Positions 1-39,921 of a DNA stretch of 39,921 bases are shown here, one piece after another. The DNA lies in NCBI GenBank assembly GCA_003561215.1, contig PWXG01000241.1, positions 1-39,921 on the forward strand. Reading direction: 5' to 3'. Each line of letters starts with the position of its first letter. Within the stretch, counting starts at the first letter, position 1. Position numbers and translations under genes: made by a program. Source of the stretch: Thermotogales bacterium (GTDB lineage Bacteria > Thermotogota > Thermotogae > Petrotogales > Kosmotogaceae). The notes beneath the pieces were generated by a model. It was not told the DNA's origin. It saw only the letters and a program-made list of their open reading frames with translations, and ran no database searches.

Positions 1-18
1 TACTGAGGATGTGTTGAT

Positions 19-600
19 TTGCAGGAAGAAGTGCTCGTTGTTCCGACAAGTGCTCTGTCCGAAGTAGCTTCTTGTAGTGGCGTTATCGAAGCTGAGACCC
101 GAAAGATAATCGACCTGGTTGATTCTTCAAGTCTGTTCATGAAGAGAGAGCTTGCAGAATATGATGAATCATATCGGCAGTTGATTCCATACGTTGTCTT
201 CAAAAGTGAGGGCCAGTACCTGCTCCTCAGGCGAACTGCGAGCCAGAGCGAAAAACGGCTTCATAACAAGTATTCGCTCGGTGTCGGAGGACATGTCAAT
301 CAACTGGATGGGGCCGTGCCGTGCTGGAAGACTTTCGAGCAGGGACTCTGGAGAGAGATAAATGAAGAGGTTGACGCAGACATTTTGGACATTGAGTATC
401 TTGGCATAATCAATGATCTCAGCAGTGAAGTGAGCCGCGTCCATCTCGGAGTTCTGTACATTGCAGAAATTGAATTTAGGAAGCTCAACGAGCCTGACCT
501 TTTTGAGATGAAATGGGTCCCAATCGAAGAACTCGTTGCCTATGCCGAACTAATGGAGGGATGGTCATTACTGGCTCTGAACAAAATCAGCACCATCTGA
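19..600 (+). CDS. Divergent Nudix (MutT-like) hydrolase
   Basis: A 193-residue Nudix-fold protein, predicted to cleave a nucleoside-diphosphate-linked or related phosphoester in the cytoplasm; the substrate cannot be read from sequence. The core begins near residue 55, and the Nudix helix is visible around residues 107-122 as E..LWREINEEV. This retains the REx2EE metal-binding glutamates, but the usual Gly-x5-Glu spacing at the front is not respected, so the box is degenerate on its N-terminal side. About 55 residues precede the Nudix core. The TTG start at 19 is chosen because an in-frame stop lies at 4-6 and a GAGG sequence at 5-8 is correctly spaced. The end overlaps the ispE start by about 40 bases, which suggests coupled translation. 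Fold confidence is good; function is not assigned. Confidence 0.75.
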   Translation: MQEEVLVVPTSALSEVASCSGVIEAETRKIIDLVDSSSLFMKRELAEYDESYRQLIPYVVFKSEGQYLLLRRTASQSEKRLHNKYSLGVGGHVNQLDGAVPCWKTFEQGLWREINEEVDADILDIEYLGIINDLSSEVSRVHLGVLYIAEIEFRKLNEPDLFEMKWVPIEELVAYAELMEGWSLLALNKISTI

Positions 601-1427
601 AGGCTTTTGCCAAAGTCAATCTGTTCCTTGCGGTCGGAAACAAGAGGGACGACGGGTTTCACAATATACTGAGCCTTCTTCAAACCATTTCCCTTTATGA
701 CGAACTGGTGATCGCAGAGAACGACCTCAGAGAATGCCGTCTTGAATCGAATTTGAACCTGAAATGGAACGAAAAAAACACACTCTTCAGGGTTGTCAAT
801 GCTGTCGAGAACATAACAGGGTTGAATATTGGCCTGGATATCTTCTTGAATACCAGGATCCCGCCGGCTGCCGGCCTGGGAGGAGCCAGCGCTGACGCAG
901 CCGCGATGATTCGTTTTCTGAAGTCCAGGTATTCGCTTTCGGATGAAACTGCGAGCAGCATCGCAGCAGAAGTTGGAAGCGATGTTCCGTTCTTGCTCAG
1001 GGGCGGAACCGGCATTGCCGCAAGCAGAGGAGAGCTCGTCGAATATCCTGGCGATATCAGTGGATACTGCGTCAAGTTGGCATTACCCGATATCAGAATC
1101 TCAACCCCAACAGCTTACGCACTGATCGACAAGTTGGGCCGCCAGGAAGACCTTCACCAAGAAGATGCGGTGCTGCTGCATAAGGCTCTTACGGAAGAAG
1201 ACAGAAATGGAATCTCCGACGTAAGCAGAAACTCCTTCGAAGAGCCTATCCGCAGAGCTTTCCCGGAAGTGAACAGGGTCTTTGAGAATCTGTGTGCAGA
1301 CAATTCTGCAATCCTGACGAGACTCTCCGGATCCGGCAGCTGCGTCTTCAACCTGTATCACCAAAACAAAGGGAAGTGCTTCGCCTTCGTAACCTCGGAC
1401 GAGGTGGAAAAATCAGATGGTCCTTGA
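561..1427 (+). CDS. ispE: 4-diphosphocytidyl-2-C-methyl-D-erythritol kinase
   Basis: IspE phosphorylates the 2-hydroxyl of CDP-methylerythritol with ATP in the non-mevalonate (MEP) isoprenoid pathway. The protein, 288 residues from this start, is a GHMP kinase of normal length. It shows the N-terminal AKVNLFL motif (Lys18, Asn20), the glycine-rich ATP loop PPAAGLGGASADAAA at about residues 101-115, the VGSDVPF segment with catalytic Asp141, and a C-terminal LSGSGSCVF glycine loop. An earlier in-frame ATG at 513 would add 16 residues unlike the family, so 561 is preferred. The Shine-Dalgarno match GGAGG just before it sits unusually close (2 nt), so the exact start is not certain. The gene overlaps the Nudix gene upstream and rqcH downstream (11 nt). 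Confidence 0.93.
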   Translation: MVITGSEQNQHHLKAFAKVNLFLAVGNKRDDGFHNILSLLQTISLYDELVIAENDLRECRLESNLNLKWNEKNTLFRVVNAVENITGLNIGLDIFLNTRIPPAAGLGGASADAAAMIRFLKSRYSLSDETASSIAAEVGSDVPFLLRGGTGIAASRGELVEYPGDISGYCVKLALPDIRISTPTAYALIDKLGRQEDLHQEDAVLLHKALTEEDRNGISDVSRNSFEEPIRRAFPEVNRVFENLCADNSAILTRLSGSGSCVFNLYHQNKGKCFAFVTSDEVEKSDGP

Positions 1428-3111
1428 CGGAATACTCTTGCGCAAGGTCGTTGTCGAATGCGTTAACCTTGTCTCAAGTAGACTGACACAGATCTACCAG
1501 GTGGGAAAAGGAGATTTCCTTCTCAGATTTTCTGACCGGGTTCTTGGGATATTCCTGACTCCCCCGCACATCTTTGTGGCACTGAAGTCAAAACAAGGAG
1601 AGCTTTCGCAGGAAAGACAGGAATCGCAGATTCTCAATTCGATGCGGCACAAGCTTAAAGGACTCCCTGTGCGTGCCATCCATCAGCATGGTCTGGACAG
1701 GATTCTCACGTTCGTCTTTTCGGGCACTGACCAGTTTGGCGAGTCAAAGGAGTACAGACTTCATGTAGAGATTCTTGGTCCCAATTCCAACTTGATACTT
1801 ACCAGAGAAGACTCTACGATACTCCAGGTCCTGAAGGAAAGAGTCACGCAGGAAAGAACTCTCCTCCCGGGTGCTTCGTATTCACCACCGGTTACGTCTA
1901 AACTCTCTCTCGAAGTTCTCAGTAACACGGATGTCTCCGATTTCGTTAGTGAATGCTCTGAAAGCTTTGAAAGAGAGCTTTCGTCAAAGCTTCAAGGTTT
2001 CTCAAGGAAGCTGGCCGGGCGTTTAGTTGAGCTCGCAGGGACGTCTCAAGGGATTCTCGACGATCATGGCCAGGGCGTCAGAAAGCACCTTGCCCGATTC
2101 CTTGTGCTCATAAAGAAGCATCTCGATTCGCCTCGAGTCTGGATCAGGAGAACGTCTGAAGAGCCACTGATCGATCCTGCTCCATTTGAAGACGAATCTG
2201 GTGAATACTCCTGTGTTCATGTCTCTAAAGCACTCCTTGACTTGAAAATGAAGAGAAAAGTCATAGACGCCTTTCTGTCGGCAAAGAAACCCCTCGAAAA
2301 GCGTCTCAACAATGAGCTGAAGCGTGTACGGAAACTGCGCGACCGCCTTGATGACGAGCTTTCTGAAGTCATAGATAGCCGGGCTTACAGGAAGATGGGG
2401 GAACTGCTTACAGCAAATCTCTACCGGCTCAGGGAAAAGCTTCCCGAGGTGTCGATCGAAGACTGGGAGACAGGTGAGACTGTTACAATCAAACTTGACG
2501 AACACCTGACCCCTTCTGAGAACGCCCAGCTCTTCTTCAAGTACCACGAGAAGGCAAAACGAAAAAAGTTCCAGCTTACAAAGCGACTGAGACACCTTGA
2601 AAATGAAGAAGCTTACCTGTTGCGGATGATCGAGATGCTTGGTCTTGCAGATAACATGGAAGAGCTGGCCGAGATCAGGCAGGAAGCAATAGAGTACGGA
2701 CTAATAAAGGAAAGCAGTGAGAAAAGAAAGAAGGTGAAGCGCTCAAGCCCGAGAGAGTTCTCTCATGGAAACCACATGTTCCTGGTCGGCAAGAACAACC
2801 TTCAGAATGACGAGCTTACTAGAAGTGCGGCACATGAGGACATCTGGTTTCACGCCAGAGGCACTGCCGGATCACATGTTATACTAAAAAGGGCCGGAAA
2901 GGAACCAACCGGCGATGAAATACTTTTTGGAGCGAGGCTGGCCGCCAGGTTCTCAAAAGCAAGATTTTCCAGCAACGTCCCTGTGGATTACACTGAATGC
3001 AGGAACGTCTGGAAACCAAAAGGTACGCGGCCCGGTTTTGTTTTGTACAGAAATGAGAAGACGCTTTATGTGGAACCGCTTGAAGTGAAGGAACAGGAGG
3101 AGTCAACTTGA
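1417..3111 (+). CDS. rqcH: RqcH / NFACT family ribosome quality-control factor
   Basis: A 564-residue NFACT protein (older names FbpA, fibronectin-binding protein A, YloA). In bacteria RqcH binds stalled 50S-peptidyl-tRNA complexes and recruits tRNA-Ala to add C-terminal alanine tails that mark the nascent chain for degradation. The NFACT-N domain covers about residues 1-130. Asp94-Arg95 in GLDRILTF match the DR pair known to be needed for Ala-tailing in Bacillus RqcH. Two charged coiled-coil stretches follow (about 280-325 and 375-425). The C-terminal NFACT-R domain (about 455-555) has the typical DIWFHARGTAGSHVI segment. The ATG at 1417 has a GAGGTGG ribosome site at about 1400-1406. The gene overlaps ispE by 11 nt and the next gene by 4 nt. 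Confidence 0.92.
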   Translation: MVLDGILLRKVVVECVNLVSSRLTQIYQVGKGDFLLRFSDRVLGIFLTPPHIFVALKSKQGELSQERQESQILNSMRHKLKGLPVRAIHQHGLDRILTFVFSGTDQFGESKEYRLHVEILGPNSNLILTREDSTILQVLKERVTQERTLLPGASYSPPVTSKLSLEVLSNTDVSDFVSECSESFERELSSKLQGFSRKLAGRLVELAGTSQGILDDHGQGVRKHLARFLVLIKKHLDSPRVWIRRTSEEPLIDPAPFEDESGEYSCVHVSKALLDLKMKRKVIDAFLSAKKPLEKRLNNELKRVRKLRDRLDDELSEVIDSRAYRKMGELLTANLYRLREKLPEVSIEDWETGETVTIKLDEHLTPSENAQLFFKYHEKAKRKKFQLTKRLRHLENEEAYLLRMIEMLGLADNMEELAEIRQEAIEYGLIKESSEKRKKVKRSSPREFSHGNHMFLVGKNNLQNDELTRSAAHEDIWFHARGTAGSHVILKRAGKEPTGDEILFGARLAARFSKARFSSNVPVDYTECRNVWKPKGTRPGFVLYRNEKTLYVEPLEVKEQEEST

Positions 3112-4022
3112 TAGCTTTGAAAGGCTATCTTTTTATCATCGGTGCCATCTTCAGTTATGCCCCCTTGTTTCTGACAAACTTGGCAACCGCCATCCTTGTG
3201 AATGCAGTAGGGATCACAATAAGTCTATATATATGGTACGTACTGGCAGGAAACAGGGACCGTTACATTGCAGGCGTTATGGAGTCCGGTGCAGTCAGCG
3301 AAAGAGATCTGAGCGTTCTCGGAGTGAAGAAGAACGCACGTTTTCTTGCGTCTATTTACTCTACTGCATTTGTCATAATGACGCTTTCCCTGACATTTGT
3401 TATGAGGAAGGTCATGGAGAATTTTGATGCGCTCCAGGAAGTCACAGATATGGAGGCAATGGTCGATATCCTGGGAATAAGATATCTCCTTGCGTCCGGT
3501 CTGTTCACCGTTTCGGCAATTGTCAGTCTCGTGTTCCTCTACAAGCTACTCAGCGTTCTGCTCAATGACGATATGAAACTCCAGTCTCTGTTAGGAAGGC
3601 GGCGGAAGCTTCCAGTGGTAACGGTCAGACCAGTTTCGATACCCCTTCTGATGTTTTTGATAGTCCTTAGCTACGGGCTCTTCAGTTGGTTTCTGAGATA
3701 CAGAATCGCCGTTGCACAAAGGCTTTTCGGAAAGCTGGAAGCTCACATGAAGGAGTTGCAGAATCAGAAGACGAAGGAAGATGAGTTTCAGGAGAAGCTG
3801 AAAACCGAGACAGCCCAGAAGGCCGCTGATCTGGGAGCTACCTATGAAAGGATTTTCGCCAATTCTCCAGAGGGTGAAGAACGCAGAGAGATCCTTGCAG
3901 GCCTCTACCGTGACCTCAGCGAAATCGATGATGACAAGGCAAAAAACATAATAAGACAATTCCTGGAGAAAAATCTCATATCTGAACGAGAGTACAAGCG
4001 AATTGACGATCTGATCTCCTAG
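3108..4022 (+). CDS. Polytopic membrane protein with C-terminal domain shared with neighbouring rhomboid
   Basis: I do not recognise a named family. The 304-residue protein has about five hydrophobic segments (roughly 6-24, 26-46, 79-99, 124-148, 176-196). A charged, probably coiled-coil stretch follows (about 203-245), then a compact helical C-terminal domain (about 256-304). That last domain resembles the C-terminus of the adjacent rhomboid protease: both read LSE(I/L), then about 14 residues on EK(N/D)LIS, then E(Y/F)(K/E)R. The shared domain and close spacing suggest the two act together in the membrane, perhaps as rhomboid and partner or substrate; this is inference. Start is TTG at 3108, overlapping the rqcH stop (TTGA), with a strong AGGAGGAG site five bases before it. 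Confidence 0.8.
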   Translation: MIALKGYLFIIGAIFSYAPLFLTNLATAILVNAVGITISLYIWYVLAGNRDRYIAGVMESGAVSERDLSVLGVKKNARFLASIYSTAFVIMTLSLTFVMRKVMENFDALQEVTDMEAMVDILGIRYLLASGLFTVSAIVSLVFLYKLLSVLLNDDMKLQSLLGRRRKLPVVTVRPVSIPLLMFLIVLSYGLFSWFLRYRIAVAQRLFGKLEAHMKELQNQKTKEDEFQEKLKTETAQKAADLGATYERIFANSPEGEERREILAGLYRDLSEIDDDKAKNIIRQFLEKNLISEREYKRIDDLIS

Positions 4023-4062
4023 GACCGGAGGTGCAATTATCAACGGAAACAGAAGCATAACA

Positions 4063-4893
4063 ATGACCCTGCTCTCGATAAACGTAGCGATCTTCCTGTT
4101 CGCAGAGGTCCTCAATCTTTCGAGTCCTGGGGTACGAGATTTCATTATCATCTACGGAGGAATTAGTCGCTACAACCTTTCCAACGGACTTGTTTATACT
4201 GTCATCTCCGCGTTGTTTTTGCATGGAGGCTGGATGCATATTCTTTTCAACATGTTCGCACTTTATCACATTGGCAGGATTGTCGAAGCCATTTACGGTA
4301 GCAATAGATTCCTTGTCTATTACATTCTTACAGGCTTGATTGGAAACCTTGCAGCAGTAGTCTTCGCCCCAAATCCAATAATCGTAACAGTCGGATCAAG
4401 TAGTGCTATCTTTGGTCTTGTGGGAATGCTCTTCGCCATAGGATTTCGAAAGGACACACCAATGATGCTGCGTACAGTTACAGGCGTCTCTCTCTTGCCA
4501 ATTATCTTGTTGAACCTCTTCCTGGGATTCACTATTCCGAACATCAGCAATTCGGCACACATAGGTGGCCTCCTTGCCGGTGCTGCAGTTGGCTGGTTTG
4601 CTACACCCAGATACTCCCGAAAACCTGCTAAAAGAGCTACAAGGAGAGTGAAGCAGAAGACCCCAGGAGAAGTCGGTCAGGAGCTTCTTCTCAAATATGT
4701 TCCACTGCTGAACGCCCTCAAGGAGAAAGGTTCTCAGAGTACGATCGACGAGAGGACTATTCTCATCGCTCGACTGCGAGGGGAGTTGAGCGAGCTTAAG
4801 GACACAGAGCTCGCTTCAAAGATCCTGTGGAGAATCTACGAAAAAGATCTGATATCCTCAGAAGAATTTGAGAGGCTCCGTAGATTCATCTGA
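4063..4893 (+). CDS. Rhomboid-family intramembrane serine protease
   Basis: Rhomboid proteases cut transmembrane substrates within the bilayer using a Ser-His dyad. The protein carries the expected elements: HGGWMHILFN (His59 and oxyanion Asn63), GSSSAIFG with predicted nucleophile Ser113, and SAHIGG with catalytic His166. About six membrane helices lie between residues 1 and 180, followed by a basic linker and a cytoplasmic C-terminal helical domain (about 228-276) shared with the upstream gene. The ATG at 4063 is the first standard start, but it has no well-placed ribosome site and cuts into the first helix. A strong GGAGGTG at 4027-4033 lies just before an in-frame ATT at 4036, which would add nine residues typical of rhomboid N-termini. 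The true start may therefore be 4036. Confidence 0.9.
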   Translation: MTLLSINVAIFLFAEVLNLSSPGVRDFIIIYGGISRYNLSNGLVYTVISALFLHGGWMHILFNMFALYHIGRIVEAIYGSNRFLVYYILTGLIGNLAAVVFAPNPIIVTVGSSSAIFGLVGMLFAIGFRKDTPMMLRTVTGVSLLPIILLNLFLGFTIPNISNSAHIGGLLAGAAVGWFATPRYSRKPAKRATRRVKQKTPGEVGQELLLKYVPLLNALKEKGSQSTIDERTILIARLRGELSELKDTELASKILWRIYEKDLISSEEFERLRRFI

Positions 4894-4902
4894 GCGGAGC
4901 CT
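4873..4902. terminator. Hairpin at convergent gene ends, possible weak terminator
   Basis: A perfect 8-bp inverted repeat, AGGCTCCG (4873-4880) and CGGAGCCT (4895-4902), encloses a 14-nt loop that contains the rhomboid stop codon. The plus-strand tail is only TTTGCG, so it is a weak intrinsic terminator at best. It lies between the convergent rhomboid and decarboxylase genes, where a bidirectional terminator would be expected. No better candidate was seen in 4894-4979. Confidence 0.4.
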
Positions 4903-4979
4903 TTGCGAAAGAACATCAGTGGGGAAGACCGTTGCATCTGTTCCCTGACAACTATCTGGTCTGTCATCCTTGATAGGAT

Positions 4980-6146
4980 TCAGTCGCCCCAGTTCTTACT
5001 GGCCCTGTCGATTTCAGAAACAACGAAGTCTTCAACAAACACAATCGTCGGGCCGGGAATCCCGTTAAACCTTGTGTTGTACTCAGTTGTATATGCACCG
5101 GCGTTCATGAAGTAAATTATGTCTCCATACCCGATGCTCTTAGGCAAGTGCACGCTGTCATAAATAGTGTCAATAGAATCGCATGTGGGTCCTGCAAGGT
5201 GGAAACTCACCTTTGCGTCATCGATCTTAGCATTGGTACAGACTTCGTACTGGAATCCTTCCATCGTCTCGGCCAGACCATGAAAAGTCCCTGCGTCGAT
5301 GTAAAGCCATTCTTCGTCACCCTTTCTGCTCCTCAGAAGCACTTGCGATACCAGAACACCGGCATTACCGACCATTGAACGGCCCGGTTCGATGAAGACC
5401 TCCAGCCCTTCCACAAATCCGAGATAGTCATCAAGCGCTTTGTTTATTACATCGCCGTACGCCTTCATCGAAGGGATCTCCCTGACGTGTCTCACAGGCA
5501 TGCCGCCACCGAGATTTATCATGCGAAGGTTGATACCTTTCTCTCTAAGACTCTTGAAGACTTCTGATGCGTTTTCGATAGCTATTCTCCAGTTATCCGT
5601 GTTATAGTTCTGCGAACCTACGTGGAAGCTTACACCATATGCGTTCAACCCGAGAAGATCGGCGTACTCTAATATGGAGATAACATGCCCAATGTCGGTA
5701 CCGAATTTCCCTGAGAGAGGCCAATCACAATCGCCACCTGACGTAGCTATTCTTCCGTAAACCTTGCTTCCCGGAGCGCTTGACGCCACTTTTTCAACTT
5801 CCATTTCACAGTCCACAGCGAAATACTCAATGCCCACGGAATGGGCATAAGCTATGTCCTCCACCTTCTTTATCGTATTACCGTAGCTCATTCGTTCAGG
5901 TGCGATTCCGAGCGACAGCAGCTTGTCGATTTCTCCTCTAGATGCAACATCAAAACTGCTGTCCAGATCCCTCAGAGTCTCGATTATTCTTGGATGCGCG
6001 TTTGCCTTAACAGCGTAGAACACCCTCGAGTTCGCGACATGATTGAGGATGTCGTAGTAGTTGTTCCTCACGTAACTAGTATCCATTATTAAAAATGGGG
6101 TCTTGAGACTCGTTGCCACTCTTCTGACTCCGGATGTTATCTGCAT
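4980..6146 (-). CDS. Ornithine/lysine decarboxylase (group IV PLP, alanine-racemase fold)
   Basis: A PLP-dependent basic amino acid decarboxylase making putrescine (from ornithine) or cadaverine (from lysine) for polyamine synthesis. Length, 388 residues, fits the short bacterial ornithine decarboxylases. Visible motifs are YAVKAN with the PLP-binding Lys47, HVGSQ at about 175-179, the phosphate-binding GGG at about 213-215, EPGR at about 253-256, and GPTCDS with the catalytic Cys322-Asp323 that completes the partner active site in the dimer. The YGNTIKK segment (about 88-94) resembles bacterial lysine/ornithine types rather than diaminopimelate decarboxylase. Substrate choice cannot be fixed by eye. 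The ATG at 6146 has GGAGGTG six bases upstream; an in-frame TTG at 6161 would overlap that ribosome site. An extended -10 promoter lies upstream. Confidence 0.92.
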   Translation of the reverse strand: MQITSGVRRVATSLKTPFLIMDTSYVRNNYYDILNHVANSRVFYAVKANAHPRIIETLRDLDSSFDVASRGEIDKLLSLGIAPERMSYGNTIKKVEDIAYAHSVGIEYFAVDCEMEVEKVASSAPGSKVYGRIATSGGDCDWPLSGKFGTDIGHVISILEYADLLGLNAYGVSFHVGSQNYNTDNWRIAIENASEVFKSLREKGINLRMINLGGGMPVRHVREIPSMKAYGDVINKALDDYLGFVEGLEVFIEPGRSMVGNAGVLVSQVLLRSRKGDEEWLYIDAGTFHGLAETMEGFQYEVCTNAKIDDAKVSFHLAGPTCDSIDTIYDSVHLPKSIGYGDIIYFMNAGAYTTEYNTRFNGIPGPTIVFVEDFVVSEIDRASKNWGD

Positions 6147-6176
6147 TTCGCACACCTCCAAGAAAAGAATCGAATT

Positions 6177-6185
6177 ATTGTAACA
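6177..6185 (-). promoter_or_regulatory. Extended -10 promoter for the decarboxylase gene
   Basis: Read on the minus strand this is TGTTACAAT, an extended -10 (TG-N-TACAAT, 5 of 6 to TATAAT), about 30 bases before the decarboxylase ATG at 6146. No convincing -35 hexamer is seen 16-18 bases further up, which is tolerable for extended -10 promoters. The rest of 6147-6238 is AT-rich and shows no clear terminator for the long operon ending at 6239. Confidence 0.45.
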
Positions 6186-6238
6186 CCAGTTGTATTAATG
6201 GTTCTCGAAGGTAAGATTGCAATTGTAAACACAGGGGG

Positions 6239-7219
6239 TTAACAATCTTCAGATTCGCCTTTTGAAGCTAAGGCGGGAGCGACAAGGTCACAAATTCTAC
6301 CCAGAAATTCATTATCGAGTTCGTCAAATGTATTCAGCCTGTGGCTGTCGATATCAAGTTCTCCCAGAATCCGCCCTTGATGAAGTATGGGCACAACAAT
6401 CTCAGACTTCGTCTTTGGACTACATGAAAGGTAATTCTTTTCAAGACTCACATCGGGAACCAGAAAGGTCTTCTTCGAACTCGCTGCTTGACCGCATATG
6501 CCTGAACCGAATGGGATGGTAGTGTGCTCTGTGGGCTCGCCCACGTAAGTGTCAAGGAACAGAGTATTATCTTCTCCGGCCAGATAGAATCCTGTCCAGT
6601 CATAGTATTCAACGTAATGATCCAGCAGTTTTGCCACGGTCTGCAGGCGTTTCTTCATGTTCTGATTCGAAATATCGTCACTGATTATCTCGAGAAGCCG
6701 GTTAAGTCTCTTTTGTTTCTCGTTTTGGCTTAATCTTGTTGTCACGACCATGTCTGAAAAACGTCTGTAATCCTGTGCAGCCTTTACAACAATTTCGGGG
6801 ATTTCATCCAGTGAGGAATGAGTCCATATGTACACGGGATCTATCATGATCACGTAAGTTTTCAAGGTTCTGACAAAAAGCTTTTCGGTGATTCCAAGAG
6901 CACAAACAAGGTGAATCGTGAAATCTTCTCTTTCGATTTCGAGTTGTTTTCTGATCGATCCTATTCTTTCCAATGTGAAGGCCTTGACTTCGCGTATCTC
7001 CTTTGTCCAGGAAAGATACAGCATGTCTATGCATTTCCTGGAAAATGACAGCAGGAGCTCCCTCTCTCTTTCTTCCGAAAGACAATTACACCTGGAATAA
7101 TCTTCGAGCAAGATCCGGTGTTTCTTCCTGTATTCTCTCCAGAACTCGCACCATTTTTCCCTGGGATAGGTAAGTATGGGAAAGAAATCGCTCGAGAAAT
7201 CCCTGAATATGCTTCTCAC
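6239..7219 (-). CDS. GAF-domain protein of the free methionine-R-sulfoxide reductase type, fused to an unknown N-terminal domain
   Basis: The C-terminal half (about residues 166-318) is a GAF domain of the fRMsr (YebR/MsrC-like) kind: WTGFYL, FGSGICGQA, FLVPDV, SCSPKTKSEIVVP, LGELDIDS. fRMsr reduces free methionine-R-sulfoxide through cysteines. Cys242 and Cys266 align with the resolving Cys of GxCG and the catalytic Cys near NSEIV, while the third family cysteine, before the GxCG loop, is absent. The N-terminal 165 residues are helical, rich in Arg/Lys/Glu and Cys (Cys24, 44, 46, 63, 106), and match nothing I recognise. The GTG start at 7219 has AAAGGAG six bases upstream. It is last in the long minus operon, 29 bases after the LCP gene. 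The reductase role is likely but unproven. Confidence 0.72.
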   Translation of the reverse strand: MRSIFRDFSSDFFPILTYPREKWCEFWREYRKKHRILLEDYSRCNCLSEERERELLLSFSRKCIDMLYLSWTKEIREVKAFTLERIGSIRKQLEIEREDFTIHLVCALGITEKLFVRTLKTYVIMIDPVYIWTHSSLDEIPEIVVKAAQDYRRFSDMVVTTRLSQNEKQKRLNRLLEIISDDISNQNMKKRLQTVAKLLDHYVEYYDWTGFYLAGEDNTLFLDTYVGEPTEHTTIPFGSGICGQAASSKKTFLVPDVSLEKNYLSCSPKTKSEIVVPILHQGRILGELDIDSHRLNTFDELDNEFLGRICDLVAPALASKGESEDC

Positions 7220-7248
7220 TCTATCTCCTTTCCTTCTCCATGAGTTCG

Positions 7249-8454
7249 TTACTGCTGCCCTACTCCCAGAAGGATTACGGCATCGTAGTAGCTCACGTAT
7301 CGCCTTCTCTTGGCCATAGCTTCAATTACGCCAAGGTATTCCGGAATACCCTCAAATTCTCGCAAATCGAAGATAATTGGAACATGTACTGGATGAGCCC
7401 TTGAGAAATAGTCATAGACTTCGTCATACTTGTCGTTGATAAAGATATAGGTTTTTCTCATTTCAATACCCTGGACATCGATCTTATGGGGAAACACGCT
7501 GATTCTCAAGCCGGTTCGGTGAAGCCATTGATTACGCACCAGCTCGGCAAAGCTGTCAGGTGTTCCTGAATATCCGTCTATGTTACTCAGTACAATAATT
7601 TCAGGCGGCCTATCCAGTCGGCCGATCTCGGCTGGCATGGGAGTTTGTGCAACAAAGCGGATATGCCCGTCATCGTCGATAACATGCGGCATTTCCATGA
7701 ACTGTACCTGCCTGATCCCCGTTATGAAACTCAGGGCAAATCTTGCTGCAGGTAACAGCTCGAACTCTACCTCAGTATTCTCCATCAGAAACTCAACGAC
7801 ATCCAGCACTTTGGCAGGACCCGCCTGCAGGACTGACGACATGATCAGTTCAATTACCTCTCGCTGTCTTCTGATTCTTCCGAGATCACCCGCATCATCG
7901 TATCTGAACCTGACATATTCGAGAAGCTTTTCGCCCTCAAGATAGTGTGTGCCTGGCTCAAAGTGGATATGAAGACCCTGCTGATAGTCATCGTAGTGCA
8001 TGGGCGAGCTTATGAAGATCCTCAGTGGTCCGATCACCTCGGTTATGCGGGTGACGGTTTCGAAATCGAGCACCACGTAACCGGCAACAGTCTTGCCGCT
8101 TATTCTGTCGGTGGCACTTATCAGGGCGTCGATTCCATACTGGTTCATCAGGGCGTTGATCCTGTGAGTCCTTCCCTCGTGTGAAACAAGCGTATCCCTG
8201 GGGATATTCATTACCTTGAGCGAGTTGTCGACTCCCAGGTAGGCAACAGCTATAAAGTCTGTCCTGCCTCCTGAAGATGATCTTCCTCCAGAGTCGACCC
8301 CGATAATAAGGTACGCGGAATCCTTGTCTGCAGTGGTGAGAAAACTGTTGTAAGTAACAGAAACAGCTTCCATAGTAAGAGCAAACACTGCGAAGATTGA
8401 TCCAAGCAAACAGAGCGAGATTGCCACTATTGAAAGACTTCTTACCTTTGCCAT
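7249..8454 (-). CDS. LytR-CpsA-Psr (LCP) family cell-envelope glycopolymer ligase
   Basis: LCP enzymes transfer undecaprenyl-diphosphate-linked glycopolymers to the cell wall or other acceptors outside the membrane. The 401-residue protein has an N-terminal membrane anchor (about 7-30) and an LCP catalytic domain (about 46-205) with the polyprenyl-phosphate-binding GGRTDF (Arg64, Asp66), NIPRDT (83-88) and the Arg-rich RFRYDDAGDLGRIRRQR region (about 182-198). A C-terminal LytR_C-like domain (about 283-400) follows. It overlaps the upstream LCP-like gene by 13 nt. In a Thermotogota cell, with thin peptidoglycan and an outer toga, the polymer attached is unknown. The overlapping neighbour looks like an inactive relative. 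Confidence 0.9.
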   Translation of the reverse strand: MAKVRSLSIVAISLCLLGSIFAVFALTMEAVSVTYNSFLTTADKDSAYLIIGVDSGGRSSSGGRTDFIAVAYLGVDNSLKVMNIPRDTLVSHEGRTHRINALMNQYGIDALISATDRISGKTVAGYVVLDFETVTRITEVIGPLRIFISSPMHYDDYQQGLHIHFEPGTHYLEGEKLLEYVRFRYDDAGDLGRIRRQREVIELIMSSVLQAGPAKVLDVVEFLMENTEVEFELLPAARFALSFITGIRQVQFMEMPHVIDDDGHIRFVAQTPMPAEIGRLDRPPEIIVLSNIDGYSGTPDSFAELVRNQWLHRTGLRISVFPHKIDVQGIEMRKTYIFINDKYDEVYDYFSRAHPVHVPIIFDLREFEGIPEYLGVIEAMAKRRRYVSYYDAVILLGVGQQ

Positions 8455-9164
8455 TCCTTGATCAGTTGCCGAAGACTATCAACCGACTCAGCCCTGAGAA
8501 AATGCCTGGGCTCGGGTTCGATCGCGGTGCCTGTGACAATCCTAACCGGATAGCTCGTCATGCTCTCCATTACGAAGACCGTCCTGCGCCCTTCTCCGAT
8601 CCGTTTCAGAAACGCTGCAAATCCCGCACGCGAAATCGATGATTCCCGATCATGTTCTTCTATCGTTTCCACGAAGTCTCTCAGTCCCCAGTAATCGAGA
8701 AAACCAAGGCCCCTCACGGCCAGTCCTTCCAGGAAATCCTCGATATTCGAAGCCCGGATTTTCAACTTATCACTCAGTGCACTCAGCGTGCGATCATCCA
8801 TTCTCCAGTGAAATGCATGATCTGTTTCCAGACTTAACCATTGTTGGACGAGCGCATAGTCGTCAGAAACTGATTCTCCCTGTAAAGGCCTTTCAAAACC
8901 TTCTACGTACCCTGTAGACGGGATCCTTACCGTCAGGATTCTCCCGGCGTCGTTTGCTCTCACAAGTACATAGTAATTATCATCACCTGCAGTCCAGTAG
9001 ATGAAGTAATCATTGTTTGAAGCGTGCATCTCAGAACTGTTTACGATCCCTGATGCCACCAAGTAGACATATCCCCCAAAACCAATTACCAGAGCGACAA
9101 TAACGAGGAGGACCAGGAACCCTCTCTTACTCTTCCTGTACCTTTTGGGCTTAATCGGCGTCAC
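8442..9164 (-). CDS. Membrane-anchored protein with degenerate LCP-like domain
   Basis: A 240-residue protein with a basic N-terminus (KPKRYRKSKR), one membrane helix (about 15-37) and an extracytoplasmic remainder. No database name comes to mind. Residues about 63-87 align without gaps to residues 66-90 of the adjacent LCP ligase: NYYVLVRANDAGRILTVRIP against DFIAVAYLGVDNSLKVMNIP. The catalytic positions are lost, with Arg-Thr-Asp becoming Asp-Asp-Asn and IPRDT becoming IPSTG. The following DHAFHWRMDDRTLSALSDKL resembles the LCP YVVLDFETVTRITEVI stretch. I infer an LCP pseudoenzyme. The gene overlaps yqeK upstream (14 nt) and the LCP gene downstream (13 nt), so the two LCP products are probably made together. 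Confidence 0.75.
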   Translation of the reverse strand: MTPIKPKRYRKSKRGFLVLLVIVALVIGFGGYVYLVASGIVNSSEMHASNNDYFIYWTAGDDNYYVLVRANDAGRILTVRIPSTGYVEGFERPLQGESVSDDYALVQQWLSLETDHAFHWRMDDRTLSALSDKLKIRASNIEDFLEGLAVRGLGFLDYWGLRDFVETIEEHDRESSISRAGFAAFLKRIGEGRRTVFVMESMTSYPVRIVTGTAIEPEPRHFLRAESVDSLRQLIKEWQR

Positions 9165-9756
9165 TCAGATCCCTCCTCAAATAGTTATTCCAACATAACA
9201 CTATCTCACTCTGAAGCGGTCGGTTTTCTCTAAGAGACCAGAGCATCTTAGATCTTAACACGTCCAGTACAGTTTTCTTCTTGTCCACAAAGGCTTTTAG
9301 CCTTATCCTGGAAGCGGCTTCAAATGGTCTTCCTTCCTCTCCCATGTCAGCAATCAGAAGGAGCTCACCGAGTTCTCCCATTTCTGTCGAGCCCGTTACA
9401 TGCCAGTGTATTGCTTTTCTGACTTCATCGTCGATGTCGTAGCAGAAGACAAGGTAATTCGCTGCAACTTTCCCGTGAAGCAGCGTGGGATAAGTCTCTT
9501 CTGTCTCATTCACGTCGATCCCGTAGTGTCGTGCCATTGCCAGGAGTCTGCTCCCCGAAAGATCCCTGAACATGTCATGACCCCATGAAAGGAGGCGAAT
9601 AGTCTCATCAGGTACCTCGGTTCTCGGAACCAGCTTCCTCGCTAAGCTCTCGACTCCTAGCATATGCTCTATCCGTGCGGGTGTGCACAGAGTATGACAA
9701 ATATCTTTTACTCGGTCAGCGACGGACTGTATATGTAACTCGCACATCCTCGACAT
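9151..9756 (-). CDS. yqeK: YqeK-type HD-domain Ap4A hydrolase
   Basis: YqeK proteins are HD-domain phosphohydrolases that split diadenosine tetraphosphate symmetrically to two ADP. Metal ligands in order, numbered from this start, are His31 in ARIEHMLGV, His60-Asp61 in WGHDMFRDL, His94 in TLLHGKVAA, His119 in HWHVTGS and Asp137 in IADMGEEGR. This order, including the LLHG and WHVTG motifs, is diagnostic for YqeK rather than generic HD proteins. The start is uncertain. The open frame extends to a TTG at 9771, and ATGs at 9756 and 9747 are both plausible; GGTGGAG lies just before 9756. In many bacteria yqeK follows nadD, but here it sits among envelope genes. It overlaps its upstream neighbour by about 41 nt. 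Confidence 0.88.
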   Translation of the reverse strand: MSRMCELHIQSVADRVKDICHTLCTPARIEHMLGVESLARKLVPRTEVPDETIRLLSWGHDMFRDLSGSRLLAMARHYGIDVNETEETYPTLLHGKVAANYLVFCYDIDDEVRKAIHWHVTGSTEMGELGELLLIADMGEEGRPFEAASRIRLKAFVDKKKTVLDVLRSKMLWSLRENRPLQSEIVLCWNNYLRRDLSDAD

Positions 9757-10945
9757 CTTCTCCACCGACAATCACGTTTAGCGTAAGGCGGTCTGGGATA
9801 TCTGAAGGAGCTTCATAGGGATACTCCTTGCCCATGGCGTGGATCATGACATCCTGAGCACCTCTAGGCAGACTATCGTCGATAATCACTTCATGCGAAT
9901 CATCGGAGAGGTTTTTAATCCAGTAGTGAACAGAGTACTCGTAGGCACTGGGATCAGTGGACTCGAGAATGGTAGTCTTCCTCCCCTGCAGCTCGATTGA
10001 CTTGGCCACACCTGAGAGTATTACCGAGTCGCCCTTGACAAGATTATCGATCGAGGTAAACCCTGAAAGAAAACCTTTATCCCAGATCTCGACTGAGCCG
10101 GGTGCAAGATCCACTGGCAGCTCGTCTATTAGAATATCTATGTCCAAGCCAGAATATGTAGAGTAAACGGAGCTACCCCTAAGCACGTAACGCTTCTCGG
10201 CATCGACGTATCTCGATACATAGGCGAGTATGTTTGTGCCTTCGGTCAGTCGGGGCTCAATTCTATAGACCCTCATATCAGTGGTAACAACGTCGGGGAC
10301 GCTCTCCAAATCCGCAAGAACAAGGGACCTGGTTACTGCTCTACCCATCCCGAGATTGGCGGATACGAGCATGATTTCCCTATCTTCGGGAGAAAAGCTG
10401 AGATTCACCACAATGTTACCCGTTACGTGAAGCTGGTCATCTATCCACCTGAATGCGTACCTGGTCATCCATGTCGCTCCATCGACCCGATAGGTGTAAC
10501 TGACCTCGTCGGTGAATGGCTTCGGCATCTCAACAATCAACAACGCGTTGCTCCTGAAGGTCTCGTTCATAAAGACAGGCTGGCCTCGTGGCGCGTAGAA
10601 AAGATTACCCTCACTGTCCCGAAGCACCGGGGTAGGATCAATAAGCAGCATCCTTTCTGATCTGCCATCTTCGAAATTCCAGATGATCTCTTTACCCACA
10701 TTTCTGTCGTACAGGGACTTCAGATCGTCCTCAGGAAGATATCTTGTTTTGGTGCCTTCAGGCACACCGGATATAATGATCGAACCGGGCTCAATCCATG
10801 CCCCCCTGGGCAATTCTATCGAGAAAGAACTAGACGCAGGACTTTTGGTTCCCAAGACGTAGCCAAATCCCTGATATACGAGCAATATCTCTGAAAAACC
10901 AACGATTCCAAGCAATAAGAAAACCGCGATTAATAGTCGTTTCAT
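9716..10945 (-). CDS. Exported beta-rich protein resembling DUF4139 proteins
   Basis: A 409-residue protein with a clear Sec signal peptide (about 1-19, no lipobox cysteine). The rest is beta-rich and mostly acidic, so it is probably periplasmic (between cell membrane and toga). The layout recalls DUF4139-type proteins: an N-terminal part comparing values (LPRGAWIEPGSIIISGVPEGT), then TYRVDGATWMTRYAFRWID with a long beta-sandwich. The C-terminal end has VHYWIKNLSDDSHEVIIDDSLPRGA, reading like an Ig-type fold. No catalytic residues are apparent. It lies between a DUF503 gene and yqeK, upstream of the LCP pair, which supports an envelope role. Family similarity is by eye only. Confidence 0.7.
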   Translation of the reverse strand: MKRLLIAVFLLLGIVGFSEILLVYQGFGYVLGTKSPASSSFSIELPRGAWIEPGSIIISGVPEGTKTRYLPEDDLKSLYDRNVGKEIIWNFEDGRSERMLLIDPTPVLRDSEGNLFYAPRGQPVFMNETFRSNALLIVEMPKPFTDEVSYTYRVDGATWMTRYAFRWIDDQLHVTGNIVVNLSFSPEDREIMLVSANLGMGRAVTRSLVLADLESVPDVVTTDMRVYRIEPRLTEGTNILAYVSRYVDAEKRYVLRGSSVYSTYSGLDIDILIDELPVDLAPGSVEIWDKGFLSGFTSIDNLVKGDSVILSGVAKSIELQGRKTTILESTDPSAYEYSVHYWIKNLSDDSHEVIIDDSLPRGAQDVMIHAMGKEYPYEAPSDIPDRLTLNVIVGGEDVEDVRVTYTVRR

Positions 10946-10954
10946 GCCATCACC

Positions 10955-11239
10955 TCACCAGGTTTCTTTTTCCGTGTTCACTATTTCTAGCCCGTTATTC
11001 ATGGCTACATCACGTTCTAGTGATTCGAATATAGCGTCCATCTGACCGGAACCAAGAGTGACGATCGTTGCTGTCATCTCGACCCAGTTCTTCGAGTCGT
11101 GCAAACCCGACTCGATCACTGAGATATTGTAGTCTTTTCTGAGCCTGTTCAAGATGTGCTTGATCGTGCTTCTCTTCATCTTCAAGGATGATATCATGTG
11201 CAGTTTCGCGGTTATTGTCAGGCGTCCAAAATGCATCAT
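10955..11239 (-). CDS. DUF503 (YlxP-like) small protein
   Basis: A 94-residue protein with the DUF503 pattern: an N-terminal beta strand (GRLTITAKLHMIS), then SLKMKRSTIKHILNRLRKDYNISVIESG, and VEMTATIVTLGSGQMDAIFESLERDV. In Gram-positive bacteria the homologue YlxP is encoded beside infB and rbfA and is thought to act in ribosome-linked processes; its biochemical role is not settled. The gene starts at the ATG directly after the stop codon of the GH13 gene (TGAATGATG), so translation is probably coupled. A second ATG one codon later is equally possible. Confidence 0.82.
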   Translation of the reverse strand: MMHFGRLTITAKLHMISSLKMKRSTIKHILNRLRKDYNISVIESGLHDSKNWVEMTATIVTLGSGQMDAIFESLERDVAMNNGLEIVNTEKETW

Positions 11240-12523
11240 TCACCTATACGAGACCCTGGAAAGTACCATTGGCTGGCTGTCGAGAAGCAGCTGCGCCTTC
11301 GAGTTTGTGACTTTGAGATGATACGGAGTGTTCGAAACGTGCTCAAGGAAGTGGGCGTAATTAGATGTTTCAGTTTCAACACCGAGCGTTATACCCCGAT
11401 CCTTGCCCGAGAAATTCATTGCACCTATCACCTCGTGCTTTCCCAATCTTCTTGTGACAAGGACAGTATCATTCTTGTTATCAACCTGCAGGGACATCTG
11501 ACCATAACGCATAACCCTGGAGCGTTTCCTGAACCGCAGGAGGTTCTTGATGAAGTCTCTGAATTGATTCTCTTTCCAGTCTTCAGGTGCAGGTGTTCCG
11601 AAAATATCCAGTTTTTTCGTTGAACAGTATTCCTGACCATCGTAAACGAGTGGAATACCTTTGAGCATAATGTAGAAAGCGGTCCAATTTCTTAGCAAAC
11701 CACGGTCGCCGATTAGGCGCGCAAATCTCTCCTGATCATGGTTTTCAAGAAACCGAAGCTTTGCTGCATTTGCTGAAAGCCGGCTATTCTGATGATTGAG
11801 GTACCTTATGTATTGATCAAGACCGAACTTGCCATTCAGATAAAGAAGGAACTGTGTGAACCCGTCGTAGTCATATGTGACATCAAATGCCTGGTACATT
11901 TCATCCCCATGACCCTCTGACAACCAGACAAAACCCTTCTTGATCAGCGAAATCTCATGCCTTGCCCTCATCCAGAATGCAAGTGGAACGAGATCTGCAA
12001 CATCACATCTGAAGCCGTCAACATCGAACTCTTCTATCCAGTACTTCATCACTTTTATCATGTAGTCCGAAAGAGCATGATTTGCGTAGTTCAGATCGTA
12101 AACATCGCTCCAGTCTGCAACTTTTCTCGAGAACCTGTTGCTGTGATCCCTTAGCAGCCATTCAGGATGTTTCTTGGCAATTGGGGCGTCACATGCACAA
12201 TGGTTCATGACCATATCCATGAAGACTTTCATTCCCAGCGAATGGGCAAATCTTACCATCTGAAGGAATTCTTGCTTCGTGCCCAGAAAATCGTCGATCT
12301 CGAAAAAGTCTTGTATTGCGTAAGGTGAGCCGTAAGAACCTTTCCTGTGCAACTCACCAACTGGGTGAATCGGCATGAGCCAAACAGCATTTACTCCCAG
12401 ATCCTTCAGCAATGGCAGGAACTCTGATATCCTTCTGAAAGCATTTCGTTCCTCCGCGTAGATCCTTGGAAAGATCTCGTATATGCTCAGATCAAAGATA
12501 GTCTCGTTCGTGTCGTGTGCCAT
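11240..12523 (-). CDS. Cytoplasmic GH13 alpha-amylase family glycosidase
   Basis: A 427-residue glycoside hydrolase of family 13, acting on alpha-glucosidic bonds by a retaining mechanism. The four conserved regions are present: DMVMNH (103-108), GFRCDVAD with nucleophile Asp174, WLSEGH with acid/base Glu203, and FLENHD with Asp263. The barrel starts almost at once (YEIFPRIY) and a small C-terminal beta domain ends the protein. There is no signal peptide, so it is probably intracellular, working on maltodextrins or glycogen-like stores, or as a glycosyltransfer enzyme. Exact specificity is not readable. GGAGG lies 11 nt before the ATG. Its position between an EF-G-like gene and a DUF503 gene gives no metabolic hint. 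Confidence 0.9.
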   Translation of the reverse strand: MAHDTNETIFDLSIYEIFPRIYAEERNAFRRISEFLPLLKDLGVNAVWLMPIHPVGELHRKGSYGSPYAIQDFFEIDDFLGTKQEFLQMVRFAHSLGMKVFMDMVMNHCACDAPIAKKHPEWLLRDHSNRFSRKVADWSDVYDLNYANHALSDYMIKVMKYWIEEFDVDGFRCDVADLVPLAFWMRARHEISLIKKGFVWLSEGHGDEMYQAFDVTYDYDGFTQFLLYLNGKFGLDQYIRYLNHQNSRLSANAAKLRFLENHDQERFARLIGDRGLLRNWTAFYIMLKGIPLVYDGQEYCSTKKLDIFGTPAPEDWKENQFRDFIKNLLRFRKRSRVMRYGQMSLQVDNKNDTVLVTRRLGKHEVIGAMNFSGKDRGITLGVETETSNYAHFLEHVSNTPYHLKVTNSKAQLLLDSQPMVLSRVSYR

Positions 12524-12550
12524 ATCCTGGCAAACCTCCGGCTAAGAAAC

Positions 12551-12563
12551 GGGGGGCTCCCCC
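12551..12563 (-). terminator. GC hairpin between EF-G-like and GH13 genes
   Basis: On the minus strand GGGGGAGCCCCCC folds into five G-C pairs with a three-base loop and is followed by GTTTCTT. This could be a weak or partial intrinsic terminator in the 48-nt gap, reducing transcription into the GH13 gene. The stem is short and the U-tract poor. Confidence 0.3.
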
Positions 12564-12571
12564 ATTGTCGA

Positions 12572-14647
12572 TCAGCTCTTTGCTTCCAGTTCTCTCTGCC
12601 GTTCGACAATGATCTTCTGTTGTACATCATGAGGCGCTTCCTGGTATCCACTGAACTTCATGGTGAAATAACCTCTACCGCTTGTTATAGAACTCAGTTT
12701 ATTCGAGAAGTCGAGCATCTCTGCGAGGGGGACCTGGGCCATGACCCTGCTAATACCCTTTCCTGCCGGTTCCATTCCCATGGGTCTGCCCCGTCTGGAC
12801 GTGATCTCGCCCATTACATCTCCTGCCCTGTCGTCCGGCGCGAAGACTGCCACTTCCATAACGGGCTCGAGAATAACTGGATCTGCATCCTTCATACCGT
12901 TCTTAAAAGCATGCGATCCTGCTATCTGAAAGGACATATCCGAAGAATCTACGTCGTGATACGAGCCATAGAAGAGCGTGACCTTCACATCTACGACCGG
13001 ATAGGACGCTACCACTCCCCTTTTCATTGCCTCAAGAATGCCTTTCTCGACAGCGGGAATGTAGTTTTTGGGAATCACTCCCCCGACGATCTTGTCAATG
13101 AATTCAAAACCGGCCCCTCGTTCTAGAGGTTCGATCTCGATTTGCACGTGCCCGTATTGCCCGTGCCCGCCGGTCTGCTTCTTGTGTTTGTACTCAGAAA
13201 CGTTCTTCTTCCTTACTGTCTCCCTGTAAGCTATCTTCGGTTTTCCTATCTCAACTTCTACAGAGAACAGCTCTTTCAATCTCTCAATCATGGCATCAAG
13301 GTGAACTGCCCCCAGACCATAGATGACTGTCTCGCCGGTTTCTGAATCGTGCTCCCATGAGAAGGTGGGATCAGACTCAGTCAATTTGCCGAGCCCATTG
13401 CTGATCTTATCTATATCGCCCTTTGACTTGGGCTGTATCGACTTGGAGATCATGGGTTCTGGCCATTCCGTTATCTTGAGCAGCAATTGTCTGTCCTTAT
13501 GAGTTGCAGTGTTCCCGACTGCGCTCTTCTTCAGCTTCGTCATCTTGAGAATGTCTCCGACAGTAGCTGTCTTTATTTCCACGTCGTTCACGCCGTCAGG
13601 AACGTAGATGTGATTTGCTTTCTCACTTGATTCCTGCTCGACTATCACAAAAGTGTCTCCCTGAGACAACGTGCCTGAAAGCACTTTCATGTACGTCGTC
13701 TTTCCAACGAATGGATCAACTACTGACTTGAATATGTAGGCGGTGAACGGTTCTTCCTCAACTGGGTGCACCGTTATGTCCCCACCTGATGGCATTGTGG
13801 CCGCTATTTCTTCCACTTCTGCAGGTGTAACTCCGACAGAGACAAGACAGTCCAGAAGAAGATCGACCCCGATATTCTTCAGCGCGGAACCAACAAGAAC
13901 AGGTATGAGTTGCCTGGTCTTGTAAGCTTTCTTAAGTGCCTCCATCAACTCGGTTTCAGAGAGTTCCTCACCTTCAAAATAGCGTTCAAGAAGCGCTTCA
14001 TCAGTTTCCACGATGTTCTCGATCATCGTCGTTCGAGCCACTTCTGCAGATCCGGAAAGGTCTTGCGGAATGTCCTTCACCTCGGATTTTCCTGTCCCGT
14101 CTGTTGCATATTCAACTGCTTTGTTCCTAATCAGGTCAACAACTCCCTTGAATCCCGACTCACTTCCGATGGGAGACTGTATGGCGACCGGTTTCCTGTC
14201 GAAGAGATCACCAATGTGCTCAAGCGTCTCCTCAAAGGCCGCTCGATCCTTATCCATCATGTTGAAGAAGACAATGACATTCTTACCGAGGTCACGGGCA
14301 AGGGCTCCAAATCGCTCTGTCTGAATCTCCACACCAGCTGAAGCGTTGATTACCAGCACTACATTTTCTGAAGTCCATATTCCGTTCGTAACTTCAGCGT
14401 GCAGATCCGACATTCCCGGCGTGTCGATCACGTTGATCCTGTGATCCTTATGAGGAATCGCAACGACACCGGTTGAGAAAGTAGCTTTCTTCTCCTTCTC
14501 AATTGCTTCAGTATCCGTCGCGAATATTCCGGTTCGATCAATGAATCCGGCACCTAGTAGCATCGCATCTACCATGTGTGTCTTGCCACAACCGTGGTGT
14601 CCTACGAGGGAAACATTCCTTTTCACTTCAACAGGTATTTTGTCCAT
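12572..14647 (-). CDS. EF-G-like translational GTPase (FusA2 type)
   Basis: A 691-residue protein with full EF-G domain order: GTPase domain, beta-barrel domain II, domain III, domain IV with TGGHGQYGHV, and domain V. It is not the main elongation factor G. The P-loop is GHHGCGKT (16-23). The usual RGITI switch I motif is replaced by KKATFSTG. The switch II DTPGHxD is DTPGMSD (75-81), so the catalytic His is Met, and the G4 box NKxD is NMMD (129-132). Such changes are typical of the second, EF-G-like group found in Thermotoga and Mycobacterium, whose role in translation is unclear. The start has an excellent GGAGGTG five bases before the ATG. It lies 19 nt after the NAGPA gene, in the same operon. 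Confidence 0.9.
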   Translation of the reverse strand: MDKIPVEVKRNVSLVGHHGCGKTHMVDAMLLGAGFIDRTGIFATDTEAIEKEKKATFSTGVVAIPHKDHRINVIDTPGMSDLHAEVTNGIWTSENVVLVINASAGVEIQTERFGALARDLGKNVIVFFNMMDKDRAAFEETLEHIGDLFDRKPVAIQSPIGSESGFKGVVDLIRNKAVEYATDGTGKSEVKDIPQDLSGSAEVARTTMIENIVETDEALLERYFEGEELSETELMEALKKAYKTRQLIPVLVGSALKNIGVDLLLDCLVSVGVTPAEVEEIAATMPSGGDITVHPVEEEPFTAYIFKSVVDPFVGKTTYMKVLSGTLSQGDTFVIVEQESSEKANHIYVPDGVNDVEIKTATVGDILKMTKLKKSAVGNTATHKDRQLLLKITEWPEPMISKSIQPKSKGDIDKISNGLGKLTESDPTFSWEHDSETGETVIYGLGAVHLDAMIERLKELFSVEVEIGKPKIAYRETVRKKNVSEYKHKKQTGGHGQYGHVQIEIEPLERGAGFEFIDKIVGGVIPKNYIPAVEKGILEAMKRGVVASYPVVDVKVTLFYGSYHDVDSSDMSFQIAGSHAFKNGMKDADPVILEPVMEVAVFAPDDRAGDVMGEITSRRGRPMGMEPAGKGISRVMAQVPLAEMLDFSNKLSSITSGRGYFTMKFSGYQEAPHDVQQKIIVERQRELEAKS

Positions 14648-14666
14648 TGTTGCACCTCCGATTGGT

Positions 14667-16337
14667 CTATTTGTACCTCTGATTGATCACTATGCCAACG
14701 GGAATAATGGGAATTCCCATCGCCGGGCTACTCATCACAGTGCCCTTGAAAACAAGAGCGGAAGACCTTCCGCCATCAAGGCACATCAAGGAGTAGAATC
14801 CCTTGTCCCTGAAGAATTCTAGCATCTCGTCGAAGGTTAGTCCATAACTGCTCTGCTGGTAGCCATCGATCGTTATGAACATTATATTGCCCCCCCTGGT
14901 TATGCCCACAAGGGTTCTGGGAGCCCTGGTGTTTATGATCGACGGACTGTAAAAATTCCTCTCGTGACTCGACACGGGTATTCCACGGTTGATGATCAGG
15001 GGACCGGCTTCCACTGCAAACTCTATGTTCCCAGGCACAGAGCTTACCAGCTCAAGCACGGCTTCTTGACCAGGCACAACTCTGCCGAAAACACTCTCTA
15101 GATCCCTGGAAAAAGAGAGTACCATTTCTCCTTCAGGGACATACTCCCTGTAACCGATCGATTTGACCCTTCCGTCAGATATGGTTATATACTCGTGCGA
15201 ATCGTTATAAGCAATTCTGGAACTATACACGTCCGTGTAAAGGAGTGTCTCACCCTTATAATGAGTGTTAACACCGCGGACCTCCGCAGTAAGCCCATCT
15301 ATGCGAACAAACAGAACAGGGGAAATCCTTGCAATACCATACTCGCCTTCTGAAGTAATGTAGAAACTCGGTCTTCCCAGAGAAGGCAGACTCAGGACCT
15401 GTCCATCATTCATCAAGAAACCGATCGGCGAGTTGACTGAAGTGTCATAATAGCCTGCGTTGACCACCCCAAAAGCAGACACCCTAGAAGCCATCCCGGA
15501 AATCGTTTCTATCGCCGGTAATCGATCGCGCGCCAGCAAAAGCGAAATGTCAAAAAGACTCGGCTGGACCTCAAGGTAGGACATCATGACCTGGCGAGAG
15601 CCAAATTCCGCTCTGACTGTTTCAAACACATAACCATTACCTCTCTCAGAGAAAACCGTATGCCCAAAAACGTCTCTTCTGCTTATTTGTATGGTGTTTC
15701 CGTCGATACTTACGGAGTACCTTTCCCAACCGCGCTCGAGCACGAATCTGACATGCCTAAGCCCATCATAGACGGAGAAGGAGTGTACGGTCGCAATTGT
15801 ACCGGCTGTGGCTGGAGATACTGTCACAATAGGATAACCATAACTGTCAGTCCTGTGACTCACCATCTCCGCAACGAGCGGCGCATCAAAAATAAGGCTC
15901 ACCTGATCGACTCTCTCCACAACTCGCTCTAGCGTGGGCATAGAATCGTATAGGTAGAGGATGCCGCCGAATTCGTCATATTCCCATCTGGTAAGAAAAC
16001 TGACAAAGCTGGCCCTAATGAAGAGTTCACCGTCCTTCATACGAAGGACATTGTTGGCGACGTGATCCCTGTCAAGTGTAGCTGTCTGGGTATCCTCGCA
16101 GAACCTCACTGTCCTGCCGTCAGGGAAAACCATGATAGTCTCCCTGTTTAGGGACGATCTGACGGAAAGCAGCCCATCGATTGCCGACTTAAGAATCGCG
16201 CTACGTGCGTAGTAACCCCCATCCTCTGAAACCAAGGCTCCTCCTTCAAAACGCTCTATCTCCCCGTCCTGCATCAGAACAACCGGAACGGAGAAGACCG
16301 AGGTGAAGAAAAGGAGCAAAAATACAAGACACCGCAT
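14667..16337 (-). CDS. Secreted NAGPA-family phosphodiester glycosidase-like protein with Cu-amine-oxidase-N-like domain
   Basis: A 556-residue exported protein with a signal peptide (about 1-17). The N-terminal part (about 20-130) contains repeats reading like copper amine oxidase N-terminal-like modules (YARSAIL...INxxT..., GELFIRASFVSFL), which often bind cell walls. The C-terminal part (about 285-555) is a NAGPA domain (N-acetylglucosamine-1-phosphodiester alpha-N-acetylglucosaminidase-like): VVNAGYY, PIGFLMNDGQ, RTLVGIT, MFITIDGYQ, LMCLDGGRSSALVF. Bacterial NAGPA proteins act on envelope sugars or remain uncharacterised; hydrolysis of a wall-polymer phosphodiester is a reasonable inference next to the LCP genes. 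The ATG at 16337 is 29 nt after the pyrimidine phosphorylase gene. Confidence 0.85.
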   Translation of the reverse strand: MRCLVFLLLFFTSVFSVPVVLMQDGEIERFEGGALVSEDGGYYARSAILKSAIDGLLSVRSSLNRETIMVFPDGRTVRFCEDTQTATLDRDHVANNVLRMKDGELFIRASFVSFLTRWEYDEFGGILYLYDSMPTLERVVERVDQVSLIFDAPLVAEMVSHRTDSYGYPIVTVSPATAGTIATVHSFSVYDGLRHVRFVLERGWERYSVSIDGNTIQISRRDVFGHTVFSERGNGYVFETVRAEFGSRQVMMSYLEVQPSLFDISLLLARDRLPAIETISGMASRVSAFGVVNAGYYDTSVNSPIGFLMNDGQVLSLPSLGRPSFYITSEGEYGIARISPVLFVRIDGLTAEVRGVNTHYKGETLLYTDVYSSRIAYNDSHEYITISDGRVKSIGYREYVPEGEMVLSFSRDLESVFGRVVPGQEAVLELVSSVPGNIEFAVEAGPLIINRGIPVSSHERNFYSPSIINTRAPRTLVGITRGGNIMFITIDGYQQSSYGLTFDEMLEFFRDKGFYSLMCLDGGRSSALVFKGTVMSSPAMGIPIIPVGIVINQRYK

Positions 16338-16366
16338 CCTTTACCCCCAGTATTACCGTTTGGTGA

Positions 16367-17665
16367 TCAAAGAATTTTCCTTATCATATCAGGAACAGTC
16401 GGTTTGTCGGCAGAAATCCTGTAAGCAGAAAAGAGCTTGCCTGCTGCCGGTTCGACGACCTCTTCCAGATTTGTATGTAATACACCTAGGACTTCCCTTC
16501 TTTCAACGTAGTTCCCGACCTTCTTGAAAATCTCGATGCCAGCAGAGGGGTCTACCTTATCATCCTTGTTTCTTCTGCCTGCTCCTAGCATCATCGCGAC
16601 GAACCCAACACCCTCAGTATCAATAGAAGCGATATAACCTGCTTCCTGTGATAGGACTTCTTTCATAATCGAGGCACGTGGCAGCTTTCTTTTACCGGCA
16701 CTTACCACTTCAGGATCACCACCCTGTGATCGAACCATTTCAACGAACTTCTCCAGAGCTTTCCCAGACTCGATTGAGCTTCTGGCCCTTTCCAGGCAGG
16801 TTTCGCTATTCCCGGTTCCTGCTAATTCTAACATCTTTCCGGCCAGGCATATGCACAATTCTTGAAGATCGCTCGGGCCTTCCCCCTTAAGCGTCTCAAC
16901 GGCTTCTCGCACCTCAAGAGCATTGCCAACGGTTTTTCCAAGAGGTTGACTCATGTCGCTCATCACAACTGCAACCTTCCTTCCGTGCCGCACTCCTATA
17001 TCAATCATGGCCTCTGAAAGCTCTTCAGCCTCTCCAATCGTCTTCATAAAGGCGCCAGAACCAACTTTGACGTCCAGCACAATGCCGTCAGTCGTGATTG
17101 CCAGTTTCTTGCTCATAATGCTGGAGGCAATAAGCGAGATTTCATCGACAGTGGCTGTTACATCTCGAAGTGCATACATCTTCTTGTCAGCAGGAACAAT
17201 ATTGCCTGTCTGCCCAGCCAAGGCTATGCCAATTTCGTTCGCGATGCTCTTGAACCGTTCAAGAGACAGCTCTGTTGTTAACCCCGGGATTGACTCGAGT
17301 TTGTCGATGGTACCTCCGGTGTGACCCAGCCCCCTCCCCGAAAGCTTTGCAAAGACCACGTCCTGAGAGGCGACCATTGGACCTACGATAAGTGTTACTT
17401 TGTCACCCACTCCTCCGGTAGAATGCTTGTCGATCTTCACACCCTTTATTTCAGAGAGGTCAATTATGTCTCCGGTCTGGAGCATTATCTCCGTGAGGTC
17501 CGCTCTCTCCCTGCCACTGAGATGTCTGAAATAGACAGCCATCAACCAGGCAGCCATCTGGTAATCAGGTACGTTCCCCCTTACGAAACCGCCGACCAGT
17601 TCTTCCAGTTCCTCTCGGCTATTTTCGGCACCATTTCGTTTCTTCTGGAGAATGTCGTAAATCAT
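16367..17665 (-). CDS. pdp: Pyrimidine-nucleoside phosphorylase
   Basis: Catalyses reversible phosphorolysis of uridine, deoxyuridine and thymidine to base plus (deoxy)ribose-1-phosphate in nucleoside salvage. The 432 residues carry the family signature KLSGRGLGHTGGTIDKLESIPG-like stretch (about 108-129), the phosphate-binding DKHSTGGVGDKVTL (about 79-92), SSIMSKKLAITTDGIVLDVKVGSGAFMK (about 180-208), and the C-terminal alpha/beta domain. Substrate range suggests Pdp, but DeoA (thymidine phosphorylase) cannot be excluded by eye. It is preceded by the histidine kinase gene with a 3-nt gap. Functionally it fits with the nucleoside importer and uridine kinase encoded on the other strand at 31977-39674. 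Confidence 0.93.
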   Translation of the reverse strand: MIYDILQKKRNGAENSREELEELVGGFVRGNVPDYQMAAWLMAVYFRHLSGRERADLTEIMLQTGDIIDLSEIKGVKIDKHSTGGVGDKVTLIVGPMVASQDVVFAKLSGRGLGHTGGTIDKLESIPGLTTELSLERFKSIANEIGIALAGQTGNIVPADKKMYALRDVTATVDEISLIASSIMSKKLAITTDGIVLDVKVGSGAFMKTIGEAEELSEAMIDIGVRHGRKVAVVMSDMSQPLGKTVGNALEVREAVETLKGEGPSDLQELCICLAGKMLELAGTGNSETCLERARSSIESGKALEKFVEMVRSQGGDPEVVSAGKRKLPRASIMKEVLSQEAGYIASIDTEGVGFVAMMLGAGRRNKDDKVDPSAGIEIFKKVGNYVERREVLGVLHTNLEEVVEPAAGKLFSAYRISADKPTVPDMIRKIL

Positions 17666-17668
17666 TGC

Positions 17669-18922
17669 TTACTTCAACACCTTCTTCAACGGGAACCTGA
17701 CCTTAAAAATCGATCCACTCCCATATTCGGTTTCAACAGAAATGCTTCCTCCGTGTTTTCCTGCAATGAAGCGCACTATCACCAGTCCCAGACCGGTGCC
17801 TCCCATTTTTCTAGACCTTGCCTTGTCCACTCTGTAGAACCTCTGGAATAACTGCTTCTGAGAGGCCTCGGGAATCCCAATTCCGGTATCCTCGACTTCC
17901 AGCACCGCGTCGTTCGCAGAATGGTAAGCCCTTATCCAGACGTCTTTAGGTCCGTGTTCTTTTACCGCCGTGCACTTTATGGCATTGTCCGCCAGGTTCA
18001 GGAGCAACTGAACCAGCCTGTCAAAATCTCCTTCTACAAAGACATTAGGCTCAAGATCGCTATGTATCTCGACTCCCGACTCTTCGGCCAGTGGTGTAAC
18101 GATCCGTAGTACATACTCTCCCACTGTTGCGAGCTCTATGTCTTCGAATAGGAGACGCGCCTCACCGGATTCGAGTTTCTCCAGATCGAGCAGATCATTG
18201 ATAAGTCTGGTCATTCTGGCAGACTCTTCTTCAATTATCCTCAAGAATCTTCTGACTGTTTCCGTATCCAGCTGCTCTTCCTCCAACAGCGTCTCTGCAT
18301 AACCGTGTATCGATGTAAGCGGGGTTCTCAACTCGTGAGAAGCGTTCGCCACGAAATTTCTTCTCATCAGCTCGATTTCTTTCTCCTTGGTCGTGTCTCT
18401 TAACAGAATAAGGTATCTATCGTCTTCTCCGTCAAAGGGAACCCTCATCACCCTGCAATCATGAAACGTCCTTTCAGGGTAGTACATTGTAATCTCCGAC
18501 TGCTGGGATTCACCTGACAAGACCGTCTCTTCAAGGAGATCCGATACATAGAAGTTGTCTAAGACTTCGGTTATCTTCTTGCCTACAACGATGTCTTTAC
18601 CAGAAAGCTCCAGCGCTGAACCATTTGCGTATTCAACTCTTCCGTCTGCCTCGGTTATTATCAGGGCTTCCCCAAGGTTTTCCAGGATCAGCTTCGAGTA
18701 TTCCAGTCTCGACTGAGCATCTTCGAGCTCGTTGTCTTTCTTCTCCAGAAGTTCCCTGATAAGTTTGTATGCATATATGGGCTGCCTTACGTCAGAACCG
18801 TCAGCAAGCCGAACAAGTCGCTTGACAAGCTTCTCATAGTCCCTCTTTCTCCAGAGTTCTCTCATCAAAAGCAACAATAGCAGCAGGGCTACGGCTGCTA
18901 TTGTTGTTGTGAGATATATCAA
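17669..18922 (-). CDS. PhoR-like sensor histidine kinase
   Basis: A 417-residue membrane kinase that autophosphorylates and passes the phosphate to the response regulator encoded just upstream. One N-terminal membrane helix (about 3-22) is followed directly by a linker, a PAS domain (about 72-180, LEYSKLILENLGEALIITEADGRVEYAN), HisKA with His196 in ASHELRTP, and a HATPase with N-box Asn309/Asn313, DTGIGI (345-350) and GGTGLGL (374-380). There is no extracytoplasmic sensor domain, as in short PhoR proteins, so signals probably come through the membrane segment, the PAS domain or partner proteins. Start is TTG at 18922 with AAAGGAAG upstream; the gap to the regulator gene is 3 nt. Confidence 0.93.
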   Translation of the reverse strand: MIYLTTTIAAVALLLLLLLMRELWRKRDYEKLVKRLVRLADGSDVRQPIYAYKLIRELLEKKDNELEDAQSRLEYSKLILENLGEALIITEADGRVEYANGSALELSGKDIVVGKKITEVLDNFYVSDLLEETVLSGESQQSEITMYYPERTFHDCRVMRVPFDGEDDRYLILLRDTTKEKEIELMRRNFVANASHELRTPLTSIHGYAETLLEEEQLDTETVRRFLRIIEEESARMTRLINDLLDLEKLESGEARLLFEDIELATVGEYVLRIVTPLAEESGVEIHSDLEPNVFVEGDFDRLVQLLLNLADNAIKCTAVKEHGPKDVWIRAYHSANDAVLEVEDTGIGIPEASQKQLFQRFYRVDKARSRKMGGTGLGLVIVRFIAGKHGGSISVETEYGSGSIFKVRFPLKKVLK

Positions 18923-18925
18923 ATG

Positions 18926-19645
18926 CTATTCTTCCTTTCCCGGGTCTTTGAACTTGTAGCCTTTTCCTCTCACAGTTATTATGTATTTCGGAGTAGATGG
19001 ATCCTCTTCAATTTTAGTCCTCAAGCGTCTGATGTGTACGTCAACTGTCCTGGTATCGCCGTAGTAGTCATAACCCCAGAGTTTATCCAGAAGAACGTCC
19101 CTGCTGAAGACTTTGCTCTCGTTCTCTGCGAGAAAGCGCAGCAGTTCAAATTCCAGGGGAGTAAGAGCAACCATCTTCGATCTGACGCGAACCTCGTATT
19201 TCTCGGTATCAATTTCCAGATCGCGAGCGATTATCTTCTTGGGTCTCTCTTCCTTTGCATGCACGGTCTGCTGAATTCTTCTGAACACCGCTCTTATTCT
19301 TGCAAGTACTTCCCTGACACTGAAAGGTTTTGTTATGTAGTCGTCCGCGCCCAGTTCAAGGCCAAGGACCTTGTCAAACTCCTCGCTCTTGGCGCTGAGA
19401 AATATGACAGGGGTCTGTCTGTACTTCTCCATTGACCTTATGTTACGCACCATTTCGAATCCGTCCATTCCGGGTAACATGATGTCCACGATGAACATAT
19501 CTACTTCGGTCTCGTTAGCAGCTTTCAGGGCTTCCTCAGCATCGAAGGATTTTTGAACCTCGTAGCCTTCCTTCTTGAGGTTGAAGGACAACAGTTCAAC
19601 GATAGATGGTTCATCATCAACAACAAGTATGCTCTTCTTTGCCAT
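18926..19645 (-). CDS. OmpR/PhoB-family response regulator
   Basis: A 239-residue DNA-binding regulator partnered with the PhoR-like kinase. The receiver domain (about 4-118) has the acidic pair Asp10-Asp11, phospho-acceptor Asp54 in FIVDIMLPGMDG, the switch Ser in FLSAK and Lys106 in YITKPFS. The winged-helix domain (about 140-232) ends with DTRTVDVHIRRLRTKI and GKGYKF, typical of PhoB/WalR. The target genes are unknown; phosphate starvation or envelope stress are the usual guesses for this subfamily. Its start overlaps the radical SAM gene by 29 nt. Confidence 0.94.
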   Translation of the reverse strand: MAKKSILVVDDEPSIVELLSFNLKKEGYEVQKSFDAEEALKAANETEVDMFIVDIMLPGMDGFEMVRNIRSMEKYRQTPVIFLSAKSEEFDKVLGLELGADDYITKPFSVREVLARIRAVFRRIQQTVHAKEERPKKIIARDLEIDTEKYEVRVRSKMVALTPLEFELLRFLAENESKVFSRDVLLDKLWGYDYYGDTRTVDVHIRRLRTKIEEDPSTPKYIITVRGKGYKFKDPGKEE

Positions 19646-21116
19646 TCCTTACCCACTCCTTTCGTTTTCCGCTTATCGTAAGCGATTGGTTGATCAGGAA
19701 CTGAAATACCTCTCTTTTGCCACTTCTAGTCATGATGCTTGCCAGACCCTCAAAGATTTCCTCGTTCATGTTTGCAACAGCATACTGAACCGTGCTTTCT
19801 CTGATGCTTTCAAAATCTGCTTTGACTCCCGTGACATTTAACAAGGTGCTTAGCAGCTTCTTCTTTCTTCTGAGCTCTCCGGCAGTAATCATCTTAGAAA
19901 ACTCAAATGGAGTCCCAGGCTTGGGGACCAGTGGATTAAGGCTAACGTTGATCGACGAGTAACCGATTCTTCGGCATGCGGATACAAAGGAGGCTATCTC
20001 CTCAAGGTCTCCCTCATCTTCACCGGGAACACCGAAAATGAAATACAACTTGACTCGGTTGAAGCCCACTTTTCTCCCCACTTCAAGAGCTGCATAGATA
20101 TCACTGTCGTTAAGTCCTTTCCTGAGAAGATTTCTGACTTTTTGGGAGCCACCTTCGGGCGCAATGGTAAACTGCTTTTGAGATCCCTGCTTCAACGCCC
20201 TCATGAGTCGTTCACTTAATGAACTCGCTCTCAAAGAAGAAACGGAGATGTCCAGATCATTCTCCAAAGAATACTGAGCTATTGAATCTATGTCAGGATG
20301 ATCATTCACTTCTGCAGCAACAAGTCCGATCTTGTTCGTAAAATCAACCACACTCTCGATGCTTCGTTTGATTGATTCAAAAGGTACATGTCTGACCCTT
20401 CCGAACCTGTGGCCCACCACGCAGAAGGCGCAGCGGTGACGACAGCCTCGGCTAATCTCCATCAAGAAACGATTCGGGAAAACCGACTTGGGGGTAAGAT
20501 AGGCACTCTCTGCATAATCAGCAAGAGTCTTCCCTGATGTGCGCAGTTTATCGTCTTCATAGGCTCTCAGGTAATCAACGGCCGAGTCTCTGGTGTGCTT
20601 CTCGAGTTTCAGTGAAGCAAGCCTGTCGACAAATCCCTGCGAAAGCTCTCCCTCGTGAACGTAGTCGGCCACTAACTCAAGAACGGGCCTCATGAATAAA
20701 CTCAAGGCACCTCCAATAAGAATTATCGGGTGGTGCTCCGAACGTTCATGTGGGCTCAGGGGAACGCCCAAATCGCGCAACATGAAGAGCACGTTCAACA
20801 GATCAAGTTCAAAATGAACGGAAAACGCCCATATCCTGAAGTCGGAAACCACGGAAGTAGAATCAAGCGAGAAGTAATTGCCACCTGTTTCGCTATAGAA
20901 GAATCGCTCACATCCTGTGTCAGACGGGATATTCATCCTGTAGAATAGATCGTGATACGAGAGGCTCGCACTCGCGACATCGTACAAATTTGGATAGACA
21001 AGAGCCACTCTTACAGGTCCACGGCAGGATATATCTCTCAGCGGTTGTTCCTGGTCTCGTAGACCACTGATCATCTGCAGTTCTTTCCAGGTATTATTAT
21101 CGCTAACTCTCTTCAC
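19617..21116 (-). CDS. B12-binding-type radical SAM protein
   Basis: A 499-residue radical SAM enzyme. The cluster motif CRHRCAFC (Cys225, Cys229, Cys232 from this start) binds the [4Fe-4S] centre. The N-terminal third (about 30-170, VRVALVYPNLYDVASASLSYHDL...IGGALSLFMRPVLELVADYVHEGE) has the layout of a B12-binding Rossmann domain, though no clear DxHxxG cobalamin loop is seen. The whole resembles uncharacterised radical SAM proteins often annotated near cell-envelope genes. The substrate is unknown. The GTG at 21116 is preferred over the TTG at 21140 because GGAAGGAAG precedes it; it overlaps the thioesterase gene by 14 nt. The C-terminus overlaps the response regulator start by 29 nt. Confidence 0.87.
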   Translation of the reverse strand: MKRVSDNNTWKELQMISGLRDQEQPLRDISCRGPVRVALVYPNLYDVASASLSYHDLFYRMNIPSDTGCERFFYSETGGNYFSLDSTSVVSDFRIWAFSVHFELDLLNVLFMLRDLGVPLSPHERSEHHPIILIGGALSLFMRPVLELVADYVHEGELSQGFVDRLASLKLEKHTRDSAVDYLRAYEDDKLRTSGKTLADYAESAYLTPKSVFPNRFLMEISRGCRHRCAFCVVGHRFGRVRHVPFESIKRSIESVVDFTNKIGLVAAEVNDHPDIDSIAQYSLENDLDISVSSLRASSLSERLMRALKQGSQKQFTIAPEGGSQKVRNLLRKGLNDSDIYAALEVGRKVGFNRVKLYFIFGVPGEDEGDLEEIASFVSACRRIGYSSINVSLNPLVPKPGTPFEFSKMITAGELRRKKKLLSTLLNVTGVKADFESIRESTVQYAVANMNEEIFEGLASIMTRSGKREVFQFLINQSLTISGKRKEWVRNGKEEHTCC

Positions 21117-21501
21117 TGAGCTTCCTTCCCAGTTCTTCAATAGTTGTTATCCTTCTTTCGGTTGTGAACAGTGCACATTGCTTTCCCTGATACCTGACTT
21201 CCCCCGAAAAGACGAAGCAGTCATCTTTGGAGCACTTGACTTCCATTTCTATGACGACCTCTTCTCCCATCTTCAGAGGAACCAGATGAGTGATACTCGC
21301 CCTGACAACCACTGCTAAAAAATCGTGAGAAAGATACGGTTCAAGAAGAGAAGAGCTACAGCCATGAATTAGCTTAAGGAGACCGCTCGTAGATACGAGA
21401 TCCATCGACTCGCCTGCAGGCGTTTCGGCCCATCTGATAGAACCATCATTGATCTCAACCGAGAACGATCTTGTGCTTCCCGAGAGCCTTTTCAGGTCCA
21501 T
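21103..21501 (-). CDS. Hot-dog fold thioesterase (FlK-like)
   Basis: A 132-residue single hot-dog domain similar to fluoroacetyl-CoA thioesterase-like (FlK) proteins. Recognisable pieces are AETPAGESMDLVSTSGLLKLIHGCSSSLLEPYL, then AVVVRASITHLVPLKMGEEVVIEMEV, with His46 in the helix and His72 in THL. It probably hydrolyses an acyl-CoA, but the substrate is unknown. Its start codon overlaps the ftsH stop by one base (TAATG), so translation is coupled. It could serve housekeeping clearance of toxic acyl-CoAs; this is a family-based guess. Confidence 0.82.
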   Translation of the reverse strand: MDLKRLSGSTRSFSVEINDGSIRWAETPAGESMDLVSTSGLLKLIHGCSSSLLEPYLSHDFLAVVVRASITHLVPLKMGEEVVIEMEVKCSKDDCFVFSGEVRYQGKQCALFTTERRITTIEELGRKLSEES

Positions 21502-23420
21502 TAGCTATTGCCTTCCTTCTCTCCTTTGGAGTCAATAATAGGAGCTGTTTTCTTCGCCTCTTTGTCTTCATCGTTCAAATCTTCCCTGTAGTAATTGCCT
21601 TCATCGACAAGATCCAGGATCTTGGCCAATTCCTTTCCGGTTATCGTCTCCTTCTCGAGCAGGTAATCAACAGCTTCATCCAGAGCGGGTCTGAGATCTG
21701 AGATGATGCTCTTCGCCTTGTCGTAAGCCTCATAAACAGTCTTCTTTACTTCGTTATCGATCTCACTCGCTATCTGTTCGCTGAAGTTCCTTCTCCTTGT
21801 AATTTCCCTGCCGAGGAAGACTTCTCCCTCTTCTCTTCCCCAGGAGACCGGCCCCAGTGATTCGCTCATTCCGTACTGGCAGATCATGCTTCGGGCAAGC
21901 GAAGACGCTCTTTCGAGGTCATTGGTAGCACCGGTCGTGATATCATTGAAGACGATTTCTTCAGCGGCTCGTCCTCCAAGAATTTGAGCAAGGTTGTCGA
22001 ATAGCTCGTTTCTCGACACCAGATACTTGTCTTCAAGCGGGAGGCTTTCCGTAAACCCAAGGGCTGAATGACCTCGAGGCACTATGGTTACCTTATGAAC
22101 CGGGTAGGCCTCTTTCAAGGAGATGCCTACTGCAGCATGTCCGACTTCGTGATAAGCCACGATTCGTTTTTCTTTGGGATTCATTACCCTGGATTTCCTT
22201 GCAGGTCCTGCCATTACCCTGTCTATAGCCTCTTCAAGCTCAACCATCCCGATAAGTTTCTTCCTTGCTCTTGCAGACAGCAGGGCCGCCTCATTGACCA
22301 GGTTTTCCAGGTCTGCACCAACGAAACCTGTTGTCCTTCTAGCAAGAAGGTTTATGTCGACTTCAGGGTCTATCGGTTTTCCCCGCATATGTATCTTCAG
22401 AATCTCTGCACGACCTTTAACATCTGGCGGATCGACCGAAATCTTCTTGTCAAATCTGCCGGGACGCAACAAAGCGTGGTCAAGAATATCAGGTCGGTTT
22501 GTGGCTGCAATCACTATGACATTTGTCTTGTTGTCGAAACCGTCCATTTCGACGAGTATCTGGTTGAGCGTTTGTTCCCTCTCGTCATGACCGCCACCGA
22601 GACCAGCTCCACGATGTCGGCCGACAGCATCAATCTCGTCGATAAACACTATAGAAGGAGCGTTTGACTTCGCCTGATTGAACAGGTCCCGAACCCTGGA
22701 GGCTCCGACACCAACAAAAAGCTCCACGAAATCCGAACCGCTTATATATAGAAATGGCACATCTGCTTCTCCTGCTGCCGCTCTGGCAAGAAGAGTCTTC
22801 CCTGTCCCTGGAGGTCCTACGAGTATGAGCCCTCTTGGCATTCTTGCACCTGTCTCGGTGAACGAGCTCGGATCTTTCAGAAATGAGACTACATCTCCAA
22901 GTTCTTGAATTGCTTCGTCCACACCCGCAACGTCCTTGAACGAAATCTTCTTATCCATTTGGACAAACTTCTTGGCGGGACTGCGGGTAAATGTGAAGGC
23001 CTGAGAATTCCTTCCAGAAAGTGCTCTCATAGCAAACAACCATATGAAGATGATTATCCCCAGGGGGATGAGTGTTGCCAGAATATTCACCCATATCGAA
23101 GTGTCCGCACCTTTCTCGAAACGGACAACAACGCCTCTATCGATGAACTTATCGACCTCATCCTGAAAACGTTCGCTTGCAACAGTTTGCGGGGTTATTC
23201 TTGTTTCAATGGCTTTCCTTGGATCCTCGCCAGTCGTGTAGACTATCTTGCCGTCGTCATGTATGATGATATCGATTATGTCGGCCTTGTCTTCCACAAA
23301 CTTGCTGTATGGAACCTCTTCGGGTGTATCGGTTGGGTAAAGACCTCTGAGTGCAACAAGCAGGAAAACACCTAGGATTACGTAGAATAGTATCATCCCG
23401 AATCTTGGTCTCTGATTCAC
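21501..23420 (-). CDS. ftsH: ATP-dependent zinc metalloprotease FtsH
   Basis: FtsH is a membrane-anchored hexameric AAA+ protease that degrades misfolded membrane proteins and some regulators. The 639-residue protein has two membrane helices (about 9-25 and 109-132) around an extracytoplasmic domain. Walker A is GPPGTGKT (202-209), Walker B IVFIDEID (about 257-264), and the second region of homology includes [19 protein letters not shown]. The zinc site is HEVGH (424-428), with the third ligand Asp in [11 protein letters not shown]. The GTG at 23420 is preceded by AGAGGAGGTAG. The gene directly follows tilS, an order common in bacteria (tilS-hpt-ftsH), here without hpt. Confidence 0.97.
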
Positions 23421-23424
23421 TCAG

Positions 23425-24813
23425 CTACCTCCTCTCAAGGCTGAAGACCACGACATTCTCACCCCTGCAGTGACTCCTGCAAAGCTCGCTGGTCCTGACA
23501 TCTGGCACCCACAAGATTCTTCCCTCGCAGTCCTCCAGAACTAACATCTGAGCCAGAAAGGCCGATTCTCCTGCATCGTGTACAACTCTCTTCACGCTTC
23601 TCTCCTCGTTCATTCCAAAAGGTACAAATCTATCACCGGGGCTGCATTTTCGAATCCTAAGAGGAAAACGCAACTCGTCCTCAGGACAAATGGAAACATC
23701 CATACCAGTGACCGCGTCCGGTTTCTCCGATAAGCGGAACACACTGATGCGGCCAATAGAGAAATCTCCGTAGTACGGCAGCTCGGTTATGACCTCATCC
23801 TTTCTCTCAGTAGGAAACTCTAGCTTCCCCCTGTAGAAGAAAACATAGCTTCCGATCCTACTCGATTTTACATCTCCCTTGAACTCGATCGTCCACCTGG
23901 ATTTGCCGGAATAGAGACTTGACATAAACGAACAAACTCTTTCTCTGGAAGGGGTATATCCCTCATCGCCCAGCCTTGAAACGATTTCCCTTACCACTTC
24001 CGCAATTAGAGCCTTGTGCGTCTTTAGCAATCTGTCAGCCTTCTGCACCATAGTTCCGGCAAACCACCGAAACCCGGAGATCTCCTCTTGTACAAGAACG
24101 CTCACGAGGTTGAAGACATCGTGGGCATTTTCGAACAGCCGATATAGTGACTTTGTTGCACCGGGATTCAGCTTCTTGAGTTGCGGGAGTATCCTGTTCC
24201 TCACAAGATTCCGCTCGAAAACTTCCACAACGTTGGTATCATCAAGACTATAAGGAATCTGATTAATTGTAACATAACTGATGATCTCTTGCACTTCCAG
24301 GCACAGGAACGGCCTTACAATCATCCCTCTGCAAGGAGCCAGGCCCGTGAGGCCACGAATGCCGGTTCCTCTCGCCATTCTCATCAGCATGGTCTCAGCC
24401 AGATCGTTCATATGATGTCCTAATGCAATCCTGTCTGCCTTCAACTCCTCGGATTTTCTGAACAGAAAGTCATGTCTGAGTCTTCTTGCGACCAGTTCAA
24501 GTGATTCGCCCCTGCCGGATGCAACGTGCCTCCTGACGTTCTCTTCTCCTGTTACCAGGGGAACTCCCAGCTCGCTACAGAAATTCCTGATCAACAAGAC
24601 CTCGTTTTCTCCTGCTTGATCTCTTATGCGGTGGTCAAAATACGCCGCAATTATGTCGATCCCGAGCGTTTCACGCTCCGTGCATAGAAAATGCAGAAGC
24701 GCCATCGAGTCCTTACCTCCGGATACAGCAACCAGAATCCTGTCTCCACGATTAGTCAGATCCCATTCTTTGATAAAGCTCAGCACTTTTCTGTTCATTC
24801 CTTCTGTTTTCAC
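23425..24813 (-). CDS. tilS: tRNA(Ile)-lysidine synthetase
   Basis: TilS adds lysine to C34 of tRNA-Ile(CAU), switching it from methionine to isoleucine identity; it is essential in most bacteria. The protein, 462 residues from this start, has the PP-loop ATP site SGGKDS near the N-terminus, DHRIRDQAG, GHHMNDLAETMLMRMARGTG, and a C-terminal TilS domain (about 370-460: FPLRIRKCSPGDRFVPFG). The GTG at 24813 is chosen because AGGTGG lies five bases upstream; the open frame extends three codons further to a GTG that overlaps that site. The ribosome site sits right behind the U-run of the tRNA-Thr terminator, so expression probably needs readthrough from the tRNA promoter or an unseen promoter. 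Confidence 0.93.
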   Translation of the reverse strand: MKTEGMNRKVLSFIKEWDLTNRGDRILVAVSGGKDSMALLHFLCTERETLGIDIIAAYFDHRIRDQAGENEVLLIRNFCSELGVPLVTGEENVRRHVASGRGESLELVARRLRHDFLFRKSEELKADRIALGHHMNDLAETMLMRMARGTGIRGLTGLAPCRGMIVRPFLCLEVQEIISYVTINQIPYSLDDTNVVEVFERNLVRNRILPQLKKLNPGATKSLYRLFENAHDVFNLVSVLVQEEISGFRWFAGTMVQKADRLLKTHKALIAEVVREIVSRLGDEGYTPSRERVCSFMSSLYSGKSRWTIEFKGDVKSSRIGSYVFFYRGKLEFPTERKDEVITELPYYGDFSIGRISVFRLSEKPDAVTGMDVSICPEDELRFPLRIRKCSPGDRFVPFGMNEERSVKRVVHDAGESAFLAQMLVLEDCEGRILWVPDVRTSELCRSHCRGENVVVFSLERR

Positions 24814-24823
24814 TTCAACCACC

Positions 24824-24852
24824 TAAAGAAAAACTGCGCCCCTGGGGGCGCA
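24824..24852 (-). terminator. Intrinsic terminator between tRNA-Thr and tilS
   Basis: On the minus strand an 8-bp perfect stem TGCGCCCC/GGGGCGCA (24835-24852, two-base loop, or 7 bp with four-base loop) is followed by GTTTTTCTTT (24825-24834). This is a good rho-independent terminator directly after the tRNA-Thr CCA end. Its U-run almost touches the tilS ribosome site. Confidence 0.88.
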
Positions 24853-24854
24853 AT

Positions 24855-24930
24855 TGGAGCCAACGATGGGACTTGAACCCATAACCTGCTCATTACGAAT
24901 GAGCCGCTCTGCCGGTTGAGCTACGTTGGC
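24855..24930 (-). tRNA. tRNA-Thr (anticodon CGU)
   Basis: A 76-nt cloverleaf on the minus strand. The acceptor stem is GCCAACG (24930-24924) with CGTTGGC (24865-24859), discriminator T, and an encoded CCA (24857-24855). The D-loop region is GCTCAACCGGCAGAGC. The anticodon stem GCTCA/TGAGC holds the loop TTCGTAA, giving anticodon CGU (threonine, codon ACG). The T-arm ATGGGTTCAAGTCCCAT is canonical. A near-consensus promoter lies just upstream and a terminator just downstream. Confidence 0.96.
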
Positions 24931-24940
24931 AACCAGACGT

Positions 24941-24969
24941 ATTCTACATCAGGGTTTGATAAGTGTCAA
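24941..24969 (-). promoter_or_regulatory. Near-consensus promoter for tRNA-Thr
   Basis: On the minus strand TTGACA (24969-24964), a 17-nt spacer, then TAGAAT (24946-24941). The -35 is perfect and the -10 matches five of six. Transcription would start a few bases before the mature 5' end of tRNA-Thr at 24930. It lies in the 43-bp gap after the rny stop codon and is the best promoter seen ahead of tilS. Confidence 0.85.
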
Positions 24970-24973
24970 CGTT

Positions 24974-26506
24974 TCAACTAGCGTACGCCACACTCCTCTT
25001 CTCACGTATAACTGTTACCTTAATCACTCCGGGGTACTCCAGTTTCGCTTCGATCTCCCTGGCAATATCTGCAGACAGTTTTTCCGACAACACGTCATCC
25101 AGTTTCTCAGGCTCTACGATGACCCTTATCTCTCGACCTGCCTGTATGGCATAAGCTTTTTCAATGTGACTGAAGCCCTTTGCTATTCCCTCGAGGTTTT
25201 CGAGGCGCTTTATATACATGTCGAGAGATTCTCTCCTTGCTCCTGGTCTTGCCGCAGATACCGCATCAGCAGCCGCAACCAAGACTGCTTCTGAACTCGT
25301 CGGTTCGAACTCCCCATGGTGGTACTGGATCATGTTTATTACCTGGGCTTTCTCTCCGTACCTCTTGGCAATATCACCACCGATAGATGCATGAGAGCCC
25401 TCTATCTCATGATCGAGCGCCTTCCCGATATCATGCAACAAAGCTCCTCTCTTCACCTTGTCGACATTCAGTCCCAGCTCGGCAGCCATCAGGGCCGCTA
25501 TCTGTGCAACTTCGATCGAATGAGCGAGAACGTTTTGACCATAGCTTGTTCTGTACTTCAGACGACCCAAAAGCTTCACCAGTTCCGGGTGAAGCGAGGG
25601 AATACCGACCTTCATCAGAGCTTCCTGTCCGGTTTCCTTTATCTCTGCATAGATCTCCTTCTTTGTCTTCTCGTACATCTCCTCGATTCTGGCCGGGTGT
25701 ATTCTGCCGTCTTCAATCAGTTTCTCAAGCGCCAGTTTCCCGATTTCTCTCCTCAGGGGATTGAAACATGATATGACGACCACTTCAGGCGTGTCGTCGA
25801 TGATCAGGTCAGCGCCCGTCAGCTTCTCAAAAGCCCTGATATTCCTTCCTTCACGTCCGATGATTCTCCCTTTCATCTCGTCTGAAGGAAGACTGACCGT
25901 GCTTACAGTTACATCGCCTGTGTAGTCGGCAGCGTATCTCTGGATCGCGTTCACTATGACCCACTTGGCATGTTTGCTCGCGTCTTCCTCATACTGGTCT
26001 TTTAGTTGCTTGTATCGCTGCGCGATATCTTGTTCGTATGTCTCTTCAGCTCTCTGCAAAACAACCTGTCTTGCTTCTTCAGGCGAAAGGTCGGCCAGCT
26101 CGTAAAGCCTTTTCTCAGCCTCTTCCCTTTGCTTCTTTACCTCTCCACGCTCTTTTTCCAATTCACTCTTGAGTCTGTCGACGGACTCCTCTTTCTTGTC
26201 AAGATTGTCTTCTCGTCTCGATATCCTCTCTTCCCACTGCTTCAGTTCTTCTCTTTCCCTGCGAAACTCTCTTTCCTTTTCCTCTCTGAGTCTGTGTACT
26301 TCTTCTCTGCCCTCGATTACCGCTTTCTTCTTCAAGTGCTCAGCTTCTTCCTGAGCTCTCTTTCTTATAGTCTCTGCATCAGATTTCGCAGCTTTTTGTT
26401 GTTCCTCTATGTTTCTCCGCGTACGTTTCTCAATTACCGGTCCCAGAACAATAACAGCAGCTACGACTCCTATCACGACACCCAAGAACAACCATAGTGC
26501 AACCAT
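24974..26506 (-). CDS. rny: Ribonuclease Y
   Basis: RNase Y is a membrane-anchored endoribonuclease that starts mRNA decay in many bacteria. The 510-residue protein has an N-terminal membrane helix (about 4-22), a long charged coiled coil (about 25-165), a KH RNA-binding domain (about 200-265, GRIIGREGRNIRAFEKLTG), and a HD domain with HSIEVAQIAALMA and ALLHDIGKALDHE as metal-site residues. The length and order match the family exactly. The ATG at 26506 is the only sensible start, yet it has no Shine-Dalgarno sequence close by; a strong AAAGGAGGGAG lies about 45 bases too far upstream. It follows recX after a 122-bp leader. Confidence 0.96.
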   Translation of the reverse strand: MVALWLFLGVVIGVVAAVIVLGPVIEKRTRRNIEEQQKAAKSDAETIRKRAQEEAEHLKKKAVIEGREEVHRLREEKEREFRREREELKQWEERISRREDNLDKKEESVDRLKSELEKERGEVKKQREEAEKRLYELADLSPEEARQVVLQRAEETYEQDIAQRYKQLKDQYEEDASKHAKWVIVNAIQRYAADYTGDVTVSTVSLPSDEMKGRIIGREGRNIRAFEKLTGADLIIDDTPEVVVISCFNPLRREIGKLALEKLIEDGRIHPARIEEMYEKTKKEIYAEIKETGQEALMKVGIPSLHPELVKLLGRLKYRTSYGQNVLAHSIEVAQIAALMAAELGLNVDKVKRGALLHDIGKALDHEIEGSHASIGGDIAKRYGEKAQVINMIQYHHGEFEPTSSEAVLVAAADAVSAARPGARRESLDMYIKRLENLEGIAKGFSHIEKAYAIQAGREIRVIVEPEKLDDVLSEKLSADIAREIEAKLEYPGVIKVTVIREKRSVAYAS

Positions 26507-26628
26507 CCGTTCGCTGGTCTGATTTCTCCATAAGTCGAAATCCCTGCCAGCTCCCTCCTTTCTAAGCGATTATTGATCGATTCATCTCGCATTTTAGTCT
26601 GCTCAGTGCTTCCCCCGGGACCAGCGGT
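26507..26628 (-). other. rny leader with long-range inverted repeat and orphan Shine-Dalgarno
   Basis: This 122-bp gap between recX and rny holds two arms of an 8-bp perfect inverted repeat, CGCTGGTC and GACCAGCG (26512-26519 and 26619-26626), about 100 nt apart, which could fold the leader and cover the rny start. A strong AAAGGAGGGAG (minus strand, complement of 26552-26563) has no start codon at normal spacing. A weak -10-like TAAAAT is present without a -35. No intrinsic terminator was seen. Confidence 0.4.
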
Positions 26629-27105
26629 TCAATCGGAGCGATACCTGCTGAGTTCCGCTGCGATTCTCTCATACTCAAATCCCTTCCTGAGAAGCTTGTC
26701 AACCAGTCTTTTCCTGTTTGCGGGAGTTAGATCCAGACCTCTTCCCAATTTTCTGATCTCCTTCTTGAGTATTTCGTCTGCTTCATCTTGAAGCTTTTCA
26801 TCAGAAAGAAGATCCTCCAATTCCTCCCTCGCTATACCGAATCGTTCAAGTTCCCTTCTGATTCTTATGAAACCCTTCTTCGAGAGCTTCATAGCATCTG
26901 ATATGTAGTGCCGTGCAAATCTTCTGTCGTCTACTATGCCACTCTCCTTAAGCTTGGCAATAGCGTCTTCAACACACTTACTAGAAAAACCCTTCTTCAG
27001 AAGAAGACTCCTTACCTCGTATTCCGATCTCTCCCTGAATGCCAAAAACCGTCTCAGGAGTCGGAAGATTTCATCCTGTTTTCCGGGTTCACTCTCTTGA
27101 CTCAT
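26629..27105 (-). CDS. recX: Regulatory protein RecX
   Basis: RecX binds RecA filaments and limits their activity. The 158-residue helical protein has the RecX three-helix repeats: [51 protein letters not shown], then [26 protein letters not shown], and a final [26 protein letters not shown]. It starts inside the recA end (17-nt overlap), the usual recA-recX arrangement, so the ratio is probably set by translational coupling. Confidence 0.94.
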
Positions 27106-28141
27106 CGCTCACATCATTAATCGAAGATGCTTCGGGAAGACCAAGAGCCTTTCGGATCCTCGTTTCCATTTCACTCATAACATCCGGTGTCTTTGCTATG
27201 TGGTCTGCCGCATTAGCCTTTCCTTGACCCAAACTGGTCTCCTTTCCGTCCTCCGAAACGTAGTTGTACCACGCACCTTTCCTTTCTACTATCCCTGTTT
27301 CGAGACCCAGGTTGATCAGCTCGTGTTCCCTCGCGATCCCTTTTCCATAGATGATGTCTACCTTGGCCTCTTTGAACGGCGGGGCAAGCTTGTTTTTTAC
27401 CACTTTGACCGTAGTCTCGTTACCGGTAACGCTTGAACCTTCCCTAATGGCAGCTCCACGTCTTATCTCAAGTCTGATCGAAGCATAGAACTTCAGTGCC
27501 ACGCCTCCAGTCGTTGTTTCCGGATTACCGTACATGACACCGATCTTCATCCGAGTCTGGTTAATGAACATAACTATGGTCTTTGACTTGCTTACAGTTC
27601 CGGATATCTTTCTCAATGTCTGCGACATCAGTCGTGCCTGAAGGCCCACCTGTAGCTCACCGATGGAGCCCTCGATCTCAATCCTGGGGACAAGCGCGGC
27701 CACAGAATCAACAACCACCATATCTACGGCATTTGATCTGACCAGACCGTCTACGATCTCAAGTGCCTGTTCACCGTAGTCCGGCTGAGATATTAACAGG
27801 TTGTCCACATCGACACCCAGGTTTCTCGCGTACTTGATGTCCAGAGCGTGCTCAGCATCAACAAACGCAGCAATTCCTCCGCGTCTCTGGACTTCTGCAA
27901 CGGCATGCAGAGCAACGGTCGTCTTTCCACTCGATTCTGCGCCGTAGACTTCCACCACCCTGCCGCGCGGATAGCCCCCAATTGTGACGGCACTGTCTAT
28001 CGATATCGAACCTGATGAGATAACATCAACCGATTGCATGGATTCCTGGCTCCCAAGAAGCATTACGGAGCCCTTCCCGAACTGTTTCTCGATTTCCCTT
28101 ATGGCCCTGTCAAGGGCGGCTTTCTTATCTCTCGACGTCAT
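27089..28141 (-). CDS. recA: Recombinase RecA
   Basis: RecA forms filaments on single-stranded DNA for strand exchange and, in many bacteria, LexA cleavage. From the ATG at 28141 it is 350 residues, normal for the family. Walker A is GAESSGKT (67-74), with [18 protein letters not shown], the [22 protein letters not shown] loop 2 region and GKAN at the C-terminal end. An upstream in-frame start at 28225 would add 28 residues inside thpR and is rejected; GAAGGAGG lies 11 bases before 28141. It overlaps thpR by 17 nt and recX by 17 nt. Confidence 0.97.
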
Positions 28142-28697
28142 GCTCTTGAAGTCCTCCTTCGAAGTCGCAGGTGTAGAGTTCGCGATATCTCGCGCCTTCT
28201 TTACCAAGAATTGACTCAAAGACAACCACTTGTTCCACCGGAACTACTACATTTTCGGGTATCAGTGTATCAAGAAGCTTCTCCCAGTATTCCGGGCTGT
28301 ACTTGATCCTTCCTATGGTGATGTGAGGATGGAAGGATCCCTCAACAGGAATTGAAAGGCTTTCTGTCAGGATTCTTATCTCTCGTCTCAGACTCTGTAC
28401 AATCGAAGAATCATCAAGGCCCAACCAGATCACCCTTGGCAATCCCTTGTATTTGAAGTATCCGATCTCCCTGGTGATTACGGAAAAGGACGGGAAACCT
28501 CTCAGCCTGTTTGACAGTATATGAGCCAGCTGACTGGTCTTTGGCTTTTCTATCTCACCCAGAAAAGCTAGTGTAAGATGCGCATTCCCCGGGGTTACCC
28601 AATTTCCCTTGAACCCCATTCTTCTGAGCTTCTCAACGCTTTTGTCGAGTATCTCTGCAACCTTTGGTCCCGTATCTATCGCAATGAATGCCCTCAA
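28125..28697 (-). CDS. thpR: RNA 2',3'-cyclic phosphodiesterase (2H family)
   Basis: A 190-residue 2H phosphoesterase (older name 2'-5' RNA ligase, LigT). It opens 2',3'-cyclic phosphates on RNA and can join certain tRNA halves. The two catalytic motifs are HLTL (His40-Leu43) in [10 protein letters not shown] and HITI (His125-Ile128) in [10 protein letters not shown], in the usual positions and spacing. The start overlaps the pgsA stop by 4 nt (ATGA); its end overlaps recA by 17 nt. Its place before recA gives no obvious functional link, but the order pgsA-thpR-recA or pgsA-cinA-recA is common. Confidence 0.93.
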
Positions 28698-29242
28698 TCA
28701 GCTCCCCCCCTTTTCATAATTGCGCGGTGGCTCATCACGTAGTTCAGTCCACTTGCAACAGTTATAAGACCCACAACCAGCTGTAGAGCTGACATCGCCG
28801 ATGCTGCAGGAAAACCCAGCAATAGATGAAAGTAAGCTGCAGCGATGAAAACAAATTGGATCACGGTTTTGACTTTGCCGATCATGTCGGCAGCTATGAC
28901 GGTTCCTGACGACGCCCCGATCATTCTTACCCCCGAAACAATGATATCCCTGAATACAACTACTATCAGCAGCCAGAAGTTCACAACTCCAGCACTGAAA
29001 AGCGCTATGAACAGACCCGTTACAAGGATCTTGTCCGAGATCTGGTCCAGGAATTTCCCTAGAGTTGTTACACTTCCGTACTTCCTCGCCACAAATCCGT
29101 CGAAATAGTCCGTGGACGCCGCGACAGCGAAGAGTATCCCCGAAACCCATAGCGCCCCCGATGAACCGATCTTCAGGAAGACGATGATCGGAAGCGTCAT
29201 AACTATCCTTGTCAACGTAAGGATATTAGGCAGATTTCGCAT
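28694..29242 (-). CDS. pgsA: CDP-diacylglycerol-glycerol-3-phosphate 3-phosphatidyltransferase
   Basis: PgsA makes phosphatidylglycerol phosphate from CDP-diacylglycerol and glycerol-3-phosphate at the cytoplasmic membrane. The CDP-alcohol phosphotransferase motif D-x2-DG-x2-AR-x8-G-x3-D-x3-D is seen as DYFDGFVARKYGSVTTLGKFLDQISD. From the ATG at 29242 (MRNLPNILTLTRI, the standard start) it is 182 residues with about five membrane helices. The open frame extends 11 codons further upstream, but those residues are unlike the family. It overlaps the rimO end by 17 nt and thpR by 4 nt. Confidence 0.94.
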   Translation of the reverse strand: MRNLPNILTLTRIVMTLPIIVFLKIGSSGALWVSGILFAVAASTDYFDGFVARKYGSVTTLGKFLDQISDKILVTGLFIALFSAGVVNFWLLIVVVFRDIIVSGVRMIGASSGTVIAADMIGKVKTVIQFVFIAAAYFHLLLGFPAASAMSALQLVVGLITVASGLNYVMSHRAIMKRGGAD

Positions 29243-30533
29243 CTGCTCCCACGACCCCTCTTGTATCATGCACATCAGCGGCAGTTACAAGGCATTCCAC
29301 AAAACCACCGACATCGGCATTTCCACTAAGAATAACAGATCCATCGATCTCAGGTGCAGAATCGAACAGTCTGCCTACTAGTATTCCACCGGCATTCTCT
29401 TCGATCAGTGCTTTCCTGTGCTTTCCCACATGACGCTGGTTGATCTGGTGGGAGATCTCGTCCTGTTCGCACAAGAGTCCGTTGAGATACTCCTGCGCTC
29501 GTTCAATACCCATGACGGGTTTCCTGGCGAAAGCGGCCGTTCCTTCTTCAGGAGAATAGACAAATCCCCCGAGCCAATTAAACCTCACCGCTTTGATAAA
29601 ATCGAGTGTTTCTTCGATCGTTTCCCTGTTCTCCCCGGGAAATCCCACCAGCAGAGTGGTCCTCAGAACTGCGCCTGGAACTTGAGTTCGGATCTCCTTA
29701 AGCAACGCCCTGAGCTCCCTGTTGTTTTTCGTCCGGTCCATTGCTCTAAGTATCCTGTCAGAACCGCTCTGAACAGGAATGTCGAAATACGGCAAAGCAT
29801 GCTTCGAGCTCGCGATGGCATGTATCAGTCTGCTCGTAAGGTGATCAGGGTGGAGGTACATGACCCTCACCCAGAAATCTCCTTCGATTTCATCCAATCC
29901 CCTCAGTAACTCCGGTAATGCCTGCCTGTCATACAGATCAGTGCCGTATTGCGTAGTGTCCTGGGAGACTAATACGATCTCCTTTATACCTCGTTTCACC
30001 AGAGCTCGCACTTCTCTTGTAATGTCCTCTACGCCTCTACTTTTCGATTTTCCCTTGAAGGAAGGAATAGAACAGAAAGCACAGGCCCTGTCACATCCGT
30101 CGCCGATCTTCACAAATGCGTAGGGGGGAGAATCACACCTGATTTCATACTCATATATCGTCTCTGGCTCTGAGAGAACGAAGAATGCACCTTTCTCTAC
30201 CAGATCGGCCAGAACTGACGGGGATGTTATGGAAATCAGACCGTCAATTTCCCGGATTTCCTCCTTCAGCTCTTTGTAATACCGTTGAACAAGACAGCCA
30301 AATGCAATTACTTTCAGCTCAGGCTTCTCCTCCTTGAGTTGACAGAAAGAAAGGATCCCCTCTATGCTCTCCATCTTCGCAGCTTCTATGAACCCACAAG
30401 TGTCAATCATAACAAGTTCGCTTTCAATAGGGTTTTCAACGAATTCGTGGCCTCTTGATATCATTATCCCTCTGAAGTTGCTCATGTCTGAATCGTTCTT
30501 TGGACAACCCAGCACCTGAAGGTAAAGCTTCAT
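29226..30533 (-). CDS. rimO: Ribosomal protein S12 methylthiotransferase
   Basis: RimO puts a methylthio group on the conserved aspartate of ribosomal protein S12 using two [4Fe-4S] clusters. The 435-residue protein has the N-terminal UPF0004 cysteines Cys10, Cys46 and Cys80, the radical SAM CDRACAFC (Cys147, Cys151, Cys154), and a C-terminal TRAM domain (about 368-425). Details such as QVLGCPKNDSDMSNF and SFKGKSKSR favour RimO over the tRNA enzyme MiaB. The ATG at 30533 overlaps the stop of the upstream gene by one base (TGATG). Confidence 0.95.
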   Translation of the reverse strand: MKLYLQVLGCPKNDSDMSNFRGIMISRGHEFVENPIESELVMIDTCGFIEAAKMESIEGILSFCQLKEEKPELKVIAFGCLVQRYYKELKEEIREIDGLISITSPSVLADLVEKGAFFVLSEPETIYEYEIRCDSPPYAFVKIGDGCDRACAFCSIPSFKGKSKSRGVEDITREVRALVKRGIKEIVLVSQDTTQYGTDLYDRQALPELLRGLDEIEGDFWVRVMYLHPDHLTSRLIHAIASSKHALPYFDIPVQSGSDRILRAMDRTKNNRELRALLKEIRTQVPGAVLRTTLLVGFPGENRETIEETLDFIKAVRFNWLGGFVYSPEEGTAAFARKPVMGIERAQEYLNGLLCEQDEISHQINQRHVGKHRKALIEENAGGILVGRLFDSAPEIDGSVILSGNADVGGFVECLVTAADVHDTRGVVGADAKSA

Positions 30534-31072
30534 CAGGCCAATCTCTCCTTTCGCTTCTCCAGGTAGAGACTTCTGATTTTCGTAAGCTCCGCAATGTAAT
30601 CTGGATGCTTGTAATTAGGGTAAGTATGCTCGAATGGTCTAAAAACGCCATCGACGAACATCAATGTGATCTCGGCGAAAAAACCTCTTCCAATATAGAT
30701 CCTGTTTGCCCAGTGTTTCGTCGAGGCGAGAACGAACTGTGTGTGATGAACATAACCCGGGTCTATATTGACTTTCCTGTTGCCGTCGATCCTGGTTTTG
30801 TCCTCAATTTCACAAGCAATTAGTTTGATCTCGACGAGTTCTGAAGGGTGAAACAGTCTTCGGAAGCTAACAAGCCTTGCGGTAAGATCTGGTCCCATTT
30901 CCTGGTCATAGAAACTTGTGAAGACACTAAATGGAAGTTCTTCAGATACGTGGTCAATATCACCCAGACGCTCTTCCAGAAGAGGCCCAAGCTCATTTAG
31001 ATAGTAATCTGTATATGCAGAAAAGATTAACGAGGCCACATTCACGAACTCGCTTGGTTTGATTGCTTTCAT
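30533..31072 (-). CDS. DUF4416 family protein
   Basis: A 179-residue protein of DUF4416, function unknown. Typical features are ASLIFSAYTDYY near the start, SFYDQEMGPDLTARLVSFRRLF, KLIACEIEDKT, the hallmark VNIDPGYV, LASTKHWANRIYIGRGFFAEITL and the ending HTYPNYKHPDYI. DUF4416 is found beside tRNA/ribosome-modifying genes, and here it is translationally coupled to rimO. The ATG at 31072 has GGAG eight bases upstream; a GTG three codons earlier overlaps that site. It is the first gene of the DUF4416-rimO-pgsA-thpR-recA-recX operon. Confidence 0.85.
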   Translation of the reverse strand: MKAIKPSEFVNVASLIFSAYTDYYLNELGPLLEERLGDIDHVSEELPFSVFTSFYDQEMGPDLTARLVSFRRLFHPSELVEIKLIACEIEDKTRIDGNRKVNIDPGYVHHTQFVLASTKHWANRIYIGRGFFAEITLMFVDGVFRPFEHTYPNYKHPDYIAELTKIRSLYLEKRKERLA

Positions 31073-31115
31073 GAGTTCCACTCCATATGAATCCAGTTAG
31101 AATCTATGTCATACA

Positions 31116-31138
31116 CAAGAGAGTGAAGCTTGCTCTTG
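31116..31138. repeat. 23-bp inverted repeat in the leader of the DUF4416 operon
   Basis: CAAGAG (31116-31121), an 11-nt spacer containing AAGCTT, then CTCTTG (31133-31138). It has the same 6-11-6 layout as the repeat at 31164-31186 but a different sequence. It lies in the predicted 5' leader of the DUF4416 mRNA, so it could be an RNA hairpin or a DNA operator. Confidence 0.45.
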
Positions 31139-31163
31139 CGTCGTGATACCGCCGAGGTCTTCC

Positions 31164-31186
31164 AGCATCGAAATTATATCACGATG
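31164..31186. promoter_or_regulatory. 23-bp perfect inverted repeat overlapping a promoter
   Basis: GCATCG (31164-31169), an 11-nt spacer AAATTATATCA, then CGATGC (31181-31186). The spacer contains the minus-strand extended -10 for the DUF4416-rimO-recA operon, so a protein bound here would block that promoter. The repeat has odd length (centre at 31175), unlike Rex sites, which are 18-bp TTGTGA-N6-TCACAA. The regulator is unknown. Confidence 0.55.
31172..31180 (-). promoter_or_regulatory. Extended -10 promoter for the DUF4416-rimO-recA operon
   Basis: On the minus strand TGATATAAT, a perfect TATAAT with the extended TG one base before it, about 100 bases upstream of the ATG at 31072. No strong -35 is seen (GGACGA at 17-nt spacing), as expected for an extended -10 type. 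It sits within a 23-bp inverted repeat. Confidence 0.6.
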
Positions 31187-31234
31187 CGCGCATTGTCGTC
31201 CAAAATGGATCAGCGCAACACGTGCTCTGAGCCA

Positions 31235-31243
31235 TGCTATAAT
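31235..31243 (+). promoter_or_regulatory. Extended -10 promoter for rex
   Basis: TGCTATAAT on the plus strand: perfect TATAAT with an extended TG, about 88 bases before the rex ATG. The -35 region (GCAACA) is poor. The resulting leader (about 31250-31330) contains GGGTCG (31252-31257) that can pair with CGACCC (31298-31303), and CCGGA with TCCGG, so it may be folded. The two divergent -10 boxes are 57 bp apart. Confidence 0.6.
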
Positions 31244-31330
31244 CACATCTGGGGTCGATACCGGACATGGCGTGCATCCAGCTAACTGTGACGATCGCGA
31301 CCCAGCATAATCTTATCCGGAGCGTGCAGG

Positions 31331-31975
31331 ATGTATACTTCCAGGATTTCCAAGCAGACTATTAAGCGCTTAGCCATCTACTACAGATACCTGGAAAAAC
31401 TCCATAAAGAAGGCAGGCGCACTGTATCTTCTCATGAAATAGGCGAAGAGCTTGGCTTGAAGGCTAGCCAGGTAAGAAAGGATCTTTCCTATTTCGGAGG
31501 GTTCGGCAAGCGAGGCGTGGGTTACGAAATTCGGACCCTTGCACTGAAGGTCAGCAAGATATTGGGACTGACACGGTCCTGGAATGTCTGCATAGTAGGC
31601 GCTGGTAACCTGGGAAGAGCTCTACTGCGTTTCCCTGGACTGAAGGAGAAAGGCTTCAGGATCGTATCTGTCTTTGACAAGGATTCTGCAAAAATTGGCA
31701 AGCCTGTCGAGCGTGATCTTGTAGTGATTGATGTCAAGAGGCTTTCAGAAATAGTGAAGGCAGAGCAAATTGAGATTGGAGTCATTACGACGCCTGCAGC
31801 AGATGCACAGGAGGTCGCTGAACTCCTTTCCAAAAGCGGTGTAAAGGGAATCATAAACTTTGCACCTGCTAGAGTGAGTGTTCCCGAGACCGCGAGTCTT
31901 GAGGAAATAGACATTTCGGTAGCGTTCTCTTCGGTTGCTTTTGGGATCATCACATCGGAAGAAGATAGTGACTAG
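31331..31975 (+). CDS. rex: Redox-sensing transcriptional repressor Rex
   Basis: Rex senses the NADH/NAD+ ratio: it binds operators when NAD+ is high and leaves when NADH rises, releasing fermentation and hydrogen-evolution genes. The 214-residue protein has an N-terminal winged helix (about 8-62, TVSSHEIGEELGLKASQVRKDLSYFGGFGKRGVGY), the Rossmann NAD loop GAGNLG (90-95), and the C-terminal domain-swap helix. GGAG lies eight bases before the ATG. It is 1 nt away from udk and divergent from the DUF4416 operon, which makes control of the shared region possible, although no good Rex box is seen there. Confidence 0.96.
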   Translation: MYTSRISKQTIKRLAIYYRYLEKLHKEGRRTVSSHEIGEELGLKASQVRKDLSYFGGFGKRGVGYEIRTLALKVSKILGLTRSWNVCIVGAGNLGRALLRFPGLKEKGFRIVSVFDKDSAKIGKPVERDLVVIDVKRLSEIVKAEQIEIGVITTPAADAQEVAELLSKSGVKGIINFAPARVSVPETASLEEIDISVAFSSVAFGIITSEEDSD

Positions 31976-31976
31976 T

Positions 31977-32591
31977 ATGCCAAACGGTATTATGGTAGCC
32001 ATCGTAGGCGGCAGCGGAGCAGGCAAGACTTCAGTGGCGGAGTTTCTCAAGGAACACTTCGGAGACCTTTGCGACATATTATCGATGGATGACTACTACC
32101 GAAATCTCCAACCTGGAGTGGATCCCAGAAACTTCAACTTTGACAGCCCGAAGGCCTTCGATTTTACCCTTTTTCGTGATCATATAAGCAGTGTTAAGGC
32201 CTGTCGAGCAATCGACCTTCCGATTTACTCGATGATCACGTATAGAAGGGAGGAAGGGATAAAAAAGGTCTACGAACCCCGACCCCTGAACATTTTTGAA
32301 GGTATTCTAATCTTACATAGTGAAGACATAAGAGAACTGTTCGATTTTTCAGTATACATTGATGCGCCACCTGATGAACGACTCATCAGAAGGATTGAAA
32401 GGGACACAAAAGAGAGGGGACGTTCCCTGGAGAGCATCATATCCCAGTATCGTAGATTTGTGGCTCCTTCTTTTGTGAGTTTCATTGAGCCCCAGAAGTA
32501 CTTTTGTGATATAGTTTTACCAGACGGAATAGCAAATGCTACTGGGCTGAGAGTAATCGTAAACGCTATTGAGAACATGCTTAAGGACTGA
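31977..32591 (+). CDS. udk: Uridine kinase
   Basis: Udk phosphorylates uridine and cytidine to UMP and CMP with ATP or GTP in pyrimidine salvage. The 204-residue protein shows the P-loop GGSGAGKT (11-18), ILSMDDYYRN, the FNFDSPKAFDF segment, IYSMITYRR, IFEGILIL and the RRIERDTKERGRS lid, all standard for this family. The ATG at 31977 is one base after the rex stop; an in-frame GTG at 31968, overlapping rex, is an alternative with GGAAGAAG upstream. Together with the nucleoside importer downstream and the pyrimidine phosphorylase on the other strand, it forms a salvage set. Confidence 0.94.
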   Translation: MPNGIMVAIVGGSGAGKTSVAEFLKEHFGDLCDILSMDDYYRNLQPGVDPRNFNFDSPKAFDFTLFRDHISSVKACRAIDLPIYSMITYRREEGIKKVYEPRPLNIFEGILILHSEDIRELFDFSVYIDAPPDERLIRRIERDTKERGRSLESIISQYRRFVAPSFVSFIEPQKYFCDIVLPDGIANATGLRVIVNAIENMLKD

Positions 32592-32611
32592 TCTTTTGTG
32601 GAGGTGTTCCG

Positions 32612-34936
32612 GTGATCAGGCGACTGCTTCTCGTTCTTGTTATACTCTTCGTTGCTTTGTTCACTTTCTCGTTTGACACAGAAGTTGTTACCAGGTACTT
32701 CATCGAATACATCAATGACTACAATAAGGAAGATTCTCAGCATCCGTTTGTTCAGGACTTAAAACGCGAGCTCAATAACCTCGTTATCTACAGGCTCTAC
32801 AAGTTTCAGATGGTCGGAAGTATCGAAAGAAGGGAGACATCAACGACAATTGCAGGTCTCCTAACAGACTTCTTCAGAACGATTCCTGCAGATGCCTATA
32901 CAGACCAGGACGATCGACTGGCTTTTGGCGCCTTTCTTGGTTGGGTCATGTCTGAGTATACTTTCAACGACTTCCAGCCATGGACACTCAGTCAGATGCC
33001 TTCCTACACTCGAGCATTTAACGAGTACACTGCTTATGTGCGCAGCGCAGCGTCTGTCGTCTTCAAAGCATGGTTTGCACATTCACTGGGCGTACTCGAA
33101 GAGAGACCGAATTACTACCCTGATGAACTACCGTTGAAGCATACATTCCCAGACCTATCTCTTTCTGTGACACTTGATCCCGAAAAAGAAGAACTGATCG
33201 CCTCGCTTACTTCCAGAAGCGTCCTTGACCGGGTAGTCTCCGGAATCAACGAGATTGCCGAGAGAGAATACAGTGCTGCAAAGTTGTTCAGGGAAGACGT
33301 TATAGGCTTTGTCGAGATGGCTGTCGGCGAGATTAACGACCTTGACCCTGCCTTGAGACTGAAAATGCATGAGCTTCTCAAGCTATGGGTATACCGGGCG
33401 CTTTCCCTGATCGAAGATGCCCCTGGATTTCCTGAAGAGATGACGATTCTGGAAAAGGACGTACCCGGCTTCGAAAATACGCTCCCCACCGATCAGGAGT
33501 ATTACGCGGGAGTACTCGCGTATTTTGACGAGAACCCGGGCAAGCGCTCAGCTGCAGCCGAAAGGCTCGGACTGAACGCCAGAATACTCATGATGAGGGA
33601 TTACGAACCCTCGACGTTACTCAAGAGTGACATTGAAGCAGAGGTCAGAAGAGTAGTACCTGCACTAACCGAGGGATTCACCGCACTTAGAGCTGATTTA
33701 TCCGCGAGTCTGGTGGCAGCGGCAGGAAGAACTCAGGATCTCTGGTGGCTTCGCTTCGTCTTCTATATCGGTTCAGGACTCGGTGTCTTCTTCCTGTTAC
33801 CGAATCTCCGCTCGTATTTGCTTGGTGGCGTAGTCTCCGTGGAGCTTTTCTACATGCTGTTTTTCTCGAACACAAACTTGAGCATCGTGGACGTCTCTGT
33901 TTACGCCGTAGCTGTGATTCCGATTTTTGCATTCACCTTGATCCTGACAGTTTCCGCCAACCTGGACAAGAAGCGACGGAGTATTCTTTCCTTTCTCCAA
34001 CTGGTGCTGGTCCTGTTTATACTAGTTTTTCCGTTGACAAGGCTCTACGACAGAGTTGACGAGCTTACAATGGACGAATTCCCGGAGTTCTATTCCTCCA
34101 TATACTACGAGACACTCAAGAGGGACCTTTTCCTTTCCGATACAGCCCGGTTTAGCTTCCACATGCGTGATGTCAGATCCGTCATATCTACCGAGTTGAA
34201 CGATCTGAAACGTGCAATCAGGGTGCTCATACCAAATGTGATGAACAGCCTGGTTGCGATGAGTAACTCCGAAGCGTCGTTTGAAGGCGGGCGTTTCCGG
34301 ATAAGGGTCCCAGCTTTTGACCCTTTTCTGTCGATAGCTAATCAAGAAGAGTATGTTGAGGGCTTTGATTCACTCCAGAGGAGCCTGAGGGGCTTTGTCA
34401 GAACAAGCTCCACGAACTACAGAACCTACCTGAGAAGAAGTGCGAGGTTTGTCACTACGGCGGTACAGATTGTCCATATGTCAGGTGAACAGCTGCGTCA
34501 GGACTTTGTGAAGCATGTACGTTCGGCACTTGGCGCACGTGAAGAGTTCTCTCACCCCCTGGAGACTTTCGAAGAGGCCATCGAGGGTAAACTGGCAAGA
34601 GATCCTGAGCCGGCAGTTGTAAGACCATATAGCAGTTCGGTTTTCACACCGATATTACTGGGAGCAATGGTTCTGGGTTCATCGTCGGTCTTCTTCAAAC
34701 GAAAACCTGTCTTCATATATGTGCAGTTGGGGTTGCTCGTTGCCGCCTTTGTGAGGGGACTGATATATGCCGGTTCTCTGGATCTTTTTGTCCATTCGGG
34801 TCTGCCGACATATAGAGTCATAACAGAAGCTGGGCTGAACGCTTGGTTTTTAGTTTTCTTTCTTTGTATAATATCAGTGTGTCTAGTGAAAGCTATCTTA
34901 TCCCATAAGAAGAGGAGGGAAATCAATGAGAATTAA
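32612..34936 (+). CDS. Large membrane protein of unknown family
   Basis: A 774-residue protein I cannot place. An N-terminal signal/anchor helix (about 4-20) is followed by a long helical extracytoplasmic domain (about 21-375). A block of four membrane helices (about 378-397, 403-418, 427-448, 457-476) comes next, then a second helical soluble domain (about 477-670), and three membrane helices (about 674-695, 700-722, 742-763). A basic tail ends it. Cysteine is nearly absent and no enzymatic motif is visible. The GTG at 32612 has GGAGGTG five bases upstream. Its 3' end overlaps bmpA by 11 nt and carries a promoter for it. A role in envelope or nucleoside transport is only suggested by position. 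Confidence 0.8.
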   Translation: MIRRLLLVLVILFVALFTFSFDTEVVTRYFIEYINDYNKEDSQHPFVQDLKRELNNLVIYRLYKFQMVGSIERRETSTTIAGLLTDFFRTIPADAYTDQDDRLAFGAFLGWVMSEYTFNDFQPWTLSQMPSYTRAFNEYTAYVRSAASVVFKAWFAHSLGVLEERPNYYPDELPLKHTFPDLSLSVTLDPEKEELIASLTSRSVLDRVVSGINEIAEREYSAAKLFREDVIGFVEMAVGEINDLDPALRLKMHELLKLWVYRALSLIEDAPGFPEEMTILEKDVPGFENTLPTDQEYYAGVLAYFDENPGKRSAAAERLGLNARILMMRDYEPSTLLKSDIEAEVRRVVPALTEGFTALRADLSASLVAAAGRTQDLWWLRFVFYIGSGLGVFFLLPNLRSYLLGGVVSVELFYMLFFSNTNLSIVDVSVYAVAVIPIFAFTLILTVSANLDKKRRSILSFLQLVLVLFILVFPLTRLYDRVDELTMDEFPEFYSSIYYETLKRDLFLSDTARFSFHMRDVRSVISTELNDLKRAIRVLIPNVMNSLVAMSNSEASFEGGRFRIRVPAFDPFLSIANQEEYVEGFDSLQRSLRGFVRTSSTNYRTYLRRSARFVTTAVQIVHMSGEQLRQDFVKHVRSALGAREEFSHPLETFEEAIEGKLARDPEPAVVRPYSSSVFTPILLGAMVLGSSSVFFKRKPVFIYVQLGLLVAAFVRGLIYAGSLDLFVHSGLPTYRVITEAGLNAWFLVFFLCIISVCLVKAILSHKKRREINEN
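34843..34872 (+). promoter_or_regulatory. Internal promoter for the BMP nucleoside importer
   Basis: TTGGTT (34843-34848), 18-nt spacer, then a perfect TATAAT (34867-34872), inside the 3' end of the 774-residue gene and about 54 bases before the binding-protein ATG. It would let the importer be transcribed independently of rex-udk. Confidence 0.5.
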
Positions 34937-35951
34937 GTTGTTTCTTGTCATTGCGCTAGTGGTACTGTTCTCTGTTTCTGGTCTTGCACTAAGAGTCATG
35001 ATGGTAACAGACATGGGTGGACTCGGAGACAAGTCCTTTAACGATGGAACCTGGGAAGGCATCGTAAGAGCTGCTGACTTCCTGGGAATCGATGCTGAGG
35101 TAATCGTGTCTTATGAAATGGCCGATTACATCCCCAACCTTTCCAGTGCGGCCCGAGAGGCCGACATTGTTTTCGCTGTAGGATTCCTGATGGAGGATGC
35201 CCTGTTCAGAGTTTCCGCTCAGTTCCCCGATACCTACTTCGTAGGTATTGACATTGTCCCACCCGAAGGATGGGAAGGCGACAACGTTGCAACCTACATA
35301 TTCGAGGAACAGGAAGGTGCTTTCCTTGTCGGATACCTTGCAGCGGCCATGACTGAAGTAGGACTCATAGGCTTCGTTGGAGGAATTCCGATTCCTCCCG
35401 TTGAAAGGTTCAGATACGGCTACGAGGCTGGAATTCGAGTCTACGAAGACCTTCATGGCAAGACGGTGGATATACTCCGGGGATACACAATGGACTTCGT
35501 CGACCCGAAAAAAGGTAAGGACCTTGCGTTGGCGCAGTTTGCCGAAGGTGCCGACATAGTCTTCCACGCAGCCGGTGCATGCGGTATCGGGGTCATTGAG
35601 GCGGCAGCCGAAAGGGGAGAAGGTTTCTTCGCCATAGGTGTCGACGTCGACCAGGATTACATGTCTCCTGGAAATGTTCTCACCAGCTCGATCAAGCGCA
35701 TAGATGTGGCCTCCTATACGGCGGTTTTGAGTGTCGCGCTCGGAACCTTTGAACCCGGGCTCCACGTCCTCGGCATCAAGGACGAGGGTGTAGGAATGAG
35801 CGAGATGGAGTATACCAGACACCTCGTTCCCGCAGAGGTTCTAAGAGAACTAGACTTCCTCACAGAAGAAATGAAGGCCGGAACACTCGTGATTCCCAGA
35901 ACTCAGGACGAGCTTGACGCCTTCGAAGTTCCCGAGATTGCACTACCGTGA
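34926..35951 (+). CDS. BMP-family nucleoside-binding protein of an ABC importer
   Basis: A 341-residue substrate-binding protein of the BMP/PnrA/Med family, which binds purine or other nucleosides for ABC uptake. A Sec signal peptide covers about residues 1-21 (ending VSGLA) with no lipobox cysteine, so it is soluble in the periplasm-like space rather than a lipoprotein. The mature start LRVMMVTDMGGLGDKSFNDGTWEGI and DIVFAVGFLMEDAL, FVGGIPIPPVERFRYGYEAG, HAAGACGIGVIEAA, IGVDVDQDYM are typical of PnrA-like proteins (Asp and Asn residues contact the nucleoside). AGGAGGGAAATC precedes the ATG. Followed by two hairpins, then the ATPase and two permeases. Confidence 0.94.
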   Translation: MRIKLFLVIALVVLFSVSGLALRVMMVTDMGGLGDKSFNDGTWEGIVRAADFLGIDAEVIVSYEMADYIPNLSSAAREADIVFAVGFLMEDALFRVSAQFPDTYFVGIDIVPPEGWEGDNVATYIFEEQEGAFLVGYLAAAMTEVGLIGFVGGIPIPPVERFRYGYEAGIRVYEDLHGKTVDILRGYTMDFVDPKKGKDLALAQFAEGADIVFHAAGACGIGVIEAAAERGEGFFAIGVDVDQDYMSPGNVLTSSIKRIDVASYTAVLSVALGTFEPGLHVLGIKDEGVGMSEMEYTRHLVPAEVLRELDFLTEEMKAGTLVIPRTQDELDAFEVPEIALP

Positions 35952-35957
35952 TTGTGA

Positions 35958-35982
35958 GCAGGGGCGCCTTGTGCGCCCCTGC
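35958..35982 (+). terminator. Strong hairpin after the binding-protein gene
   Basis: GCAGGGGCGC (35958-35967), loop CTTGT, GCGCCCCTGC (35973-35982): ten perfect pairs, followed by CCCTTTCTTT. It starts six bases after the stop. It probably stabilises the binding-protein mRNA end or stops part of the transcripts, giving more binding protein than ATPase and permease. Confidence 0.65.
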
Positions 35983-36003
35983 CCCTTTCTTTGTCGATCG
36001 ACA

Positions 36004-36038
36004 CCAAAGGTCGGGAGCTCCGGACTCCCGATTTTTGG
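36004..36038 (+). terminator. Second hairpin with U-run before the ATPase gene
   Basis: A 14-bp stem (36004-36017 with 36025-36038, including two G-U pairs), seven-base loop CTCCGGA. The inner TCGGGAG/CTCCCGA is followed by TTTTT (36032-36036), as in an intrinsic terminator. It sits about 12 bases before the GGAGGTG of the ATPase gene. A 10-bp palindrome GTCGATCGAC lies just upstream (35993-36002). Confidence 0.6.
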
Positions 36039-36064
36039 TATAGACTCGACACGGAGGTGATGGC

Positions 36065-37663
36065 ATGGCTCCCGGAACAGCCGAGTCTGAAGCCGCACCA
36101 GGCAAGGATCATGCTATTGTCATGAAAGCCATAACCAAGCAGTTCCCTGGAGTACTTGCCAACGATCATGTTGATTTCTTCGTGAAAAGGGGCGAGATAC
36201 ATGCACTCGTTGGAGAGAATGGTGCTGGGAAATCCACACTGGTAAACCAGCTTTATGGGTTTCATCTGCCTGACGACGGCAAGATATTTATCAACGGCGA
36301 AGAGGTGTTTTTCAGGAGTCCAAAGGACGCGATAAGGAAAAACATAGGAATGGTCCACCAGCATTTCATGCTGGTGGACAACCAGACTGTGACCGAAAAC
36401 GTGATTCTTGGATCGGAGATAAACCTTCCTGTATTGAAGGGCTTTCTTGACAGGAAGAAGGCGAGAAACACACTCGTATCTCTTTCGAAGCAGTACGGGC
36501 TCGTGGTGAATCCGGACGCATTCATCGAAGATATTCCGGTGGGAATGCAACAACGAGTTGAGATTATCAAGACACTCTACCGAGGAGCGGACATATTGAT
36601 CTTCGACGAGCCAACCGCCGTTCTCACTCCCCAAGAGACTGAAGAGCTCTTCAAAGTCATGAGATTGTTGAAAGAAGGCGGGAAGACCATTGTTTTCATA
36701 ACACATAAACTCAACGAAGTTATGGCCATTACCGACAGGGTGACCGTCATGAGACTCGGAAAAGTAACGGGAAGAGTAGATACAAAAGATACAAACCCCA
36801 GGCAACTCGCGAATATGATGGTAGGCAGGGAGGTTCTTCTGAGAGTTGAGAAGAAGGAACACGAGCCTGGCGATCTCCTGCTCGAAGTGAACAAGTTGTC
36901 TGTTCATGACAACAGGGGCCTTCAGGCAGTTAAAGATGTCTCCCTGAGCGTCAAAGAGGGTGAAATCGTCGGAATTGCCGGAGTTGCAGGTAACGGTCAG
37001 TCAGAACTCGTTGAAGCAATTACAGGCCTCAGGAAGGTCGGAAGCGGAAAGATAAGGATGTCCGGTGTAGACATCACTGACCTCTCAACCTGGGAAATCA
37101 GGGAGATCGGGCTAAACCACGTTCCTGAAGACAGGCTGAAGAGAGGATTGATAACAAAATACCCCGTCTACTTTAACTCAATTCTCGGTAAACACAAAGA
37201 TGAACCCTTCTCAAAAGACGGTTTCCTGATGCTCAAGAACATCAGGGACTACGCAAAAGATCTTGTGGAAAGATATGATGTGAGGCCAAGGAACATCAAT
37301 CAGCTAGGTGGCAATCTATCAGGTGGTAACCAGCAAAAGCTGATCGTTGCACGAGAGCTCGACGACAAACCAAGGCCATCCAGATGTGTAGTGGTGGCAC
37401 AGCCTACCCGCGGACTGGACATCGGTGCAATAGAGTTTATTCACAAGACGCTCATATCGATGAGGGACCAGGGGATTGGTATCCTGCTTGTATCGATGGA
37501 GCTTGACGAGATCTTCTCTCTGAGTGATCGCATAATCGTGATTTACGAAGGTGAGATCATGGGTGAAGTTAAACCTGACGAAATCACCAAGGAAGAGGTC
37601 GGCTTGATGATGGCAGGGCAAAGAAAAGCGGAGGAAGCCGTGAAATGGAGTGATGAGAGATGA
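36065..37663 (+). CDS. Nucleoside ABC importer, double ATPase subunit
   Basis: A 532-residue protein of two fused ABC domains, the energising subunit of the BMP-type importer (like NupA/YufO). Domain 1 (about 15-260) has Walker A GENGAGKST (50-58), the Q-loop GMVHQHFMLV, a weakened signature VGMQQRVEI and Walker B LIFDEPTAVL. Domain 2 (about 277-520) has a degenerate Walker A GVAGNGQSE, an intact signature LSGGNQQKL, and VVVAQPTRGLD in place of a Walker B Glu. So probably only one composite ATP site is fully active, as in sugar and nucleoside importers of this type. The ATG at 36065 follows GGAGGTG. It overlaps the first permease gene by 4 nt. Confidence 0.95.
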   Translation: MAPGTAESEAAPGKDHAIVMKAITKQFPGVLANDHVDFFVKRGEIHALVGENGAGKSTLVNQLYGFHLPDDGKIFINGEEVFFRSPKDAIRKNIGMVHQHFMLVDNQTVTENVILGSEINLPVLKGFLDRKKARNTLVSLSKQYGLVVNPDAFIEDIPVGMQQRVEIIKTLYRGADILIFDEPTAVLTPQETEELFKVMRLLKEGGKTIVFITHKLNEVMAITDRVTVMRLGKVTGRVDTKDTNPRQLANMMVGREVLLRVEKKEHEPGDLLLEVNKLSVHDNRGLQAVKDVSLSVKEGEIVGIAGVAGNGQSELVEAITGLRKVGSGKIRMSGVDITDLSTWEIREIGLNHVPEDRLKRGLITKYPVYFNSILGKHKDEPFSKDGFLMLKNIRDYAKDLVERYDVRPRNINQLGGNLSGGNQQKLIVARELDDKPRPSRCVVVAQPTRGLDIGAIEFIHKTLISMRDQGIGILLVSMELDEIFSLSDRIIVIYEGEIMGEVKPDEITKEEVGLMMAGQRKAEEAVKWSDER

Positions 37664-38712
37664 ATCGTGGAAAATGGTACGCTTTTCTTGTTCCCACGAT
37701 CTCCGTGCTTATTGCTTTCCTCGTAGGCTCTGTCATAATCCTCCTTATCGGAAAGAACCCACTCACTGCTTACGTGGTGATGTTTCAGGGGGCTTTTGGC
37801 GGAAGCGAGCAACTCGCTGACACTATCGTGAAGATGACACCTTTGGTGCTCACCGGACTTGCTGTGGGCTTTGGTTTCAGAGCAGGCGTCTTCAATATCG
37901 GTGCGGAGGGTCAGATGGCCATGGGAGCGCTAGTTGGAGCAATCGTTGCCATGAGCTTCGGTGCTCTTCCTCCAGTAATCCTGATTCCCCTGTCAATCAT
38001 CTCGGGTATGCTCGCGGGGGCTTTCTGGGCTTCGATCGCAGGTTTTCTCAAGGCATTTACCGGTGCTCACGAAGTCATCTCGACGATAATGCTGAACTGG
38101 ATTGCTATCAACGTGACAACCTTCATGGTCGCCGGGCCGCTGGCGGTTGGAACAGGCACCCCCAAGAGCCCCGAGGTAGCAGAAGCGGCGAAGCTGCCCA
38201 TTATCTTCAAGGTTCAGGCGATCGAGCTCAGTATAGGTATAGTAATCGCCGTAATTGCAGCTATTGTCATGTACGTACTGATAGAGAAATCGACGATGGG
38301 TTATGAGCTTAGAGGTGTAGGATTCAACCCTTACGCATCTGAGTACGGGGGCATAAACATAAAGAAAAACATCATCATGATCATGGCCATTAGCGGATCG
38401 CTTGCAGGAATGGCTGGAATAGTTGATCTTCTTGGCGTCCCGCCCCAGAGGTTTCTTGGGGAGCTCACCGGAGGACGCGGGTTTGACGGCATTACTATCG
38501 CACTGATCGGTCGGAATAACCCGATCGGGATAATTTTCGCCGCTCTGCTCATTTCCGCCCTGAGAACCGGTTCAAACGCCATGCAGATCAGGGCACAAAT
38601 TCCGAACGATATCGTCCACATACTCCAGGGTATAGTGATATTCCTTGTTGCTGCTGAAAGAATCGTTGCAGCGCTTATAGAATGGAAGAAGCGAGAGAAG
38701 GTGACCGCATGA
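37660..38712 (+). CDS. Nucleoside ABC importer permease 1
   Basis: A 350-residue inner-membrane permease of the BPD_transp_2 type (like NupB/YufP) with about eight to nine helices. TPLVLTGLAVGFGFRAGVFNIGAEGQMAMGAL is the family hallmark near residues 59-90. The cytoplasmic coupling loop (about 207-240, ELRGVGFNPYASEYGGINIKK) contacts the ATPase. It forms a heterodimer with the next product. Overlaps the ATPase gene and the second permease gene by 4 nt each (ATGA), so all three are coupled. Confidence 0.95.
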   Translation: MNRGKWYAFLVPTISVLIAFLVGSVIILLIGKNPLTAYVVMFQGAFGGSEQLADTIVKMTPLVLTGLAVGFGFRAGVFNIGAEGQMAMGALVGAIVAMSFGALPPVILIPLSIISGMLAGAFWASIAGFLKAFTGAHEVISTIMLNWIAINVTTFMVAGPLAVGTGTPKSPEVAEAAKLPIIFKVQAIELSIGIVIAVIAAIVMYVLIEKSTMGYELRGVGFNPYASEYGGINIKKNIIMIMAISGSLAGMAGIVDLLGVPPQRFLGELTGGRGFDGITIALIGRNNPIGIIFAALLISALRTGSNAMQIRAQIPNDIVHILQGIVIFLVAAERIVAALIEWKKREKVTA

Positions 38713-39674
38713 ACTGGTTAGAAGCCATTCTTGCTATTCTGGTTAACCCGATCTTCTACCAGCTCACCTTGCTTGCTGCAACGCCGTTGATATTCGCAAG
38801 TCTTGGTGGTGTTTTCAGCGAGATTACAGGCGTTGTAAATATTGCTCTTGAAGGCATAATGCTGATGGCGGCTTTCAACTCAGTCGTATTTACCTACCTG
38901 ACAGGAAATGCCTGGTTTGGCGTTCTGATGGCCGTAATCATAGGCGTAGGTTTTACATGGTTCCATGCCTGGGCAAGTATTCGATGGGCCGCGAACCAGA
39001 TTGTTAGTGCAGCAGCTCTTATCATAATTGCTCAAGGTGTAACAGGTTTTCTGATGATACCGATTTTCGGTCATCCGGGTCAGACGGACTTCATTGGAAG
39101 AGTATCACCGGTCAGACTTGAGTTCATAAGAGAAGTGCCTTTTGTTGGAAGGATATTTGGTTCGCTGAGTCCCTTTGTCTATATGGCCTTCATTGCCGTT
39201 GCTGTGACCTGGATTCTTCTTTACAGGACTCCGCTCGGTCTGCGAATGAGAGCCGTCGGAGAAAACCCGGAAGCCGCTGATACACTAGGTATCAGCGTGC
39301 GAAAGATCCGTTATTTCGGCGTTCTAATGAGTGGGGCTATGGCCAGTCTTGCGGGAGCTTTCCTTTCTACCGGTGAACTCGGAAGGTTTATTGAGATGAT
39401 GACACACGGAAGAGGCTTCATAGCATTGGCTGCAATGATCATCGGTAACTGGAATCCCGTCGGTGCACTGGGAGCATCGTTGCTCTTCGGAGCCTCCGAA
39501 GCTATGAATCTTCAGCTACAAAGCAGCACCATCATAACGGTTTCAGCAAATGTGAAACCGCTGTTCAATGTCATACCTTTTATTGTAACGCTGGTAGTTG
39601 TGGGAGGATTTGTAGGAAAGACCAGACCACCTGCTGCATCTGGTGTTCCCTACGAGAAAGAGTCCAAGAACTGA
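38709..39674 (+). CDS. Nucleoside ABC importer permease 2
   Basis: A 321-residue permease (like NupC/YufQ), the second half of the membrane channel. The family stretch ATPLIFASLGGVFSEITGVVNIALEGIMLMAAF lies near residues 19-55, and the coupling loop RAVGENPEAADTLGISVRKIRYFG near 190-215. The ATG at 38709 overlaps the previous stop (ATGA); an in-frame start nine codons earlier lies inside the first permease gene and is rejected. This is the last gene of the importer operon. Only five bases separate its stop from the convergent gltX stop, and no clear terminator is seen. Confidence 0.94.
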   Translation: MNWLEAILAILVNPIFYQLTLLAATPLIFASLGGVFSEITGVVNIALEGIMLMAAFNSVVFTYLTGNAWFGVLMAVIIGVGFTWFHAWASIRWAANQIVSAAALIIIAQGVTGFLMIPIFGHPGQTDFIGRVSPVRLEFIREVPFVGRIFGSLSPFVYMAFIAVAVTWILLYRTPLGLRMRAVGENPEAADTLGISVRKIRYFGVLMSGAMASLAGAFLSTGELGRFIEMMTHGRGFIALAAMIIGNWNPVGALGASLLFGASEAMNLQLQSSTIITVSANVKPLFNVIPFIVTLVVVGGFVGKTRPPAASGVPYEKESKN

Positions 39675-39679
39675 CTTGT

Positions 39680-39921
39680 CTAGGCTTTGTCAAGAGCTTT
39701 CGATAATCTGTCAAGGACTTTCATGCGGCCCAGCAGATACACGATGTCGATCATCTCAGGGCCGTGTTTTCTTCCCGTCAGAACTTTTCTCAAAGTAGTA
39801 TAGAAAGTCTTGCGGTCGGGCGAAATCCGCTTGATCACATCTTTTAGAACTGCCACAATACAGTCAGGATTCCATTCGTCGATGTTTTCCAGCTCCTGTC
39901 TCATAAGCGCAAACGCTTCCA
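39680..39921 (-). CDS. gltX: Glutamyl-tRNA synthetase, C-terminal part (cut by window edge)
   Basis: The last 79 or so residues of a class I glutamyl-tRNA synthetase; the gene continues beyond the right edge. The C-terminal anticodon-binding domain pattern is visible: EAFALMRQELENI, W near the start of the helix, LKDVIKRI, FYTTLRKVLTGRKHGPEMIDIVYLLGRMKVLDRLSKAL, matching the family LTG..HGP and GR..VL.RL motifs. Catalytic motifs lie outside the window. Thermotogota often carry two gltX genes, and this fragment does not show which copy it is. Confidence 0.85.
   Translation of the reverse strand, partial: EAFALMRQELENIDEWNPDCIVAVLKDVIKRISPDRKTFYTTLRKVLTGRKHGPEMIDIVYLLGRMKVLDRLSKALDKA

Follow-up and report, generated by a model that had tools for sequence, protein, structure and literature searches.

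Enzymes of the LytR-CpsA-Psr (LCP) type fix sugar polymers to the cell wall and, to our knowledge, are regarded as transferases that work on their own. In Cps2A, residues D234 and D246 bind Mg2+, R267, R362 and R374 bind pyrophosphate, and D371 and Q378 are stabilising, and the LcpA protein of C. glutamicum forms dimers or tetramers (PMC7831098). VirR, a non-catalytic protein related to LCP enzymes, binds canonical LCP ligases and has been proposed to act as a scaffold (PMC11832169). A 2008 paper catalogues the LCP proteins of Thermotogae (PMC2632651), and the words 'inactive' and 'degenerate' do not occur in it. We found no description of an LCP pseudoenzyme in the open-licence literature.

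Here we analyse a locus from a Thermotogales bacterium of the family Kosmotogaceae, for which the original prediction was of an LCP ligase paired with an apparently inactive LCP-like protein. What is new is a degenerate family of the LCP superfamily that occurs in a conserved pair with an active enzyme; the superfamily itself is known.

The gene row and its LCP ligase

The window (the whole stretch of DNA that we analysed, 39,921 nucleotides of contig PWXG01000241.1) contains a row of overlapping or closely spaced genes in the order DUF503, a gene of unknown function, yqeK, the small gene and LCP (Table 1). The two last-named genes are where the original prediction had placed them and overlap as it stated; both are on the minus strand, and translational coupling between them is plausible. 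The single-pass anchoring predicted for both proteins is seen in their structural models, each of which has one N-terminal helix of membrane-spanning length (residues 13-41 and 2-40). Because the N-termini of both proteins are basic, an N-in/C-out topology is likely. The yqeK-like gene lies upstream of the small gene, overlapping it by 14 nt, and is a conserved neighbour in most relatives. DUF503 is conserved upstream of yqeK. The gene between DUF503 and yqeK has counterparts at the equivalent position in loci L055, L058, L070, L092 and L111; its place is kept across several Thermotogota families and also, judged by eye, in family f7 (see below), and its product has a weak likeness to MuiA (TIGR02231, E = 0.1).

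Table 1. Features of the window, and full-length relatives of the LCP ligase at the yqeK locus of family f7.
Feature	Position	Strand	Details
LCP glycopolymer transferase, active-type	7249..8454	(-)	401 aa, ATG at 8454
Small protein, LCP fold, apparently catalytically degenerate	8442..9164	(-)	240 aa, GTG at 9164
Overlap of small gene 3' end and LCP gene 5' end	8442..8454	(-)	13 nt
yqeK-like HD-domain hydrolase gene	9151..9771	(-)	NF005519 E = 4.6e-15; TIGR00488 E = 8.5e-13, under the TIGR00488 cut-off
Conserved protein, function unknown	9716..10945	(-)	409 aa; without Pfam match; 56-nt overlap with yqeK
DUF503 protein	10955..11239	(-)	PF04456 E = 2e-18; in most families the conserved row starts with it
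Degenerate full-length LCPs of f7	L195:2593-3693, L196:3031-4074, L197:3283-4359, L198-L204		yqeK locus, 10/10 genomes

The ligase is certainly an LCP protein, by sequence (PF03816, E = 7.7e-29; TIGR00350, E = 6.1e-25) and by structure: its AlphaFold2 model matched 33 LCP structures in a Foldseek search of the PDB, with E-values from 3e-16 to 3e-10. It consists of one transmembrane helix, an LCP domain at approximately residues 45-260 (Pfam match 64-208), and a C-terminal domain at approximately residues 285-401 that has no Pfam match. This C-terminal domain is conserved throughout the phylum and may be a diverged LytR_C-like domain or a new one; in the degenerate LCPs of f7 it has been preserved better than the catalytic core. 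In an alignment of 40 Thermotogota LCPs (alignment A4), 11 active-site residues are invariant in all 40 sequences (D54, R64, D66, R86, D87, N100, R182, R184, D190, R193 and Q197), and the window ligase has every one of them. Mapping by motif, we take D54 and D66 to be the equivalents of Cps2A D234 and D246, and R86, R182 and R193 those of R267, R362 and R374; by the same mapping, the equivalents of D371 and Q378 are also among the invariant residues.

Fold and active-site positions of the small protein

The small protein has no match in Pfam or NCBIfam, does not match PF03816 or TIGR00350 even at E ≤ 10, and does not hit the window's LCP ligase in a BLASTP search. Similarly, PF03816 is absent among the families listed for the 63 members of the small-protein family (alignment A3), and an hmmsearch of PDB sequences with the profile of the small family did not pick up any LCP protein. 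The relationship is visible only through comparison of folds or of profiles. The ungapped alignment of 25 residues (63-87 against 66-90 of the ligase) on which the original prediction drew does not count as evidence on its own, with 3 of 25 residues identical and a BLOSUM62 score of 6, when the best 25-mers from shuffled sequences score 21-37. Its register is nevertheless right, as the phylum-wide profile-profile alignments pair the same strand (P82 of the small protein with P85 of the LCP ligase).

An AlphaFold2 model of the small protein, built with 16 relatives, has a pLDDT of 88.5 and a pTM of 0.82. When it was compared by Foldseek to 350,542 PDB chains, there were 13 matches at E ≤ 0.001 and all of them are LCP proteins (E = 2.7e-6 to 5.4e-5, probability 1.00, query TM-score 0.47-0.54); the next match, with E = 5.4e-3, is unrelated. 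The matches include 3nxh (YvhJ/TagV), 6uf3 (TagV), 3nro, 3owq, 3qfi and the Cps2A entries 2xxq, 3tel, 3tfl and 3tep, and Lmo1026, Lin1025 and EF0465 are also among the proteins represented. A library of viral structures gave no match. Element by element, its secondary structure follows the same order as that of the LCP model, minus LCP strands 88-98, the four-strand acceptor-side insertion (residues 144-172) and the C-terminal domain.

Profile-profile comparison gave a concordant result. With the phylum-wide alignments, HHalign matched A3 to A4 over 164 columns with E = 7.5e-6 and a probability of 84%; when the window sequence was used to define the columns the values were 1.8e-4 and 48.6%. 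In a comparison of phylum-level alignments that gave E = 1.1e-4, a probability of 57% and a score of 38.8, none of 300 column-shuffled LCP profiles reached this score (maximum 22.2) and a reversed profile scored 16.8. The HHalign probability shifts with the alignment, from 48.6-84% at full length to 3-9% after trimming of the transmembrane part (E = 0.0038 and 0.013), which counts against the reading that we propose below. Phylum-level depth is required, since family-level alignments (16 against 17 sequences) gave an unconvincing probability of 4.8%. The soluble part of the small protein aligns with the LCP core and has no similarity to the LCP C-terminal domain (P = 0.078, probability 0.7). 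From the structural and profile comparisons, which the original prediction had proposed as its own checks, the small protein is very probably a degenerate version of the LCP fold. Neither of the outcomes named beforehand as refuting it, a fold unlike LCP or an HMM-HMM comparison that lacks an LCP match, was observed.

The active-site changes that the original prediction described are present: RTD (residues 64-66 of the ligase) corresponds to DDN (61-63) in the small protein, and IPRDT to IPSTG. They extend through the family. The position equivalent to D66 is occupied by E in 17 small proteins, K in 7, D in 7, N in 5, and other residues elsewhere; that of R86 by D (12), N (9), K (8) or Q (7); that of R182 by S, A or K; that of R193 by K (19), R (9) or F (9), and also S; and that of Q197 by Y, W or L. 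Mostly only two active-site positions are kept, the equivalents of R184 (R151, in 51/63 proteins) and D190 (D157, in 54/63). The small family thus does not have the metal-binding aspartates and pyrophosphate-binding arginines of LCP enzymes. Because the active-site residues are lost family-wide, the description of the protein as apparently inactive is supported, and on the pattern of its residues the family is probably one of pseudoenzymes.

Distribution, gene order and origin

We surveyed 103 Thermotogota genomes for LCP genes (by PF03816) and small genes (by the A3 profile), together with 287 genomes outside the phylum. LCP was found in 89 of the 103 genomes and the small gene in 90. The co-occurrence that the original prediction had proposed to check is strong: 88 of the 89 LCP-positive genomes have the small gene, and in the only exception (G087) the contig breaks off within yqeK, before the place expected for the small gene. 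Two draft genomes (G086 and G096) have the small gene without a detected LCP. In the 287 genomes outside Thermotogota there was no real match to the small gene. Four of the five profile matches there cover the transmembrane region only, and were rejected. Apparent second copies of the small gene in genomes of family f2 (L208-L213) were rejected too, as they belong to a protein with a transmembrane segment, a coiled coil and a MotE-like C-terminal part that matches only in the transmembrane part; transmembrane regions can thus create false members of the family.

Five genomes of one genus (G066-G070, locus L128) have, as their second or third LCP, one of another type (PF03816, E = 1e-41 to 1e-43), and these extra LCPs were probably acquired. 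According to the 2008 catalogue, Fervidobacterium nodosum has two LCPs, and one of these clusters with Firmicutes (PMC2632651).

The small gene lies next to LCP in 47 genomes, which belong to seven families; in another 41, from three families (f8-f10), the two are unlinked. In the window's own family, 16 of the 17 genomes have a whole small gene beside LCP, and in the seventeenth the small gene is a fragment cut by the end of a contig. In f8-f10 it is LCP that has moved away, and the small gene remains behind yqeK at the loci that we read.

One family, f7 (10 genomes from four genera), has neither an LCP detectable by PF03816 nor a small gene, and keeps yqeK in 10/10 genomes. We rejected the explanation that it has lost LCP altogether, because the gene directly after yqeK codes for a degenerate LCP (Table 1). 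This protein of 338-367 residues has no Pfam match above the cut-off, and matches the LCP family profile with E-values between 5e-31 and 1e-35 and in HHalign with E = 4.8e-38 over its full length (5.2e-18 for the N-terminal domain alone). RTD, IPRD and the KIN motif are missing from it, as are the acceptor insertion and the entire RFRxDxxGDLGRIxRQ segment, so that no catalytic motif is left in any of the 10 genomes. Judging from these losses, the ligase itself appears in f7 to have turned independently into a pseudoenzyme that PF03816 misses.

Outside Thermotogota, the LCP gene follows yqeK directly with nothing between them at eight loci, including L178 and L181 from Cloacimonadota, L182 from Halanaerobiaceae and L177 from UBP17 (the others are L151, L153, L157 and L160), and at these loci, from several unrelated phyla, yqeK overlaps the LCP gene. 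The pair joins a cytoplasmic nucleotide hydrolase with an extracytoplasmic ligase. The extra gene of Thermotogota occupies exactly the gap between yqeK and LCP. As the small gene fills this gap and its product has an LCP fold, the simplest origin for it would be a tandem duplication followed by decay, although divergence between the sequences is too great to build a tree. The duplication of the LCP gene would most likely have taken place in the ancestor of Thermotogota, at a yqeK-LCP locus that was already old.

A proposed non-catalytic partner and its relation to known systems

The best reading of the small protein is as a partner or regulator of the neighbouring LCP ligase, and we put the chances of this at about even. 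We hold the fuller proposal, of a membrane-anchored extracytoplasmic LCP pseudoenzyme that is the dedicated non-catalytic partner of the active LCP, to be evenly balanced too. The small protein has the core of the fold (transmembrane helix, beta sheet and flanking helices) but no longer the aspartates that bind metal, the arginines that bind pyrophosphate, the acceptor-side insertion or the C-terminal domain. It would pair with LCP in the membrane, on the outer face, where the step that it helps might be to position, stabilise or gate the ligase; alternatively, it might use the pocket that it still has to hold lipid-linked glycopolymer. VirR offers a precedent for such a partner, and the dimers or tetramers of LcpA point in the same direction. 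As to the original prediction of a pseudoenzyme coupled to an active ligase in a regulatory or scaffolding arrangement, the degenerate fold and the co-occurrence are borne out, and the arrangement itself is what we propose here. The absence of the small protein from the one family with a dead LCP fits a partner that is needed only by an active LCP; f7, in which the full-length LCP is dead and the partner absent, can serve as a natural control. It would also fit if the dead LCP of f7 had taken over the role of the small protein.

The relocation of LCP in the 41 genomes of f8-f10, with the small gene staying behind yqeK, speaks against a partnership with LCP, as gene linkage by itself cannot identify LCP as the partner. 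The two drafts that have a small gene and no detected LCP also count against it. The loss in f7 and the relocation of LCP may moreover have been one event each, which would leave few independent changes behind the association. More tentatively still, and with a probability that we place somewhat under one half, there may be a two-subunit LCP system throughout the phylum, in which active LCP depends on a dedicated, catalytically dead subunit of LCP fold that originated through tandem duplication at the ancestral yqeK-LCP locus, and that was dropped in f7 where the ligase became a pseudoenzyme.

The small protein could instead be a stand-alone binder of lipid or polymer, in which the hydrophobic LCP pocket is retained and takes up undecaprenyl phosphate or glycopolymer linked to undecaprenyl, as a sensor, carrier or reservoir without touching LCP. 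The part of the fold that is kept, the sheet and helices, is the one that forms the pocket, and in 41 genomes the small gene persists although LCP lies elsewhere. We nevertheless consider this unlikely, because the absence of the small protein where LCP is catalytically dead, and its presence in 88/89 LCP-positive genomes, tie it to LCP activity and not to lipid handling in general.

It is quite improbable that the partner is YqeK, or the operon, and that the link to LCP is a legacy of gene order. The adjacency of yqeK and the small gene does survive in f8-f10 after the move of LCP, but f7 keeps yqeK in all its genomes without a small gene. Conversely, yqeK is elsewhere in nine f2 genomes (a Petrotogaceae-type family, that of Marinitoga and Petrotoga) and three f6 genomes, and there the small gene has stayed with LCP. 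YqeK is a cytoplasmic hydrolase, whereas the small protein is probably extracytoplasmic. In a mirror-tree analysis of 12 genomes, in which the distances are not independent, the partial correlation was r = 0.61 between the small protein and LCP and r = 0.12 between the small protein and YqeK.

Conservation in the small family has moved to a C-terminal motif, R220-x-Y222, with R220 present in 59/63 proteins and Y222 in 60/63; along with P206 (62/63), D157 and R151 these are its most conserved positions. They might mark a non-canonical enzyme in which the LCP site has been replaced by a new one, for example R220-x-Y222 with R151 and D157, that carries out a related or a different reaction. This is very unlikely, since the 63 sequences lack both a conserved pair of acidic residues for Mg2+ and a cluster of arginines, since none of their columns is invariant, and since P206 aligns with P256 of the LCP ligase and is thus structural.

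Finally, there is only a slim chance that the small protein is no relative of LCP and acquired a similar alpha/beta fold through convergence, because in spite of the nil pairwise similarity and the lack of a listed Pfam LCP match for any of the 63 members, the structures matched among all the PDB chains are LCPs alone, the profile-profile alignment (E = 7.5e-6) is in the same register, and the profile of the small family has further matches to the degenerate LCPs of f7 (E = 2.6e-5) and, in its soluble domain, to one protein outside the phylum (L191, E = 9.3e-4) that is a bona fide LCP (LCP profile, E = 3e-21).

Under the preferred reading of the small protein as a partner of LCP, these conserved dead paralogues, kept next to a lone LCP, would constitute the first family of LCP pseudoenzymes in the literature that we searched. 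That nearly every LCP-bearing Thermotogota genome has a cut-down, apparently dead relative of the enzyme, usually adjoining it, suggests a non-catalytic partner in wall assembly that has not been described. Thermotogota, most of whose genomes have one LCP and a single putative partner, offer a clean system in which to ask if LCP ligases depend on partner subunits, and one that bears on which glycopolymer an LCP attaches in a phylum with two membranes.

Compared to the LCP transferases (PF03816; TagT/TagU/TagV, Cps2A and LcpA), the small protein has in common the N-terminal transmembrane anchor, the LCP alpha/beta core and the order of its elements, and keeps equivalents of R184, D190 and P256. 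It differs in its shorter core and in being without the metal aspartates, the pyrophosphate arginines, the acceptor-side insertion and a Pfam match. The degenerate LCPs of f7 (L195-L204) are, like it, LCP homologs at the yqeK locus that have lost the active site, but they keep the C-terminal domain, are the only LCP-like proteins detected in their genomes and have no active LCP beside them. Regulatory pseudoenzymes such as the CspC pseudoprotease (PMC6636752) are also dead relatives of enzymes kept as regulators; since fold and pathway are different, this is an analogy only. The small protein is not a VirR-like solo LytR_C protein, as it has no Pfam match and aligns with the LCP core. It does share with VirR and Cei, the solo LytR_C proteins of Mycobacterium tuberculosis, a single-pass anchor and a relationship to LCP proteins, and it is predicted to be non-catalytic as they are (PMC11832169). 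VirR consists of a C-terminal LytR_C domain without an LCP domain, and the small protein appears to be the reverse split, an LCP fold without an active site and without the C-terminal domain.
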